A stretch of 64,000 bases of DNA, from positions 310,001 through 374,000 of the forward strand of contig NZ_QEIH01000005.1 of the NCBI RefSeq assembly GCF_003260195.1, read 5' to 3'. Positions within the stretch are counted from its first letter, which is position 1; each line of letters begins with the position of its first letter. The stretch comes from Lutibacter citreus. Lineage in GTDB: Bacteria; Bacteroidota; Bacteroidia; Flavobacteriales; Flavobacteriaceae. The translations under genes and the position numbers were made by a program. The notes beneath the pieces are model-generated. The model ran no database searches. It had not been told where the DNA came from and worked only from the letters and a program-made list of their open reading frames with translations. This document shows positions 1-64,000 of the stretch, in pieces.

Positions 1-347
1 TAATTATTTGTAGAATAAAATACTGTTCGGTCTCCGTTTTTTGGATTTACTTCAACAACAGCTATTGCTGGTTGGAAATTATCACTCTCAATTAATAGAG
101 ACGTATCTACGTCGCATTTTTTTAATTCTTCATTAGCAATTAAACTTAAGGTGTTAGTTGCTTTATAGCCTAAAAAAGCTGTTTTTAAATTGTTTTTGGC
201 AATTACGCAAGCTGCATTTCCAGCTGGAGCACCACCTTGAACAATTATTTTTGAAACTTCGTGTTTTGTTCCTGTTTTTATATTTGAGGGAACTTCAGAT
301 AAAATATCTACAACCATCATTCCTGAAACTATAACGTCAAATTGCAT
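1..347 (-). CDS. PfkB-family carbohydrate kinase (N-terminal part; runs off the window)
   Basis: The reverse strand from the ATG at 347 gives about 115 residues beginning MQFDVIVSGMMVVDIL, followed by GGAPAGNAACVIAKN. This is the usual N-terminal beta strand and the sugar-binding G-G-x-x-x-N-x-A motif of the ribokinase/PfkB family. The C-terminal ATP site and catalytic Asp lie outside the window, so the substrate cannot be read. It is divergently arranged with the AraC-type regulator at 479; regulators of that class often control an adjacent sugar gene, so a functional link is plausible but inferred. Confidence 0.85.
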   Translation of the reverse strand, partial: MQFDVIVSGMMVVDILSEVPSNIKTGTKHEVSKIIVQGGAPAGNAACVIAKNNLKTAFLGYKATNTLSLIANEELKKCDVDTSLLIESDNFQPAIAVVEVNPKNGDRTVFYSTNN

Positions 348-438
348 ATTGTTTTCTTTATAATTAAAGGGTAAAAGTAATATTAGTTACATAAGAGTAT
401 TAAATACATATTTGGTATTAAAGTGTACTATTTTTCCT

Positions 439-446
439 TATTTTTG
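439..446 (+). promoter_or_regulatory. Predicted -7 element of the AraC-type regulator
   Basis: TATTTTTG fits the Bacteroidetes -7 consensus TAnnTTTG and lies 32 nt before the start codon. Just upstream, GTATTAAA occurs twice (397-404 and 415-422), 18 bp apart on the same strand, in the region where an activator could bind. The function of the direct repeat is unproven. Confidence 0.5.
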
Positions 447-478
447 TTTTTGAATGTTGTTAATATGAAAATATATAC

Positions 479-1327
479 ATGATGAAGGCCGTTTTTGAAC
501 CTATATCTAATTCTTTAAATCAATCTTTTCACTTTGGTGTGTTCGAAAAATTGGAGTTTGAAACTCCATGGCATTATCACCCAGAATGGGAATTAACATA
601 TATAACAGAGAGCACAGGAATACGAAGTGTAGGTAATTCTATACAAGCTTATCATCCGGGAGAATTGGTTTTACTGGGGCCAAATTTGCCACATTGTTGG
701 AAAACTAATAAAGCAACTAAACAATTAGCAAAATCAACAGTAATACAATTTAAGAACGATTTTCTAGGAGAGGGCTGGTTGGAAAAGGATGAGTTTTCTC
801 TGGTTAAGAAAATGCTTGATAAAAGTAATTATGGGTTAATATTTGAAAACTTAACTGCAAATGATATTGGAGAAAAAATGAATTTAATGAAAGAAATGTC
901 TCCAACGCTTAGGTTAATTGAATTTATAAAATTACTTCATGAATTATCTTTAGAAAATGCTAAAGTTTTAAGTTTAGGAGCTAGTTTTAATGTTAATTCT
1001 ATTGGTTCAGGTAGAATAAAAAAAATAATTGATTTTGTAGATAAAAATTATCAAACTAAAATAGATTCCACTCAATTAGGAGATCTGGTTTTTATGACGC
1101 CAGTTTCTTTTTCAAAATTTTTTAAAAAGTCATTTAATAAAACATTTACGTCTTATTTAAATGAGTACAGAGTTAGTAAAGCTTGTGAATTATTAAAGGA
1201 ATCTGATATTTCAGTAGAGCAAATTGCTTTTGAAACAGGGTATCCAAACTTGTCTTTTTTTCATAGACAATTTAAGCTATTCACAAAAAAAACTCCAGCC
1301 AATTATAGGCTAGAGTTTTATAAGTAA
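479..1327 (+). CDS. AraC-family transcriptional regulator with N-terminal cupin sensor
   Basis: A 282-aa protein. Residues ~15-95 form a cupin-like sensor with the metal/ligand-type pattern WHYHPEWELTYI. Residues ~175-282 carry the double helix-turn-helix of AraC regulators (TQLGDLVFMTPVSFSKFFKK, then VEQIAFETGYPNLSFFHRQF). It should be a cytoplasmic DNA-binding activator of sugar or secondary catabolism. Two ATG codons are adjacent (479 and 482) and either could start it; an ATG at 464 runs straight into a stop. It diverges from a PfkB kinase and converges on an acyl-CoA ligase. Ligand and targets are unknown. Confidence 0.9.
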   Translation: MMKAVFEPISNSLNQSFHFGVFEKLEFETPWHYHPEWELTYITESTGIRSVGNSIQAYHPGELVLLGPNLPHCWKTNKATKQLAKSTVIQFKNDFLGEGWLEKDEFSLVKKMLDKSNYGLIFENLTANDIGEKMNLMKEMSPTLRLIEFIKLLHELSLENAKVLSLGASFNVNSIGSGRIKKIIDFVDKNYQTKIDSTQLGDLVFMTPVSFSKFFKKSFNKTFTSYLNEYRVSKACELLKESDISVEQIAFETGYPNLSFFHRQFKLFTKKTPANYRLEFYK

Positions 1328-1347
1328 AAAAGAATTGTATTAATTTT

Positions 1348-3132
1348 CTATTCTTTAATCTCATATATTTTGTTATACAAATCTTTATATTTTTTTAAGA
1401 TTTCTGTTCTTTTAGGTTTCATTGTAGGAGTTAATAAGCCGTTTTCAATTCCCCAATCATCAGGAGTTAGTTCAAACTTTTTAATTTTTTCCCATTTTCC
1501 AAATCCTTTATTTCCTTTTTTTATCTCTACTGCTATACGCTCAATAATATGAGGGTTTTCAATTAAATCTTGATTGCTTCCTGGAATTGGTTCATGGTGA
1601 ATTCTTGCCCATTCTCGTAAAAAATCAAAATTAGGTTGAATAATTGCTGCTGGTAATTTTTGTCCTTCTCCAATAACTAAAACTTGTTCAATAAATCGAG
1701 ATTCTTTCATTGAGTTTTCTAACAATGCTGGTACAATATATTTTCCTCCAGAAGTTTTAAAAATTTCTTTTTTACGTCCTGTAATAGATAAAAAGCCATT
1801 TTCATCAACTTCACCTTTATCACCGGTATGGAAATAGTCACCGGTCATTACACTAGCAGTTTTTTCTTCATCTTTATAATAACCCAACATTACATTAGGG
1901 CCTTTCACTAAAATCTCTCCATCTTCAGCTATTTTAACTTCAACATTTCTAATTACTTTTCCTACACTACCTACTTTAAGCATCTCATTTTGAATCATGT
2001 TTACGGCAACAACAGGAGATGTTTCAGTTAAACCATAACCTTCCATAATAGGCATTCTTGCAGCAGAAAATACTTTTGCTAATCTAGGTTGTAAGGCAGC
2101 ACTACCAGAAACCATAGTTTTTAAATTACCTCCTAAGGCATCTCGCCATTTACTAAATATTAATTTATCCGCAATTGCTAATTTTTTTTCATAAAACCAT
2201 CCATTTCTTTCATAAGGTTCCCATTTTAATCCTAAATCTACTGCCCAAAAGAACAATGCTTTTTTTATTCCTTTTAATTCAGAACCTTTATTTATAATGC
2301 CATCATATACTTTTTCAAGTAACCGAGGAACTACAGTCATAAAATCAGGTTTAATTTCTTTTAAATTGTCTCCTATTTTATCTATTCCTTCAGCAAAATA
2401 AATTGAGCAGCCAGAGCATTGATATAAATATAATAGCATTCTTTCAAAAACATGGCAAACAGGTAAAAAGCTCAATGCTTTAAAATCTCCTAATTTTAAG
2501 GGTAGGCGAGGCATACAATCTAGAACATTACTTACAATGTTTTGGTGAGATAACATAACCCCTTTTGGTCTTCCTGTAGTACCAGAAGTATATATTATAG
2601 TAGCTAAATCTTTAGGTTTAATACTGTCTTTAATTTTTTCTATTTCAGGTTGCGAACTTTTATCTTCGCCTAAATTTATTATTTCTTCCCAATTTTTACA
2701 TTTATTAACTTTATCGAAACTATAAATTTCTGTAAGTGTAGGGACTTTCTTTTTTACTTTAGAGACTTTTTTATACAAATCAGAATCAGAAATAAAACAA
2801 ATTGAAATTTCTGCATGATTAAAAATATATTCAAAATCGTCTTTTGTAATAGTTGGATAGATAGGTACTCCAATAGCACCAACTTGTAAAATACCTATAT
2901 CAAGAATATTCCACTCAGTTCTATTTGTTGAAGAAGCAACGGCAATTTTATCGCCAGGTTTAACTCCTATTTTTAGAAGACCTCTACTAACAGCATTGGC
3001 TTTTTCTATATATTCTTCTGTTGAAGTAGCAATCCATTTACCATTATGTTTAGTGTTAAAAGCATTACTAAGATTGTAATTTTCCAGTTGATATTGTGGA
3101 AAATCAAATAAGCGAGTTATTTTTTTGGACAT
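1348..3132 (-). CDS. Long-chain acyl-CoA synthetase (AMP-dependent synthetase/ligase family)
   Basis: A 594-aa adenylate-forming enzyme that should activate a fatty acid with ATP and CoA. The P-loop-like motif YTSGTTGRPKG is at 181-191, the YGLTETSP motif at ~365, and the TGD...ITGRKKEIFKTSGGKY hinge and C-terminal domain at ~436-466. Length and the insert between 225 and 340 match the bacterial/eukaryotic long-chain type (FAA1/FadD15-like) rather than acetyl-CoA synthetase. No signal peptide is present. It is monocistronic, convergent with the AraC gene and followed upstream by a long gene-free stretch. The exact chain-length preference cannot be told. Confidence 0.92.
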   Translation of the reverse strand: MSKKITRLFDFPQYQLENYNLSNAFNTKHNGKWIATSTEEYIEKANAVSRGLLKIGVKPGDKIAVASSTNRTEWNILDIGILQVGAIGVPIYPTITKDDFEYIFNHAEISICFISDSDLYKKVSKVKKKVPTLTEIYSFDKVNKCKNWEEIINLGEDKSSQPEIEKIKDSIKPKDLATIIYTSGTTGRPKGVMLSHQNIVSNVLDCMPRLPLKLGDFKALSFLPVCHVFERMLLYLYQCSGCSIYFAEGIDKIGDNLKEIKPDFMTVVPRLLEKVYDGIINKGSELKGIKKALFFWAVDLGLKWEPYERNGWFYEKKLAIADKLIFSKWRDALGGNLKTMVSGSAALQPRLAKVFSAARMPIMEGYGLTETSPVVAVNMIQNEMLKVGSVGKVIRNVEVKIAEDGEILVKGPNVMLGYYKDEEKTASVMTGDYFHTGDKGEVDENGFLSITGRKKEIFKTSGGKYIVPALLENSMKESRFIEQVLVIGEGQKLPAAIIQPNFDFLREWARIHHEPIPGSNQDLIENPHIIERIAVEIKKGNKGFGKWEKIKKFELTPDDWGIENGLLTPTMKPKRTEILKKYKDLYNKIYEIKE

Positions 3133-3805
3133 ATTGAGAATTTGATTAAATGCAACGTAGCAAATTATGAAATTTATAATACTTTAACAAATGAGTTTAA
3201 GATAATTATTCTGAAGGTGTAAATGTGTACATTTTTAAACATAAGTGATTGTATTACTATTTAATAACTTAATGTTTAATTCTAAATTTTTAAATAAAAG
3301 GACTAATTTTTAGAGTTTATTTTATTTAAAAAGCTGAAAAATAAATATTTGAGCCCTTATTCTACTAGTGTTTATTGAATTTTAGAGTTTTTTTTGAATT
3401 TAATTAATCTTTGATTATAAAATTAAATACTTAAGTAAATTATAAATGTAAAATGAATTTGTAATTATTAATTAAGACCTTACAATTTTAGGTTTATTTT
3501 TATTTAGTGGGTTTTTTGTTTTGAATTTGCACAAAAAGATATACAGTTTTTACTTAATTTTAGTTTTCGGTTTTTATGTGAAAATCATTAATAATTAGAT
3601 GAAATATTTCGAAAAACGGAAAAATACCGTTGAAAATAGCGTTCAAAAAGAATAAACCTTAAAAAATAGAGCGTCTTATTTACCGTAATTATATGTAAAA
3701 TTAACTTTTTTTAAAGATGTTAAAAATATTTTTTTTGAAAAACCTTATACTTCAAACGTTTTAGTAAACCTTTTAAAATATAAGAGATAAACAAGCCTTT
3801 TTTTT
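3133..3805. other. Long gene-free stretch between the acyl-CoA ligase and pflB
   Basis: About 670 bases of very AT-rich DNA with no coding potential that I can support on either strand. I see only small symmetrical pieces, such as the palindrome GAAATATTTC at 3601-3610 and the 5-bp hairpin AACGG/CCGTT around 3615-3631. The pflB promoter and its regulator site occupy the right end and are listed separately. Confidence 0.6.
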
Positions 3806-3821
3806 AATGATAAATGTCATT
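3806..3821. promoter_or_regulatory. CRP/FNR-family operator upstream of pflB
   Basis: AATGA-TAAATG-TCATT is a perfect inverted repeat of AATGA separated by six bases. It matches the TGA-N6-TCA core common to CRP and FNR sites (FNR consensus TTGAT-N4-ATCAA). Its centre (3813.5) is about 41 nt upstream of the start point predicted from the -7 element at 3842-3849, the usual class II activator position. Oxygen-responsive activation of a pfl operon is well known in other bacteria; that this site binds an FNR-like protein here is inference. Confidence 0.6.
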
Positions 3822-3841
3822 TTTATAGGTTTTTTATCACT

Positions 3842-3849
3842 TATTTTTG
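3842..3849 (+). promoter_or_regulatory. Predicted -7 element of the pflBA-focA operon
   Basis: TATTTTTG fits TAnnTTTG exactly. The inferred transcription start is near 3854. That makes a TTG at 3860 an unlikely start and supports the ATG at 3893 with a leader of about 40 nt. Confidence 0.6.
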
Positions 3850-3892
3850 TAATCTAAAATTGAAACAAATAGAACTAATTAAAAGTAATTAT

Positions 3893-6118
3893 ATGATAAC
3901 TGAAAAATTTAAAAAAGGTATTTGGAACGATGTTATTAATTTAAGAGATTTTGTAACTAATAATATTACTCCGTATTACGGAACACATGATTTCTTAGTT
4001 GGCCCTAGTGAGAAAACAAAAAAATTATGGGAAATCTGTAAAGAAGCAACTCAAGAAGAAAGAAATAATAATGGAGTTCGTTCAGTAGATACAGAAACTA
4101 TTTCAGGTGTAAGTTCTTTTAAAGCTGGATATATAGATCAAGAAAACGAAGTTATTGTTGGTTTACAAACAGATGAGTTATTAAAAAGAGCAATGAAACC
4201 TTTTGGAGGATTTAAAGTTGTTCAAAAAGCATTGTCTGAACATGGTTTAGAGCCAAATAAAGATATTACAGCATTATTTACAAAATATGTAAAAACACAT
4301 AATGATGGTGTTTTTGATGCTTATACAGCAGAAATTAAGAAATTTAGATCTTTAGGATTTTTAACAGGTTTACCTGATAACTATGCTAGAGGACGCGTTA
4401 TTGGTGATTACCGCCGTATTGCATTATATGGTATTGATAGATTAATTGAATCTAAAAAAGCTGATTTAGCTTCTATTGGAGGTCCAATGAGCGATAAAGT
4501 AATTCGTTTACGTGAAGAAGTTTCTGAACAAATTAAAGCATTAAAAGAAATGGTTGTAATGGGTAACTATTACAATTTAGAGTTAAATCGCCCTGCTCAA
4601 AATGCTCAAGAAGCAGTTCAGTGGACATATATGGCTTATTTAGCAGCTGTAAAACAACAAGATGGAGCAGCAATGTCTTTAGGTAATGTATCTTCATTTT
4701 TAGATGTTTATATTCAAAAAGATTTAGAGGAAGGAATAATTAATGAAGTTGAAGCTCAAGAATATATTGATCAGTTTGTAATGAAATTGAGAATGGTTCG
4801 CCATTTAAGAATGGAAGCATATGACGAAATTTTTGCAGGAGATCCAACTTGGGTAACTGAAGCAATTGGAGGTATGTTTTCTGATGGAAGAACAAAAGTT
4901 ACTAAAACTTCATTCCGTTTCTTACATACATTATATAACTTAGGCCCATCACCAGAGCCAAATATTACTATTCTTTGGTCTTACAGCTTACCTCAAAATT
5001 TTAAAGATTACTGTGCAAAAGTATCTATTGACACATCTTCAATTCAGTTTGAAAATGATGAGTTAATGAGAGGTGTTAGAGGTTCTGATGATTATGGTAT
5101 TGCTTGTTGTGTTTCTTACCAAGAATTAGGGAAATCTATTCAATTCTTTGGAGCACGTACTAACTTAGCAAAAACATTATTATTAGCTTTAAATGCTGGT
5201 CGTTGTGAGTTTTCTGGAACTGAAATGGTTAAAGGAATTCCTGCATATACAGATGAATATTTAGATTACGATAAAGTAATGGCTAACTTTAAAATAGCTA
5301 TGAAAGAAGTTGCAAGAGTTTACAACGACTCAATGAATATTATTCATTATATGCACGATAAATACTACTATGAGAAAGCTCAAATGGCTTTAATTGATAC
5401 AAATCCAAGTATTAATATTGCTTATGGTATTGCAGGTTTATCAATTGTAGCAGATTCACTTTCAGCTATTAAATATGCTAAAGTAAAACCAATTAGAAAT
5501 GAAGAAGGTTTAACTGTTGATTTTAAAATAGAAGGAGAGTTTCCAAAGTTTGGTAATGATGATGATAGAGTAGATTTATTGGCAAGTGCAGCTGTTGCAG
5601 ATTTTAATAATGAATTAAAAAAATTACCAGTTTATAAAGATGCAGAACCAACAATGTCTGTATTAACAATTACATCTAATGTAACATATGGTAAAAAAAC
5701 AGGAGCAACGCCTGATGGTAGAGACCAAGGTGTACCTTTTGCACCAGGAGCAAATCCAATGCACGGACGTGACTGTAACGGTGCTATTGCTTCATTAAAT
5801 TCTGTTTCTAAAATTAATTATAACGACTCTAAAGATGGTATTTCTAATACTTTTTCAATTGTACCTAAATCTTTAGGAGCAACTGAAGAAGAACAAATAG
5901 AAAATTTAGCAAGTACTTTAGATGGTTATTTTTCAAGAAATGCACAACATTTAAATGTAAATGTTTTAAATAAAGAAATGTTAATGGATGCAATGGAAAA
6001 TCCAGATGATTATCCTCAATTAACAATTAGAGTTTCTGGTTATGCTGTAAATTTTGTACGTTTAACAAGAGAACAACAATTAGAAGTAATTACACGTTCG
6101 TTCCACGAATCAATGTAA
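3893..6118 (+). CDS. pflB: Formate C-acetyltransferase (pyruvate formate-lyase)
   Basis: Glycyl-radical enzyme converting pyruvate and CoA to acetyl-CoA and formate without oxygen. With the ATG at 3893 it has 741 residues (E. coli PflB about 760). The reading frame is open upstream to a TTG at 3860, but that codon lies next to the promoter, and family alignment begins with [14 protein letters not shown]. The paired catalytic cysteines are C405-C406 (GIACCVS). The radical glycine is G716 in RVSGYAVNF, 26 residues from the C-terminus as expected. It is first in an operon with its activase and a formate channel, preceded by a CRP/FNR-type site. This implies fermentative or microaerobic energy metabolism. 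Confidence 0.97.
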
Positions 6119-6139
6119 TTTATATTAAATATTATTATT

Positions 6140-6166
6140 CTGAAAGGTTGATTTTCAACCTTTCAG
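6140..6166 (+). terminator. Stem-loop between pflB and pflA
   Basis: CTGAAAGGTTGA, a TTT loop and TCAACCTTTCAG form a perfect 12-bp hairpin followed by TTTGTTTTC. It could act as a partial terminator or as an mRNA-stabilising 3' end that makes the abundant PflB more highly expressed than the catalytic amounts of activase. The U-tract is interrupted, so full termination is uncertain. Confidence 0.65.
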
Positions 6167-6209
6167 TTTGTTTTCTAAATACTACTACTAACTAATAAAT
6201 AGAAAGCTT

Positions 6210-6959
6210 ATCAAAACTGAAGAGAATATATTAAGAGTCCATTCGATTGAATCTTTTGGAACTCATGACGGGCCAGGAATTCGGTTGGTGTTATTTTTAC
6301 AAGGATGTAAATTAAAGTGCTTGTATTGTCATAACCCAGATACCATTGAAAATTCTGGAGGTACTGAATACAAAATTGAAGATTTAGTAAAACTAGCCAT
6401 AAAGATGAAACCTTATTTTGGTAAAAAAGGTGGAGTTACAGTTTCTGGAGGAGAGCCATTGTTACAGGCAAAAAATTTAATCCCATTTTTTAAAAGATTA
6501 AAAGAAGAAGGTATTCATACAAATGTTGATACCAATGGTAGAATTTTAAATAACCATGCTAAAACATTAATGGATGAATATGCTGATTTGGTAATGCTAG
6601 ATATTAAGCATATGACCGAAGAGGGCTATTTAGAATTAACAGGTAAGAGTTGTAAAGAAACTACTTTCAATTTTGCTAAATACAGAGAAGATTCTGGAAA
6701 AAAAATGTGGCTGAGATATGTATTAATTCCTGGGATTACTAATAAACCAGAATTACTACATGCTATGGGAGAACATTTTAAGAATTATAATACTATTGAA
6801 AAGATTGAAATTCAACCTTACCATAAATTAGGAATTCATAAGTGGGAAGCCTTAGGATGGGATTATAAATTAAAAGATGCAAGAGAAAATACTCCTGAAG
6901 AGTTAGAAGAAGCTGGAACTATATTAAAAAAATATTTTAAAGAAGTAAAAATCAACTAA
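6210..6959 (+). CDS. pflA: Pyruvate formate-lyase activating enzyme, with no canonical start codon
   Basis: Radical SAM activase that makes the glycyl radical of PflB. The 4Fe-4S motif CKLKCLYC (C33, C37, C40 counting from 6210) and GGVTVSGGEPLLQ are present. The conserved N-terminal stretch VHSIESFGTHDGPGIR is encoded at 6237-6284, upstream of the first TTG (6285). Between the in-frame stop at 6189-6191 and that stretch there is no ATG, GTG or TTG. Candidate starts are ATC 6210 (giving 249 aa, close to the 246 of E. coli PflA; IKTEENILRVHS) or ATA 6195. I chose 6210 by length and because homologues, as I remember them, begin with M-I/K-T-E-like residues. A point mutation or a sequencing error in the start codon is the main alternative. 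Confidence 0.85.
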   Translation: MKTEENILRVHSIESFGTHDGPGIRLVLFLQGCKLKCLYCHNPDTIENSGGTEYKIEDLVKLAIKMKPYFGKKGGVTVSGGEPLLQAKNLIPFFKRLKEEGIHTNVDTNGRILNNHAKTLMDEYADLVMLDIKHMTEEGYLELTGKSCKETTFNFAKYREDSGKKMWLRYVLIPGITNKPELLHAMGEHFKNYNTIEKIEIQPYHKLGIHKWEALGWDYKLKDARENTPEELEEAGTILKKYFKEVKIN

Positions 6960-6993
6960 TAAATGTTGTTCAAAACAGCATACCCATAAAAAG

Positions 6994-7767
6994 ATGAATA
7001 GCCCTAAAGAAGTTATAACTATAGTAAACGAGTTAGCAATAAACAAAGGAAGTTATAAAGCTAAAAAAACCCTAATACTTGCTTTTTTGGCAGGAGCATA
7101 TATTGCCTTTGGAGGGCTTTTAGCTATAATAGTTGCAGGAGGATCACCTGGTATTGCAGCAGAAAATCCTGGTATTACTAAATTTCTTTTTGGAGCAACC
7201 TTTCCAATTGGTTTAATACTTGTTGTAATAGTTGGTGCCGAACTTTTTACAGGTAATAATGCTTATTTTATACCAAATGTTATGAATAAAAAACAAGGTG
7301 TAAATGCAGTTCTTAAAAATTGGGGATTGGTATATGTAGGTAATTTTATTGGAGCTGTATTTGTGGCTTATGTTATTACTCATTTAACTCATATTGTACA
7401 TGATTCACCATTTGTAAATTCTGTATTTAGCATTGCAGAAGGAAAAACTAGTCATACTTTTTTAGTAACCTTTATAAAAGGTATTGGAGCTAATTGGTTA
7501 GTGTGTTTGGCAGTTTGGCAAGGTATGGCGGCTAAAGATACTACGGGAAAAATACTTGCAATTTGGTTACCAGTTATGGCCTTTGTTGCTATGGGATTTG
7601 AGCATAGTATAGCTAATATGTATTTTATTCCATTGGCTATTTTTGAAGGTGCAGATATAACTTGGACTACATTTATTGTAAAAAACTTAATTCCAGCAAC
7701 ATTAGGAAATATTGTTGGAGGTGCAGTTTTTGTTGGGATGTTTTATGGGTATTTATTTAAAAAATAA
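6994..7767 (+). CDS. focA: Formate/nitrite transporter family channel
   Basis: A 257-aa inner-membrane protein of the FNT family (pentameric channels for formate or nitrite), with six predicted helices. The third-helix region FLFGATFPIGLILVVIVGAE and the NxxANMYF-type segment FEHSIANMYFIP are typical of the family. It starts at an ATG 34 nt after pflA in the same direction, so it should export or re-import the formate produced by PflB. It is slightly shorter than E. coli FocA (285 aa). A strong terminator follows. Nitrite transport cannot be excluded by sequence alone, but the context favours formate. Confidence 0.92.
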   Translation: MNSPKEVITIVNELAINKGSYKAKKTLILAFLAGAYIAFGGLLAIIVAGGSPGIAAENPGITKFLFGATFPIGLILVVIVGAELFTGNNAYFIPNVMNKKQGVNAVLKNWGLVYVGNFIGAVFVAYVITHLTHIVHDSPFVNSVFSIAEGKTSHTFLVTFIKGIGANWLVCLAVWQGMAAKDTTGKILAIWLPVMAFVAMGFEHSIANMYFIPLAIFEGADITWTTFIVKNLIPATLGNIVGGAVFVGMFYGYLFKK

Positions 7768-7786
7768 AATTCAATTTAAAAATCTT

Positions 7787-7824
7787 AAAAGCCCTTATTT
7801 AATATTAAATAAGGGCTTTTTTTT
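7787..7824. terminator. Bidirectional intrinsic terminator after focA
   Basis: GCCCTTATTTAAT (7791-7803) and ATTAAATAAGGGC (7804-7816) are exact reverse complements, flanked by AAAA on the left and eight T on the right. It can end both focA and the converging exporter gene. Confidence 0.9.
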
Positions 7825-7860
7825 ATAATAAATTTAATGGAGAATAATATTTTGTAAGCG

Positions 7861-9063
7861 CTAATTTACGGAAGTATCTCTAAATACTCCAGCAAATATA
7901 AGACCTCCTATTATACCCATTAAAATAAATGCAACTTGTTCAAATAAATTTGATGTATTTATTATGGTTGAATTAAAAAAGGAACTACTAAGTCCCAAAA
8001 AAGATTTACTTCCCGGAACCAACATAATAATTCCCTGAGTTAAGTAGATAATTTTAGGAGTTTTTGTTATTTTATTAAATAATCCACTAATCAGAACAAC
8101 TGCTATTGTACCAATAAACGTACTAATTAGAATTCCATACCCAGAGAATATTACAGGAATAAAAAATCCAATGGCACCTGTTAAAACACCAAATAACATA
8201 TCTTTTTTTCTAACTTGAAAAATAGGTAAAAGAGTTATTGAAAAAATTGGTACAGCACAAAACATAATCCATATAGGCATTTTAGAGATGTGAGTAAGTA
8301 ATTTAAAATCTATAAAAGACGACATTAAAGAGATTCCTAATAATACCCCAAAAAATTGTTTGAATAACGAAATTAACGAATCAAATAATTTTGCGCCTCC
8401 AGAAACTAAGCTTTTAGAGGTGATTTCTTCTAAAGCTGTTGTAATAGCTAAACCAGGGATAAATATAATTATTGATGAAAGTATACTAATACCAACATTA
8501 AAATCTGGGAAAACTAAATAGATTAAACAAGCTAAAATAGTTACTACAAATGAAACTAAAGACTCAAGAGTATTTTCTAAATAGTTAGATTTTGTTGAAA
8601 GAAAAACAATAAGATATACAATAGCACCCAACAATAAAGAAAAAGCGATAGAAAGCCAATTGGTTCCTATCATTATACTAAATGCTCCAGAGGCAAACGC
8701 ATAGGCTAAAGTGAGTATATAATGATTTACTTCTTTAGTTTTTTCGTGAATTAATTTCAATTCATCTTTTATAGAAAAATCATCATTTGTATCTTCAATT
8801 ACTTTATTTGTAACTTCAACAATACTAGATAATGCACCTAAGTTTAGGTTTCCTGGAGGAATACATTCTACATAATTGTAAGAGTTTTCATCTTCATAAA
8901 AAGTATAATTTATCCAAGTAGGTAAATCCATAAAAACACCTTTAATGCCTTTTTGTTCTGCAACTTCAGATAAATAAGATTGAATTTTATAGGAAGGAAC
9001 TCCATAAATATGCAAGGCTTTTCCTAATTCAATAATAAAATGATACTTTTTAGGTGGTTTCAT
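7861..9063 (-). CDS. ThrE-family threonine/serine exporter (DUF1212)
   Basis: A membrane protein of 400 residues from the ATG at 9063. The frame stays open to a TTG at 9117, but the ATG start gives the usual beginning MKPPKKYHFIIELGKALHIYG. A soluble N-terminal domain of ~110 residues (with the conserved GVPSYKIQ and DLPTWINYTF pieces) is followed by about ten hydrophobic helices in two halves, the single-chain ThrE arrangement. The family exports threonine and serine by proton antiport; substrate here is inferred. It stands alone and converges on the pfl operon. Confidence 0.85.
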   Translation of the reverse strand: MKPPKKYHFIIELGKALHIYGVPSYKIQSYLSEVAEQKGIKGVFMDLPTWINYTFYEDENSYNYVECIPPGNLNLGALSSIVEVTNKVIEDTNDDFSIKDELKLIHEKTKEVNHYILTLAYAFASGAFSIMIGTNWLSIAFSLLLGAIVYLIVFLSTKSNYLENTLESLVSFVVTILACLIYLVFPDFNVGISILSSIIIFIPGLAITTALEEITSKSLVSGGAKLFDSLISLFKQFFGVLLGISLMSSFIDFKLLTHISKMPIWIMFCAVPIFSITLLPIFQVRKKDMLFGVLTGAIGFFIPVIFSGYGILISTFIGTIAVVLISGLFNKITKTPKIIYLTQGIIMLVPGSKSFLGLSSSFFNSTIINTSNLFEQVAFILMGIIGGLIFAGVFRDTSVN

Positions 9064-9459
9064 AAGCAGTTTTAGCTGTGTTTTTATAAATTGAAAACAA
9101 AGTAATTGTTGTTGCAAACATATATAAAATTTGAATATTTTTCGTAGTAATTTATTTAGAATAAACTAATTAAGAATTACTTATCAAAAAAGTGATTTTA
9201 ATAAACATAATTAAGCAGAAGTTTTAAAATATTCAATTACTTATATCTTTCTGTCTTTTTTTATATAGACTATAAATGTGTTTTATTAATAGGCTTCTAT
9301 GTCAATTGTATAATTCAGTTTTTTATATGAGAATGCTATATGAAAAAGTTTATGAATTTTTTTTGAATAGGAGGAAATACTAAATAATTTGTAAGGTTTT
9401 TGCATTATGCAGTTTAAAATAAAATGTTGAAAAGGGAATATTTAGATTAATTTATTTTA
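9064..9459. other. Gene-free stretch between the exporter and the alginate lyase
   Basis: About 395 AT-rich bases without a convincing reading frame. It must hold the exporter promoter (reverse strand). I could not pick a single -7 element there with confidence. Confidence 0.5.
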
Positions 9460-9467
9460 TATCTTCG
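9460..9467 (+). promoter_or_regulatory. Predicted -7 element of the alginate lyase gene
   Basis: TATCTTCG is one base away from TAnnTTTG. It lies just left of the double palindrome at 9476-9504, so that operator would overlap or follow the transcription start, a repressor-like arrangement. Confidence 0.4.
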
Positions 9468-9475
9468 TAAATTAT

Positions 9476-9504
9476 AACTGGTTAACCAGTTTGGTTATCC
9501 AGTT
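9476..9504. promoter_or_regulatory. Double operator (TGGTTAACCA-type) of the PL6 lyase gene
   Basis: AACTGGTTAACCAGTT (9476-9491) is a perfect 16-bp palindrome. It is followed 13 bp later (centre to centre) by a second, imperfect copy with core TGGTTATCCA (9492-9501). TGG-N4-CCA half-sites are typical of GntR (FadR-subfamily) regulators, many of which sense uronate-type molecules. The link to alginate breakdown products is inference; no GntR gene is in this window. Confidence 0.65.
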
Positions 9505-9546
9505 GAATTGATTTAAATTCTATTTTAAAAAATAACATATATAAGT

Positions 9547-12500
9547 ATGAGAAAAAATTACTCACAGAAGATTCTATTCTTTTCTATTGTTTTTGCTTTC
9601 TTATTGTCCTCAATCAATATAAATTCTCAAACCACATATAATATTAATGACCCTGAAGAATTAGAGGATCAGACATACGTGGCGGGAGATGAAATTATAT
9701 TAGCAAATGGAGTTTATGATACTGATGAGCGAATAGATTTTGTTGGTAATGGTACAGCAGATAATCCAATTACTTTTAGAGCGGAGTCACCTGGAGGTGT
9801 TGTTTTTACTGGTGGTTTAGCAATGAATATTGGTGGAGATTATGTGGTTGTTGATGGATTTCATTGGCAAGGAGGCTATGGAGCTAGCAATTTTATTCAA
9901 TTCAGAAATGGTTCTACATATGCTAATCATAGTACAATTCAAAATTGTGCAATAGATGGCTTAGCTTTAAGTCCAGATGAAATAGCCGATGATGGAACTA
10001 CTTCAATAACAAAACATAGATGGATTGTTTTGTATGGAACTTACAATTCTGTAATTAATTGTTCATTTATGAATAAAGCAAGTGCAGGAGCTTTGGTTTT
10101 AGTAGAGCTTGGTTATAATGCATCTCCTGATAATGGTGTTACAAATACTCGTTGTAATGTAGTTGGTCATACAATTAGTAATAATTATTTTTATAAATAT
10201 GATAAAATTGATAATACGTTAAGTAATTCTGGAGATAGTGAAACTATTAGAATAGGTTCTAGTGGTGATCAAAATGTAAATAGTAGTACTACAGTTAGTA
10301 ATAATTATTTTGTTGAGACTGATGGAGAAAATGAAATTATTACTAATAAAAGTAAAAACAACACATTTATTAATAATACTTTTAGAAGATGTAGAGGCTC
10401 TTTAGTACTCCGTCATGGTTCTAACGCTACAGTTAATGGAAATTACTTTTTAGGTGAAGATATTGAAGGTACTGGAGGAGTTAGAATTTCTGATAGTAAC
10501 CATTCAATTACAAATAATTATATTCAAGATTGTATTAATGTTGCATCGCAAGCTCAATGGAATAATGGTATAACATTTATAGGAGGAAACGATAACGCTG
10601 CAGTTGTTTGTTCGGCTACTTCGGGGATAACGAATGGTTATCAAAAAGTTGAAAATATTAACCTTTCTAATAACACAATTATAAATACAAATGCTCCTTT
10701 GTATTTTAATACAGCTAAAGGATCAACAGATCCAACAGGAACGGTTGATAATAACTTAATTTATTTTGCTGCTAGTGACTCAAATTTAACAGATGTTATT
10801 AAGGGTGATTATACAAGTCTTGGCACAGCATTATCTTACTCTGGAAATGTTTATAATGGATCTGATTTAGGAGTAACAAACACAGGTTTTTCTGATGATA
10901 CAGGAATTACAGCTATTGCTGATGGTGAAATTTTTACTTTTACAGGAGCCGGGTCTAAAGATAAAGGTGCAGATATGGGGGCTTATATGCCAACAACTGA
11001 TGGTATGGTTGGTTATGGAATTGGAGCTTGTTTTTTAAATAATTTAGGAGCTAATATAAGTGATGGTACTTGCACTATTGTAATAGGTGAATATTTAACG
11101 GTTAGTAGTTTGCCAACGTTTACTAATGTTGCGTCTAGTAATAATGTTTCTATTAATACTAATGTAAGTTGGACAGCTACCTCAAATGATTCTTGGATTA
11201 CTATTGATAAAAGTTCGGGTAATGGTAATGAAACTATTTCAGTTTCAGTTACTGAAAATGTAAATACAAGCAGTAGGACAGGTAGTGTAACTTTTACGCA
11301 AGATGCAGGAGGTGATGATATTGTAAGAGATTTAAATGTAATCCAAGAATCGGCTCCACGCTTAAATTTAATTAATGATGGTTCTGTAGCCGACCCGGTT
11401 ACTATTAATTTTGTTTCAAAAGAAAATACTTCTAAATCTGAATTAGCAATTAATTCTTTAGATAAGGATATGGGTTCTGTTTGGACAGCTGATGATGGTG
11501 CTGTCTTAAATGGAGATTACAAAGGTGATGGAGAATTTGTTATTTATGATTTAGGGAGTTCTTATACACTAGATTTTATTCAATTTAACACTACAAATAA
11601 ATCAGATGCTTTTGGAATTCAAATTTTGGTGTCAACTACAGGAACAGATCTTTCAGATTTTTCAATAATTTTACCTGAAACAGGGGATTTGTTATTGACA
11701 GCAACAGGAACTACAGAATTTAATAAATATGAAGTCAATACAGATGCCCGTTATGTTAAATTAATAGGTTATGGCAGATTTAATAGTGCTGGAGATACCA
11801 GAGCAAGCGCTTGGTCTGCTATTGGAGAAATAGAATTTTATGGAAATGAAGCAGGTCTTTCAGGTGATGATGATCAAGACGGTGTAATGAATAATACAGA
11901 TAAATGTTCAAATACACTTTTGGGTGAAATAGTAGATGTAAATGGGTGTTCAGATAGCCAATTAGATGATGATTCTGATGGGGTTATGAATAATATAGAC
12001 CAATGTAATAATACAACTGCGGGAGCCAATGTAAATGAATTAGGATGTTTTACACTTTTGGAAAACAATTTTAAAATTGAAACAGTTGGAGAAACTTGTC
12101 CTGATAAAGACAATGGGAAAATAATTATTTCTGCAATTGAAAATTTGAATTATTCTACTATGATTAATGGAATTGAATATAATTTTAATGATACTTTAGA
12201 AGTTGATAATTTGGCTCCAAAAACGTATGAATTCTGTATTGAAGTTGATGGAGAAAGCTATGAACAGTGTTTTAATGTAACAATTGAATCGGGAACTACA
12301 GTTTTAGGGAAAACAAGTATTTTATTAAACAAAGTAACTATTGATATTACACAAGGTTCAGCTCCTTTTAATATTTATTTAAATGGACAAGAGTTATTCC
12401 AAACTTTAAATAATTCATTTTCAGTTGATGTAGTGCAAGGAGATTTAATTCAAGTTAAAACCGATGTAAATTGTGAGGGGATTTTTTCAAAGAAAATAGA

Positions 12501-12744
12501 TTTATTTGAAAGTATAACTGCATATCCTAATCCAACAAAAGGAAAAATATCAATTAATATACCTAGTGGTAAGAAAGAAGTAATAATTGAATTGTACAAT
12601 ATATATTCCCAGTTGATTTTATCAAAAACATATACTATTAATTATGGAAAAGTTGAAATTGATATTGAAAATATGTCTACAGGAATTTACTTGGCTAAGG
12701 TTATGTTAGATAAACCTGTAACAATTAAAATTGTAAGACATTAG
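9547..12744 (+). CDS. Secreted PL6-family alginate (polymannuronate) lyase with T9SS sorting domain
   Basis: A 1065-aa multidomain protein. Residues 1-27 are a signal peptide. Residues ~30-480 are a right-handed beta-helix of polysaccharide lyase family 6 (chondroitinase B/alginate lyase). The family's catalytic Lys and Arg appear as K268 (EIITNKS) and R289 (GSLVLRHG), 21 residues apart as in chondroitinase B (K250/R271). E261 and E263 match its calcium-binding glutamates. Then follow a BACON-like domain (~515-600), a discoidin/F5-8-type carbohydrate-binding domain (~610-770), two thrombospondin type 3 calcium repeats (DDDQDGVMNNTDKC, DDDSDGVMNNIDQC) and a C-terminal Por secretion tail (AYPNPTKGKISI...). 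It should cut alginate outside the cell by beta-elimination. It is monocistronic behind a double operator. Specificity between alginate and other uronans is not proven. Confidence 0.88.
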   Translation: MRKNYSQKILFFSIVFAFLLSSININSQTTYNINDPEELEDQTYVAGDEIILANGVYDTDERIDFVGNGTADNPITFRAESPGGVVFTGGLAMNIGGDYVVVDGFHWQGGYGASNFIQFRNGSTYANHSTIQNCAIDGLALSPDEIADDGTTSITKHRWIVLYGTYNSVINCSFMNKASAGALVLVELGYNASPDNGVTNTRCNVVGHTISNNYFYKYDKIDNTLSNSGDSETIRIGSSGDQNVNSSTTVSNNYFVETDGENEIITNKSKNNTFINNTFRRCRGSLVLRHGSNATVNGNYFLGEDIEGTGGVRISDSNHSITNNYIQDCINVASQAQWNNGITFIGGNDNAAVVCSATSGITNGYQKVENINLSNNTIINTNAPLYFNTAKGSTDPTGTVDNNLIYFAASDSNLTDVIKGDYTSLGTALSYSGNVYNGSDLGVTNTGFSDDTGITAIADGEIFTFTGAGSKDKGADMGAYMPTTDGMVGYGIGACFLNNLGANISDGTCTIVIGEYLTVSSLPTFTNVASSNNVSINTNVSWTATSNDSWITIDKSSGNGNETISVSVTENVNTSSRTGSVTFTQDAGGDDIVRDLNVIQESAPRLNLINDGSVADPVTINFVSKENTSKSELAINSLDKDMGSVWTADDGAVLNGDYKGDGEFVIYDLGSSYTLDFIQFNTTNKSDAFGIQILVSTTGTDLSDFSIILPETGDLLLTATGTTEFNKYEVNTDARYVKLIGYGRFNSAGDTRASAWSAIGEIEFYGNEAGLSGDDDQDGVMNNTDKCSNTLLGEIVDVNGCSDSQLDDDSDGVMNNIDQCNNTTAGANVNELGCFTLLENNFKIETVGETCPDKDNGKIIISAIENLNYSTMINGIEYNFNDTLEVDNLAPKTYEFCIEVDGESYEQCFNVTIESGTTVLGKTSILLNKVTIDITQGSAPFNIYLNGQELFQTLNNSFSVDVVQGDLIQVKTDVNCEGIFSKKIDLFESITAYPNPTKGKISINIPSGKKEVIIELYNIYSQLILSKTYTINYGKVEIDIENMSTGIYLAKVMLDKPVTIKIVRH

Positions 12745-12767
12745 TGTTTTTAAATTTAGTATTAAAT

Positions 12768-12804
12768 AAAAAAAGCGCTTTCAAATTTTGAAAGCGCTTT
12801 TTTT
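12768..12804. terminator. Bidirectional terminator between the PL6 lyase and purL
   Basis: GCGCTTTCAA (12775-12784) pairs with TTGAAAGCGC (12788-12797), flanked by seven A and by a long T run. It serves both converging genes. Confidence 0.9.
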
Positions 12805-12822
12805 ATTTAATATATATTGGAT

Positions 12823-15800
12823 TTATTTATTAGAATCAATCCATTTTTTTGCATTTACAAAAGCTTCTGCCCAAGGAGAAACTTCATCGTTTCTATGTGC
12901 TGGGTAATTCGCCCAGTTCCATTGAAAAATAGAACGTTCAATATGTGGCATCATTACTAAATGACGTCCATCTTTACTACTCATCATTGCAGTATTATAA
13001 TCTGAACCATTTGGATTTGCTGGATAACTTTCATAACCATATTTAGCAACTATGTTATATGCACTTTCTTCCATTGGTAAATTAAATTTACCCTCACCGT
13101 GAGAAATCCAAACTCCTAAAGTACTTCCTGCTAATGTAGAAAGCATTACAGAATTATTTTCTTGAATAGTTACAGAAGTAAAATTACTTTCGTGTTTATG
13201 TGAGTCGTTATGAAGCATTTTTCCGTGAACTTTATGTTCTGGATTAATTTCTTCTAATTCCATAAATAACTGACAACCATTACAAATACCTACAGACAAT
13301 GTATCTTCTCTTTTAAAGAAGTTTTGTAAAGCCGTATTTGCTTTTTCATTGTATAAAAATGCTCCAGCCCAACCTTTAGCTGAACCTAAAACATCTGAAT
13401 TACTAAATCCACCAACAGCACCCACAAACTGAATATCTTCCAATGTTTCACGACCCGAAATTAAATCGGTCATATGAACATCTTTTACATCAAAACCAGC
13501 TAAATACATAGCATTTGCCATTTCTCGTTCAGAATTAGATCCTTTTTCACGAATAATTGCAGCTTTAGGTCTTGGTTTACTTTTGTCAACTTCAGGAGTT
13601 TTACCAGTAAAGTGAGTTGGGAACGTATATTTTAAAGGTTGTTTTTTATAATTATCGTAACGATCCTTAGCTAAACCATTTGCAGTTTGCTTATTATCTA
13701 ATAAATATGATGTTTTAAACCAAATATCTCTATATGTAGGAATATCTAACTTACAAGGTCCAAAATCTAATGTTTCTTCACTCGTTACAGTTCCTAATTT
13801 GTAAAAAGAAACGTAATTCTCTTTTAGTTTGTTTTCAATCAGTTTATCTTCTTTGGCTTGGAAAACAATTCCAATATTTTCAGAAAATAAATATTTGATA
13901 ATATCTTTTTCTTCAAAAACAGAAAAATCTATTTTTAAACCTAAGTTAGTATCAGCAAAACACATTTCCAATAAAGTTGTAATTAAACCACCACTTCCAA
14001 TATCGTGTCCTGCAAGAATGTTACCTTCTAAAATTAATTCCTGAATTGTATTGAATGCTTTTTTGAAAAAATCGGCATCTTTAATTGTAGGGGCATCACT
14101 ACCAATTGCATTTAAAGTTTGTGCAAATGAGGAACCACCTAATTTAAATTCATCTTGAGAAAGGTTAATATAATAAATAGAACCACCACCTTTTTGTAAA
14201 ACTGGCTCAACTACTTTTTTAACATCGGTACAATTTCCAGCTGCAGAAATAATAACCGTTCCAGGAGCAATTACTTCATCATTTGGATATTTTTGCTTCA
14301 TGGAAAGAGAATCTTTTCCTGTAGGAATATTGATTCCTAATTCAATTGCAAAATCTGAACAACTTTTTACAGCTTTATATAAACGAGCGTCTTCACCTTC
14401 ATTTTTACAAGGCCACATCCAGTTTGCTGAAAGTGAAAGTCCATCCAAACCATTTTTTATTGGAGCCCAAACAATGTTAGATAAAGATTCAGCAATAGCA
14501 GTTCTGCTTCCTGCAGCAGGATCAATTAATGCTGCAATAGGTGAATGACCTATAGAAGTTGCTATTCCTTCTTTTCCATTATAATCAAGCGCCATAACAC
14601 CACAATTGTTTAATGGTAATTGTAATGGTCCTGTACATTGTTGTTTGGCAACTTTACCACCAACACAACGATCTACTTTATTAGTTAACCAATCTTTACA
14701 AGCTACTGCTTCTAATTGCAATACTTGTTCTAAATAAGTTGAAATATTTCTTATAGAATATTCTAAATCACCATAATTATAAGTAACAGTTTTGTCATTC
14801 ATAATAGTTTTTGGAGAACTACCAAACATATCGTTCAATTCTAAATCCATTGGTTTTTCACCGGTAGTTTTAGATTGAAATGTAAAACGATCATTATTTG
14901 TAACTTCTCCAACTTCATAATAAGGAGAACGCTCACGATCTGCAATTCTATGAAGGTAATCTGCATCTTTTTCACCAATAACCAATCCCATTCTTTCTTG
15001 AGATTCATTACCAATAATTTCTTTTGCTGACAGTGTAGGGTCACCAACTGGTAATTTGTCTAAATCAATTAATCCTCCAGTATCTTCAACAAGTTCAGAT
15101 AAACAGTTTAAATGTCCACCAGCACCGTGATCGTGAATAGAAACAATGGAGTTTACATCACTTTCTACCATTCCACGAATTGCATTTGCAGCTCTTTTTT
15201 GCATTTCAGGATTAGAACGTTGAACGGCATTTAATTCAATACCACTTTCAAAAGCTCCAGTATCTGCAGAAGAAACTGCAGCTCCACCCATTCCTATTCT
15301 ATAATTATCACCACCAAGAATCACAATTTTATCGTGTTCTTTTGGCGTGTCTTTTAAAGCTTGTTCTTCTTTACCATAACCAATACCACCCGCTTGCATT
15401 ATAACTTTATCAAATCCTAACTTACGCGCTTCTTCTTTATGTTCAAAAGTTAAAACAGATCCTGTTATTAAAGGTTGTCCAAATTTATTTCCAAAATCTG
15501 AAGCTCCATTAGATGCTTTTATTAAAATATCCATTGGAGTTTGATACAACCATTCACGTTCTTGCATTCCGTTTTCCCACGGTCTGTTTTCTTCTAAACG
15601 AGAATAGGAAGTCATATAAACTGCAGTTCCTGCTAATGGTAAAGAACCTTTTCCACCTGCAAGTCTATCTCTAATTTCTCCTCCAGAACCCGTTGCAGCT
15701 CCGTTAAAAGGCTCTACGGTAGTTGGAAAATTATGAGTTTCTGCTTTAATAGAGATTACAGATTTAAAATCTTTTTTCTCGTAAAAATCAGGTTTGTCAG

Positions 15801-16476
15801 CTGTTTTTGGAGCAAATTGTTCAACGGTTGGTCCTTTTACAAAAGCAACATTATCTTTATATGCAGAAACGATATCGTTAGGGAATTGTTTAGAGGTTTC
15901 TTTAATTAATTTGAATAAAGAAGAAGGCATTTCCTCTCCATCAATAACAAAAGTTCCGTTAAATATTTTATGACGACAGTGTTCTGAATTTACTTGTGAA
16001 AATCCAAAAACCTCAGAGTCAGTTAGTTTTCTGTTAATTTTAGAGCTTAAATTATTTAAGTATTCAACTTCTTCATCACTTAAAGATAAACCTTCTTGTT
16101 TGTTGTAAGCTGCAATATCTTCAATATCTAAAACAGGTTCTGGTTGAATATGAATATCAAAAATTTCTTGGTGTAGCTTTTCATACTTTTGAAATATCAT
16201 TGGGTCAAAATCTTCTTCCCCGTTTGAAGTTGTGAATTCTTCAATTCTTAAGATTCCTTCAATACCCATATTTTGAGTAATTTCAACAGCATTGGTACTC
16301 CAAGGAGTAATCATTGCTGCACGTGGACCAATAAAAATAGCATCAATAGATTGAAGTTCTAGTTTTTCTTGATTACCAAAGAGCCAATTTAATTTTTGAG
16401 TAGTTTCTTGCGAAAGTTCTTTTGACGTTTTCACAGCAAATATTTTACCGTTTTTGTTCCCAAAGAAATGAATCAT
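12823..16476 (-). CDS. purL: Phosphoribosylformylglycinamidine synthase, single-chain form
   Basis: A 1217-aa large PurL catalysing the fourth step of purine synthesis (FGAR + ATP + glutamine to FGAM). The N-terminal domain, the two AIRS-like ATPase halves (motifs SVISIKAETHNFPTTVEPF and AGTAVYMTSYSR) and a C-terminal class I glutaminase domain with nucleophile Cys in SVGICNGCQLFMEL and a downstream SHGEGKF are all present. The length matches gamma-proteobacterial and Bacteroidetes single-chain enzymes. It is transcribed alone from a TAAATTTG -7 element on the reverse strand at 16512-16519. Confidence 0.97.
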   Translation of the reverse strand: MIHFFGNKNGKIFAVKTSKELSQETTQKLNWLFGNQEKLELQSIDAIFIGPRAAMITPWSTNAVEITQNMGIEGILRIEEFTTSNGEEDFDPMIFQKYEKLHQEIFDIHIQPEPVLDIEDIAAYNKQEGLSLSDEEVEYLNNLSSKINRKLTDSEVFGFSQVNSEHCRHKIFNGTFVIDGEEMPSSLFKLIKETSKQFPNDIVSAYKDNVAFVKGPTVEQFAPKTADKPDFYEKKDFKSVISIKAETHNFPTTVEPFNGAATGSGGEIRDRLAGGKGSLPLAGTAVYMTSYSRLEENRPWENGMQEREWLYQTPMDILIKASNGASDFGNKFGQPLITGSVLTFEHKEEARKLGFDKVIMQAGGIGYGKEEQALKDTPKEHDKIVILGGDNYRIGMGGAAVSSADTGAFESGIELNAVQRSNPEMQKRAANAIRGMVESDVNSIVSIHDHGAGGHLNCLSELVEDTGGLIDLDKLPVGDPTLSAKEIIGNESQERMGLVIGEKDADYLHRIADRERSPYYEVGEVTNNDRFTFQSKTTGEKPMDLELNDMFGSSPKTIMNDKTVTYNYGDLEYSIRNISTYLEQVLQLEAVACKDWLTNKVDRCVGGKVAKQQCTGPLQLPLNNCGVMALDYNGKEGIATSIGHSPIAALIDPAAGSRTAIAESLSNIVWAPIKNGLDGLSLSANWMWPCKNEGEDARLYKAVKSCSDFAIELGINIPTGKDSLSMKQKYPNDEVIAPGTVIISAAGNCTDVKKVVEPVLQKGGGSIYYINLSQDEFKLGGSSFAQTLNAIGSDAPTIKDADFFKKAFNTIQELILEGNILAGHDIGSGGLITTLLEMCFADTNLGLKIDFSVFEEKDIIKYLFSENIGIVFQAKEDKLIENKLKENYVSFYKLGTVTSEETLDFGPCKLDIPTYRDIWFKTSYLLDNKQTANGLAKDRYDNYKKQPLKYTFPTHFTGKTPEVDKSKPRPKAAIIREKGSNSEREMANAMYLAGFDVKDVHMTDLISGRETLEDIQFVGAVGGFSNSDVLGSAKGWAGAFLYNEKANTALQNFFKREDTLSVGICNGCQLFMELEEINPEHKVHGKMLHNDSHKHESNFTSVTIQENNSVMLSTLAGSTLGVWISHGEGKFNLPMEESAYNIVAKYGYESYPANPNGSDYNTAMMSSKDGRHLVMMPHIERSIFQWNWANYPAHRNDEVSPWAEAFVNAKKWIDSNK

Positions 16477-16838
16477 ACTTAAGTTAAGTTTAGTGTTTTG
16501 TTAGAAAAATGCAAATTTAATTAAATAATATAGAATGAAGTAGATTTAAAGGATAGAGATTTGGTAACTTATTAAAATAGTTTTTAACAAAAAATATGAA
16601 TTTAGTATATTTTAGGTTGTTGATTAACAGTTTATTATTGGTGTTTGTAAAAATAACGCAAACTAAAATATTTAAAAATGAATGAATGGAAATTAAATAT
16701 CCTAAGAGTTTTCTTCTTTAGAGATGAGTTTAATAAGGAAATAATTATAAGAATCTTATAAAAATTGTTAAATAATTAACATTAGAATAAGGGTTGTAAT
16801 TTTTTTTAAAATAATAATTAAATATTAAGTCAATTTGT
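16477..16838. other. Gene-free stretch between purL and the his leader
   Basis: About 360 AT-rich bases between two divergent promoters. The purL -7 element (reverse strand, 16512-16519) lies near its left end. No convincing gene is seen in the rest. Confidence 0.5.
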
Positions 16839-16846
16839 TATATTTG
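16839..16846 (+). promoter_or_regulatory. Predicted -7 element of the his operon
   Basis: TATATTTG fits TAnnTTTG exactly. The predicted start point (about 16851) leaves about 15 nt before the leader peptide ATG. Confidence 0.7.
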
Positions 16847-16866
16847 CAACTCAAAATAAATAAGAA

Positions 16867-16926
16867 ATGTTATTAATTCAATTACATCATCGTCATCATT
16901 TAAATACTTGCAATCAAGCGAAGTGA
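16867..16926 (+). CDS. his operon leader peptide with HHRHH
   Basis: A 19-residue open frame MLLIQLHHRHHLNTCNQAK ending in TGA, too short for ordinary gene finding. Four of five consecutive codons (16885-16899) are His codons. It sits between the his promoter and an intrinsic terminator ahead of hisG. It is almost certainly translated to sense charged tRNA-His, as in the well-known his leader peptides of enterobacteria. No Shine-Dalgarno sequence is visible, which is normal for this phylum. Confidence 0.85.
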   Translation: MLLIQLHHRHHLNTCNQAK

Positions 16927-16986
16927 AGATGTATTGAATTTAGTTAAAATATATTATAAACCCGTTTGAGTAAATCAAGCGGGTTT
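16906..16986 (+). promoter_or_regulatory. Histidine attenuator: competing hairpins and intrinsic terminator
   Basis: Four segments can pair in the classical way. Segment 1 is CTTG (16907-16910), just after the His codons. Segment 2 is TCAAGCG (16914-16920). Segment 3 is CGTTTGA (16963-16969). Segment 4 is TCAAGCGGGTTT (16975-16986). The 3:4 pair, extended by AAACC/GGTTT, makes a 12-bp terminator followed by a T run. The 2:3 pair is the antiterminator, because segments 2 and 4 share the identical TCAAGCG. The 1:2 pair is a short hairpin. A ribosome stalled on the His codons would cover segment 1 and free segment 2, allowing read-through. One ending at the TGA (16924) would cover segment 2 and allow termination. 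Confidence 0.8.
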
Positions 16987-17034
16987 TTATTTGTAAATCA
17001 AGCACGTTTACTTAAACACATTATTAAAAATAAG

Positions 17035-17892
17035 ATGAATAAAATTAAAATCGCAGTTCAGAAATCAGGAAGATTAAACGAAGATTCATTAAAATTATTA
17101 AAAGATTGTGGAATTTCAATTGATAACGGAAAAGATCAATTAAAAGCTTCATCTAGTAATTTTCCTTTAGAAGTACTGTATTTACGTAATGGAGATATTC
17201 CTCAATACTTAAGAGATGGAGTTGTTGATATTGCTATAATTGGTGAAAATGTATTAATTGAAAAAGGTACAGATATTGGAATTGTTGAAAAACTAGGTTT
17301 TTCTAAATGTAGAGTTTCAATTGCAGTACCAAAAGAAGTTGAATATAAAAGTATTCAAGATTTAAATGGAATGCGTATTGCAACTTCATATCCAAATACA
17401 GTATTAAATTATTTTAAAAAGTTTAATGTAACAGCTGATATTCACTTAATTAATGGTTCTGTTGAAATTGCTCCAAATATTGGATTGGCAGATGCTATTT
17501 GTGATATAGTTTCAAGTGGAAGTACATTATTTAAAAATAACTTAAAAGAGGTTGAAGAAATGTTGACAAGTGAAGCTGTATTAGCAGTTTCTCCAAATAT
17601 TTCTGAAGAAAACCAAGTGATTTTAGATAAATTACAATTTAGAATTCAAGCAGTTTTAAAAGGACGTAAATCTCAATATGTTTTAATGAATGCGCCAAAT
17701 GATAAAGTTAAAAGCATTATTAAATTATTGCCAGGAATGAAAAGTCCTACAGTGTTACCATTGGCAATTGAAGGGTGGAGTTCTATTCACACAGTTGTTG
17801 AGAAAAATTCATTTTGGAAAGTTATTGATGACTTAAAAGCGAGTGGGGCAGAAGGATTGTTAGTTATTCCAATTGAAAAAATGGTATTATAA
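17035..17892 (+). CDS. hisG: ATP phosphoribosyltransferase, long form
   Basis: First enzyme of histidine synthesis (ATP + PRPP to phosphoribosyl-ATP). The ATG at 17035 gives 285 aa starting MNKIKIAVQKSGRLNEDS, the family's normal start; the frame extends upstream to 16966, but that part lies in the attenuator terminator. The PRPP-binding segment around DIVSSGSTL is present. The C-terminal ~75 residues form the ACT-like regulatory domain of long HisG, so it should be hexameric and feedback-inhibited by histidine without HisZ. It heads hisGDCBHAF-IE. Confidence 0.97.
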   Translation: MNKIKIAVQKSGRLNEDSLKLLKDCGISIDNGKDQLKASSSNFPLEVLYLRNGDIPQYLRDGVVDIAIIGENVLIEKGTDIGIVEKLGFSKCRVSIAVPKEVEYKSIQDLNGMRIATSYPNTVLNYFKKFNVTADIHLINGSVEIAPNIGLADAICDIVSSGSTLFKNNLKEVEEMLTSEAVLAVSPNISEENQVILDKLQFRIQAVLKGRKSQYVLMNAPNDKVKSIIKLLPGMKSPTVLPLAIEGWSSIHTVVEKNSFWKVIDDLKASGAEGLLVIPIEKMVL

Positions 17893-18001
17893 TTTTTGTT
17901 AAAGAATTGGTTTGTTGAAGCAATTAACTGTTGAAATTTAAACAATTTCACAATTATTATTTTATACAAATCAATAATTAAACAATTAAACAGAATTTTA
18001 A

Positions 18002-19285
18002 ATGAACAAAATAATTAATCCTCCAAAATCTGAATGGTCTCAAATTTTATTAAGACCAACTCAAACTGTTGAAGATGTTGAAGCAACTGTTACTGAAATT
18101 TTCATGGATGTGAAAAAAAATGGTAATGAATCTGTTAAAAAATATACATCTAAATTTGACGGTGTTCAATTAAGTAATTTATTTGTTTCTGAAGAAGAAC
18201 TTGCAAGTTCAGAGCAATTAGTTTCAGAAGAATTGAAAGAAGCAATACAACTTTCAAAAGCAAATATTGAAAAATTCCATACAGCTCAAAAAACAGCTAA
18301 AGTTTTAGTTGAAACAACTGTAGGTGTTCAATGTTGGCAAGAAAAAAGACCTATACAAAAAGTAGGTTTGTATATTCCAGGAGGAACAGCACCTCTTTTT
18401 TCAACAGTGTTAATGTTAGCAATTCCCGCTAAAATTGCCGGATGTAAAGAAATAATATTAACAACGCCTCCAAATAAAAAAGGAAAAATTAATCCTGCAA
18501 TTATTTATGCTGCAAAACAATGTGGTGTAACTAAAATTGTAAAAAGTGGAGGAATACAAGCTATTGCAGCATTAACTTTTGGTACGGAAACTATTCCACA
18601 AGTTTATAAAATATTTGGACCAGGAAATCAATATGTAACTGTTGCAAAACAATTAGCAACTAAATATGGAGTGGCAATTGATATGCCAGCAGGACCAAGT
18701 GAATTATTGGTGGTAGCCGATGATACAGCAAACGCGAGTTTTGTTGCTTCAGATTTATTAAGTCAGGCAGAACACGGAACTGATAGCCAGGTTATTTTAG
18801 TTACAACTTCAAAAAATAAATTAAATGAGGTTGAGGAAGCTTTAGAAAAACAAATTGAAGATTTATCAAGAAAAGAAATTGCAAAAAAAGCGATTAAAAA
18901 TTCTAAACTTATTTATGTTGAAAGTAAAGAAGAAGCTTTAGATATGATAAATGAATATGGTCCAGAACACTTTATTGTTTGTACAGCTGACAATGATTTT
19001 TACGTTGATGGGATTGAAAATGCAGGTTCTGTTTTTATAGGAGATTATACACCAGAAAGTGCAGGAGATTATGCATCAGGAACAAACCACACGTTACCTA
19101 CAAATGGGTATACAAAAGCATATTCAGGTGTAAATTTAGATTCATTTTTAAAAGCTATTTCTTTTCAGAAAATTTCAGAAAAAGGAATTAAAAATATAGG
19201 TAATGCAATTGAAGTTTTAGCAGCAGCTGAAGGGCTAGATGCACATAAAAACGCAGTAACTTTACGATTGAAAAGTTTAAAATAA
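18002..19285 (+). CDS. hisD: Histidinol dehydrogenase
   Basis: A 427-aa zinc enzyme that oxidises L-histidinol to histidine in two NAD-dependent steps. Family motifs include QKVGLYIPGGTAPLFSTVLM, GPGNQYVTVAKQLA, the DMPAGPSELLV segment, SQAEHGTDSQV with metal-binding Gln/His, and the EHF and SGTNHTLPT motifs near the C-terminus. Length is normal. It follows hisG after 109 nt, with no sign of a new promoter or terminator that I can support. Confidence 0.97.
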   Translation: MNKIINPPKSEWSQILLRPTQTVEDVEATVTEIFMDVKKNGNESVKKYTSKFDGVQLSNLFVSEEELASSEQLVSEELKEAIQLSKANIEKFHTAQKTAKVLVETTVGVQCWQEKRPIQKVGLYIPGGTAPLFSTVLMLAIPAKIAGCKEIILTTPPNKKGKINPAIIYAAKQCGVTKIVKSGGIQAIAALTFGTETIPQVYKIFGPGNQYVTVAKQLATKYGVAIDMPAGPSELLVVADDTANASFVASDLLSQAEHGTDSQVILVTTSKNKLNEVEEALEKQIEDLSRKEIAKKAIKNSKLIYVESKEEALDMINEYGPEHFIVCTADNDFYVDGIENAGSVFIGDYTPESAGDYASGTNHTLPTNGYTKAYSGVNLDSFLKAISFQKISEKGIKNIGNAIEVLAAAEGLDAHKNAVTLRLKSLK

Positions 19286-19366
19286 GTATAATAAAAAGGA
19301 AACTAAGTAAATGGTTAGGTTGTATAACTTATCTTGTCTAAGTTTTTAAGGAGTAAAATAAATGTT

Positions 19367-20401
19367 ATGAATATTATAGATTTAGTTCGTGAAAACATAA
19401 AGGTATTAAAACCATACTCTTCTGCAAGAGATGAGTTTAAAGAATTTAATTCTGATATGATTTTTTTAGATGCAAATGAGAATCCGCACGAAAACGGAGT
19501 AAATAGGTATCCTGATCCTCAACAAATTACTGTAAAAAAAGAGTTATCCAAAATTAAAAAAGTTAAAGAGAATCAAATATTGTTAGGTAATGGAAGTGAT
19601 GAAATATTGGATTTAATTTTTAGAGCTTTTTGTGAACCTAAACAAGACAATATAATTACATTACCACCAACTTATGGAATGTATAAAGTTTTGGCTAATA
19701 TTAATAATATTGAAGAAAGAGAAGTTTTATTAACTAAAGACTTTGAACCAAATGTTAAACATATTATAGAAGCGATAGATGAAAACTCTAAAATATTGTT
19801 TTTATGTTCGCCTAATAACCCAACAGGAAATTCTTTTTCAAAAGAAAGTGTAGAAGTTTTATTGAGTACTTTTAAAGGTTTAGTTGTGTTAGATGAAGCT
19901 TATATAGATTTTTCAACCCAAAAAAGTTGGTTAAAGAAGTTAAATGAATTTCCAAATTTAATTATAACTCAGACTTTATCTAAGGCTTATGGGATGGCAG
20001 GTATCCGTTTAGGGATTTGCTATGCTTCTACAGAAATAATAGCAATTTTAAACAAAATTAAACCACCCTATAATGTTAATGAATTATCCCAGCAAAGAGC
20101 ATTAAAACGGTTGATAAATGTGGTTAAAGTTAAGGATGAAATTAAGAAAATTCTTAAGGAAAGAGCTCGTCTTATAACACAATTAGAAGAAGTTACTTTT
20201 GTAGAAAAAGTATATCCAACAGATGCAAATTTTGTTTTGGTAAAAGTAGATGATGCAGATAAAAGATACAAACAACTTATTGATAAAGGAATTGTAATTC
20301 GCAATAGAACAACACAACCTTTATGTGAAAATACATTGCGATTAACAGTTGGAACAAAAAGAGAAACAAAGCTTTTAATTAAAGCACTTAAAGAAATTTA
20401 A
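19367..20401 (+). CDS. hisC: Histidinol-phosphate aminotransferase
   Basis: A PLP-dependent class I/II aminotransferase of 344 aa from the ATG at 19367. The frame opens upstream at a TTG (19334), but homologues begin at [24 protein letters not shown]. The PLP-lysine motif [14 protein letters not shown] and the [10 protein letters not shown] motif are present. It converts imidazole-acetol phosphate to histidinol phosphate with glutamate. Only one base separates it from hisB, so the two are probably co-translated. Confidence 0.96.
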
Positions 20402-20402
20402 T

Positions 20403-21539
20403 ATGAGTAAAAAAGTATTGTTTATAGATCGTGATGGTACTATGATAAAAGAACCTGCAGATGAACAGATAGATGCATTTGATAAACTGGTTTTTTATCC
20501 AAAAGTATTTACTTATTTAGGTAAAATTGCAAAAGAATTAGATTTTGAATTGGCAATGATTACCAATCAAGATGGTTTAGGAACAGACATTTATCCAGAA
20601 GATACTTTTTGGCCTGTACATAATTTTATAATGAATTCTTTTGAAAATGAAGGAGTTGTATTTAATGATGTATTTATAGATAAAACATTTCCTCATGAAA
20701 ATGCTGATACTCGAAAACCAAAAACTGGATTGCTAACAAAATATTTTTCAGAAAAATATGATTTAGAGAATTCATTTGTAATTGGAGATAGATTAACAGA
20801 TATTGAATTAGCAAAAAACTTAGGAGCTAAAGGGATTTTTATTAATGATAATACCAATCTTGGAACGGATGAAATTTCAGTAAAAAGAAATGAGTTAGAT
20901 TCGTTTATAGCATTAGAAAGTAACGATTGGGAAAAAATATATGAGTTTTTAAAGCTAGAAAATAGAACTGCTGAATTAACGCGTAATACGAATGAGACGA
21001 AAATTTATATAAAATTAAATTTAGATGGAACTGGTAAAAGTGAAATTTCAACAGGAATTGCATTTTTTGACCATATGTTAGATCAAATTTCTAGACATGG
21101 AAATATGGATTTAATCATTCAAGTAAAAGGTGATTTAGAGGTAGATGAACATCATACTATTGAAGATACTATGATTGCTCTAGGTGAAGTATTTGCAAAA
21201 GCATTAGGAAATAAATTAGGAATTGAACGTTATGGTTTTTGTTTACCAATGGACGATTGCTTAGCGCAAGTTGCTATTGATTTTGGAGGTAGAAATTGGC
21301 TAGTTTGGGATGCAGATTTTAAACGTGAAAAAATTGGTGAAATGCCAACTGAAATGTTTTATCATTTGTTTAAATCATTTACAGATGGTGCACGATGTAA
21401 TTTAAATATTAAAGCAGAAGGAAATAACGAACATCATAAAATTGAAGGAATCTTTAAAGCGTTTGCAAAAGCGATTAAAGTTGCGGTAAAACGAGATTCT
21501 GAAAAAATGATATTGCCAAGTACAAAAGGAATGCTTTAA
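20403..21539 (+). CDS. hisB: Bifunctional histidinol-phosphatase / imidazoleglycerol-phosphate dehydratase
   Basis: A 378-aa fusion. Residues 1-165 are a HAD phosphatase with nucleophile motif DRDGT (D9-x-D11) and the later [14 protein letters not shown] motif. Residues ~185-378 are the dehydratase with [22 protein letters not shown] and EHHKIEG metal-binding histidines. This fused form is typical of Enterobacteria and Bacteroidetes. It supplies steps 6 and 8 of the pathway. Confidence 0.97.
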
Positions 21540-21602
21540 ATTAATAATTGTTTAGTCTTTGCTAAGGAGTAATGACTGTGGCAATTTGATAATAAGAAAT
21601 AA

Positions 21603-22184
21603 ATGAAAATAGTAATAATAAATTACGGAGCAGGAAATATTCAATCTATAAAATTTGCAATTAAACGTTTAGGTTATGAAGCTGTTTTAACGGATAATGA
21701 AGAAGAAATAAGAAATGCAGATAAGGTAATTTTCCCTGGAGTAGGTGAGGCGAGTAGTGCAATGGAAAAGTTAAAACATACTGGGTTAGACAAGATAATA
21801 CCAACCTTAAAACAACCTGTTTTAGGAATTTGCTTAGGTATGCAATTAATGTGTAAACATTGTGAAGAAGGAGATACAAATGGTTTAAATATTTTTGATG
21901 TTGATGTTATTAAGTTTGATGATACTAAAAAAGTACCTCAAATTGGTTGGAATCAAATTGAAAATTTAAAATCAGATTTGTTTAAAGGGATTTCAGAAAA
22001 AGAATATATGTATTTAGTGCATAGTTTTTATGTTCCAATTAATGAAGAAGCAATTGCGATTACTAGTTACGGATTAAAATATGCTTCAGCATTACAAGAA
22101 AAGAATTTTTATGGTGTGCAATTTCACCCAGAAAAAAGTAGTAAAGCAGGAGCGCAAATTTTGAAGAATTTTTTGGAGTTGTAA
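21603..22184 (+). CDS. hisH: Imidazole glycerol phosphate synthase, glutaminase subunit
   Basis: A 193-aa class I glutamine amidotransferase with the oxyanion/nucleophile region PVLGICLGMQLMCKHCEEG (Cys in GICLGMQ) and the catalytic His-Glu in YGVQFHPEKSS. It passes ammonia to HisF. HisF is encoded two genes downstream, after a repeat-filled gap and hisA. Confidence 0.97.
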   Translation: MKIVIINYGAGNIQSIKFAIKRLGYEAVLTDNEEEIRNADKVIFPGVGEASSAMEKLKHTGLDKIIPTLKQPVLGICLGMQLMCKHCEEGDTNGLNIFDVDVIKFDDTKKVPQIGWNQIENLKSDLFKGISEKEYMYLVHSFYVPINEEAIAITSYGLKYASALQEKNFYGVQFHPEKSSKAGAQILKNFLEL

Positions 22185-22186
22185 CT

Positions 22187-22266
22187 CGTCATTTCGAGGA
22201 GAGATAACGACGAAGGCTAATTAAGAAAAGATTGCCGCAGTAAATAAAAAATTTGCTTCGCAATGA
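22187..22266. repeat. Dispersed intergenic repeat, family A, copy 1
   Basis: It begins CGTCATTTCGAGGAGAGA and ends TTTGCTTCGCAATGA, so its ends are near-complementary (CGTCATT...AATGA). It is nearly adjacent to copy 2, which shares CGAGGAGAGA, GCGACGAAG-like and AAATTTGCTTCGCAATGA blocks. It lies between hisH and hisA. Confidence 0.75.
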
Positions 22267-22280
22267 AGGTGAGAATGTAA

Positions 22281-22377
22281 CGTCATTACGAGGAGAGACA
22301 GCGACGAAGTAATCTGTTAATTTATAACTAAAAACAAACAGATTACCACAGCAAATGAAAAATTTGCTTCGCAATGA
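22281..22377. repeat. Dispersed intergenic repeat, family A, copy 2
   Basis: It begins CGTCATTACGAGGAGAGA, contains AATCTGTT and its complement AACAGATT around a central loop, and ends TTTGCTTCGCAATGA. Folding gives a long imperfect hairpin. The closest relatives in the window are at 22187, 23243, 24091 and 32894. Confidence 0.75.
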
Positions 22378-22410
22378 TAGTTAGTAAAAATAAATATTAA
22401 GAATAAATTA

Positions 22411-22490
22411 TCGTCACCCTGAACTTGTTTCAGGGTCGCATCAAAATAGGATTTGTAATGATGAGATACTGAATTAAGTTCAGCATGACT
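22411..22490. repeat. Dispersed intergenic repeat, family B, copy 1
   Basis: It begins CGTCACCCTGAACTTGTTTC with an internal CCCTGAA...TTCAGGG hairpin and ends AAGTTCAGCATGACT, which is complementary to the start. It is a different sequence from family A. An inverted relative is at 41752-41838. Confidence 0.75.
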
Positions 22491-22515
22491 AAATTGAAAA
22501 TATAATTAATAAACA

Positions 22516-23241
22516 ATGAGAATTATACCAGCAATAGATATTATTAACGGAAGATGTGTTCGTCTTTCAAAAGGAGATTACGCAACAGAAAAGGTTTATA
22601 ATGAAAACCCGTTAGAAGTAGCTAAAATGTTTCAAGATCACGGTGTTAAACATTTGCATTTGGTTGATTTAGATGGCGCAAAAGCCAGTCATATTGTTAA
22701 TTATAAAGTATTGGAAACAATTGCTTCAAATACTGATTTATCTATAGATTTTGGAGGTGGGTTAAAATCTGACGAAGATTTGAAAATTGCTTTTGAAAGT
22801 GGAGCTAATCAAATTACAGGAGGAAGCATTGCGGTAAAGAATCCAGATATATTTAAAAGTTGGTTACAAAGATTTGGTGCTGATAAAATTATTTTAGGTG
22901 CTGATGCTAATAATGAAAAAGTTGCTGTTGGTGGTTGGTTAGAAGAATCAGATAAAGAATTAGTTCCTTTTATTCAAAATTATGAAAAAGAGGGTGTTAG
23001 CTATGTGATTTGTACAGATATTTCAAAAGATGGAATGTTACAAGGACCTTCATTTGATTTGTATCAGAAAATTTTAAATGAAACAAATAATATTAAATTA
23101 ATAGCATCAGGAGGAATTTCAACATATGATGAATTACCTAGGTTGGCTGAAATGGGTTGTGAAGGAACAATTGTTGGTAAAGCCATTTACGAGCATAAAA
23201 TTAGTATGAAGCAAATAGAGAGTTTTATTTTAAATAATTAA
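22516..23241 (+). CDS. hisA: ProFAR isomerase (phosphoribosylformimino-AICAR-P isomerase)
   Basis: A 241-aa TIM barrel with the two phosphate-binding halves of the HisA/HisF family. It starts [20 protein letters not shown], has the catalytic Asp in the first strand (AID), [10 protein letters not shown] in the middle and [10 protein letters not shown] near the end. The gap before it holds three repeat elements rather than a recognisable promoter. Confidence 0.97.
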
Positions 23242-23242
23242 T

Positions 23243-23317
23243 TGTCATTACAAGGAGAAACGAAGTGGTAATCTGTTTTTTTTAGAAAGAGATTGCTTCA
23301 TTTTATTCACAATGACG
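23243..23317. repeat. Dispersed intergenic repeat, family A, copy 3
   Basis: TGTCATTACAAGGAGAAACG at the left and CACAATGACG at the right, with GGTAATCTGTT / AGAGATTGCTTC in between. It fills nearly the whole hisA-hisF gap. Confidence 0.7.
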
Positions 23318-23329
23318 AAATAAAAGAAA

Positions 23330-24085
23330 ATGTTAACAAAAAGAATAATACCTTGTTTAGATATTAAGGATGGAAGAACTGTAAAAGGCATAAATTTTGT
23401 AGATTTACGTGATGCCGGAGATCCTGTTGAATTGGCTGAGATATATGCAAATGAAGGTGCCGATGAATTGGTTTTTTTAGATATTACGGCAACGGAACAA
23501 AAACGTAAAACATTAGCTGAATTGGTAATGCACGTTGCGGAAAAAGTAAATATTCCGTTTACAGTTGGTGGAGGAATTTCATCAGTTGAAGATGTAGATT
23601 TATTATTGAATTCGGGAGCAGATAAAGTTTCTATAAATTCTTCCGCAGTAAAAAATCCTCAGTTAATAAATGATTTAGCGGCCAAATTTGGAAGTCAATG
23701 TGTTGTTGTAGCTATAGATGCTAAACAAATTGATGGTGAATGGATGGTGCATTTAGTTGGTGGGAAAGTGCTAACAGATATTAAATTATTTGAATGGGCT
23801 AAAGAAGTTGAAGAACGTGGAGCTGGTGAAATTTTATTTACATCAATGGATCACGATGGAACTAAAAATGGATTTGCAAATAAAGCGTTGGCTTATTTAA
23901 GTGATTTAGTTAATATTCCAATTATTGCTTCTGGAGGCGCAGGGAATATGCAACATTTTGCAGATACTTTTATTGAAGGAAAAGCAGATGCAGCTTTAGC
24001 AGCAAGTGTATTTCATTTTAAAGAAATTGAAATAGTAGATTTGAAAAAAGCATTAAAAAAGAATAATATACCGGTAAGATTATAA
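23330..24085 (+). CDS. hisF: Imidazole glycerol phosphate synthase, cyclase subunit
   Basis: A 251-aa TIM barrel starting [20 protein letters not shown], with the catalytic Asp in CLDIK and the second in [11 protein letters not shown]. It receives ammonia from HisH and forms imidazole glycerol phosphate and AICAR. Length is normal. Confidence 0.97.
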
Positions 24086-24090
24086 TAATA

Positions 24091-24190
24091 TCGTTATTAC
24101 AAGAAGTAAAATAACGAATTAATCTTATGATTAATAATTAAAAAATAACAAATTGCCATGGCAAATGAAAAATTTGCTGAGCAATGACAA
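24091..24190. repeat. Dispersed intergenic repeat, family A, degenerate copy 4
   Basis: The left end CGTTATTACAAGAAG and right end AAATTTGCTGAGCAATGACA are recognisable relatives of copies 1-2. The central part has decayed. It fills the hisF-hisIE gap. Confidence 0.65.
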
Positions 24191-24199
24191 GACGCAATT

Positions 24200-24796
24200 A
24201 TGAATATAGATTTTAACAAAAACAGTGATGGTTTAGTACCTGCAATAATTCAAGATTTTGTAACAAGACAAGTATTAATGTTAGGTTATATGAACAAAGA
24301 TGCCTACGATAAAACTGTAGAAACTGGAAAGGTTACTTTCTTTAGTAGAACTAAAAAAAGACTTTGGACAAAAGGGGAAGAAAGTGGTAATTTCTTGAAT
24401 TTAGTTTCTGTAAAAAATGATTGTGATAGTGATAGTCTTTTAATTAAGGTGAAGCCCGCTGGCCCAACTTGCCATAAAGGAACTGATACTTGTTGGGATG
24501 AAACAAATGAAGCTTCATTTGGTTTTCTTTCAGAGCTTGAGTCTGTGATAACAAGTAGAAGAATGAATGCTGATTCTAAAAAGAGTTATGTAGCGTCGTT
24601 GTTTGAAAAAGGAATTAATAAAATTGCTCAAAAAGTAGGAGAAGAAGCTGTAGAGATTGTTATTGAAGCGAAAGATAATGACGACAATCTATTTTTAAAT
24701 GAAGGAGCGGATTTACTGTTTCATTATTTAATTCTTTTACAAGCAAAAGGGTTTACATTAAAAGATATTGTAAAAGTTTTAGAAGGGAGACATTAG
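24200..24796 (+). CDS. hisI: Bifunctional phosphoribosyl-AMP cyclohydrolase / phosphoribosyl-ATP pyrophosphatase
   Basis: A 198-aa HisIE fusion. Residues 1-~100 are the cyclohydrolase with NDCDSDSLLI and zinc-binding GPTCHKGTDTCW. Residues ~108-198 are the MazG-like pyrophosphohydrolase with QKVGEEAVEIVIEAK. It carries out steps 2 and 3 and completes the pathway encoded here; every histidine enzyme is present in the operon. Confidence 0.97.
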   Translation: MNIDFNKNSDGLVPAIIQDFVTRQVLMLGYMNKDAYDKTVETGKVTFFSRTKKRLWTKGEESGNFLNLVSVKNDCDSDSLLIKVKPAGPTCHKGTDTCWDETNEASFGFLSELESVITSRRMNADSKKSYVASLFEKGINKIAQKVGEEAVEIVIEAKDNDDNLFLNEGADLLFHYLILLQAKGFTLKDIVKVLEGRH

Positions 24797-24815
24797 TCTA
24801 TCCTTTAGTAATAGA

Positions 24816-24866
24816 ATATCTCAATGATGTTCAGCAATTAAATACTGAAGAGTATCATTGAGATAT
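24816..24866. terminator. Hairpin at the end of the his operon
   Basis: ATATCTCAATGAT (24816-24828) pairs with ATCATTGAGATAT (24854-24866), and an inner TTCAG/CTGAA adds to it. The T run after it is short, so it may end transcription weakly or protect the 3' end. Confidence 0.65.
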
Positions 24867-24919
24867 TTGTACGTCTATTAAGGTCGTTCTTTTTATAAAT
24901 GGAAAAGTATAGATAAACC

Positions 24920-26281
24920 TTAGTTATTTTTATTTTTCTTCTTTTTATGTTTTTGGATCTTTACAATTCCGGAGTAACTACAATTGTTAAGTAATTCATT
25001 ATTGGAAGCAACATATTCTTTATTTTCCATAACTCCATCAACTAAGGGGAAACCTTCCATTTTAAAATTAGGCATTTTAATAGTGTAAAAACCTTCACTT
25101 TGCTCAGTGCCTCCTTTTGCAAAGTAAATAATTCCGGCAACTGTTGGTCCTTTAAAACTTTCATTGTCAATATTTCTTTTTTGAGCTAATAATTTTCTTT
25201 GGCTACAAGGAACAAAACCACGTCTTTGAGATCGTAATTGAGCGTTAGTTCCGTAAACAACAGTTAAGTTAGATATAATAGAGTTAGAATCGAAATAACC
25301 AAATTGATATCCAGGCATAGGAGCTCCTTGTTTATTCTTCTCGCCTTTTTTAGCGCTTAAAAAGCCACTTGCAATAATTGCTCCAGCTTCGCAGCTTTCA
25401 GCTCTTACATTATCAATGGTAACTAAACCATTATCAACAGTGTGTGGAGATAGTGTAACAGCCGCTTGACCATTTTTACAAAAAATATTATAAGCGTAAA
25501 TATTATGTAATTTAATAGAATTATCAATAGCATGAGGTTTTCCTATAGCTCCAGTTTCAAGTCTAAGTGTAGCTCCACCTTCTCCTTGTAAATTTCGGTA
25601 TAAAATGTTTATTCCAGCTTGGTTTTGAACAGTTCCATATCCATAATGTCCATTTTCTGTTTTTAAATGCTCTATAATTCCATTATTAGCAAAAAGAAAT
25701 TTGGTTTTAGAAAGTAGCTGTAGATTAATTGTTATTGAAGAAAATGATGTAAAATTATCTTTTACGTGAATATCTGAAATTTTAAAATTTTCAACACCAC
25801 CAAGTGAAACTGCAATTGCACCTCCATTTTTTTCTCCAGAAATACGTTTAGAAAAATCAACTGTGAAATATGATTTTGGATTAGTACATGACATACTAAA
25901 ATTAGAAATAAGAGTTGTCCCTTTTTTACCTGCGGAAAACAATGTTATTTTTCTTGGCGATGAGCTTGTGAAAATTACATTTGGTGCTACACGGATATGA
26001 ACATTAGATTTTAATTGAATTTCTTTATTAATTTTATAAACATTGTTTTTAGATGAAGCTTTTATTGTTAAGGTTCCTCCACCAGCTTTTGCAACGGCAT
26101 CAATTGCAGTTTGTAATTGTTTAAAGTTATCTTCTACATTATCTGGTTTTTCAATAGTTTTATTGAATTTAGCAATAGTAGGGTTATAAAAATTTGTATC
26201 GCTCGGGAATGATATTTTTTGTGCATTTACTGTTGTGGTGAAAATGAATAGGGTAAAAGCTAATAAAAGTATATTTTTCAT
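24920..26281 (-). CDS. Secreted beta-helix protein related to GH82 iota-carrageenase
   Basis: A 453-aa protein with a signal peptide (1-20) and a right-handed beta-helix. It resembles, from my memory of the family, GH82 iota-carrageenase CgiA: LKSNVHIRV, NGIIEHLK, HYGYGTVQ, LYRNLQGEGGATLRLETG and LSPH in that order. Aligning these, Q219, E242 and H280 match CgiA Q222, E245 (proton donor) and H281, but G244 replaces D247 (the base). It could be an active enzyme with another base, a different-substrate relative or a non-catalytic binder. The C-terminus is very Lys/Asn-rich. It is last in a probable operon behind two GH29-like genes, 80 nt after the previous one. Confidence 0.65.
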   Translation of the reverse strand: MKNILLLAFTLFIFTTTVNAQKISFPSDTNFYNPTIAKFNKTIEKPDNVEDNFKQLQTAIDAVAKAGGGTLTIKASSKNNVYKINKEIQLKSNVHIRVAPNVIFTSSSPRKITLFSAGKKGTTLISNFSMSCTNPKSYFTVDFSKRISGEKNGGAIAVSLGGVENFKISDIHVKDNFTSFSSITINLQLLSKTKFLFANNGIIEHLKTENGHYGYGTVQNQAGINILYRNLQGEGGATLRLETGAIGKPHAIDNSIKLHNIYAYNIFCKNGQAAVTLSPHTVDNGLVTIDNVRAESCEAGAIIASGFLSAKKGEKNKQGAPMPGYQFGYFDSNSIISNLTVVYGTNAQLRSQRRGFVPCSQRKLLAQKRNIDNESFKGPTVAGIIYFAKGGTEQSEGFYTIKMPNFKMEGFPLVDGVMENKEYVASNNELLNNCSYSGIVKIQKHKKKKNKNN

Positions 26282-26361
26282 TTTTGTGTATTTATAAAAT
26301 TTAATCTTAATTCTTGTTTACTTAAAAGTTTTCTATTTTGAATGAATTTAACTTGTAATAA

Positions 26362-27969
26362 TTATTTTACAAAAGGAATTTGACCTTTAAATTCTAACCT
26401 TATAGGATATGCATATTTGTAGGTAGGTTTTTTAGGCAAACTAATTTCTAATCCTTCCACAGTTTGTTTAATTTTCACACGTCCTTTTTCACCAATTAAT
26501 TTAATAGATTTTAATGTTTTTAAATCTAAATTGGACAATGATTTAATTATTAATTTGCAATTTTCAGGCCATTTTAAAGAGGTAATATATAAAATAGTAT
26601 TTTTCTTATTACGAGTAAAACGAACATCTTTTGTGGTTGCAGTGTATATTTTATGTCCTGTTTCGTTTTTTTCTCCCCATTTTTCACCAACATCACCAAA
26701 CACTTCATAAGGACGAGTTTTATAAACTGCTTCTCCGCATATTTTTAACCAAGCACCTAATTCATACATCATTGTTTTTTGTTCTTCGGGAAAAGTACCA
26801 TCAGGTCGCGGAGCAAAAGACAACATTAAAACACCTCTTTTACTAATAATATCCATTAACTGGTCTACTATCATATTTGTTGGTTTAATAGGTGTTCCTT
26901 CAACAAACCCCCAATTATGATCGTCATAAACACAATCATCTGTTTGCCAAACCATTTTAGCAATATCGTTCATACCACCACGTTCAAAATCACGTACAGC
27001 AGAGCCTTCAGCATAAAATTTCGATTTATAATTTAATACAACATTAGGATTTCCATATTTACCTTTCCCTGCTTCAATTGCATTATTGTAATAAAATGCA
27101 CCAAATTCTTTTTTACGTGATTCCCAAACAGGAAGCTTAAATCCCCAATCGAAATAATATAAATCTGGTTTATACATATCAGCTAACTCTTCAGTACGAG
27201 CCAACCAACGATTCATATCACGCTCACTAGGTTTAACCAAGCCTCGAGAACGAGGTATCCAAGTTTTACGTTCTTCGCCATCATAAATTCGAACAGTATC
27301 TGCACTTTTCTGTACAATTGGATTTCCATATAGGTCTTGATATTCTGGGTTGGTAGCATCATATCTATTTATATGATTCCATTGAAAAAAAGCATAGTTC
27401 CAAGCAGTATGGTTTGAAACTCCAAATTTTAAACCTCTTTTACGAACAGCTTTTTCAATTTCACCAACTAAATCACGTTTAGGTCCCATATTAACCGAAT
27501 TCCATTTACTTAATTTAGTATCCCATAAACAAAAGGAATCGTGATGAGCTCCCATCATTGTAAAGAATTTTGCTCCGCCTTGTACACATAAATCAGCCCA
27601 TTCATCTGCATTAAAATTTTCGGCTTTAAACATTGGAATAAAATCTTTATAACCAAATGTTTCTGGGGGGCCGTATGTTTCGTTGTGATGTAAGTGTGTA
27701 GCTAAACCTTGATTATTTCTACTACTTTGATCTTTTTGAGAATACATCCATCTTCCATACCATTCTGCAGCGTGGTTGCCCTTAAAAGCAGGAACTGAAT
27801 AAACACCCCAGTGTACCCAAAAACCTAATTTAGCGTCTTCATACCATTCAGGAGCTTCATAATTTTGAAGTGATTCCCATTCAGGTTTGTACTTTTCAGA
27901 ATTGGTTTGTGCAGAACTTATAATTGATATGCTAACAAAGAGAATAAACAAATAGCTGAAGTTTTTCAT
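26362..27969 (-). CDS. Secreted GH29-family alpha-L-fucosidase-like glycosidase (copy a)
   Basis: A 535-aa protein with a signal peptide (1-20) and a (beta/alpha)8 GH29 catalytic domain. The substrate-binding segment VHWGVYSVPAF (H53), AEWYGRWM, the double histidine AHHDSF (H142, H143) and the predicted nucleophile D274 in YYFDWGF are all kept. The family removes terminal alpha-L-fucose (or related sugars) with retention. The C-terminal ~90 residues form a small beta-sandwich. Copy b lies immediately upstream in the same direction, about 70 nt away, with signal peptide and first 50 residues almost identical, so the two arose by tandem duplication. Confidence 0.85.
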   Translation of the reverse strand: MKNFSYLFILFVSISIISSAQTNSEKYKPEWESLQNYEAPEWYEDAKLGFWVHWGVYSVPAFKGNHAAEWYGRWMYSQKDQSSRNNQGLATHLHHNETYGPPETFGYKDFIPMFKAENFNADEWADLCVQGGAKFFTMMGAHHDSFCLWDTKLSKWNSVNMGPKRDLVGEIEKAVRKRGLKFGVSNHTAWNYAFFQWNHINRYDATNPEYQDLYGNPIVQKSADTVRIYDGEERKTWIPRSRGLVKPSERDMNRWLARTEELADMYKPDLYYFDWGFKLPVWESRKKEFGAFYYNNAIEAGKGKYGNPNVVLNYKSKFYAEGSAVRDFERGGMNDIAKMVWQTDDCVYDDHNWGFVEGTPIKPTNMIVDQLMDIISKRGVLMLSFAPRPDGTFPEEQKTMMYELGAWLKICGEAVYKTRPYEVFGDVGEKWGEKNETGHKIYTATTKDVRFTRNKKNTILYITSLKWPENCKLIIKSLSNLDLKTLKSIKLIGEKGRVKIKQTVEGLEISLPKKPTYKYAYPIRLEFKGQIPFVK

Positions 27970-28039
27970 TTTAAAAGGTTCTTGGTTTTTATATAAAAGA
28001 ATTGATTGTTTCTTATAGTTGAAAAAATGTTCTTGAAAT

Positions 28040-29656
28040 CTAATTATGGTTTATTTTTCCTTTAGGTAATTGTCCATTAAAATCTATTTTAATAGGATAA
28101 GCAAATTTATAGTTTGGTTTTTTAGGCATGGTAATTTGCAGGCCTTCCCGTGTTTGCTTCCATTTTAGTATTTTGGTTGTACCTAGAAGTTTTATTGATT
28201 TTAACTTACTTAAATCAGCTTTGGCAAGTGTCTTAATTAGCATTTTTTCTCCAGGCCAAACCAATGAGGTTGCATAAAGTGTAGTATTGGCTTTATTCCG
28301 AGTAAATCGAATATCTTCTGTAGTAGCTAAAAAAAGTTTATGTCCATGCTCATCTTTTATTAGCCATTTTTCACCAAGTTCCCCAAATACATCATAAGGA
28401 CGAGTTGAGTAAACAGCTTCTCCACATATTTTAAGCCAAGTTCCCATTTTTTTTATGAATTTTTTTTGATTTTCTGGAATTGTACCATCTGCTTTAGGTG
28501 CGATAGCTAGCATTAAGACTCCACGTTTGCTGATTACATCTATAAATTGGTCTATAACCATGTTTACAGGTTTAATTTCTATTCCATCGGCATATCCCCA
28601 ATTATGTCCAAAATAAATAGACTCGTCTGTTTGCCATACCATATCACTAATACTATCAAAGGCACCATGTTCAAAATCACGTACGGCAGAATCAGCTTCA
28701 AACATTTTATTTTTGTAATTAATTACTACATTTGGTTTTCCAAAATTACCGTTTCCTCTTTCAACTGATTTATTGTAATAGTGAGCAGCAAACTCCTTTC
28801 TATACGGTTCCCACACAGCTGTTTTAAATCCCCAATCGAAATAGTGTAAATCCGGTTTATATAAATCTGAAACTTCCTTTGTTCGCTCTATCCAACGGTT
28901 TAAATCGCGTTCGCTAGGTTGAACTGCATCTCTGGAACGTGGAATCCAAGTTTTACGTTCTTCTCCCTTGTATATACGAATTGTATCTGCACTTTTTTGT
29001 ACAATTGGATTTCCATATAGATCTTGATAATCCGGGTTTATTGCATCATATCTGTTGATATGATTCCACTCGAAAAAGCAATAATTCCATGCAGAATGAT
29101 TTGATACTCCAAATTTCAAACCTTGTTTTCGACTTTCCATTGCTAATTCACCTACAATATCTCGTTTGGGGCCCATTTCAACAGAATCCCATTCTGTAGA
29201 AGGAGAATCCCACATACAAAAAGCATCATGGAAAACAGCTAGAGCAGTGAAATATCTGGCACCACCTTCTTTACATATAGTTATCCATTCTTTGGCATCG
29301 AACTTCTCTGCCGTAAACATTGGGATGAAATCTTTATAACCAAATTTTCCTGGAGGTCCATAAGTTTCATTATGATGTAAATGCGTTGCTAACCCTTGAT
29401 TATTTCTACTACTTTGATCTTTTTGAGAATACATCCATCTACCGTACCATTCGGCAGCATGGTCTCCTTTAAAAGCAGGAATAGAATATACACCCCAAAT
29501 TGGCCAAAAACCCAATTTTGCATCTTCGTACCATTCTGGAGCTTCATAATTTTGAAGTGATTCCCATTCAGGTTTATACTTTTTAGAATTGGTTTGTGCA
29601 AAACTTACAATTGATATGCTAACAAAGAGTATAAACAAGTAGCTGAATTTTTTCAT
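28040..29656 (-). CDS. Secreted GH29-family paralogue with altered sugar-binding residues (copy b)
   Basis: A 538-aa sister of copy a, with the same signal peptide and fold. The predicted nucleophile D274 (HYFDWGF) is kept. However, the HWG histidine is replaced by isoleucine (WPIWGVYSIP, I53) and the first of the paired histidines by phenylalanine (VFHDAF, F142). In Thermotoga GH29 those histidines contact the fucose. This suggests changed or lost specificity rather than simple gene death, because the frame is intact. It is first in the probable operon GH29b-GH29a-GH82-like. Confidence 0.82.
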   Translation of the reverse strand: MKKFSYLFILFVSISIVSFAQTNSKKYKPEWESLQNYEAPEWYEDAKLGFWPIWGVYSIPAFKGDHAAEWYGRWMYSQKDQSSRNNQGLATHLHHNETYGPPGKFGYKDFIPMFTAEKFDAKEWITICKEGGARYFTALAVFHDAFCMWDSPSTEWDSVEMGPKRDIVGELAMESRKQGLKFGVSNHSAWNYCFFEWNHINRYDAINPDYQDLYGNPIVQKSADTIRIYKGEERKTWIPRSRDAVQPSERDLNRWIERTKEVSDLYKPDLHYFDWGFKTAVWEPYRKEFAAHYYNKSVERGNGNFGKPNVVINYKNKMFEADSAVRDFEHGAFDSISDMVWQTDESIYFGHNWGYADGIEIKPVNMVIDQFIDVISKRGVLMLAIAPKADGTIPENQKKFIKKMGTWLKICGEAVYSTRPYDVFGELGEKWLIKDEHGHKLFLATTEDIRFTRNKANTTLYATSLVWPGEKMLIKTLAKADLSKLKSIKLLGTTKILKWKQTREGLQITMPKKPNYKFAYPIKIDFNGQLPKGKINHN

Positions 29657-29829
29657 TTTTAATGAGTTCTTAATTTTAATATAAAAATACCTTAATCTAA
29701 AGTGCAGCTTGTTGTTTGTAGTGTAAACTTTGTATTTTTCAGTTTATTTAAGTTGTATATATAAAGTATAATTCTAATAGTCGCTGTTTAAATGACTTTA
29801 ATAGATAGATGAATTTGAATTTTAAAAAG

Positions 29830-29859
29830 AAAAAAGCACCCAAATTGGATGCTTTTTTT
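29830..29859. terminator. Terminator of the CBM-like lipoprotein gene
   Basis: AAAAAGCAcCCAA / TTGGaTGCTTTTTTT forms a hairpin with one mismatch and with A and T runs on the two sides. On the reverse strand it follows the lipoprotein stop by about 30 nt, separating that gene from the GH29 operon. Confidence 0.75.
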
Positions 29860-29889
29860 AATTTCTTAATAAAAATTAACAGGATGTTA

Positions 29890-30738
29890 TTATTCAACGC
29901 AAGGATTTTGAACTGCGTTTTTTGCATATTTATTGTAGTTAGCATAGTCGTATTTATTTAAATCCACGATTAAAATTCGGTCCATACTAAATTCAGATGA
30001 TCTTCCTGTAATTGTAAGTGTATAAGTTTCCCCTGCTTTAAAGTTATATGTAGCCCAAGGTTTAACGTTATGCAAGTCTAATTGTCCAGCTGCGTTTTTA
30101 AATTCACCATCGCCACCCGTACCAAAAAATTTGGTATCTTTTTTCAATGCGTTTGTGTTGGTTGAGTTTCTGTCAGCATTTTTAAGGCAGCTATGCATTT
30201 CACCTGCAATAAAATCTCCCTCCATTTTAATAAAACAATCGTTATTTGCATCTGAAGCTACACCATCTGGTTTTGAGCTTCTAATCATAAATCGATAAAT
30301 TCCTGCATTTTGAATTTTAAACTTATAAACTAGTGGAGAACTACCAGTAAAAGGTCCTTTATACCTTAAGTAACCAGTTCCTCTATAATTTGGAATTGAA
30401 GTTTCATAAATCCATTTGTTAAAATCTGATTTTGTGTTTTCAGCTTCAAAAATAAGGAGTCCATTTTCTTCTAAAAAAGTATCACATTTGTTATCAGTAG
30501 GAGTTACGTTGGTATCAATATATTCAGGAGTTGGTTGAATCTCTCCATCGCAGATAGCAATTCCTATTTTGTTAGGTTCTTCTTCTTCTTCTTCTTCTTC
30601 TTCTTCGTTAACTTCCTCATTAGGAGTTACCTCTGTTTCGGACTCCGTATTTTCTATTAAATCTATATCATCGTTAGATTTTGAACAAGAAAAAATTAAT
30701 ACAAAAAGGGATAATAGTAGCGCACGAGAAAGCTTCAT
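29890..30738 (-). CDS. Surface-type lipoprotein with a carbohydrate-binding-like beta-sandwich
   Basis: A 282-aa protein with lipobox LIFSC (C18) followed by SKSNDDID, resembling the acidic export signal of flavobacterial surface lipoproteins. A linker contains ten Glu in a row encoded by ten pure GAA codons (30577-30606). The C-terminal ~190 residues (from LLIFEAENT to FSMDRILIVDL) look like a jelly-roll module of the CBM6/CBM35 or GH115-C-terminal kind, with the EAEN start and DRI...V end of that class. It lies upstream of the GH29/GH82-like operon in the same direction, so a substrate-capturing role is plausible. No catalytic motif is visible. Confidence 0.6.
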   Translation of the reverse strand: MKLSRALLLSLFVLIFSCSKSNDDIDLIENTESETEVTPNEEVNEEEEEEEEEEPNKIGIAICDGEIQPTPEYIDTNVTPTDNKCDTFLEENGLLIFEAENTKSDFNKWIYETSIPNYRGTGYLRYKGPFTGSSPLVYKFKIQNAGIYRFMIRSSKPDGVASDANNDCFIKMEGDFIAGEMHSCLKNADRNSTNTNALKKDTKFFGTGGDGEFKNAAGQLDLHNVKPWATYNFKAGETYTLTITGRSSEFSMDRILIVDLNKYDYANYNKYAKNAVQNPCVE

Positions 30739-30968
30739 ATAATATAGGTTTTAATTTTTTTAAAAATAATGTATCATTTAGAATGATAATGAAAGGCTAG
30801 ACTAAAAAGGTATTACATATGTCTTTTTTTAGAAACAATTATTGTTTAAAAAGGATTATGTTATTATAATACTATCTTATGATGGGGTATTTACAAAAAA
30901 GTAATTTTAATTGGTAAAAAATTATTCTTCTAAATATTTTTATATATTCACAATCCAAAAAATATATA

Positions 30969-31640
30969 ATGGCATTAATAGATAAATCTATTTTAAATAT
31001 ATTAAACGAGTTAAAGGAAAATAATAGTAGAGAATGGTTTAATGAGAATAAACCTCGCTTTCAAAAAGAACAACAAAAAGTTAAAGATTTTTATAATTCT
31101 TTAATGGAACAGTTAAAAACTCACGATAATATTGATAAGTTTAAATTTTTTAGAATTTATAGAGATGTGCGTTTTTCAAAAGATAAAACACCTTACAAAT
31201 CACATTTTGCAGGTTCTTTTTCAAGATCTTCAAAGAGATTAAGAGGAGGATATTATTTAAGAATTAGACCAGGTGAAACTTTTTTAGCAGGTGGTTTTTG
31301 GGAACCAAATAAGGAAGATTTGTTACGTATAAGAAAAGAATTTGAAATGGATTCAACAGAAATACGTGAAATAATTAATAACAAATCCTTTATTAAATAT
31401 TTTGGAAAACTAGAAGGAGATTCATTAAAAACAGCACCTAGAGGGTTTGATAAAGAGCATCCGGATATAGATTTAATTAGAATGAAACAGTTTATTGTAA
31501 CAAGAGTTTTTTCGGATAAAGAAGTTCTAAGTCCTAATTTTTTAGAAGAATTAGATGGTACTTATAAAGCAATGCGTCCATATTTTGATTATATGAGCGA
31601 AATTTTAACAACAAATTTAAATGGAGAATCAATAATATAA
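30969..31640 (+). CDS. DUF2461 family protein
   Basis: A 223-aa cytoplasmic protein of the DUF2461 / TIGR02453 family. The signature FRIYRDVRFSKDKTPYKSHF and RGGYYLRIRPGETFLAGG are present. The function of the family is unknown. It stands alone between divergent and distant neighbours, so the context says little. Confidence 0.85.
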   Translation: MALIDKSILNILNELKENNSREWFNENKPRFQKEQQKVKDFYNSLMEQLKTHDNIDKFKFFRIYRDVRFSKDKTPYKSHFAGSFSRSSKRLRGGYYLRIRPGETFLAGGFWEPNKEDLLRIRKEFEMDSTEIREIINNKSFIKYFGKLEGDSLKTAPRGFDKEHPDIDLIRMKQFIVTRVFSDKEVLSPNFLEELDGTYKAMRPYFDYMSEILTTNLNGESII

Positions 31641-31667
31641 ATTAAAAGAGGTTGTTTGGAAAGGTGA

Positions 31668-31760
31668 ATTTTGTTAACCTGAATTTATTTCAATTTTTCA
31701 TTTTTATTTAAAATCAATTTAAGGAGGTTCTGAAATTAATTTAGAATGAGACGGGGTTTA
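31668..31760. repeat. Degenerate family B repeat (downstream of DUF2461)
   Basis: TTAACCTGAATTTATTTCA at the left and CTGAAATTAATTTAGAATGA plus GACGGG at the right recall the ends of family B (copies at 22411, 41752, 45534). Strongly decayed, so the assignment is tentative. Confidence 0.4.
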
Positions 31761-31822
31761 AAACTAACATAACAACCATTTTTATTTAGGTTTAAATAAT
31801 TAAAATTACCTTAAAAATTCTT

Positions 31823-31830
31823 TACATTTG
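31823..31830 (+). promoter_or_regulatory. Predicted -7 element of lplA
   Basis: TACATTTG fits TAnnTTTG and lies 26 nt before the start codon. Confidence 0.55.
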
Positions 31831-31856
31831 TTTCCTGCAAAAATTAAACAAATTTT

Positions 31857-32855
31857 ATGGTTTTTATTGATAATGAAGGGTGTACTGACCCTAAATTAAA
31901 TTTAGCATTAGAAGAATATGCGTTAAGGAATTTTGATACTTCTACAGATTATTTATTATTTTATATTAATAAACCATCTATAATTATTGGGCGTAATCAA
32001 AACACTTTAGAAGAAATTAACCAAGAATATATAGATGAAAATGATATACAAGTTGTTAGGCGAATTTCAGGCGGTGGAGCAGTTTATCATGATTTAGGAA
32101 ATTTAAACTTTAGTTTTATCACTAATCATGATGGAAAAAGTATTAGTAATTTTAAAAAGTTTACCGCACCGGTAATACGTGTATTAAATGACATGGGTGT
32201 TGAAGCCGAGTTGAAAGGGCGAAATGATATTTTGGTGGATGAGAAGAAAATTTCAGGAACTGCTCAATTCTCTACAGGAAAAAGAATGATTAGTCATGGT
32301 ACTCTATTATTTGATACTAATATGCAGGAAGTAACGAGGGCGCTTCAAGTAAAAATGAGTAAAATTCAGTCAAAAGGGCATAAATCTGTTAGAAGTCGTG
32401 TAGCAAATATTAGTGAGTTTTTAAATACTCCTATTACAATGGATAATTTTAAAAATCAGTTGCTTATTGGTTTGTATGAAGCTCGTGAACATTTCGAAAT
32501 CTATAAGTTAACTGAAGCTGAATGGAAGGCGGTACATCAATTAAAATCTGAAAAATATAATTTATGGGATTGGAATTTTGGGCATTCGCCTAAATTTAAT
32601 ATTCAACGTAACAAACGTTTTTCTATAGGAGAAATTGACCTACGTATTTTTGTTGAAAAAGGACTTATTTCAGATTTTAAAATTTTTGGAGATTTCTTTG
32701 GAAGACAGCCAGTTAGAGATCTTGAAGATTTATTAATTGGTGTTCCTTACGATAAAAATGAAATCAGTAAAAAATTAGAGAAAATAACTATTGAAAATTA
32801 TTTTGGAAAATTAGAAAAATTAGATTTTGTAAATCTTGTTTATGGTAATGATTAG
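31857..32855 (+). CDS. lplA: Lipoate-protein ligase A
   Basis: A 332-aa enzyme that activates lipoate with ATP and attaches it to the E2 and GcvH proteins. The lipoyl-AMP-binding motif RRISGGGAVYHDLGNLNFSF is complete, the catalytic Lys is in GRNDILVDEKKISGTAQ, and the C-terminal domain is attached. The dihydrolipoyl dehydrogenase encoded at 57156 acts on the same cofactor. Confidence 0.93.
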   Translation: MVFIDNEGCTDPKLNLALEEYALRNFDTSTDYLLFYINKPSIIIGRNQNTLEEINQEYIDENDIQVVRRISGGGAVYHDLGNLNFSFITNHDGKSISNFKKFTAPVIRVLNDMGVEAELKGRNDILVDEKKISGTAQFSTGKRMISHGTLLFDTNMQEVTRALQVKMSKIQSKGHKSVRSRVANISEFLNTPITMDNFKNQLLIGLYEAREHFEIYKLTEAEWKAVHQLKSEKYNLWDWNFGHSPKFNIQRNKRFSIGEIDLRIFVEKGLISDFKIFGDFFGRQPVRDLEDLLIGVPYDKNEISKKLEKITIENYFGKLEKLDFVNLVYGND

Positions 32856-32893
32856 TTACTTGTAATTGAAAATTAATTTTAAAATAGAATAAA

Positions 32894-32990
32894 CGTTATT
32901 ACGAGGAATTTTTATGACCAAGTAATCTCACGATAATGCACTAGTTCCAAATTAACAGATTGCTTCAATTGTTCCTCTTTCGCAATGACG
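32894..32990. repeat. Dispersed intergenic repeat, family A, copy 5
   Basis: CGTTATTACGAGGA at the left and TTTCGCAATGACGG at the right, with AGTAATCTCA and CAGATTGCTTC inside. It lies between lplA and the converging endonuclease gene. Confidence 0.7.
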
Positions 32991-33044
32991 GGTTTAATTA
33001 CTTAATGTATTAAGATTACTTCGTTTATTATTTAATTATTGCTT

Positions 33045-36000
33045 TTATTCTACAATTAATCTTTTTGTTGAGTAAGTTTTATCATTAAATACTTTTATAA
33101 TATAAAAACCTGAAGGAATATTTTCTACTTCAATTTTATTTTTATAGGTATCTGTATTTTTAATGTTTACAATTAATTGCCCTAATAAATTATAGAATTG
33201 AATAGCATCTATAGTTTCATTATTTTTAACGGAAATAGTTGCACTATTTGTTTTTGTTGGGTTTGGATATACATTAAATAAATTTTTAACAAATTTTTGT
33301 ATGGATAAAGAACTTAATGTGTGACTGCCTAAACCAGAAAAAGTATCAATTGGATAAATATCCCATTCACTTACTGTATAAGTTGTATTTGGTGAAGAGA
33401 TTGTGGGTTTTCTTCTTAATGTAACCTGTGGTGCATAATCTACATCACTTGCAACAACTCCTAAAAGATCTATTAAAATATCATTTTTAAAGAGACCTAT
33501 AGCATCATTACCGCTAAATAATAAAGGAGCAGTTGAAGTAGTTAAATCTGCTTCGGCAAGAATTAATGGGTCTGCAAGCGAATTTGCAGCTATAAAAACA
33601 TCACCATTATTTAAAGTACCGGAAAGATTTAAAATTGTCGTATCCCAATCTGAAGCTCCATTCACGTTTATTTTTAAAGAATATATAGATAAATCTATAG
33701 CACTACCCGTGAAATTAGTAATTTCAAGAGCTTTATTTTCTAAACTACCTTCAATATATTCTGAAATAAAGAGTTCCGATGGAGTAGAAGAACCTGCCAA
33801 TGTTGTAAAAGTTTCGGTATTACTTACCAAAGAAGTATTTCCTGCAGCATCTTTTGCATACACAGTAAAATCATAACTTGTACTTCCACTTAAACCAGGA
33901 ATAGTATAAGAATTTGTAGGTGAAGAAGCTAAAAATACGCCATCTTTAAAAATTTCATAAGAAGTAACACCAATATTATCTGTTGCGGCAGTCCAAGTTA
34001 AATCAGCAGAATTACTCATTACATTACTAGAACTTAAACCTACAATTGTACTTGGAGCTTCAGTGTCAGAAATTGCAAAACAAGACCATGAAATATCATC
34101 AATTATAACTTGTTTTCCTTTGGTATTTCTAATCTCAATAATAATATCTCCAGAAATATTAATTCCACTAATAGTAAATGTTTGAACGGATGTATTATCC
34201 CAAGCACTTGAAGTTCCTTTTAATACATCATTTACATATAAAGCAACTTGTCTGTCACCACTTCCAGTAAATCCTTTAAGTAGACTACAGGTGAATTCTC
34301 CAATTCCATTAGAAACAGTTGAAGATATTAATGTACTGGATGTATTTCTAAGCATAAAGCTTGTTCCAGTAATTGAGTATCCTCCATCATTACGAGATTC
34401 TGTATATGTCCAAGTAACTCCATTATCTCCAGTAAAACTACTATCATTATAACTACTTGTTGCATTTGAATTTGTAAACGTTTCTGAACCACAAAAACTC
34501 GGAGTAGCAGTTGTTGTTCCATCTACAGCAATACTTAGTGAAGAAGATTCATTATCAGAAGTATCTCTAGCCAATACAGAAAAACTATAAGTTGTTGAAG
34601 GAATTAAACCACTTGCAGTGAATGTAGTAGAACTTGTAGTTGACTCTAAAATACCATTAATGTAAACATCATATTCTTTTATAGCTTCATTATCAGTAGA
34701 TGCTGTCCAAGATAAATCTATAGATGTATTAGTTTCATTACTAACAACCAAGGCTGTGGGTATAGAAGGATTAGTGGTATCAATAATATTTGTAGTTGTA
34801 AAATTTTCAGGATTACTTACTAAAGAAGTATTTCCTGCAGCATCTTTTGCATACACAGTAAATTCATAACTTGTATTTATAGTTAAACCCGAAACATTGT
34901 AAGAATTTGTAGTTGAAGAAGCTAAAAATACTCCATCTTTAAAAATTTCATAAGAAGTAACTCCAACATTGTCTGTAGAAACTGTCCAAGTTAAATCAGC
35001 AGAATCGTTCGTTACGTTACTAGCACTTAAATCGGCAATGGTACTTGGAGTTTCAGTATCAGAACTTGAAAAACAAGACCAAGATAAATCATCAATACTA
35101 ACTCTGTTACCTGAAGTACTACCATCAAAAACTATAGTTATAGAGCCACTTATATTTATATTTGGAATTGTAGTAGTTGTAGCAGAAGAACTGTAAGGAA
35201 TGTTTCCTACAATAACATTATTAACTTTTACATTTATACTGCTTGCTGAATCAGAAAATGGAAGTTTAGTAGTAACTGTTAATTCTCCTATTCCGTTAGC
35301 TGTTGTAGGAGTTGTTAATGTTCCGTTTTTAATTGTTATAGCTTTTCCTGTTATAGTTTGATCGGTTCTTGCACCTGTTGCATTCCAAGTACCTCCACCA
35401 TCACCAGTCCAATTAACTGATGTATATGAAGAACTACTAGCTCCAATATTTGTAAACGTTTCTGAACCACAAAAACTCGGTGTAGCAGTTGTTGTTCCAT
35501 CTACAGCAATACTTAGTGAAGAAGATTCATTATCAGAAGTGTCTCTAGCCAATACAGAAAAACTATAAGTTGTTGAAGGTGTTAAACCACTTGCAGTGAA
35601 TGTAGTAGAACTTGTAGTTGACTCTAAAATACCATCAATGTAAACATCATATTCTTTTATAGCTTCATTATCAGTAGATGCTGTCCAAGATAAATCTATA
35701 GATGTATTAGTTTCATTACTAACAACCAAGGTTGTGGGTATAGAAGGATTAGTGGTGTCAATAATATTTGTAGTTGTAATATTTTCTGTATTACTAACTG
35801 TTGATGTATTTCCAAAGGCATCTTTTGCATAAACAGTAATATCGTACATCGTATCTATAGTTAATCCAGTAAGTGTTGTTGAAGCTGCAGTAGAAGTAGC
35901 ATATGAAGAACCGTCTACAAAAATTTCATAACTTGTAACACCAACATTATCTGTAGAAACTGTCCAATTTAAATCTACAGTTGTATTTGTAATATTTGAG

Positions 36001-36854
36001 GCTGTTAGATTTGTTGGTGCAGTTGGTGCTTCTGTATCAGGAGTTGTACTCCAAATTAGGGCAACATACTCAGGATGATCAATAAATGGGTTGGCATTCC
36101 CTTGTCTATTGTATATTGCTTTATTTCTTTTTGTTTCTGTATCACTAACAGGGTCATTTGTATGCCAGGTCATCAAAAGAGTTAGAAAAGAATCTGTAAA
36201 TACCTGATCAGTTGTTCCATTAAACATACCATAAGATACTCCCCAAGTTGTTAAAACATTTTCATACCGAGTTGCAAAGTAAAAATACATTCTTGCAATA
36301 TCACCTTTAAATTCATCTATTGGCTCAAAAACAGTTCCTGTATATCCACTAACAGATGAGGTACCCCATTTTGATCCATTTTTAGAAGGAGAAGAAGATG
36401 CTTGTGTTCCAACAGTACCATGCGGGTAGTTGGAACGATTACTATTTACTTTACCATCTGTAGGTACTACAAAATGAGCATCATTACGCATTGGTGAATT
36501 TTCTTTAAAAACAGATTGCGGAATTATATGTTCTCTGTTATAACAATCGCCTTCATCTGCATATATACCACATTTTTTTACTCCAAATGCATAATTATAG
36601 AGATCAGTACCAGAAGGGTTTTCAGAATACATATCTAAAATAGTATTGTCATTTTCATAATAAGTATCTCTATCAGAAGTTTCATAAGTATCATATAAAC
36701 CATCATATCCAAAATCTGTATGATCTTTAATTATGTTATAAAGTTGGGTCTTTAATATATATCCACTATCTGTAGCAGCATCATAGTAATCTGCTGGAAT
36801 TTGACTGTAAAGAGAAAATGATGTAAAAAAAAATAGGAGTAGTAATTTTTGCAT
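33045..36854 (-). CDS. T9SS-secreted endonuclease I with fibronectin III repeats and a lamin-tail domain
   Basis: A 1269-aa protein. A signal peptide (1-~18) is followed by an endonuclease I domain (~20-270) with the catalytic motif CYNREHIIPQSVF and NSNRSNYPHG. Then come about five fibronectin III domains (each with DxxAPS/TIP and YEIFxDG elements), two copies of a ~135-aa beta-sandwich starting FCGSETFTN, a lamin-tail-like domain (ELFISEYIEGSLENKALEI), and a Por secretion tail (VYPNPTKTNSATIS). It should be a secreted or surface nuclease, useful for taking phosphate or nucleosides from DNA. A 330-bp block is almost perfectly duplicated inside the gene. It has no neighbours in an operon. Confidence 0.88.
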   Translation of the reverse strand: MQKLLLLFFFTSFSLYSQIPADYYDAATDSGYILKTQLYNIIKDHTDFGYDGLYDTYETSDRDTYYENDNTILDMYSENPSGTDLYNYAFGVKKCGIYADEGDCYNREHIIPQSVFKENSPMRNDAHFVVPTDGKVNSNRSNYPHGTVGTQASSSPSKNGSKWGTSSVSGYTGTVFEPIDEFKGDIARMYFYFATRYENVLTTWGVSYGMFNGTTDQVFTDSFLTLLMTWHTNDPVSDTETKRNKAIYNRQGNANPFIDHPEYVALIWSTTPDTEAPTAPTNLTASNITNTTVDLNWTVSTDNVGVTSYEIFVDGSSYATSTAASTTLTGLTIDTMYDITVYAKDAFGNTSTVSNTENITTTNIIDTTNPSIPTTLVVSNETNTSIDLSWTASTDNEAIKEYDVYIDGILESTTSSTTFTASGLTPSTTYSFSVLARDTSDNESSSLSIAVDGTTTATPSFCGSETFTNIGASSSSYTSVNWTGDGGGTWNATGARTDQTITGKAITIKNGTLTTPTTANGIGELTVTTKLPFSDSASSINVKVNNVIVGNIPYSSSATTTTIPNINISGSITIVFDGSTSGNRVSIDDLSWSCFSSSDTETPSTIADLSASNVTNDSADLTWTVSTDNVGVTSYEIFKDGVFLASSTTNSYNVSGLTINTSYEFTVYAKDAAGNTSLVSNPENFTTTNIIDTTNPSIPTALVVSNETNTSIDLSWTASTDNEAIKEYDVYINGILESTTSSTTFTASGLIPSTTYSFSVLARDTSDNESSSLSIAVDGTTTATPSFCGSETFTNSNATSSYNDSSFTGDNGVTWTYTESRNDGGYSITGTSFMLRNTSSTLISSTVSNGIGEFTCSLLKGFTGSGDRQVALYVNDVLKGTSSAWDNTSVQTFTISGINISGDIIIEIRNTKGKQVIIDDISWSCFAISDTEAPSTIVGLSSSNVMSNSADLTWTAATDNIGVTSYEIFKDGVFLASSPTNSYTIPGLSGSTSYDFTVYAKDAAGNTSLVSNTETFTTLAGSSTPSELFISEYIEGSLENKALEITNFTGSAIDLSIYSLKINVNGASDWDTTILNLSGTLNNGDVFIAANSLADPLILAEADLTTSTAPLLFSGNDAIGLFKNDILIDLLGVVASDVDYAPQVTLRRKPTISSPNTTYTVSEWDIYPIDTFSGLGSHTLSSLSIQKFVKNLFNVYPNPTKTNSATISVKNNETIDAIQFYNLLGQLIVNIKNTDTYKNKIEVENIPSGFYIIKVFNDKTYSTKRLIVE
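34471..34800 (-). repeat. Near-identical 330-bp intragenic block, copy 1
   Basis: It matches 35449-35778 base for base with about ten differences and no indel (constant offset 978). It codes for the end of one FCGSETFTN domain boundary and a whole FN3 module. The high DNA identity points to recent duplication or gene conversion. Confidence 0.85.
35449..35778 (-). repeat. Near-identical 330-bp intragenic block, copy 2
   Basis: Partner of 34471-34800. Homologous exchange between the copies would add or remove exactly 978 bp (326 codons) in frame, that is, one complete FN3-FN3-sandwich unit. Confidence 0.85.
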
Positions 36855-37118
36855 ATAAATGGGGTTTTACAAAAACAATAAATGTATTTAATTATTGTGG
36901 GATTAAACTAACTTTTACACTTATGAAAATATATAAAAAACCGAGCGGACCTATTTTAAATAGTTTATTTATATAAATTGGGGAATTGTAAAATTAGTTT
37001 ATTTTTCACAAACTATTTACTTAATTCTTAATTTTTTTAAGGTATAAATAAATAGTATGCAAACATAATAATTAAATAGATTTTCATGATGTTTAAAACC
37101 TATTGTTTATGTGAAAAT

Positions 37119-38327
37119 TTAACTGTCACATTCTAGTAAAGCCATATAAAAGCCATCATAACCTGTTTTAAATGGAGATACTTTATGATCTTTAATAATT
37201 CTAAAATTAGGATTATTCTTTAAAAAAGTTTTTACTTGTTTTTCATTTTCAGAAGGTAAAATAGAGCAAGTAGCATATACTAATTTACCTCCAACTTTTA
37301 CAAGTTGAGAATAACGTTGTAATATATCGGCTTGTGTTTTAATAATGTTTTCAACAAACTCAGGTTGTAATTTCCATTTACTATCAGGATTTCTTCTTAA
37401 AACACCAATACCACTACATGGCGCATCAATAAGAACTCTATCTGCAGTGCCTTTCATTTTTTTAATTACTTTGGAGTTTTCAATTACTTTGGTAGTAATA
37501 TTATGAGCTCCAGCTCTACGAGTTCTAATTTTTAGTTTCTTTAGTTTACTTTCGTAAATATCAGTAGCAATTATATTTCCTTTATTTTCCATTAAAGCAG
37601 ATAAATGCAATGTTTTACCTCCAGCACCAGCACAAGTATCAATAACACGCATTCCTGGTTTAACATCTAAATAAGCTGCAACTAATTGAGATGAAGCATC
37701 TTGCACTTCAAATAATCCGCTTTTAAAACACTCAGTTCTAAATACGTTAGCACGTTCAACTAATCTTAAAGCGTCTGGATAACCATCAATAAATACAGTC
37801 TCTATACCTTCATCCGCTAATTTTTTTCGTAAAATAGCCTTATTGGTTCTAAGTGTGTTTGTACGTAAAATAACTTCAGCTTGCTTGTTTAGAGCTGTCA
37901 TTTCTTTAGACCAATGTTTTTCGCCTAATTCTTTTATACATAATTCATCTAACCAATCTGGAATAGACTCTTTAAAAACACGTATTTTCTGAAGTTCATC
38001 AAATTTGCCTTTAATTCTTCTTTCAGGAACACCGTGTAATTGAGGCCAATCAGGTAAATCATAACCTTTTAATGTTGCAAAAACGGCAAAGTTCTTCCAA
38101 ACATTTTCAGTAGAATAGTGATCTTTCGTACCTGCAATTTCATTGTACAATCTTTTCCAACGAACCATTTCATAAATGGTTTCGGCAACAAACTTTCTGT
38201 CTCTTGCTCCCCAACGTGCATCACGTTTTAACGCTTTTTGTACAACTTTATCGGCATATTCACCTTCATTAAAAATAAGTTTTAATGAATCCACAACCGT
38301 AAACACTAAATTTCTATGTAATCTCAT
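37119..38327 (-). CDS. RsmB/NOP-family rRNA cytosine-C5 methyltransferase
   Basis: A 402-aa SAM-dependent RNA methyltransferase from the ATG at 38327; the frame opens at a TTG 21 nt earlier, which sits in the promoter. An N-terminal NusB-like/RNA-binding part (~1-140) precedes the Rossmann domain with VIDTCAGAGGKTLHLSAL (SAM site). The catalytic pair of cysteines lies in DAPCSGIGVLRRNPDSKW and VYATCSILPSENE. The family makes m5C in 16S rRNA; the target position here is inferred from the RsmB-like layout. It shares a divergent promoter region with recG. Confidence 0.9.
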   Translation of the reverse strand: MRLHRNLVFTVVDSLKLIFNEGEYADKVVQKALKRDARWGARDRKFVAETIYEMVRWKRLYNEIAGTKDHYSTENVWKNFAVFATLKGYDLPDWPQLHGVPERRIKGKFDELQKIRVFKESIPDWLDELCIKELGEKHWSKEMTALNKQAEVILRTNTLRTNKAILRKKLADEGIETVFIDGYPDALRLVERANVFRTECFKSGLFEVQDASSQLVAAYLDVKPGMRVIDTCAGAGGKTLHLSALMENKGNIIATDIYESKLKKLKIRTRRAGAHNITTKVIENSKVIKKMKGTADRVLIDAPCSGIGVLRRNPDSKWKLQPEFVENIIKTQADILQRYSQLVKVGGKLVYATCSILPSENEKQVKTFLKNNPNFRIIKDHKVSPFKTGYDGFYMALLECDS

Positions 38328-38345
38328 ATAAAAAAAATAAGTGTG

Positions 38346-38403
38346 CAAATATACGAAATTAGATGATAAGAAATTGTTATTTCCCTTTGAATTATTATCT
38401 TCG
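38346..38403. promoter_or_regulatory. Divergent promoter region for the rRNA methyltransferase and recG
   Basis: CAAATATA at 38346-38353 is TATATTTG on the reverse strand (a perfect -7 element for the methyltransferase). TATCTTCG at 38396-38403 is a one-off match on the forward strand for recG. Confidence 0.55.
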
Positions 38404-38420
38404 TTTTATTAAAAAAATGA

Positions 38421-40526
38421 ATGCCTGTTTATAGCTTAAATACTTCAATATCATATTTAAAAGGTGTAGGCCCAAATAGAGCAGATTTATTAAAATCTGA
38501 ACTAGGGATCTTTACATTTGGTGATTTGTTGAATTTTTTTCCAAATAGATATATTGATAGAACACAATTTTTTAAAATTAGTCAGTTACAACAAAATTCG
38601 GCTGAAATACAAATAGTTGGAAAAATCACTAATATAAAAACGGTAAAACAGAAGAGAGGAAGTAGGTTGGTTGCCACTTTTAGAGATGAAACAGGAGCAA
38701 TGGAACTTGTTTGGTTTAGAGGAGCTAAATGGATTAAAGATACTTTAAAAATTAATGAACCTTATGTGATTTTTGGAAAAACAAATCATTTTAATGGCTT
38801 ATTTTCTATGCCACATCCCGAAATGGAATTGGTGGTAGATTACAAAAAAAACTTAAGATCTGCTATGCAACCAGTGTATCCATCAACTGAAAAGTTAGTA
38901 AATAAAGGGATCTCTAACAGGGTAGTTTCAAAAATGATTCAAAGTTTATTTGAAGAATTAGGAGCTAAGTTTCTTGAGACGTTATCAACCCCAATGGTGG
39001 AAGAATTAAAATTAATTTCTAAAACGGAAGCTTTATTTAATATTCATTTTCCAAAAAATCAAGAACTTTTAACTAAAGCACAACGTAGGTTAAAATTTGA
39101 AGAACTGTATTTTATTCAACTTCAGTTAATACGGAAAAAATTAGTAAGAAAGGCAAAAATTAAAGGTTTCAACTTTACAGAAGTTGGCGAAAAATTTAAT
39201 GGGTTTTACACTAATAATTTACCGTTTTCATTAACAAATGCTCAAAAAAGAGTATTAAAAGAAATTCGAAAAGATTTAGGTTCTAATGCTCAAATGAACC
39301 GATTATTACAAGGAGATGTAGGTTCTGGAAAAACAATTGTAGCTTTATTAACAATGTTAATTGCTTTAGATAATGGTTTTCAAGCAGCTTTAATGGCTCC
39401 TACAGAAATTTTAGCTGCGCAACATTTTAATTCAATTGAAGAATTGTTAAGTGGTTTAAATATTAATGTGAAATTACTAACTGGTTCAGTAAAAACAAAA
39501 CAACGAAGAATAATTCATTCAGAATTAGAATCTGGTGAATTAGATATTTTAATTGGTACTCATGCATTAATTGAAGATAAAGTAAAATTTAAAAATTTAG
39601 GTATTGCAATTATTGATGAACAACATAGGTTTGGTGTAGCACAACGTTCTAAAATGTGGCAAAAAAATACGTTGCCACCACATATTTTGGTAATGACAGC
39701 AACTCCAATTCCACGAACTTTGGCAATGAGTGTTTATGGAGATTTAGATATTTCAGTTATAGATGAATTACCACCAGGTAGAAAAGAAATAAAAACGGCT
39801 CATAGATATGATTCAAATAGATTATCTGTTTTTAAATTTTTAAGAGAAGAAATTACAAAAGGGCGTCAGGTATATATTGTATATCCATTAATTAATGAAT
39901 CTGAAGCAATGGATTACAAAGATTTAATGGATGGTTATGAAAGTGTTGTACGTGAATTTCCTTCACCAAATTATCAGGTAAGCATTGTACACGGAAAAAT
40001 GAAACCTGCGGATAAAGAATATGAAATGCAGCGCTTTATTAAAGGTGAAACTCAAATTATGGTTGCTACTACGGTAATTGAAGTTGGTGTAAATATTCCC
40101 AACGCAAGTGTTATGGTTATTGAAAGTGCAGAGAGATTTGGATTATCTCAATTACACCAATTAAGAGGAAGAGTAGGGCGTGGAGCAGAACAAAGTTATT
40201 GTATTTTAATGACTAGTTTTAAATTATCGTCTGATGGGAAAACACGTTTAAATACAATGGTAGATACTAGTGATGGATTTAAAATAGCTGAAGTAGATTT
40301 AAAATTAAGAGGTCCTGGTAATTTAATGGGAACGCAACAAAGCGGGGTTCTTAATTTAAAAATTGCAGATATTATAAAGGATTCAGGAATTTTAAAAACA
40401 GCAAGAAGAATTGCTATTGAAACCTTAACTATAGACCCTGCATTAAATTCTTCAGAAAACTTACCAATAAGGCGAGCATATCAGAAAATTAGTAAAAACA
40501 GTACAATTTGGTCTAACATTAGTTGA
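38421..40526 (+). CDS. recG: ATP-dependent DNA helicase RecG
   Basis: A 701-aa branch-migrating helicase that remodels stalled forks and Holliday junctions. The N-terminal wedge/OB domain (~1-230, with PNRYIDRTQF) is followed by helicase motifs I (GDVGSGKT), II (DEQH in AIIDEQHRFG), III (TATPIPRT) and VI (QLHQLRGRVGRG), then the TRG/C-terminal part. Full length. The ATG at 38421 is chosen because it gives MPVYSLNTSISYLKGVG, the family's usual start. Confidence 0.97.
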   Translation: MPVYSLNTSISYLKGVGPNRADLLKSELGIFTFGDLLNFFPNRYIDRTQFFKISQLQQNSAEIQIVGKITNIKTVKQKRGSRLVATFRDETGAMELVWFRGAKWIKDTLKINEPYVIFGKTNHFNGLFSMPHPEMELVVDYKKNLRSAMQPVYPSTEKLVNKGISNRVVSKMIQSLFEELGAKFLETLSTPMVEELKLISKTEALFNIHFPKNQELLTKAQRRLKFEELYFIQLQLIRKKLVRKAKIKGFNFTEVGEKFNGFYTNNLPFSLTNAQKRVLKEIRKDLGSNAQMNRLLQGDVGSGKTIVALLTMLIALDNGFQAALMAPTEILAAQHFNSIEELLSGLNINVKLLTGSVKTKQRRIIHSELESGELDILIGTHALIEDKVKFKNLGIAIIDEQHRFGVAQRSKMWQKNTLPPHILVMTATPIPRTLAMSVYGDLDISVIDELPPGRKEIKTAHRYDSNRLSVFKFLREEITKGRQVYIVYPLINESEAMDYKDLMDGYESVVREFPSPNYQVSIVHGKMKPADKEYEMQRFIKGETQIMVATTVIEVGVNIPNASVMVIESAERFGLSQLHQLRGRVGRGAEQSYCILMTSFKLSSDGKTRLNTMVDTSDGFKIAEVDLKLRGPGNLMGTQQSGVLNLKIADIIKDSGILKTARRIAIETLTIDPALNSSENLPIRRAYQKISKNSTIWSNIS

Positions 40527-40593
40527 TACTACTATTTTTAAATATGTAACTATTTTGTAGATTTGAGTACTAACAAGTAAAAACAGAATTATT

Positions 40594-41712
40594 ATGGGAA
40601 TATTTGATGATATAAAGAAAAAGTTAAGTCACGAATTTATTGATATAATTGAATGGTTGGATTTTACTGATTCTACAATTGTTCATAGATTTGAACGTTA
40701 TCAAAACGAAATAAAAAACAATGCTCAGCTTATTGTTAGAGAAGGGCAAACCGCAGTTTTTATTAATGAAGGTCAACTCGCTGATGTTTTTACACCTGGA
40801 ACATATACGTTAAACACAAAAAACTTACCAATTTTAACAACTTTAAAAGGTTGGAAATACGGGTTTAATAGTCCGTTTAAGGCCGAAGTTTATTTTGTAA
40901 ATACTCATTTGTTTACAGATGAAAAATGGGGAACAAAAAATCCAATTACTTTAAGTGATGATCGGTTTGGGTTGGTAGAAATTAGAGCTTTTGGAACTTA
41001 TGCTTTTAAAATAAACGATGCCGGAAAATTTATTATTGATATAGTTGGAACAGATGCCAATTTTACAAATTATGAAATTAATGAACATCTTAAAAGTTTA
41101 ATTGCAACTAGATTTACTGATACCGTTGGAAGCGCAAACCTACCTATAGAACTGTATGCAACCAATATAACTGAACTTTCAGAAACGTGTAAAGAAGTTA
41201 TGCAACCCGAGTTTAATTCCGTTGGGATTTCATTGGAGAAGTTTTTTATAGAAAATGTTTCAATGCCAGAAGATTTAAAAAAGGAAATCTTTGAATACAG
41301 TAGAATTGATAAATTAGATTTAGATAAATTAACTAAATTTAAAACAGCCAAAGCAATTGAAGTTGCGGCAGCAAACGAAGGAGGAACAGCAGGAGCAGGA
41401 ATGGGAATGGGAATGGGGTTTGCATTGGCTCAGCAAATGGGAGGAATGATGAATCCTGCAGCAACGCAGCAACCAAATATGGCTACTCCACCACCAATGC
41501 CGGTTCAAGTTCAATATTTTTATGCAGTAAATGGTCAGCAAATGGGACCTGTTTCTTTAGAGCAGTTAAAAGGTTTTTTTGCAAACCGAACAATTAATAA
41601 AGATTCATTAATTTGGAAACAAGGAATGTTAAATTGGACGGCTTTAAAAGATATACCAGAATTACAGTCCTTTTTAGGTGGTAGTATGCCGCCTCCATTA
41701 CCAACAGTTTAA
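40594..41712 (+). CDS. SPFH-domain protein with C-terminal GYF_2-like domain
   Basis: A 372-aa protein. Residues ~25-240 form an SPFH (band 7/stomatin-like) domain of the YdjI/'virion core protein-like' kind. A Gly/Met-rich linker (~265-300, repeated GMGMG) follows, and residues ~305-365 are a GYF_2 domain (QQMGPVSLEQLKGFF, GMLNWTALKDIPEL). No signal peptide or clear transmembrane helix is seen, so it may attach to the inner membrane from the cytoplasm. It is followed by a zinc-ribbon membrane protein. SPFH/zinc-ribbon pairs are common in bacteria, but their job is unclear; membrane-stress roles have been proposed. Confidence 0.8.
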   Translation: MGIFDDIKKKLSHEFIDIIEWLDFTDSTIVHRFERYQNEIKNNAQLIVREGQTAVFINEGQLADVFTPGTYTLNTKNLPILTTLKGWKYGFNSPFKAEVYFVNTHLFTDEKWGTKNPITLSDDRFGLVEIRAFGTYAFKINDAGKFIIDIVGTDANFTNYEINEHLKSLIATRFTDTVGSANLPIELYATNITELSETCKEVMQPEFNSVGISLEKFFIENVSMPEDLKKEIFEYSRIDKLDLDKLTKFKTAKAIEVAAANEGGTAGAGMGMGMGFALAQQMGGMMNPAATQQPNMATPPPMPVQVQYFYAVNGQQMGPVSLEQLKGFFANRTINKDSLIWKQGMLNWTALKDIPELQSFLGGSMPPPLPTV

Positions 41713-41751
41713 AATATATAGTATACCTAATTTATTAAAGTCATACAATTG

Positions 41752-41838
41752 GTCTTGCTGAACTTGTTTCCGCATCAATTAATAGGTGAAACTCAATAAA
41801 ATTTTGATGAGACCCTTAAACAAGTTCGGGGTGACGAT
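41752..41838. repeat. Dispersed intergenic repeat, family B, inverted copy
   Basis: Its reverse complement starts TCGTCACCCCGAACTTGTTT and continues into GGGTCTCATCAAAA, matching the copy at 22411 in the opposite orientation. The left end GCTGAACTTGTTTC is the complementary arm. Confidence 0.75.
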
Positions 41839-41895
41839 TGTTAAATGATTTATTACATACATTTTGAAAATATCTAAAATTGTTATTAGCAACAA

Positions 41896-42999
41896 ATGGA
41901 AGAACTTAAAAAAGCAACTTTAGAGAATAAAAAATCTTGTTCCCAATGTGGGGCCGAATTATTATATAAACCCGGTTCTACCGTTGTACACTGTGATTAT
42001 TGTGGAAATGATGAGGAAATTATAGTTAATGAAAACGGATTTGAAGAATTAGAACTCAAACCTTATTTAGAAGAGATGGGATCTTTATCCCATTCAGAAG
42101 AAATTTTAATGTTGCGTTGCAATAGTTGTGGAGCAAATCAACATATTCAAGATAATTATAAATCTTTGAATTGTGTGTATTGTACCATGCCGTTAATTCG
42201 TGATGATGCTAAATTGGAAAGCTGGATTTTACCCGGAGCTATAGTTCCATTTCAGTTAGAAGTTGAAAAGTCTCACAGTATATTTTCAAACTGGGTAAAA
42301 GGATTATGGTTTGCGCCAAATAATTTAAAAAAGGCAGCTTTAGATTTAGAAAATACCAAAGGATTGTATTTGCCTTATTGGACATTTGATGCTCAATTAA
42401 ATGCGCAATATGAAGGTGAAAGAGGTGATTATTACTATGTAACTGTTTCGTATACTACTAATGAAAAAGGAAAAACAGTTAGAAAAACTAGACAAGAGCG
42501 CAGAACTCGCTGGACATATGCTTCAGGAACTATAAATGGATTTGTAGATGATACATTGATAAAAGCTTCAAACCAAAAAAAGAATACAATCCCTGCAAAA
42601 ATTTCTAATTGGAATTTAAAAGAACTAAAGCCATTTAATTCTAATTTTTTATCTGGTTTTATTACTGAAAAGTATACAATCCCTTTAAAAGATGGTTATT
42701 TTACAGCTACAAAAGAAGCAAAACAAATAGCAAAAAGATGGGCTTGTAGAGATATTGGAGGAGATACTCAACGAGTTAGTAATTTAGATATGAAATTGAG
42801 TGAAGAGACATTCAAACATATTTTATTACCAATTTATATTAGTTCTTATAAATATAAAGGCAAAATTTATCAGTTTTATATAAACGGTCAAACAGGAAGT
42901 TATACAGGGTCAAGGCCTTATTCTTACTTCAAAATTGCGATTTTAGTACTATCTATTATAGTTGTAATTGCAATTATTGCAATGCTTAGTAAACAATAA
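41896..42999 (+). CDS. Double zinc-ribbon protein with C-terminal membrane anchor
   Basis: A 367-aa protein with two Cys4 zinc ribbons (C15, C18, C33, C36 and C75, C78, C93, C96). A ~230-residue beta-rich domain (with WTFDAQLNAQYEGERGDYYY and ERRTRWTYASGTINGF) and a single transmembrane helix near the C-terminus (~342-363) follow. Similar proteins are often mislabelled as TFIIB- or PriA-like because of the ribbon. It lies 183 nt after the SPFH gene in the same direction, with a repeat element between them. The pair probably acts together at the membrane; this is inference. Confidence 0.75.
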   Translation: MEELKKATLENKKSCSQCGAELLYKPGSTVVHCDYCGNDEEIIVNENGFEELELKPYLEEMGSLSHSEEILMLRCNSCGANQHIQDNYKSLNCVYCTMPLIRDDAKLESWILPGAIVPFQLEVEKSHSIFSNWVKGLWFAPNNLKKAALDLENTKGLYLPYWTFDAQLNAQYEGERGDYYYVTVSYTTNEKGKTVRKTRQERRTRWTYASGTINGFVDDTLIKASNQKKNTIPAKISNWNLKELKPFNSNFLSGFITEKYTIPLKDGYFTATKEAKQIAKRWACRDIGGDTQRVSNLDMKLSEETFKHILLPIYISSYKYKGKIYQFYINGQTGSYTGSRPYSYFKIAILVLSIIVVIAIIAMLSKQ

Positions 43000-43042
43000 A
43001 GAACTTTTAACTTCAAACTTTTAAGATTCAACTTGGTTTGAT

Positions 43043-43050
43043 TATCTTTG
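43043..43050 (+). promoter_or_regulatory. Predicted -7 element of pheT
   Basis: TATCTTTG fits TAnnTTTG and lies 26 nt before the ATG. Confidence 0.55.
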
Positions 43051-43076
43051 CCATTCGAAAAAAATAATCATATAAA

Positions 43077-45503
43077 ATGAAGATATCATACAATTGGTTA
43101 AAACAGTTTTTAAAAGTTGATTGGGAAGCTGAAAAAACAGGAGAATTGTTAACCGATTTAGGTTTAGAAGTTGAAGGAATTGAAACTGTTGAATCTATAA
43201 AAGGAAGTCTTGAAGGAATTGTAATTGGTAAAGTTTTAACTTGTATTCAACATCCTAATGCAGATAGACTTAAAATAACAACTGTTGATTTAGGCGATGA
43301 AGCACCAATTCAAATAGTATGTGGAGCACCAAATGTGGCTGCAGGACAAACTGTTCCTGTTGCAACTGTTGGAACGGTTTTATATGATGATAATGGTGAA
43401 AGCTTTAAAATTAAGAAAGGTAAAATTAGAGGTGAAGAAAGTCACGGAATGATTTGTGCCGAAGATGAACTTGGATTAGGAAAAAGTCATGATGGTATTA
43501 TGGTGTTGGATGAAGCTTTAAAAGCTGGAACGCCTGCTGCTGAAGTATTCAATATTGAAAAGGATGAAGTTTTTGAAATTGGATTAACACCAAATAGAGC
43601 TGATGCAATGAGTCATTTTGGTACGGCAAGAGATTTACGTGCTGGACTTATTCAAAATGATGTTTCTTTAGAATTAATTTCACCTTCAGTTTCTAGTTTC
43701 CATATAGATGATAGAAGTTTAAGATTTGATGTTGTAGTAGAAGATGTTGAAAAAGCACCTAGATATGTAGGGGTAACTATTTCAGATATTACAGTAAAAG
43801 ATTCTCCAGAATGGATTCAAAATAGGTTAAAAGCAATTGGATTAAAACCTATAAATAATATTGTTGATGTAACTAATTATGTATTACACGAATTAGGACA
43901 ACCATTACATGCTTTTGATGCTGCTAAAGTAAAAGGAAACAAAATTATTGTTAAAACATTACCGGCAGGAACAAAATTTGTAACTCTTGATGAAGTTGAA
44001 CGTGAATTACACGAGGAAGATTTAATGATTTGTAATGGTAATGAAGAGCCAATGTGTATTGCAGGTGTATTTGGAGGCTTAAACTCTGGTGTTACAGAAA
44101 ATACAACTACAATATTTTTAGAAAGTGCTTATTTTAATCCAGTTGCAGTTCGTAAAACAGCAAAAAGACATGCTTTAAATACTGATGCTTCTTTTAGATT
44201 TGAAAGAGGAATTGATCCAAATATTACTGAATATGCTTTAAAGCGTGCGGCAAATTTAATTATTGAAATTGCTGGAGGGAAAGTTTCTTCTGAAGTAATG
44301 GATTCTTATCCAACTAAAATTGAACCAAATCAGGTTTTTCTTTCTTTTGAAAAAATGGATCGTTTAATTGGAGCTAAAATTCCAAGAGAAATGGTTAAAA
44401 ATATTTTAGCATCTTTAGATATTAAATTTAATAGTGTAACTGATGGAGGTATTGGATTAACAATTCCTGCTTATAGAGTTGATGTTACAAGAGAAGCAGA
44501 TGTTATTGAGGAAATTTTACGTGTGTATGGTTATAATAATGTTGAATTTTCACATAAATTAAATACATCAATTGCATTTTCAGATTTTGATAATGTAAAA
44601 ATAGAAAATGTAATTTCTAACCAATTAGTTTCTCAAGGTTTTAATGAAACTATGGCAAATTCATTAACAAAAGCGGATTATCTTTCTTTAACAACAATGT
44701 TAAATGAAGAGCATAATGTAGCTATGTTAAATCCTTTAAGTAATGATTTAGGTGTTATGCGCCAATCAATGTTATTTAGTGGTTTAGAATCTGTTATTTA
44801 TAATATTAATAGAAAAAACAGCTCAGTAAAATTCTTTGAATTTGGTAAAACATACCACAAATTTGAAAGTGGATATTCAGAAGATAAACATTTAACTTTA
44901 TTTGTTTCTGGTAATAGAACTAAAGAACGATGGAATGTAGCTTCAAAAACTTCAGATTTCTTTTATTTAAAAGGAATTGTAGTTACTATTTTGCAGCGTT
45001 TGGGAATTCAAAAAGTAAAAACTACACCAACTAAAAATGATGTTTTCTCTGAAGGAATTACATTAAGCCTAGGGAAAATTAAATTAGTTGATTTAGGTGT
45101 TGTTAAAAAATCTATTAATAAAGAATTTGGAATTAAACAAGAAGTTCTATTTGCAGATTTTAATTGGGCAAACCTTATAAAAGTTGGAGGGAAATCTTCA
45201 ATAAATGTATCAGGTTTACCTAAATTTCAAGCTGTTAAACGTGATTTTGCGTTGCTTTTAGATAAAGAAACTACTTTTAGTGAAATTTACAGTTTGGCAT
45301 TTCAAGCTGAAAAGAAATTATTAAAAGATGTTGATTTATTTGATGTTTACGAAGGTGATAAATTAGAAGAAGGTAAAAAATCTTATGCCGTTAGCTTTTT
45401 ATTGCAAGACGAAAACAAAACCTTAAATGATAAACAAATTGATAAAATAATGCAAAAGTTACAACAAACATTTGAAAAGAATGTTGGAGCTAGTTTAAGA
45501 TAA
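43077..45503 (+). CDS. pheT: Phenylalanine--tRNA ligase beta subunit
   Basis: An 808-aa beta chain of the (alpha-beta)2 PheRS. The tRNA-binding (EMAP-like) domain is at ~40-150 (HPNADRLKITTVDLG), B3/B4 at ~210-395 (NIVDVTNYVLHELGQPLHAFD), B5 at ~405-475, the core synthetase-like domain at ~480-700, and the FDX-ACB anticodon-binding domain at ~715-808. PheS is not in the window, so the subunits are encoded apart here. Length is normal. Confidence 0.97.
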   Translation: MKISYNWLKQFLKVDWEAEKTGELLTDLGLEVEGIETVESIKGSLEGIVIGKVLTCIQHPNADRLKITTVDLGDEAPIQIVCGAPNVAAGQTVPVATVGTVLYDDNGESFKIKKGKIRGEESHGMICAEDELGLGKSHDGIMVLDEALKAGTPAAEVFNIEKDEVFEIGLTPNRADAMSHFGTARDLRAGLIQNDVSLELISPSVSSFHIDDRSLRFDVVVEDVEKAPRYVGVTISDITVKDSPEWIQNRLKAIGLKPINNIVDVTNYVLHELGQPLHAFDAAKVKGNKIIVKTLPAGTKFVTLDEVERELHEEDLMICNGNEEPMCIAGVFGGLNSGVTENTTTIFLESAYFNPVAVRKTAKRHALNTDASFRFERGIDPNITEYALKRAANLIIEIAGGKVSSEVMDSYPTKIEPNQVFLSFEKMDRLIGAKIPREMVKNILASLDIKFNSVTDGGIGLTIPAYRVDVTREADVIEEILRVYGYNNVEFSHKLNTSIAFSDFDNVKIENVISNQLVSQGFNETMANSLTKADYLSLTTMLNEEHNVAMLNPLSNDLGVMRQSMLFSGLESVIYNINRKNSSVKFFEFGKTYHKFESGYSEDKHLTLFVSGNRTKERWNVASKTSDFFYLKGIVVTILQRLGIQKVKTTPTKNDVFSEGITLSLGKIKLVDLGVVKKSINKEFGIKQEVLFADFNWANLIKVGGKSSINVSGLPKFQAVKRDFALLLDKETTFSEIYSLAFQAEKKLLKDVDLFDVYEGDKLEEGKKSYAVSFLLQDENKTLNDKQIDKIMQKLQQTFEKNVGASLR

Positions 45504-45510
45504 ACAATTA

Positions 45511-45589
45511 AAAACTGCCTAAAAAGTAAATTTACGTCTACCTGAATTTATTTCAGAATGACGGGCTTCAAAACTTTTTAGGCAGTTTT
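45511..45589. terminator. pheT terminator carrying a repeat element in its loop
   Basis: AAAACTGCCTAAAAAGT (45511-45527) and ACTTTTTAGGCAGTTTT (45573-45589) form a perfect 17-bp stem followed by more T. The 45-nt loop contains a second hairpin, CTGAA/TTCAG flanked by CGTC/GACG, that matches family B repeats. Confidence 0.85.
45534..45564. repeat. Family B half-element inside the pheT terminator loop
   Basis: ACGTCTACCTGAATTTATTT then CAGAATGACGG is the outer-hairpin half of family B (compare CGTCACCCTGAACTTGTTTC at 22412). Only one arm of the larger element is present. Confidence 0.6.
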
Positions 45590-45595
45590 TTTTAC

Positions 45596-45603
45596 TAATT
45601 TTG
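45596..45603 (+). promoter_or_regulatory. Predicted -7 element of pyrD
   Basis: TAATTTTG fits TAnnTTTG. Its last bases overlap the TTG at 45601, so that codon cannot be the start; the ATG at 45619 is about 10 nt after the predicted start point. Confidence 0.6.
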
Positions 45604-45618
45604 CACAAATATTACCAT

Positions 45619-46656
45619 ATGTACAAAAGTATTATTCGTCCTTTATTTTTTCTTTTTGATCCAGAGAAAATCCATCATTTTATATTTTCATTAATAAAAA
45701 CGCTTTCAAAAATCCCTGGTGTTTCTTCAATATTTAGAAGTTTATTTCAAATAAATGATAAAAAATTAGAACGTAAATTATTCGGCTTAACATTTAAGAA
45801 TCCTGTTGGTTTAGCTGCTGGTTTTGATAAAAATGCAGTTTTATATAATGAATTGGGCAATTTTGGATTTGGATTTGTAGAAATTGGAACTGTAACCCCA
45901 AATGCACAAGAAGGAAATCCTAAAAAAAGAATATTTAGGTTAAAAGCAGACAATGGCTTAATTAATAGAATGGGTTTTAATAACGGTGGTGTAGAAGCAG
46001 CTATTGAAAAATTAAAACAGAATAAAGGCAAAATTATTATTGGAGGGAATATAGGTAAGAATACGGCTACAATGCCTGAAAATTATACAAAAGACTATTT
46101 AGAGTGTTTTAAAGCACTTCACCCATATGTTGATTATTTTGTTTTAAATGTTAGTTGCCCAAATGTTGGTAGCCACGCAAAACTTAATGATAAAGATTAT
46201 TTGTTAGAACTGATTACGGCAGTTCAAAAAATGAATAAAACTTTTGATATTCAAAGACCAATTTTATTGAAAATTGCACCAGATTTAAATGAAATTCAAT
46301 TAGATGAAATTATAGATTTGGTTGATGAAACTAAAATTGACGGTATTATAGCCTCAAATACCTCAGTAAACAGAGAAGGATTAATAGCATCTAAAGAACA
46401 ATTAGAAACTATTGGTAACGGAGGTTTAAGTGGAAAACCAGTAAAAGATAGAAGTACAAAGGTTATTAAATATTTAGCTGAAAAATCGAACAAAGCATTT
46501 CCTATTATTGGTGTAGGTGGAATTCATTCAGCTGAGGATGCTCTTGAAAAATTGAATGCAGGAGCAGATTTGGTTCAAATTTATACTGGGTTTATTTATG
46601 AAGGCCCAGGATTGGTTAAGGAAATTAACAAGGCTATTTTAAATGATTTAAATTAG
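45619..46656 (+). CDS. pyrD: Dihydroorotate dehydrogenase (quinone), class 2
   Basis: A 345-aa FMN enzyme oxidising dihydroorotate to orotate in pyrimidine synthesis and passing electrons to the quinone pool. The N-terminal helical membrane-association segment ([20 protein letters not shown]) marks class 2. The barrel has [23 protein letters not shown] with the catalytic Ser region, and [16 protein letters not shown]. The start is set by the promoter position. Its stop codon overlaps that of the converging GNAT gene by three to four bases. Confidence 0.96.
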
Positions 46657-47147
46657 TTAACAGTTAATTCTAAGATAAAATCATCCATAATAAATCCATT
46701 TCCAATATCAGTTTTTACAGTATCGGTTTTAATAAATCCAAATTTGTGATACCATTTTATGGAATTGGAATTATACCTATTTACAGTTAACCATATTGTT
46801 TTAAAACCATTTTCTTTAGCAAACTTTATTGTAAAATTTAAAAGTTGTGCTCCAAAACCAGAACCTTTTTTATTCTGGTCCACATAAATTTTACTAATCA
46901 TTAATTTTTTAGATTCAGGATTAGGAACTATACCTATATAACCAACAGGTTTAAGATTATTAGAAATTATATAATAGTCATATCCTGTATTTAATTGATT
47001 GGAAATGGCTTTAAAATTTTGAAATTTGTTAAGCATATAATCAACTTGTTCTTGTCCAATAATAGGAGTGTAGTGTGCATTCCAAATTTCAAAAGCTAGT
47101 TTTTCAACAGCTAATATATCAGTTTTATTAATTACTTTTTTTATCAT
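46653..47147 (-). CDS. GNAT-family N-acetyltransferase
   Basis: A 164-aa acetyltransferase. The acetyl-CoA-binding loop is [18 protein letters not shown] (~90-108), followed by [23 protein letters not shown], a typical GNAT end. The substrate is unknown. It converges on pyrD with overlapping stop codons, leaving no room for a terminator between them, so each transcript probably runs antisense into its neighbour. Confidence 0.85.
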
Positions 47148-47246
47148 GTAAAAACCTTTTTTGAAGAATTAAAAGTAAAAAGTAAATCCCAAATATAATA
47201 GCATTAATGTATTTAAATTGAAAGTAATTTATATCTATTCAATTTG

Positions 47247-47254
47247 TATATTTG
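47247..47254 (+). promoter_or_regulatory. -7 element almost touching the start codon (near-leaderless transcript)
   Basis: TATATTTG fits TAnnTTTG exactly and ends 7 nt before the ATG at 47262. The predicted mRNA would have a leader of only a few bases. Confidence 0.5.
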
Positions 47255-47261
47255 GAGTTGT

Positions 47262-48125
47262 ATGAATAAGGTGAAAATCATAGAATGTCCTAGAGATGCT
47301 ATGCAGGGAATAAAAACTCATTTTATACCTTCAGAGGCAAAAGCGCAATATATAAATGCCTTATTAAGAGTAGGTTTTGATACTATAGATTTTGGAAGTT
47401 TCGTTTCTCCAAAGGCTATTCCTCAGATGAGAGACACATCTAAAGTACTTTCTTTACTAGATTTATCTAAAACAGAAAGTAAATTGTTGGCTATAGTTGC
47501 TAATTTAAGAGGGGCTCAAGATGCTTCTAAATTTGAAGAAATTAATTATTTAGGATATCCGTTTTCTATTTCTGAGATATTTCAAATGCGTAATACAGGA
47601 AAAACTATTGCGGAATCGGTAGTTATATTGAACCAAATTTTAGAAATAGCAGATAAAACTTCAAAAGAGGTAGTTGCGTATTTATCTATGGGTTTTGGGA
47701 ATCCTTATGGAGACCCTTGGAATGTTGAAATTGTTTCTAAATGGACAGAAAAACTTTCAGAAATGGGAGTTAAGATACTTTCATTATCTGATACAATTGG
47801 AAGTTCTACACCAAATGATATAGGACATCTTTTTTCTAATTTAATTCCAAAATACCCAAATATTGAATTTGGTGCACATTTACACACAACACCTAATTCT
47901 TGGTTTGAAAAAGTTGATGCAGCTTACAAAGCGGGTTGTCATCGTTTTGATGGAGCTATTAAAGGGTATGGAGGTTGCCCAATGGCAAAAGATGAACTAA
48001 CTGGTAATATGCCTACAGAAAAGTTAGTTTCTTATTTTAATCAACAAAAAGCCTATACAAATGTAAATGCAATGTGCTTTGAAAGTTCTTATAATGAGGC
48101 TTTAAAATTATTTAATTCTATTTAA
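47262..48125 (+). CDS. Hydroxymethylglutaryl-CoA lyase-like enzyme
   Basis: A 287-aa HMGL-like TIM barrel. The first strand has IIECPRDAMQG (R and D of the PRDG-type motif), the metal-binding H-x-H is in FGAHLHTTP, and the C-terminal loop GYGGCPMAKDELTGNMPTE carries the catalytic Cys, as in HMG-CoA lyases (leucine breakdown). The chosen ATG follows an exact -7 element by 7 nt; the frame extends six codons upstream to a TTG. No other leucine-degradation genes are nearby, so related aldol-lyase activities cannot be excluded. Confidence 0.88.
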   Translation: MNKVKIIECPRDAMQGIKTHFIPSEAKAQYINALLRVGFDTIDFGSFVSPKAIPQMRDTSKVLSLLDLSKTESKLLAIVANLRGAQDASKFEEINYLGYPFSISEIFQMRNTGKTIAESVVILNQILEIADKTSKEVVAYLSMGFGNPYGDPWNVEIVSKWTEKLSEMGVKILSLSDTIGSSTPNDIGHLFSNLIPKYPNIEFGAHLHTTPNSWFEKVDAAYKAGCHRFDGAIKGYGGCPMAKDELTGNMPTEKLVSYFNQQKAYTNVNAMCFESSYNEALKLFNSI

Positions 48126-48356
48126 TAATCTAATCTTTTTTATTATCAAATTTAGGATTAAAACCTTGTAACTACATAATAGTAACTTTAGTTTCAAAAA
48201 CTTTTTTCATTATTCTTGTTATTTCTGTAAAAACGGAATCCATTTTTTTGTGAGTACTCTTCCTAAGTTTGAATCACAACCGTTTATCTCTATAGAACTC
48301 TATTCTTTAAAAAAATATACACTTCAAATTTAAAAAGTTGTTTAATTATTGAATAT
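48126..48356. other. Left part of the gene-free stretch before the porin operon
   Basis: About 230 AT-rich bases where I see no gene. Together with the regulatory part described next, the gap is 347 nt. Confidence 0.5.
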
Positions 48357-48370
48357 ATGACATCTGTCAT
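48357..48370. promoter_or_regulatory. CRP/FNR-family operator upstream of the porin operon
   Basis: ATGA-CATCTG-TCAT has the TGA-N6-TCA core, as upstream of pflB, and both sites end TGTCAT. Its centre (48363.5) is about 70 nt before the start predicted from the -7 element at 48421-48428, a usual class I activator distance. Two more palindromic pieces (ACTAT-TT-ATAGT at 48371-48382 and ACTATAGT at 48409-48416) lie between the site and the promoter. Confidence 0.5.
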
Positions 48371-48420
48371 ACTATTTATAGTAATTCTAAATAAGCTATT
48401 GTTATGTTACTATAGTTACA

Positions 48421-48428
48421 TATATTTG
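48421..48428 (+). promoter_or_regulatory. Predicted -7 element of the porin operon
   Basis: TATATTTG fits TAnnTTTG exactly and leaves about 40 nt of leader before the ATG at 48473. Confidence 0.65.
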
Positions 48429-48472
48429 CTGCGTAATTTAAAATAAGTCTAAATAAGAATAACTAAGTAAAC

Positions 48473-49615
48473 ATGAAAAATTTAAAATTATTAGTAGTAG
48501 CATTATTAATTGCAGTAGTAGGTTACTCACAAGATCAACAAACAAATTTATATCAAAATTCGGGAAATAGATTATTAAACAACCAAACACAAAACGGAAT
48601 TACAATTGGTGGTTATGGTCAGATTGATTATAATGAGGGAGATGGTTCTAAAGCTGGAAATTTAGATGTACATAGGTTAGTTTTATTGTTTGCCTATAAA
48701 TTTAATGATAAGGTTAGTTTTTTAACTGAAGTTGAATATGAACATGTTAAAGAAGTTTATGTTGAACAAGCTTTTGTAAAATATAGAGCTACTGAGAGTT
48801 TAAATGTTTTAGCTGGTTTAATGCTTGTACCCATGGGAATTGTTAATGAATTTCACGAGCCAACAACTTATTATGGTGTGGAACGTCCAAATGTTGATAA
48901 GTATATTGTACCAACAACATGGAGAGAATTAGGAATTGGGGTTTCAGGAAGAATTGATAATGCCTCTTTAAAATATCAAGCATATTTATTTAATGGATTT
49001 AAATCTTTTGGTGATGGAGCAGGAGTATTAAGAGGATCAGATGGTTTAAGAAAAGGTCGTCAAAAAGGAGCAGAATCTGTAATTAACTCTCCAAATTTTT
49101 CTGCTAAATTAGATTATTATGGAATTAGAGGATTAAGGGTAGGTTTGTCCGGTTATTTTGGAAATACGCAAACAGATGATGCTTTAGTAGATGATTCTAC
49201 TGTTGGTGTTTCTATGATTGGATTAGATGCCAGATATAAATATAATAATCTTGAATTAAGAGGCCAATATATAAATACAAGTTTATCGGATACCGAAGAA
49301 TATAATTTGTTAACTGGTAAAGATTTAGGTTCTAAAATGAATGGTCTTTATGGTGAAGTTGCTTATAGTTTTGATTTGAAAGGTGTTGAAAAATTAACTC
49401 CTTTTTTAAGATATGAGAAACACAATACACATGCAGAAACTGAAGGAAGTTTAGTTGCAAATGAAGCATATGATAGAGATGAAATAATTTTTGGATTAAA
49501 TTATAAAGTTGCAAACGGTGTAGCCTTTAAAGCTGATTATCAATTAATGAACAATGCTCTTTCAGGAAGTGATACATCAAAACAGTTTAATGCAGGTGTT
49601 GCAATTTGGTTCTAA
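48473..49615 (+). CDS. Outer-membrane porin (phosphate-selective porin O/P-like)
   Basis: A 380-aa protein with a signal peptide (1-~20, ending VVGYSQ) and alternating beta strands typical of a 16- to 18-stranded barrel. It ends in an aromatic-terminated strand (AGVAIWF). Motifs GYGQIDYNE, the TEVEYEH...VEQAFVKY strand pair and GLMLVPMGIVNEFHEP recall the Porin_O_P family. The substrate is unknown and need not be phosphate. It is first in a probable operon with an FMN-binding protein and a four-helix membrane protein, behind a CRP/FNR-type site. Confidence 0.85.
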   Translation: MKNLKLLVVALLIAVVGYSQDQQTNLYQNSGNRLLNNQTQNGITIGGYGQIDYNEGDGSKAGNLDVHRLVLLFAYKFNDKVSFLTEVEYEHVKEVYVEQAFVKYRATESLNVLAGLMLVPMGIVNEFHEPTTYYGVERPNVDKYIVPTTWRELGIGVSGRIDNASLKYQAYLFNGFKSFGDGAGVLRGSDGLRKGRQKGAESVINSPNFSAKLDYYGIRGLRVGLSGYFGNTQTDDALVDDSTVGVSMIGLDARYKYNNLELRGQYINTSLSDTEEYNLLTGKDLGSKMNGLYGEVAYSFDLKGVEKLTPFLRYEKHNTHAETEGSLVANEAYDRDEIIFGLNYKVANGVAFKADYQLMNNALSGSDTSKQFNAGVAIWF

Positions 49616-49631
49616 TTTAATATTCAGTTTT

Positions 49632-49686
49632 ATGTCATATTGAGTTTATTGAAATATTTTAAGTTCGATAAGCTCAATTTGACAAT
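49632..49686. repeat. Small inverted repeat between porin and FMN-binding gene
   Basis: TGTCATATTGAG (49633-49644) and CTCAATTTGACA (49672-49683) are complementary except for one base, with inner TTATTGAAATATTTTAAG-like pairing. It resembles the ends of the dispersed repeats but has a different interior. It could act as a read-through hairpin in the operon. Confidence 0.6.
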
Positions 49687-49813
49687 TATTTATTTAAAAA
49701 ATAGTATTATTACATTTCAATTTATGAAACGAGCATGCGAAAAAGTTTATTCTTCAAAAGAAACGATAAATAGTAAACAAGATGTATTTGTTGGGAAAAA
49801 AATATATGAACAC

Positions 49814-50338
49814 ATGAAAAAAGTAATTTTTATAGCGGTTTTATTGGTTGTTTTTTCTGGATTTAAATCTTTAAATAGAGTAGATAAAATAATAGCTAAG
49901 GAAATTAAAGAGGTTTTTGAAATTGAGAATTTTAATAAAGAGATAGTTGAAATTCCAATTGAAGTAAATTCTTCTTTACCTGTAAAAATATCAGAAACAA
50001 ATTTTTATAAACTGACTGCAAATCAAGAATATATTGGTTATTATTATTTCGGGCAGGCATATGGAAAAGCTGATTTTTTCGATTTTATTGTAATTTTGAA
50101 TAAAGATTTAATAGTTTCAAAAGTAAAAATTATTACCTACAGAGAAGACCATGGAGGAGAGGTTGGAAGTAAGCGTTGGCTTAAACAATTTATAGGTACA
50201 GATTATAATCAAGAGTTAAAATATCAAAAAGATATTGCTGCAATATCAGGAGCAACAATATCGGCAAAATCAATGACAAATCAGGTAAACAGATTTCTGA
50301 AGACAATAAGTATGTTACATAACAAAGAGCTTTTATAA
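49814..50338 (+). CDS. FMN-binding domain protein with a flavinylation motif
   Basis: A 174-aa extracytosolic protein. I chose the ATG at 49814 because it gives MKKVIFIAVLLVVFSG, a clean signal peptide/anchor; the frame is open upstream through a repeat and lacks family similarity there. The rest is an FMN_bind domain like RnfG/NqrC, with DHGGEVGSKRWLKQFIG and, near the end, DIAAISGATISA. The Thr of SGAT (T148) is the position to which ApbE attaches FMN covalently in that family. It is followed by a 4-TM protein whose ATG overlaps its stop (TAATG), so the two are translationally coupled. Electron transfer outside the cytoplasm is the likely role. Confidence 0.8.
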   Translation: MKKVIFIAVLLVVFSGFKSLNRVDKIIAKEIKEVFEIENFNKEIVEIPIEVNSSLPVKISETNFYKLTANQEYIGYYYFGQAYGKADFFDFIVILNKDLIVSKVKIITYREDHGGEVGSKRWLKQFIGTDYNQELKYQKDIAAISGATISAKSMTNQVNRFLKTISMLHNKELL

Positions 50339-50829
50339 TGGAATTTCATGGTTTAATTCACTTATTTCCAAGAGAAGTAAAAGTTGTTATTGCTGCTTTT
50401 ATTTTAACACTTAGTATTGGGTTTTATGGAGGTTTAAGTTTTGTAAGATCAACAACATCAATGTCTTCAGACGGAATTGAAACCCGCTACTTGGGTAATG
50501 AAGATGATGAGAACGCTGATGTTATGAAATTTAAAAAAAGTAAAGGAGAGATTCTTACTGTAGTTCATAATCATATTCTTTCTTTGTCTGTAATTTTCTT
50601 TTTATTATCATTAATTCTTTCAACAACTTCAATAAATAAAAAGCTTAAGTACTTTTTAATGATTGAGCCATTTTTTTCATTGGTACTTACCTTTGGAGGT
50701 ATTTATTTATTATGGAGTGGTATTATTTGGTTTAAGTATATAGTTGTTTTTTCTGGTATATTAATGACACTTAGTTTTGTATTGGCTACTATTTCAATAT
50801 TACACCAGCTTTTCTTTTCAAAATCATAA
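50338..50829 (+). CDS. Small four-helix membrane protein coupled to the FMN-binding gene
   Basis: A 163-aa protein I do not recognise. Hydrophobic helices lie at ~15-37, ~82-101, ~106-130 and ~133-157. Between helix 1 and 2 a polar loop (~38-78) is rich in acidic residues. Histidines at the helix ends (H4, H8, H78, H80, H157) could ligate haem or quinone, which would fit an electron donor to the flavoprotein, but there is no CxxCH or other haem signature. The start codon overlaps the previous stop, which ties it to the FMN-binding gene. Confidence 0.7.
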   Translation: MEFHGLIHLFPREVKVVIAAFILTLSIGFYGGLSFVRSTTSMSSDGIETRYLGNEDDENADVMKFKKSKGEILTVVHNHILSLSVIFFLLSLILSTTSINKKLKYFLMIEPFFSLVLTFGGIYLLWSGIIWFKYIVVFSGILMTLSFVLATISILHQLFFSKS

Positions 50830-50886
50830 AGTAATTTTTAGTTTTCTAGAATTATCTTGTATTTTTAAGGTTCAATAAATTGAATC

Positions 50887-52395
50887 ATGAAAAAAATCAC
50901 TTTTTTATTATTTTGGGTTTCACTTATTTTGATTTCTTGTACAAAGAAATCTGAAACTATCAATTTTACTTTTATTCAGCTAAATGATGTTTATGAAATA
51001 GCACCTTTAGAAGGAGGGAAGGTTTGTGGAATGGCTAGAGTTGAAAAATTACATAAAGATCTTTTAAAAGAAAATCCAAATACGTTTATGTTTCTTGCAG
51101 GTGATTTTTTAAATCCGTCGTTATTAGGAACTTTAAAATATAAAGGAGAACGCATTAAAGGACGCCAAATGATTGAAGTTATGAATGCTATGAACTTTGA
51201 TTTAGTGGCTTTTGGAAATCATGAGTTTGATTTAAATGAAAGTGATTTACAAAAAAGATTGAATGAATCAACGTTTCAATGGATTGCAACTAATCAAGTT
51301 CATAATGTAGGAAATTTGACAGAACGATTTGCAGTTATTAAAAATGGTAAAAAAGTTGAAATACCTAAGACTGTTACTTTTAATGTTAAAAACAAAAGTG
51401 GGAATTCAATAAATATTGGTTTTTTTAGTGCTTGTTTAAATTCAACACCTAAAGATTATGTTGATTATGGAGATTTTTATGAGTCAGCAAAATTTGCATA
51501 CAATAGTTTAAAGCCAAAAACAGATATTGTTTTTGGACTGACTCATTTGGCAATTGAACAAGATAAATTGGTTGCTCAAATGTTACCAGAAGTACCCCTA
51601 ATTATGGGAGGTCATGAACATTTAAATATGTCGGTTCCTGTTGGGAAAGGCAAAATAACAAAGGCAGATGCAAATGCAAAAACTGTTTATGTTCATAGAA
51701 TTTCATTTAATACCAAAACCAAAGAAACTACAATAAATTCTGAATTAGTTCCTATAACTCCAGAAACAGGTGAGGATGAGAAGGTTGCAGGAATTGTTCA
51801 GAAATGGAATATACTTTTAGATGATAAAATTAAAGAAATTTTACCTGATCCTAATGAAGTTATTTATGTGGCAAAAGAACCATTAGATGGTAGAGACACT
51901 CCTGTAAGAAGTAAACAAACTAATTTAGGTGCAATTATTACAAAAGCAATGGCTTATAGTTTTAATAATGATGTTGATTGTGCTATTGTAAATGGAGGTT
52001 CCATAAGAATTGATGATCAATTATTTGGAGATATTACTGGGATTGATATTTTTAGAGTATTACCATTTGGAGGTGAAGTATTAAAAGTAGAACTTAAAGG
52101 AAGTCTGCTAAAAAAAGCATTAAATTATGGTCGTTTAAAAGCAGGTAAAGGGGCTTATTTACAAATGTATAATGTTAATTATGAGAAGGATAATAAAAAA
52201 TGGTTGGTAAATGAAGTTGAAATAGTTGACAGTAAAATTTACAAAGTAGCAGTAAGTGATTATTTAATGAAAGGATTTGATATTCCATTTTTAAAGCCAA
52301 GTAATAAACAAGTTATAAAAGTTTATAAAAATAATGGAGGTGATTTAGCTAAGGATATTAGAAAGGCTATAATCAGTTACTTACAAAACTTATAA
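50887..52395 (+). CDS. 5'-nucleotidase/UshA-like metallophosphatase lipoprotein
   Basis: A 502-aa lipoprotein (lipobox ISC, C18). The N-terminal calcineurin-like phosphatase domain has FIQLNDVYE (near the usual D-x-H motif; here NDVY), GDFLNPSLL, FGNHEFD and GGHEH metal motifs. The C-terminal 5'-nucleotidase domain includes NGGSIRIDD and FGGEVLKVELKG. It should release phosphate or sugars from nucleotides outside the cytoplasmic membrane. The first metal motif lacks the His of D-x-H, so metal use may differ from UshA. It is 57 nt after the 4-TM gene and may be co-transcribed, although the role need not be linked. Confidence 0.85.
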   Translation: MKKITFLLFWVSLILISCTKKSETINFTFIQLNDVYEIAPLEGGKVCGMARVEKLHKDLLKENPNTFMFLAGDFLNPSLLGTLKYKGERIKGRQMIEVMNAMNFDLVAFGNHEFDLNESDLQKRLNESTFQWIATNQVHNVGNLTERFAVIKNGKKVEIPKTVTFNVKNKSGNSINIGFFSACLNSTPKDYVDYGDFYESAKFAYNSLKPKTDIVFGLTHLAIEQDKLVAQMLPEVPLIMGGHEHLNMSVPVGKGKITKADANAKTVYVHRISFNTKTKETTINSELVPITPETGEDEKVAGIVQKWNILLDDKIKEILPDPNEVIYVAKEPLDGRDTPVRSKQTNLGAIITKAMAYSFNNDVDCAIVNGGSIRIDDQLFGDITGIDIFRVLPFGGEVLKVELKGSLLKKALNYGRLKAGKGAYLQMYNVNYEKDNKKWLVNEVEIVDSKIYKVAVSDYLMKGFDIPFLKPSNKQVIKVYKNNGGDLAKDIRKAIISYLQNL

Positions 52396-52425
52396 GATAA
52401 TTTTAGGTATTTAATTTAAATAGTC

Positions 52426-52433
52426 TAAATTTG
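52426..52433 (+). promoter_or_regulatory. Predicted -7 element of guaB
   Basis: TAAATTTG fits TAnnTTTG exactly, 30 nt before the ATG. Confidence 0.6.
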
Positions 52434-52451
52434 CACGCAATTAATTTCTAA

Positions 52452-53933
<1,482 letters not shown>

Positions 53934-53953
53934 TATTTGAAACATATTATAAT

Positions 53954-53986
53954 AAAAAAATCCAGTGTTATACTGGATTTTTTGTT
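53954..53986. terminator. guaB terminator
   Basis: ATCCAGT (53960-53966) pairs with ACTGGAT around GTTAT, between seven A and a T run. Confidence 0.9.
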
Positions 53987-54248
53987 TTATGAAACCTTAA
54001 ATGTTCTATAGTTTGTTTTATTTAAAAAATTAAACTAAAAATATATAAGTCAAAATAAATTTTCCTTTAAGTTGAAGTTTTAGGTCCTAAAGTTTAATGT
54101 AAATAAAAAAATAGTTAAAAATTTGTTAGATGTTTTAGTTACTACCGACGAAGCATTTAATTTTACTATTTTTATAAAATAATAGGAAGTTACTATAATT
54201 AGTAAAGAAACATATTTAAATCTTATTTAAAAGAATTAATAAATTTTA
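53987..54248. other. Gene-free stretch between guaB and bshC
   Basis: About 260 bases with no visible reading frame. It must contain the bshC promoter, but no single -7 element stands out. Confidence 0.5.
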
Positions 54249-55838
54249 ATGAAAATACATACCATACCATTTCAAGAAACAGGTTATTTTTCTAGTTTAA
54301 TAGGTGATTATTTAAATAAAGATGGAAAAATAAGTGATTTTTACGGAAATTTTCCAGACATAGTAGGTTTTAAAAATCAAATAAAACTTAAAGAAAATTT
54401 TCTTTCTGAAAAAAGGGAACAATTGGTTAATACACTTAATAAACAATGCAAAAGCATAAATTTAAGTGAGAAATCGCAAAATAATATAGACGCTTTAATA
54501 AGTAGTAATACATTTACAATTACTACAGGGCATCAATTAAATATTTTTACAGGGCCACTTTATTTCTTGTATAAAATTGTTTCTACAATAAATTTAGCTG
54601 AGCAATTAAAAACTGAATTTCCTGAAAATAATTTTGTCCCAGTTTATTGGATGGCAACTGAAGATCACGACTTTGAAGAAATAAACTACTTTAATTTTAA
54701 AGGTAAAAAAGTTGTTTGGGATAGAGCTAGTAGTGGAGGTGTAGGAAGGTTAGATACAGAAGGTTTTGATATTGTATTTGAATCTTTTTCTGAAGAATTA
54801 GGAAACTCTAACAATGCGAAGTTTATTAAAAATTTATTTAAGGAAGCTTATCTTCAACACAAGAATTTAACTGAAGCTACACGATATTTGGTAAATAAAC
54901 TTTTTGGACAATACGGTTTAGTAATTGTTGATGGAGATGAAAAAGAATTAAAAAAACAATTTTCTCCAATTGTAAAAGATGAATTATTAAATAAAACCTC
55001 TTTTGCAGAAGTATCTAAAACTAATGAAAGGTTAGGTGAAAATTATAATATTCAGGTTAATCCAAGAGAAATTAATTTATTCTATTTAAAGGATAATCTT
55101 AGAGAACGTATAGTTTTTGAAAAAGAATTATATAAAGTTAATAATACAAATCTTGTATTTTCAGAAGATGAAATTATTAATGAATTGAATAAATACCCAG
55201 AAAGGTTTAGCCCTAATGTAATAATGAGGCCAGTTTATCAAGAAACAATTTTACCAAATTTATGTTATATTGGTGGAGGTGGAGAATTGGCTTATTGGTT
55301 TCAATTAAAGGATTATTTTAATAAAATTGACACTCCGTTTCCTATATTGTTACTTCGTAATTCTGTGTTGTTGGTATCAGAAAAACAAGTAATAAAATTA
55401 AAAAAGCTGAATGTTTCAATATTTGAGTTATTCAATAAACAAGAGTTATTGGCTGATAAAAAAGTAAAAGAAATTTCTAATATTAAGATAGATTTTTCTG
55501 AACAGAAAGAAGCTTTAAATAAGCAATTTGAAAAATTAAAACAAATAGCAAAGTTAACTGATGCTTCTTTTATTGGAGCCGTGTTGGCACAAGAGAAAAA
55601 ACAAATTAATGGCTTAGAAAAATTAGAAAAAAGACTTTTAAAAGCTCAAAAAAGAAAATATATTGATACACTAGACCGGTTAAAAATAATTCAAGATGAA
55701 TTGTTCCCAAACCAAAGTTTAGAAGAGCGTACTAGAAATTTTTCAGAGATTTATTTAAATTTAGGAGAAAAATTAATACCAATGATATTTGATTCTTTAG
55801 AACCATTAAAATTGGAATTTACAATAATAGAATATTAA
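54249..55838 (+). CDS. bshC: Bacillithiol biosynthesis cysteine-adding enzyme
   Basis: A 529-aa ligase-like protein that adds cysteine to GlcN-malate in the last step of bacillithiol synthesis. The Rossmann-like core motif TTGHQLNIFTGPLYF and YWMATEDHDFEEIN are characteristic. A long coiled-coil (~400-500) is also typical. The gene ends four bases inside the stop region of the converging EF-hand gene. It shows that this bacterium probably uses bacillithiol as its low-molecular-weight thiol, as known for Flavobacteriia. Confidence 0.95.
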   Translation: MKIHTIPFQETGYFSSLIGDYLNKDGKISDFYGNFPDIVGFKNQIKLKENFLSEKREQLVNTLNKQCKSINLSEKSQNNIDALISSNTFTITTGHQLNIFTGPLYFLYKIVSTINLAEQLKTEFPENNFVPVYWMATEDHDFEEINYFNFKGKKVVWDRASSGGVGRLDTEGFDIVFESFSEELGNSNNAKFIKNLFKEAYLQHKNLTEATRYLVNKLFGQYGLVIVDGDEKELKKQFSPIVKDELLNKTSFAEVSKTNERLGENYNIQVNPREINLFYLKDNLRERIVFEKELYKVNNTNLVFSEDEIINELNKYPERFSPNVIMRPVYQETILPNLCYIGGGGELAYWFQLKDYFNKIDTPFPILLLRNSVLLVSEKQVIKLKKLNVSIFELFNKQELLADKKVKEISNIKIDFSEQKEALNKQFEKLKQIAKLTDASFIGAVLAQEKKQINGLEKLEKRLLKAQKRKYIDTLDRLKIIQDELFPNQSLEERTRNFSEIYLNLGEKLIPMIFDSLEPLKLEFTIIEY

Positions 55839-56104
55839 TCTTTAATCTCTGCAACAGCTTTTTTAAACTCTTTCCAACTAATTAGCCCGTCGCCATCTTT
55901 ATCATATCCCTCAATTAATTTTGTAGAGACAAAACCTCGTATAAATCCATTAATTTCTGCTTGTTTTAATAAATTTACAATTTCAGTTTTAGATAACTTT
56001 CCACTTCCTTTTTTATCAAAAAAGTTAAAAGCATCTTCAGGAGAATCAAATTGATTGGTTATTAATATTTGAATTTTCTTTAAAATTTTCTTTTTAGAAG
56101 CCAT
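55835..56104 (-). CDS. Small EF-hand calcium-binding protein
   Basis: An 89-aa cytoplasmic-looking protein with two EF-hand loops, D30-E41 (DKKGSGKLSKTE) and D68-E79 (DKDGDGLISWKE). The second loop is canonical; the first has Lys at position 3 and should bind calcium weakly. It is last in a three-gene unit (with 14- and 20-nt gaps). Its stop overlaps that of bshC by four bases. No signal peptide is present. Confidence 0.8.
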   Translation of the reverse strand: MASKKKILKKIQILITNQFDSPEDAFNFFDKKGSGKLSKTEIVNLLKQAEINGFIRGFVSTKLIEGYDKDGDGLISWKEFKKAVAEIKD

Positions 56105-56118
56105 TTTATAAATGTTTA

Positions 56119-56544
56119 TTAAATTGTTTTAAGAGGTAAAGAAAGCGTATTTAAGTTAAAAAGAATTGTTTCAACCTTTATAGTTTTAATTTTATCTGCT
56201 TCAGATTCGTTTAGTTCAAAATCAATTTCTGTATAATATATATTAGTACCTTTTATTTTATTTGATTCAATATCTGTATTATCAGAATTTAATTTAAGAA
56301 TGTCATTTTTATTAAAATTAAAGGAAAGGGTACATCCAATTCTTTTAATTTTAACAGAAGTATCACCAATAATTATAGTTTTTAAATAAGGGAATCCTCC
56401 AAGTTCTTCAATATCCACATATGCTATATTACTTTCATTTAATGCATATTTTGTACCACCTTGAAAATCGAGTTTATCTAGTGTTTCTAAATTTACAATA
56501 GTTGGAGTTTTTGATTTAAATAATTTTGAAATTGAGAATGCCAT
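56119..56544 (-). CDS. Hypothetical protein between an EF-hand and a Cys/His lipoprotein
   Basis: A 141-aa protein I do not recognise. It starts MAFSISKLFKSKTPTIVNLE and is predicted mostly beta, with many Ile/Asn and no signal peptide, transmembrane helix or cysteine pair. The gene spacing (20 nt before, 14 nt after) shows that it belongs to the small operon. Confidence 0.75.
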   Translation of the reverse strand: MAFSISKLFKSKTPTIVNLETLDKLDFQGGTKYALNESNIAYVDIEELGGFPYLKTIIIGDTSVKIKRIGCTLSFNFNKNDILKLNSDNTDIESNKIKGTNIYYTEIDFELNESEADKIKTIKVETILFNLNTLSLPLKTI

Positions 56545-56564
56545 TTTATTTTATAAAATTAAAA

Positions 56565-56987
56565 TTAGTTATTATGATATGCTGAGTTGTGGGCTAATTC
56601 ATTTCCACATGCTTTGCATTTTTCAGCCGATCCAGCACCTCCTGGGCAACCATTACTACAAGTATAATGAAATACTCCTTGAGCATTCTGAATTGGTGAA
56701 GGAGCTGTTGCATTTAGGTTTTCATTTTCAATTGGTATGTTACTTTTCACTTTTAACGGACCATTTTTTAATAAATCGTTATTGTGAAAAGCTTGATTGT
56801 GCACATACGGTGTTTTGCAAGTAGGACAAATTGCTTGAACATCTCCACCGCTATTTTCACACTTATTGGCACAAATATAATGTTTTTCTTTTTTTACAAT
56901 TTTTCTAGAATTTGTTTTAGGTTTTTCCTCTTTACAAGAAATAATTAGAGTAAATACAAGCAATAAAAATATTTTAAATGTTTTCAT
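56565..56987 (-). CDS. Lipoprotein with two tandem Cys/His motifs (HNxAxHNN)
   Basis: A 140-aa lipoprotein (lipobox LIISC, C18). Two repeats of about 33 residues follow. The first has C39, C43, C54, C57, H63 and H68; the second has C110, C114, C124, C127, H133 and H138. Each ends in HNxAxHNN after a zinc-ribbon-like CxxC, so each repeat could bind a metal ion. An Asn/Pro-rich linker separates them. No family name comes to mind. It heads an operon with an unknown protein and an EF-hand protein, which suggests a metal-related periplasmic or surface role. Confidence 0.75.
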   Translation of the reverse strand: MKTFKIFLLLVFTLIISCKEEKPKTNSRKIVKKEKHYICANKCENSGGDVQAICPTCKTPYVHNQAFHNNDLLKNGPLKVKSNIPIENENLNATAPSPIQNAQGVFHYTCSNGCPGGAGSAEKCKACGNELAHNSAYHNN

Positions 56988-57103
56988 AAATTGTTGTTAT
57001 AATTTATAGGGAAAAAAAATTATGTTCAAATATAATAAATTAATTTTTTTATCTATACCAACTTTATATATTCTATAAAGTTACTTGATTATTCACTTTA
57101 AAT

Positions 57104-57136
57104 AAAAAAGCTCAAACAACTAAGTTTGAGCTTTTT
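57104..57136. terminator. lpd terminator
   Basis: AAAAAGCTCAAAC and GTTTGAGCTTTTT form a perfect hairpin around AACTAA. It ends the lpd transcript on the reverse strand. Confidence 0.9.
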
Positions 57137-57155
57137 AATGTATGTTTAATTAATT

Positions 57156-58544
57156 TTATAAGTGAATTACTTCATCATATGCGGCAGCAACAGCTTCCAT
57201 TACAGCTTCACTCATAGTTGGGTGAGGGTGAATAGTTTTTAACACTTCGTGTCCTGTAGTTTCTAATTTTCTACCTAAAACAGCCTCAGCAATCATATCA
57301 GTTACACCAGCACCAATCATATGACAACCTAACCATTCTCCGTATTTTGCATCAAAAATTACTTTAACAAAACCGTCTGGAGTTCCAGCTGCTTTTGCTT
57401 TTCCTGAAGCAGAAAAAGGAAATTTACCAACTTTAATTTCGTAACCAGCTTCAATCGCTTTGGCTTCAGTTAAACCAACACTTGCAATTTCTGGAGATGC
57501 ATAAGTACATCCAGGAACATTTCCGTAATCTATTTTTTCAGTATGTAAACCTGCAATTTTTTCTACACAAGTAATTCCTTCAGCAGAAGCAACATGTGCT
57601 AAAGCTTGTCCAGGAACAACATCACCAATTGCGTAATAACCAGGTATGTTAGTTTGGTAATAATTGTTTACTAATATTTTATCTCTATCAACAACAATTC
57701 CAACATCTTCTAATCCAATGTTTTCAATGTTAGATTTTATTCCAACTGCAGATAAAAGGATATCTGCTTCTAAAATTTCTTCTCCTTTTTTTGTTTTTAC
57801 AACAGCTTTTACGCCTTTTCCTGAAACATCAACTGATTCAACAGAAGAATTGGTCATTACTTTAATTCCAGATTTTTTTAGTGAACGTTCAAATTGTTTT
57901 GAAATATCAATATCTTCAACAGGAACAACATTTGGCATAAATTCAACAATAGTAACATCTGTTCCCATTGAATTGTAAAAATGTGCAAATTCTACACCAA
58001 TTGCACCAGAACCTACAACAATCATTTTCTTTGGTTGTTTTGGTAAATTCATTGCTTGGCGATATCCAATAACTTTTTTACCATCTTGTGGTAAATTAGG
58101 TAATTCACGTGAACGAGCACCTGTAGCAATAATAATATTGTTGGCACTATATTCAGTTACTTTTCCATCAGCATCAGTAACATCAACTTTTTTACCATTT
58201 TTAATTTTTCCAAAACCGTCAATAATATCAATTTTGTTCTTTTTCATTAGGAATTGAACTCCTTTGCTCATTCCTTCAGCAACACCACGACTACGTTTAA
58301 TAATAGCTTCAAAGTCTTTATCAATAGCTTCTGCTTTTAAACCATACTCATCAACATGTTTTAAATAATCATAAACTTGAGCACTTTTTAATAAAGCTTT
58401 TGTAGGTATACATCCCCAGTTAAGACAAATTCCTCCTAAATGCTCTTTTTCTACTACTCCAACTTTAAATCCAAGTTGAGATGCTCTAATTGCAGTAACA
58501 TATCCTCCAGGACCACTTCCAATTATTAAAATATCGTATTTCAT
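57156..58544 (-). CDS. lpdA: Dihydrolipoyl dehydrogenase
   Basis: A 462-aa E3 subunit shared by the 2-oxoacid dehydrogenases and the glycine cleavage system. The FAD-binding IIGSGPGGYVTAIRA motif, the redox disulfide C40/C45 in GGICLNWGCIPTKA, the NAD domain (VVGSGAIGVEFAHFY), and the C-terminal HPHPTMSEA with the catalytic His-Glu are all present. The other complex subunits are not in the window. Confidence 0.96.
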   Translation of the reverse strand: MKYDILIIGSGPGGYVTAIRASQLGFKVGVVEKEHLGGICLNWGCIPTKALLKSAQVYDYLKHVDEYGLKAEAIDKDFEAIIKRSRGVAEGMSKGVQFLMKKNKIDIIDGFGKIKNGKKVDVTDADGKVTEYSANNIIIATGARSRELPNLPQDGKKVIGYRQAMNLPKQPKKMIVVGSGAIGVEFAHFYNSMGTDVTIVEFMPNVVPVEDIDISKQFERSLKKSGIKVMTNSSVESVDVSGKGVKAVVKTKKGEEILEADILLSAVGIKSNIENIGLEDVGIVVDRDKILVNNYYQTNIPGYYAIGDVVPGQALAHVASAEGITCVEKIAGLHTEKIDYGNVPGCTYASPEIASVGLTEAKAIEAGYEIKVGKFPFSASGKAKAAGTPDGFVKVIFDAKYGEWLGCHMIGAGVTDMIAEAVLGRKLETTGHEVLKTIHPHPTMSEAVMEAVAAAYDEVIHL

Positions 58545-58678
58545 GTTTTAAATTTTATTTTTTATAAATAATTGCTGATTTAATACAGCAAATTTAATTA
58601 TTTTTTGCGTGAATTAGTTTGAATATATCTCAATTCTTTGACTGTTAAATTTTTAATTCTTTAAAATTTTCACAAATC

Positions 58679-60454
58679 CTACATTCTTTCAGGTACATCA
58701 ATACCTAATAGACGAAAAGTTGTTTTAATAATTACAGAAACTTTTGAAGAGATTTGAGTTCTAAATATTTTTTCATTTTCATTTTCACATCCTAAAATAG
58801 GAACTGTTTGGTAAAATGAATTATATGTTTTTACTAATTCATAAGAGTAATTTGCAATAAGTGCAGGACTATGATTTTGAGCTGCATTTTGAATTACTTC
58901 AGGAAACAATTGTATTTGTTTTATTAATTCCTTTTCTTTTTCGTGTAAAGAGAATTGATCAGAATTTAATGTAATGCTATAATCAAAATTAGCTTTTCTT
59001 AAAATAGACTGTATTCTTGCATATGTATATTGTATAAAAGGACCAGTGTTTCCAGCAAAATCTACAGATTCTTCAGGATTGAATAAAATTCGTTTTTTAG
59101 GATCTACTTTTAAAATGTAATATTTTAAAGCACCTAAGCCAATTGTATTGTAAAGTTTTTCTTTTTCTTCGTTAGAATAACCTTCTAATTTTCCTAGTTC
59201 TTGTGAAATATCACGTGCGGTATTTGTCATTTCAACCATTAAATCATCAGCATCTACAACAGTTCCTTCTCTCGATTTCATTTTACCGCTTGGTAAATCT
59301 ACCATTCCGTAAGATAAGTGATATAAGTTTTTAGCCCAATCAAAACCAAGTTTTTCTAATATTAAAAATAGAACTTTAAAGTGGTAATCTTGCTCATTAC
59401 CAACAGTATATACTAGTTCTTGTAATTCAAAATCTTTAAAACGTTCAATTGCAGTACCAATATCTTGCGTCATATAAACGGCAGTTCCATCTGAACGTAA
59501 AACAATTTTCTCATCCAATCCTTCATCGGTAAGATCTATCCATACAGAGCCATCTTCTTTTTTATAAAAGATGCCTTTTTCTAAACCAGTTGCAACAACA
59601 TCTTTACCTAATAAATAGGTGTTACTTTCAAAATAGTTTTTATCAAAATCTACGCCTAAGTTTTTATAAGTTATATCAAACCCATCATAAACCCATTGGT
59701 TCATTGTTTTCCATAAAGAAACAACTTCATCATCTCCAGATTCCCATTTTCTTAACATGGCTTGAGCTTCTAATAAAATTGGAGCTTCTTTTTTAGCTTC
59801 TTCTTCTGTTTTTCCTTCTGAAATAAGTTGAGTAATTTCTTTTTTATATTCTTGATCGAATTTCACATAATAATTACCAACTAATTTATCTCCTTTTAGT
59901 CCGGTACTTTCAGGAGTTTCTCCATTTCCAAAACGAGACCAAGCCAACATACTTTTACAAATATGAATACCACGATCATTAATAATTTGAGTTTTGTATA
60001 CTTTTTTACCTGAAGCTTTAATAATTTCAGCTACAGAATAACCTAATAAATTATTTCTAATATGGCCTAGGTGCAAAGGTTTATTAGTGTTGGGTGAAGA
60101 ATATTCAACCATTACGGCTTTATCATTTTCATTTGGTGAAATAATTCCAAAATCTTTTTGATTATTTATTGAATTAAAGTCATTAATAAAATAAGAATCA
60201 GAAATAACTAGATTTAAAAAGCCTTTTACAACGTTAAAATCGGCAATTTCTTCAACATTTTCTTTTAAATATTCTCCAATCTGAGTTCCAATCTGTACTG
60301 GATTTCCTTTTACATATCTCAAGAATGCAAAAACTACTATGGTAATGTCTCCTTCAAAATCTTTTTTAGTTGCTTGAAATTCAACAGATTCAATGTCGGT
60401 TTTAAAAATTTCTTTAAAAGCTTTTTTAACCGCTATTTCTAAATTGGTTTGCAT
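58679..60454 (-). CDS. argS: Arginine--tRNA ligase
   Basis: A 591-aa class I synthetase. An N-terminal Add-1 domain precedes the HIGH-type motif HLGHIRNN in SSPNTNKPLHLGHIRNN, a KMSK-like KMKSREG (GKMKSREGTVV), and the C-terminal DALR anticodon-binding domain ending in LLGIDVPERM. It is monocistronic, 54 nt from the beta-lactamase-like gene in the same direction. Confidence 0.96.
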   Translation of the reverse strand: MQTNLEIAVKKAFKEIFKTDIESVEFQATKKDFEGDITIVVFAFLRYVKGNPVQIGTQIGEYLKENVEEIADFNVVKGFLNLVISDSYFINDFNSINNQKDFGIISPNENDKAVMVEYSSPNTNKPLHLGHIRNNLLGYSVAEIIKASGKKVYKTQIINDRGIHICKSMLAWSRFGNGETPESTGLKGDKLVGNYYVKFDQEYKKEITQLISEGKTEEEAKKEAPILLEAQAMLRKWESGDDEVVSLWKTMNQWVYDGFDITYKNLGVDFDKNYFESNTYLLGKDVVATGLEKGIFYKKEDGSVWIDLTDEGLDEKIVLRSDGTAVYMTQDIGTAIERFKDFELQELVYTVGNEQDYHFKVLFLILEKLGFDWAKNLYHLSYGMVDLPSGKMKSREGTVVDADDLMVEMTNTARDISQELGKLEGYSNEEKEKLYNTIGLGALKYYILKVDPKKRILFNPEESVDFAGNTGPFIQYTYARIQSILRKANFDYSITLNSDQFSLHEKEKELIKQIQLFPEVIQNAAQNHSPALIANYSYELVKTYNSFYQTVPILGCENENEKIFRTQISSKVSVIIKTTFRLLGIDVPERM

Positions 60455-60507
60455 ATTTTTTCGCTAAATTATTTCGAAGTGCAAAAATACTAAATTCAAT
60501 ATTATTT

Positions 60508-62031
60508 TCACTGCTTTATAAACTCAAATTCTGAGAAGTCAAAATCTGGATTGGGAACATGAATATGAAGTTTAGATACTAAACCATTTTTATTTAAATC
60601 AAACCATAATTTACCTTGAGGTAAAGAAGTTAAGTTTTTGTCAAATCTAAATGTAAATATATTGTTATTCCAATGGTATAAATCTGCATTATAAATTGGA
60701 GTTTTATCCATTGAAAAATGAAGTTGATTATTTTTAATACTTACTGAAACCGTACCGTATATTTTGTCTTTAAAAATTCCTGTATAATTTTCTAATTTTA
60801 AATGATTTGGGTTTAATTTACCTCTTAATTTATTATTTTTGATCAACTTTATGTTTTGAATACTATCTTGTTTCTTTTTAAAAGTATAGTAATCTGCCGA
60901 CCAATCTTTTCCTTCCAAATTATTGGTTAACAAAACATCTAATATTTTATTTTTTAAAATACCAGCTAGCCAGTTTAAGTTATTAGTTAAAATAACTACA
61001 CCTATTCCTTGTTCTGGTAAATAAAAAGTCTTAGAAATCATACCATCATATCCACCTCCATGAGAAACTACTTTAGCACCATAATAATCTTGTATGTACC
61101 AACCTAATCCATAAGATTTGAAATGTACATTCTCATTTTTACTAGGGAAAGGTATATTTATATGAGGAGTTGTAATTGTTTCAAAACTATTTTCAGAAAA
61201 ATATTCTTTATCATTTAATTTTCCTTTATTAATATTTAATTGAAGCCATTTTGAAAAATCATTTACTGAAGAAATAAGTGCGCCTGCAGGAGCAATATTA
61301 TCCCAATTAAGCCATTTTAACTCATTATTTTTTCCATTTTCATAATAATAAGGTGTAGCAATATTATCAGTTTTATTAAGTTGGTTAGTACTTGTTAGCG
61401 TTCTATCCATTTGTAATGGATTTAAAAATGATTTTTGAATATAAGTTGACCAATCTTCTCCTGTAACTTTTTCAATTATCTGTCCAGCAGCTAAAAATGC
61501 TATGTTTGAGTATCCAAAAGTGGTTCTAAATTCTGTTTTGGGAGTTAAATATTGTTGTGAATTAATAATTTCTTCTGGGGTTTTTGTTGTACCAAACCAT
61601 AATAAATCACCACTAAAAGTCGGTAATCCACTTCTGTGGCACAATAAGTCTTCAATAGTAAAATGATTGGTTACATAATCATTATACATTTTAAAATAGG
61701 GTAGGTAATCAATAACTTTATCGGTCCATTTAAGCCTGCCTTGTTCAACTAATTTAGCAATTGAAGTAGCTGTAAATGCTTTTGAATTAGAAGCTAAAGC
61801 AAATAAAGTGTTTTCATCTACTTTTAGTTTTTTTTCAATATTTGCAAACCCATAACCCTTGCTAAAAACAATAGAATCTTTGTTAACAATTGCAATTGCC
61901 ATTCCTGGAATATTCCATTCTTGTAAAGATTTATTAAAATAAGAATCTAAATGTTTTAATTGCTGAGCATTTTGACCAAAACTAATTGATGTAAATAAAA
62001 ATAGACCAATTAGAATTTTGATAAGTTCCAT
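60508..62031 (-). CDS. Secreted serine hydrolase of the beta-lactamase (class C)/penicillin-binding family
   Basis: A 507-aa protein with a signal peptide (1-~19). The beta-lactamase fold carries S81-x-x-K84 (ASNSKAF), Y174-S-N176 (GYSNIAF) and SHGGG (KTG-like box). A C-terminal lipocalin-like or DUF3471-type domain (~390-505) follows. Proteins of this layout are usually peptidases or esterases (EstB/AmpH/D-aminopeptidase type) rather than antibiotic resistance enzymes, so resistance should not be inferred from this gene. Confidence 0.85.
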   Translation of the reverse strand: MELIKILIGLFLFTSISFGQNAQQLKHLDSYFNKSLQEWNIPGMAIAIVNKDSIVFSKGYGFANIEKKLKVDENTLFALASNSKAFTATSIAKLVEQGRLKWTDKVIDYLPYFKMYNDYVTNHFTIEDLLCHRSGLPTFSGDLLWFGTTKTPEEIINSQQYLTPKTEFRTTFGYSNIAFLAAGQIIEKVTGEDWSTYIQKSFLNPLQMDRTLTSTNQLNKTDNIATPYYYENGKNNELKWLNWDNIAPAGALISSVNDFSKWLQLNINKGKLNDKEYFSENSFETITTPHINIPFPSKNENVHFKSYGLGWYIQDYYGAKVVSHGGGYDGMISKTFYLPEQGIGVVILTNNLNWLAGILKNKILDVLLTNNLEGKDWSADYYTFKKKQDSIQNIKLIKNNKLRGKLNPNHLKLENYTGIFKDKIYGTVSVSIKNNQLHFSMDKTPIYNADLYHWNNNIFTFRFDKNLTSLPQGKLWFDLNKNGLVSKLHIHVPNPDFDFSEFEFIKQ

Positions 62032-62091
62032 ATTAATTTTTTTACGAATTTAATAATAATTAAACATTACGCATAAAATAATTAACATTTA

Positions 62092-62099
62092 TATATTTG
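62092..62099 (+). promoter_or_regulatory. -7 element 3 nt before the YkgJ start codon (leaderless transcript)
   Basis: TATATTTG fits TAnnTTTG exactly. The ATG at 62103 is at or next to the predicted transcription start, so the mRNA is probably leaderless. Confidence 0.5.
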
Positions 62100-62102
62100 C
62101 AT

Positions 62103-62600
62103 ATGGAAAAATTTCTAAAAGAATTACCAGAATTAGCTGAAGAAAAATTAATTGAAAATAAAAAATACTTTCAAAAATTAAAGAAAAGGACTCCAAAAAA
62201 ATTGGATCTTATAATGAAAGAATTACATGATAAAGAATTTAAAAAAACAGATTGTTTAACATGTGGTAATTGTTGCAAGACAACTAGTCCAATTTTTACG
62301 GATAAGGATATTGAACGAATTGCTAAACACTTAAAAATGAAGGTTGTTAAATTTATAGCTCAATTTTTAGAGCGAGATGCAGATGATTTTTACATTTTAA
62401 AATCGGCACCTTGTACATTTTTTGATTCAAATGATAACACTTGTTTTATTTATGACGTGAGACCAAAAGCTTGTAAAGAATATCCTCATACAAATAGAAA
62501 AAAGTTTATTCAAATTACAGATTTAACCATTACAAACGCAAGTATATGCCCTGCTACATTTAATATAATTGAGGCTTTAAAAGAAAAATTACCTTTATAA
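62103..62600 (+). CDS. YkgJ-family cysteine cluster protein
   Basis: A 165-aa protein with the cluster C51-x2-C54-x2-C57-C58 (DCLTCGNCCK), followed by SAPCTFF and NTCFIYDVRPKACKEYP, the zinc- or iron-cluster-like pattern of the YkgJ/CxxCxxCC family. The function is unknown. The ATG at 62103 gives MEKFLKELPELAEEKL; the TTG at 62097 lies inside the -7 element and cannot be the start. Confidence 0.88.
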   Translation: MEKFLKELPELAEEKLIENKKYFQKLKKRTPKKLDLIMKELHDKEFKKTDCLTCGNCCKTTSPIFTDKDIERIAKHLKMKVVKFIAQFLERDADDFYILKSAPCTFFDSNDNTCFIYDVRPKACKEYPHTNRKKFIQITDLTITNASICPATFNIIEALKEKLPL

Positions 62601-62667
62601 TTATTTTTATAAAAGGTAATAATAATAGTTGTACTTTCGATATAGAAAAAATATAGATAATTATACT

Positions 62668-64000
62668 ATGAGTAAATCATTAATTTCTACAAAGGCAAAC
62701 TTTGGTACTTTGCCGGTGTTTTTAACAGCTATTTCAACTATTTTGGGGGCTGTAATGTTTTTACGGTTTGGTTTTTCTGTTGGGTCTGTTGGGTTTTTAG
62801 GTACGCTAGCCATTATTTTTATAGGTCATTTAGTTACTATACCAACAGCTTTAGCATTGGCTGAAATTGCTACCAATCAGAAGGTTGAAGGAGGAGGGGA
62901 ATATTTTATTATTTCTCGTTCTTTTGGTATTAATATTGGAGCAGCAATTGGTATTACATTGTATTTATCGCAAGCTATTAGTGTTGCTTTTTATGTAATT
63001 GCATTTGGAGAAGCTTTTGAAGCAATAAAACCTTGGGTAGCTGAAACTTTTGGTTACGAATTATACGATAATCGTTTATTTACAATTCCTGCATTATTAC
63101 TATTAATATGGTTAATGGTTACTAAAGGTGCTGATTTAGGTATGAAAGCCTTATATATTGTTGTTGCTATTTTAGCTATTTCATTAGTATTATTCTTTTT
63201 TGGATCAACTTCATATTCTGAAGTTTTTGACTCAAGTCTTTTATTTAAAAAGGCAGCTTCAAATAAAGATTTCTTTTATGTTTTTGCCATTATATTTCCT
63301 GCATTTACGGGAATGACAGCTGGTGTGGGATTGTCTGGGGATTTAAAAGACCCTAAAAAATCTATTCCATATGGAACATTGTCTGCTACTATTATAGGAA
63401 TGGTTATTTATGTTTTTATTGCCTTGAAATTAATTTCATCTGCAAGTCCAGAAGATCTAGTGAACGACCAATTAATTATGAGTAAAATAGCACTTTGGGG
63501 ACCAATAATTCCTATTGGGTTGGCTGCTGCAACAATATCATCAGCTTTAGGGTCTTTAATGGTTGCGCCAAGAACTTTACAAGCTATTGGTGGAGATGGT
63601 GTTTTTCCAAATAGTAAATTAAATTATTGGTTATCAAGAAGTACTTCAAAAAATAATGAACCTAGAAATGCAACTATTTTAACTAGTTTTATCGCCTTAT
63701 TTTTTGTTTTAATGGGAGATGTAAATGCGGTAGCAGAAATAATTTCAATGTTTTTTATGGTTACCTATGGTTCTTTATGTTTAATATCTTTTATGCAACA
63801 TTTTGCTGCGGATCCATCCTATAGACCTTCATTTAAATCAAAATGGTATTTTTCATTATTGGGAGCCGTTATGTGTGTGTTTTTAATGTTTAAAATTAAT
63901 ACAACGTATGCTTTTTCAGCCCTTATTTTAATGACATTAATTTACTTTTATATAACTATAAAAAGTAATACAGAAAAAGGAATGGCTACTATTTTTCAAA
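62668..64000 (+). CDS. APC-superfamily transporter, cation-chloride cotransporter (SLC12)-like (N-terminal part)
   Basis: An open frame of 444 codons from the ATG at 62668 (MSKSLISTKANFGTLPVFLTA), running off the window. About eleven hydrophobic helices are visible. The unwound-helix motif near the start is ISTILGAVMFLRFG, then KVEGGGEYFIISRSFG. FTGMTAGVGLSGDLKDPKKS and ALGSLMVAPRTLQAI are typical of the cation-chloride cotransporter branch (TGIMAGANMSGDLKDP-like in animal NKCC/KCC) rather than of amino acid permeases. The C-terminal regulatory domain, if any, is outside the window, so ion specificity is unknown. Confidence 0.85.
   Translation, partial: MSKSLISTKANFGTLPVFLTAISTILGAVMFLRFGFSVGSVGFLGTLAIIFIGHLVTIPTALALAEIATNQKVEGGGEYFIISRSFGINIGAAIGITLYLSQAISVAFYVIAFGEAFEAIKPWVAETFGYELYDNRLFTIPALLLLIWLMVTKGADLGMKALYIVVAILAISLVLFFFGSTSYSEVFDSSLLFKKAASNKDFFYVFAIIFPAFTGMTAGVGLSGDLKDPKKSIPYGTLSATIIGMVIYVFIALKLISSASPEDLVNDQLIMSKIALWGPIIPIGLAAATISSALGSLMVAPRTLQAIGGDGVFPNSKLNYWLSRSTSKNNEPRNATILTSFIALFFVLMGDVNAVAEIISMFFMVTYGSLCLISFMQHFAADPSYRPSFKSKWYFSLLGAVMCVFLMFKINTTYAFSALILMTLIYFYITIKSNTEKGMATIFQ

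What the first reader, a model, noticed from the sequence alone, without database searches (positions are those of the whole stretch)
16839..17035. Complete histidine attenuator in a Bacteroidetes his operon
A 19-residue leader peptide with HHRHH is followed by segments that fit a textbook 1:2/2:3/3:4 attenuator. TCAAGCG occurs both at 16914-16920 and in the 3' arm of the terminator at 16975-16981, and both copies can pair with CGTTTGA at 16963-16969. The stop codon lies where a non-stalled ribosome would cover the first copy. Most his leader knowledge comes from proteobacteria and Gram-positives; in a phylum without Shine-Dalgarno sequences this is a compact and, to my knowledge, little described version. 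A third TCAAGC at 16998-17003 just before hisG may be a remnant or a further partner.
Basis: partly seen in the sequence, partly recalled or inferred. Interest (0 to 1): 0.8.

Follow-up and report, generated by a model that had tools for sequence, protein, structure and literature searches.

The report
Histidine-sensing switch before bacterial histidine genes
In front of the histidine-making genes of this bacterium (probably a Lutibacter) lies a short RNA switch that very probably senses histidine shortage through a stalling ribosome; relatives across its family carry the same switch, and it has an extra conserved pairing segment just before the first gene whose job is unknown.

Summary
A 19-codon leader (16867-16926, MLLIQLHHRHHLNTCNQAK) with segments A (16914-16920), B (16963-16969) and C (16975-16981) precedes hisG. 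A His-rich leader precedes hisG in 111 of 111 near loci and 79 of 89 wider loci (23 of 1780 shuffles); a covariance model finds the element in 274 of 299 family genomes. Terminator B:C covaries; antiterminator A:B varies too little among close relatives to tell but covaries across families. Folding gives the textbook logic: before C is made, A:B forms in 0.4-2.3% of free RNA, 99.6-100% with a ribosome stalled on the His codons, 0% with one at the stop. It is a ribosome-mediated his attenuator, outside Rfam, already hinted at in Flavobacterium psychrophilum (PMC9723704). D pairs with B plus the terminator loop in 161 of 202 distinct sequences, with loop:D covariation, about 15 nt before hisG. 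A post-terminator, perhaps translational, layer is inferred, not shown.

The parts
16839..16846 (+). Probable Bacteroidota -7 promoter element TATATTTG; transcript start inferred near 16853
   Evidence: TAnnTTTG lies in the 50 nt before the leader ATG in 29 of 82 distinct near loci (125 of 1640 shuffles), 24-30 nt before the ATG in 25 of the 29. Among the 30 rows that call printed the hits are mostly Lutibacter. The consensus is recalled, not from a call.
16867..16926 (+). Leader peptide ORF MLLIQLHHRHHLNTCNQAK, stop TGA 16924-16926
   Evidence: a His-rich leader in 111 of 111 near hisG loci and in 90 of 90 loci taken from the covariance-model hits
16885..16899 (+). Control codons His-His-Arg-His-His
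   Evidence: first His codon to A start is 26 nt in 117 and 23 nt in 58 of the 187 sequences (of 202) in which A was found
16875..16888 (+). Segment 1, before and into the His codons; pairs with 1'
   Evidence: Duplex -12.1 kcal/mol in the window; cognate mean -7.16 against -5.95 permuted, 0 of 2000, n=100; weak in some relatives (L149 -4.3, L201 -2.7)
16914..16920 (+). Segment A (TCAAGCG), antiterminator 5' side, inside the last leader codons
   Evidence: Pairs with B; 94.2% of cells paired in 88 distinct near sequences, without covariation; covaries across families
16928..16940 (+). Segment 1', after the stop codon; pairs either with segment 1 or with 16948-16955
16948..16955 (+). Partner of 1' in the hairpin enclosed by A:B
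   Evidence: Fold; this hairpin region: cognate -4.53 against -3.89 permuted, 0 of 2000, n=96
16958..16986 (+). Intrinsic terminator hairpin; 5' arm with B = 16963-16969, 3' arm with C = 16975-16981, T-rich tail after it
   Evidence: 98.2% of cells paired, 5 pairs with changes on both sides, 0 of 500 shuffles
17006..17017 (+). Segment D (GTTTACTTAAAC), complementary to 16964-16975 (B plus terminator loop); ends 17 nt before hisG
17035..17892 (+). hisG, first gene of the his operon
   Evidence: Pfam HisG match at this place in the own genome
17035..24796 (+). his operon, read by me as hisG, hisD, hisC, hisB, hisH, hisA, hisF, hisIE (names other than hisG from the translations, not from a family search)

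Best explanation
A ribosome-mediated transcription attenuator of the his operon, with an extra segment after the terminator. A ribosome translates the leader as RNA polymerase advances. With ample His-tRNA it reaches the stop codon, which lies 3 nt after A, and covers A; B then pairs with C and transcription ends. When His-tRNA is short it stalls on the His codons, A stays free, and A:B forms (enclosing the hairpin of 1' with 16948-16955) before C is made, so polymerase reads through. Without translation, segment 1 can pair with 1' and leave A in a loop, which favours termination. After read-through, D (17006-17017) can pair with B and the terminator loop; the most likely role, about one in three, is a second control on hisG translation in full-length mRNA, by a helix or pseudoknot near -15. 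Shown by comparison: leader, B:C, A:B across families, 1:1' (modest), D:loop. Inferred: translation of the leader, response to histidine, timing, and D's role. The confidence given is for the attenuator, not for D's role.
For: Leader conserved, with controls; element in 274 of 299 family genomes and 187 of 203 genera; B:C covariation; A:B across 57 terminator-arm types, mean -10.05 against -7.56 kcal/mol, 0 of 5000 permutations, and in 23 divergent types -10.53 against -8.25, 0 of 5000; 1:1' and inner hairpin above permuted pairs; fixed spacing, A ending 6 nt before the end of the stop codon in 158 of 187; folding states before C is made: A:B 0.4-2.3% free, 99.6-100% stalled, 0% at stop. trpE and pheA of the same genome also have WWW and FYFYFYF leaders. 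D: 114 distinct, cognate -11.87 against -8.62, 0 of 2000; 40 loop types, 0 of 5000; second set of 87, 0 of 2000; test of loop positions with D placed without them, 31 loops, 0 of 5000.
Against: No expression data. A:B shows no covariation within the near set: 85 of 2000 permutations as good, 0 pairs changed on both sides. Once C is made B:C wins in every modelled state, so the decision must be kinetic. Nested folding gives B:D no share unless C is unavailable (then 0.96-0.99), so D needs a pseudoknot, slow exchange or another factor. D is missing or weak in 41 of 202 distinct sequences. In the selected alignment two measures hardly separate D:loop from shuffles: pairs with double changes 231 of 500 and pair types 78 of 500. 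Ten of 89 wider loci fail the strict leader rule; three of them have no candidate at all.
Confidence: 0.92

Rival explanations
1. D is a lock, not a translational gate: in antiterminated mRNA it takes B from A and delays re-formation of the terminator hairpin (for example for mRNA stability), without acting on translation.
For: With C out of play and a stalled ribosome, B:D 0.96 against A:B 0.03; D:loop pairing conserved.
Against: Re-forming the hairpin after polymerase has left should not matter for transcription; D sits near the start codon (median 15 nt).
Confidence: 0.25
2. D is an element of DNA, such as one half of an operator, and not an RNA partner.
For: B and D form an inverted repeat in DNA as well.
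Against: Loop and D change together across 31 to 40 loop types; an operator bound by a conserved protein would be expected to keep its sequence.
Confidence: 0.05
3. A T-box or metabolite riboswitch controls the operon and the small ORF is incidental.
For: An intrinsic terminator in a 5' leader is common to these classes (established knowledge).
Against: No such Rfam family at gathering score in the window or in 20 relatives (the only two hits are tRNAs); His codons conserved.
Confidence: 0.03
4. The leader only feeds ribosomes to hisG by reinitiation, without attenuation.
For: Leader genes close to structural genes are proposed to do this (PMC4833913, passages).
Against: Stop to hisG is 72-120 nt in 90 distinct near sequences, longer than the 11-14 bp peak given there for Bacteroidetes, and a conserved terminator lies between.
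Confidence: 0.03

Closest known systems
Proteobacterial his operon leader, Rfam RF00514 (His_leader)
   Same: His-rich leader peptide, terminator and antiterminator before hisG (established knowledge); weak match over the whole model, 27.8 bits
   Different: Below the gathering score of 49 bits, and unrelated families score nearly as high (Qrr 23.6); the leader is not among the two weak hits of a whole-genome search; D is added
5' element before hisG in Flavobacterium psychrophilum and other Flavobacteriaceae (PMC9723704; section 19 and passages read)
   Same: Same family and same gene; the paper reports strong clues for leader-peptide attenuation before amino-acid operons and no Rfam hits. 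Very likely the same element
   Different: The section gives no structure, covariation, phylum-wide spread or D segment; its supplements could not be read here
Candidate his attenuators in Firmicutes (PMC9413887, passages)
   Same: Leader peptides with 3-5 His codons in a row and alternative hairpins
   Different: Firmicutes lineages; the word search found no 'Bacteroid' in the text; structures not compared here
vmlR leader of Bacillus subtilis (PMC9226507, passages)
   Same: Proposed antiterminator with a hairpin at its apex, an anti-antiterminator over the uORF, and a further stem-loop past the terminator that could hold back translation of read-through mRNA
   Different: Senses antibiotics; the late stem-loop hides a Shine-Dalgarno site; pairing of it with the terminator loop is not described in the passages seen

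Membership tests
Ribosome-mediated (leader peptide) transcription attenuator | Short ORF with codons for the operon's product | tested here: met
   111 of 111 near loci; 79 of 89 wider loci, 23 of 1780 shuffles. Translation itself not shown
Ribosome-mediated (leader peptide) transcription attenuator | Intrinsic terminator between leader and first gene | tested here: met
   Window; conserved; found in 145 of 170 sequences with an ATG-started leader
Ribosome-mediated (leader peptide) transcription attenuator | Antiterminator mutually exclusive with the terminator, supported by covariation | tested here: met
   Across families 0 of 5000 permutations; within the near set no covariation
Ribosome-mediated (leader peptide) transcription attenuator | Ribosome position decides the fold | tested here: met
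   In a folding model with masks of my choice only; spacing conserved
Ribosome-mediated (leader peptide) transcription attenuator | Read-through rises when the charged tRNA is short | not testable with these tools
   No expression data
Rfam RF00514 His_leader | Score at or above the gathering threshold of 49 bits | tested here: not met
   27.8 bits; no gathering hit in the window or in 20 relatives
T-box leader | T-box covariance model match at gathering score | tested here: not met
   No hit in the window; only two tRNAs in 20 relatives
Dual transcription and translation attenuator (vmlR-like) | A structure past the terminator that limits translation of the first gene | tested here: inconclusive
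   D pairing conserved near the start codon; nested folds do not predict it while C is free, and unpairedness of the start region hardly changes with it (0.67 to 0.63 free, 0.68 to 0.65 stalled, 0.52 to 0.46 at stop)

The most novel reading that the evidence does not exclude
The his leaders of Flavobacteriales are two-stage switches: after transcription attenuation, segment D invades the loop of the terminator hairpin in read-through mRNA and forms a pseudoknot or helix just upstream of hisG that shuts translation when histidine returns. To my knowledge it would be the first attenuator in which the terminator's own 5' arm and loop are re-used as a translational switch, in a phylum that (recalled) hardly uses Shine-Dalgarno sites.
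Probability: 0.3. Interest if true: 0.72.

Novelty: new variant of a known kind. Interest (0 to 1): 0.5.

Why it matters
It gives well-supported evidence for his leader-peptide attenuation in Bacteroidota, a phylum for which I found no Rfam leader match, and a model that recognises it in 274 of 299 family genomes. If it works as proposed, the leading ribosome and RNA polymerase must be coupled closely enough in Bacteroidota for attenuation, which this leader makes testable. The covarying segment D after the terminator is unexpected in a transcription attenuator and can be tested directly with loop and D compensatory mutants.

Tried and rejected
Membership in RF00514: rejected on score. The third TCAAGC at 16998-17003 as a partner: rejected, not conserved. 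A:B covariation in the near set: tested and not found; it needed divergent families. D elsewhere: among 21 loci with other terminator types, 20 outside the order and one Flavobacteriaceae metagenome-assembled genome (L102), 1 had a shuffle p of 0.05 or less, what chance gives; two more were too short to test. D before trpE and pheA: where a terminator was found it mostly ends too near the start codon (read, not tested). Leaders before thrA (13 of 20 loci had too little upstream sequence) and ilvD: none clear. Nested folding as proof of B:D: it does not show it while C is free.

Selection and errors to know. D was sought in 122 of 170 sequences, those with a CG(T/C)(T/C)TGA-type B and a recognised C; in the second set 3 of 90 loci were left out because C was not recognised. 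The second set overlaps the first: 209 rows gave 202 distinct leader-to-hisG sequences. In this AT-rich DNA gapless counts alone mislead: 29 of 70 control regions also reach 10 or more of 13 pairs, against 67 of 70 for D; energies and permutations separate better. The 58 rows of alignment A2 were picked for 13-nt loops, duplex energy of -9 or less, a D region of at most 60 nt and at most 4 rows per loop, so its 90.6% paired cells are biased upward; one search places D only by the six B bases and tests the loop bases, using 112 of 126 rows (those with a full six-base match). In one search the B:D indices were wrong; one search corrects them. One genome outside the class (G067) was fetched by mistake with the class-level set. 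Permutations do not correct for relatedness; the one-per-loop versions lessen but do not remove this.

Full report
What is there. The window is probably from Lutibacter (the nearest named relatives, at 84-91% HisG identity, are mostly Lutibacter). hisG begins at 17035 and heads a run of his genes to 24796. A gene that I read as purL starts at 16476 and runs the other way. Between them the + strand carries a leader ORF 16867-16926 and segments A 16914-16920, B 16963-16969, C 16975-16981. The terminator is the only terminator-like site found in 16400-17200.

Is it more than chance. Of 113 loci then held, 111 had a hisG match, and all 111 have a short ORF with at least three His within 260 nt (90 distinct; the window itself and some genomes occur twice among the 111). 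With a stricter rule and shuffled controls: 93 of 93 near loci against 16 of 1860 shuffles, and 79 of 89 wider loci against 23 of 1780. The 89 are the 30 best-scoring loci of the HisG search plus 59 fetched ones (28 same family, 5 same order, 25 same class, 1 other), out of 252 genomes with HisG; they are not a random draw. By the looser rule, which allows GTG and TTG starts, 87 of 90 including the window pass; L127, L145 and L165 have no candidate. A covariance model of leader and terminator (R1) finds the element in 274 of 299 genomes of the family, 187 of 203 genera, and once in the window's own genome.

How it folds. Terminator pairs: 98.2% of cells, five pairs with changes on both sides, 0 of 500 shuffles as good. 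Antiterminator A:B: 94.2% of cells in the near set but no covariation, since B is nearly fixed (85 of 2000 permutations as good). Across families the arm changes, and A changes with it: in 57 terminator-arm types the cognate A:B duplex averages -10.05 kcal/mol against -7.56 permuted, 0 of 5000; in the 23 divergent types -10.53 against -8.25, 0 of 5000. In some of these A overlaps the stop codon (for example L134). Segment 1 (16875-16888) pairs with 1' (16928-16940), and 1' can pair instead with 16948-16955 inside A:B; both exceed permuted pairings, 0 of 2000, though by little on average (-7.16 against -5.95 and -4.53 against -3.89). Spacing is tight: A ends 6 nt before the end of the stop codon in 158 of 187 sequences, and starts 26 or 23 nt after the first His codon in 175 of 187; A was found by pattern in 187 of 202.

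How it works. In folding models of the growing window RNA, before C is made, A:B forms in 0.4-2.3% of free RNA, 99.6-100% with a ribosome stalled on the His codons and 0% with one at the stop; once C is made B:C is 1.0 in all states. The decision is therefore kinetic, as established for this class of switch. The ribosome masks and the transcript start are my choice. The same genome has a WWW leader before trpE and an FYFYFYF leader before pheA, so the device is not confined to his.

The extra segment. D (17006-17017, GTTTACTTAAAC) is complementary to 16964-16975, that is, to B and the terminator loop, by 12 pairs including G-U (-12.8 kcal/mol). In 114 distinct relatives the cognate duplex averages -11.87 against -8.62 permuted, 0 of 2000; with 40 loop types weighted equally, 0 of 5000; 90 of 114 are in the best 5% of their own shuffles; the region between stop and B gives -3.45. 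A second, slightly overlapping set of 90 loci gave 87 usable rows, -12.75 against -9.37, 0 of 2000, and 68 of 87 at -9 or below. To avoid choosing D by its loop pairing, D was placed by its match to the six B bases only; loop positions 7-12 then pair in 84.2% of cells against 65.5% permuted (highest 70.2%), and with one row per loop, 31 loops, 79% against 59.6%, 0 of 5000. Counted on a MAFFT alignment of 58 selected rows: 90.6% paired against 23-48% when slid, 50 cells with changes on both sides against 17.9 shuffled, 0 of 500; loop pairs alone 83.4% and covariation score 0 of 500, but number of pairs with double changes 231 of 500 and pair types 78 of 500. In all, D is present at -9 or below in 161 of 202 distinct sequences. 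It ends a median 15 nt before hisG in the 92 first-set rows at -9 or below. It was not found in other orders: 1 of 21 tested loci at p of 0.05 or less.

What D might do. D exists only in RNA that has passed the terminator, so it cannot affect the termination decision. If C is unavailable B:D takes 0.96-0.99 and displaces A; with C free, nested folds give B:C. A rough sum of the lower terminator stem plus D:loop, without any pseudoknot penalty, is on average 0.7 kcal/mol below the full terminator (5-95%: -3.7 to +3.4), so with a penalty a pseudoknot is possible, not favoured. The position near the start codon makes a translational role my first choice, at about one in three; a lock on the read-through fold is next.

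What is known. No Rfam leader family reaches its gathering score in the window or in 20 relatives (two tRNAs only); RF00514 matches at 27.8 of 49 bits. PMC9723704 (section 19 read) reports strong clues for leader-peptide attenuation before amino-acid operons in F. psychrophilum and a conserved 5' element before hisG without Rfam hits; so the existence of the element is not new. PMC9413887 (passages) describes Firmicutes his attenuators; PMC2965389 (passages; no occurrence of 'Bacteroid') and PMC8305728 (passages; no occurrence of 'leader') show no Bacteroidota his leader in what I saw. Lopatovskaya et al. 2010 is known to me here only as a reference. Ten library searches listed no paper whose title or printed abstract start describes segment D; most subscription papers are not held.

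Noticed in passing
L212 (G000:C1, trpE) and L232 (G000:C35, pheA): The same genome has leader peptides MNNSLNMIWWWNSLIK before trpE, with a terminator, and MITNNTWNSFYFYFYFNNKR before pheA, where my scan found no terminator in this genome but did in some relatives.
   Followed up: partly
L120, L125, L128, L130, L132, L133, L137: Loci of another class have His-rich ORFs before hisG (some only with a GTG start) but my scan found no intrinsic terminator; Rho or translational control is possible.
   Followed up: no
L118, L119, L144, L146 (one family) and L173: Leaders end in a His-rich stretch followed by Ser-Ser and stop; L119 and L146 have an inverted repeat across the stop codon (ATTCCTCTTAAGAGGAAT in L119).
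   Followed up: no
L174, L178, L198: No terminator found; in L178 the His codons CACCATCACCAC face GTGGTG one codon later and could form a hairpin at the leader's end.
   Followed up: no
L290, L298, L299, L323, L329, L338, L342, L363: Some loci without a good D have GC-rich palindromes (such as CCCGCGAAGGCGGG in L323) between terminator and hisG, but similar ones also occur where D is kept (L296, L344).
   Followed up: no
L071, L080, L105, L106: A CAG to TAG change inside A shortens the leader but keeps the pair with B as U-G.
   Followed up: no
L045, L086, L188, L192, L193, L199: Relatives with the attenuator but no D; L045, L086 and L188 have a short stretch between terminator and hisG.
   Followed up: partly
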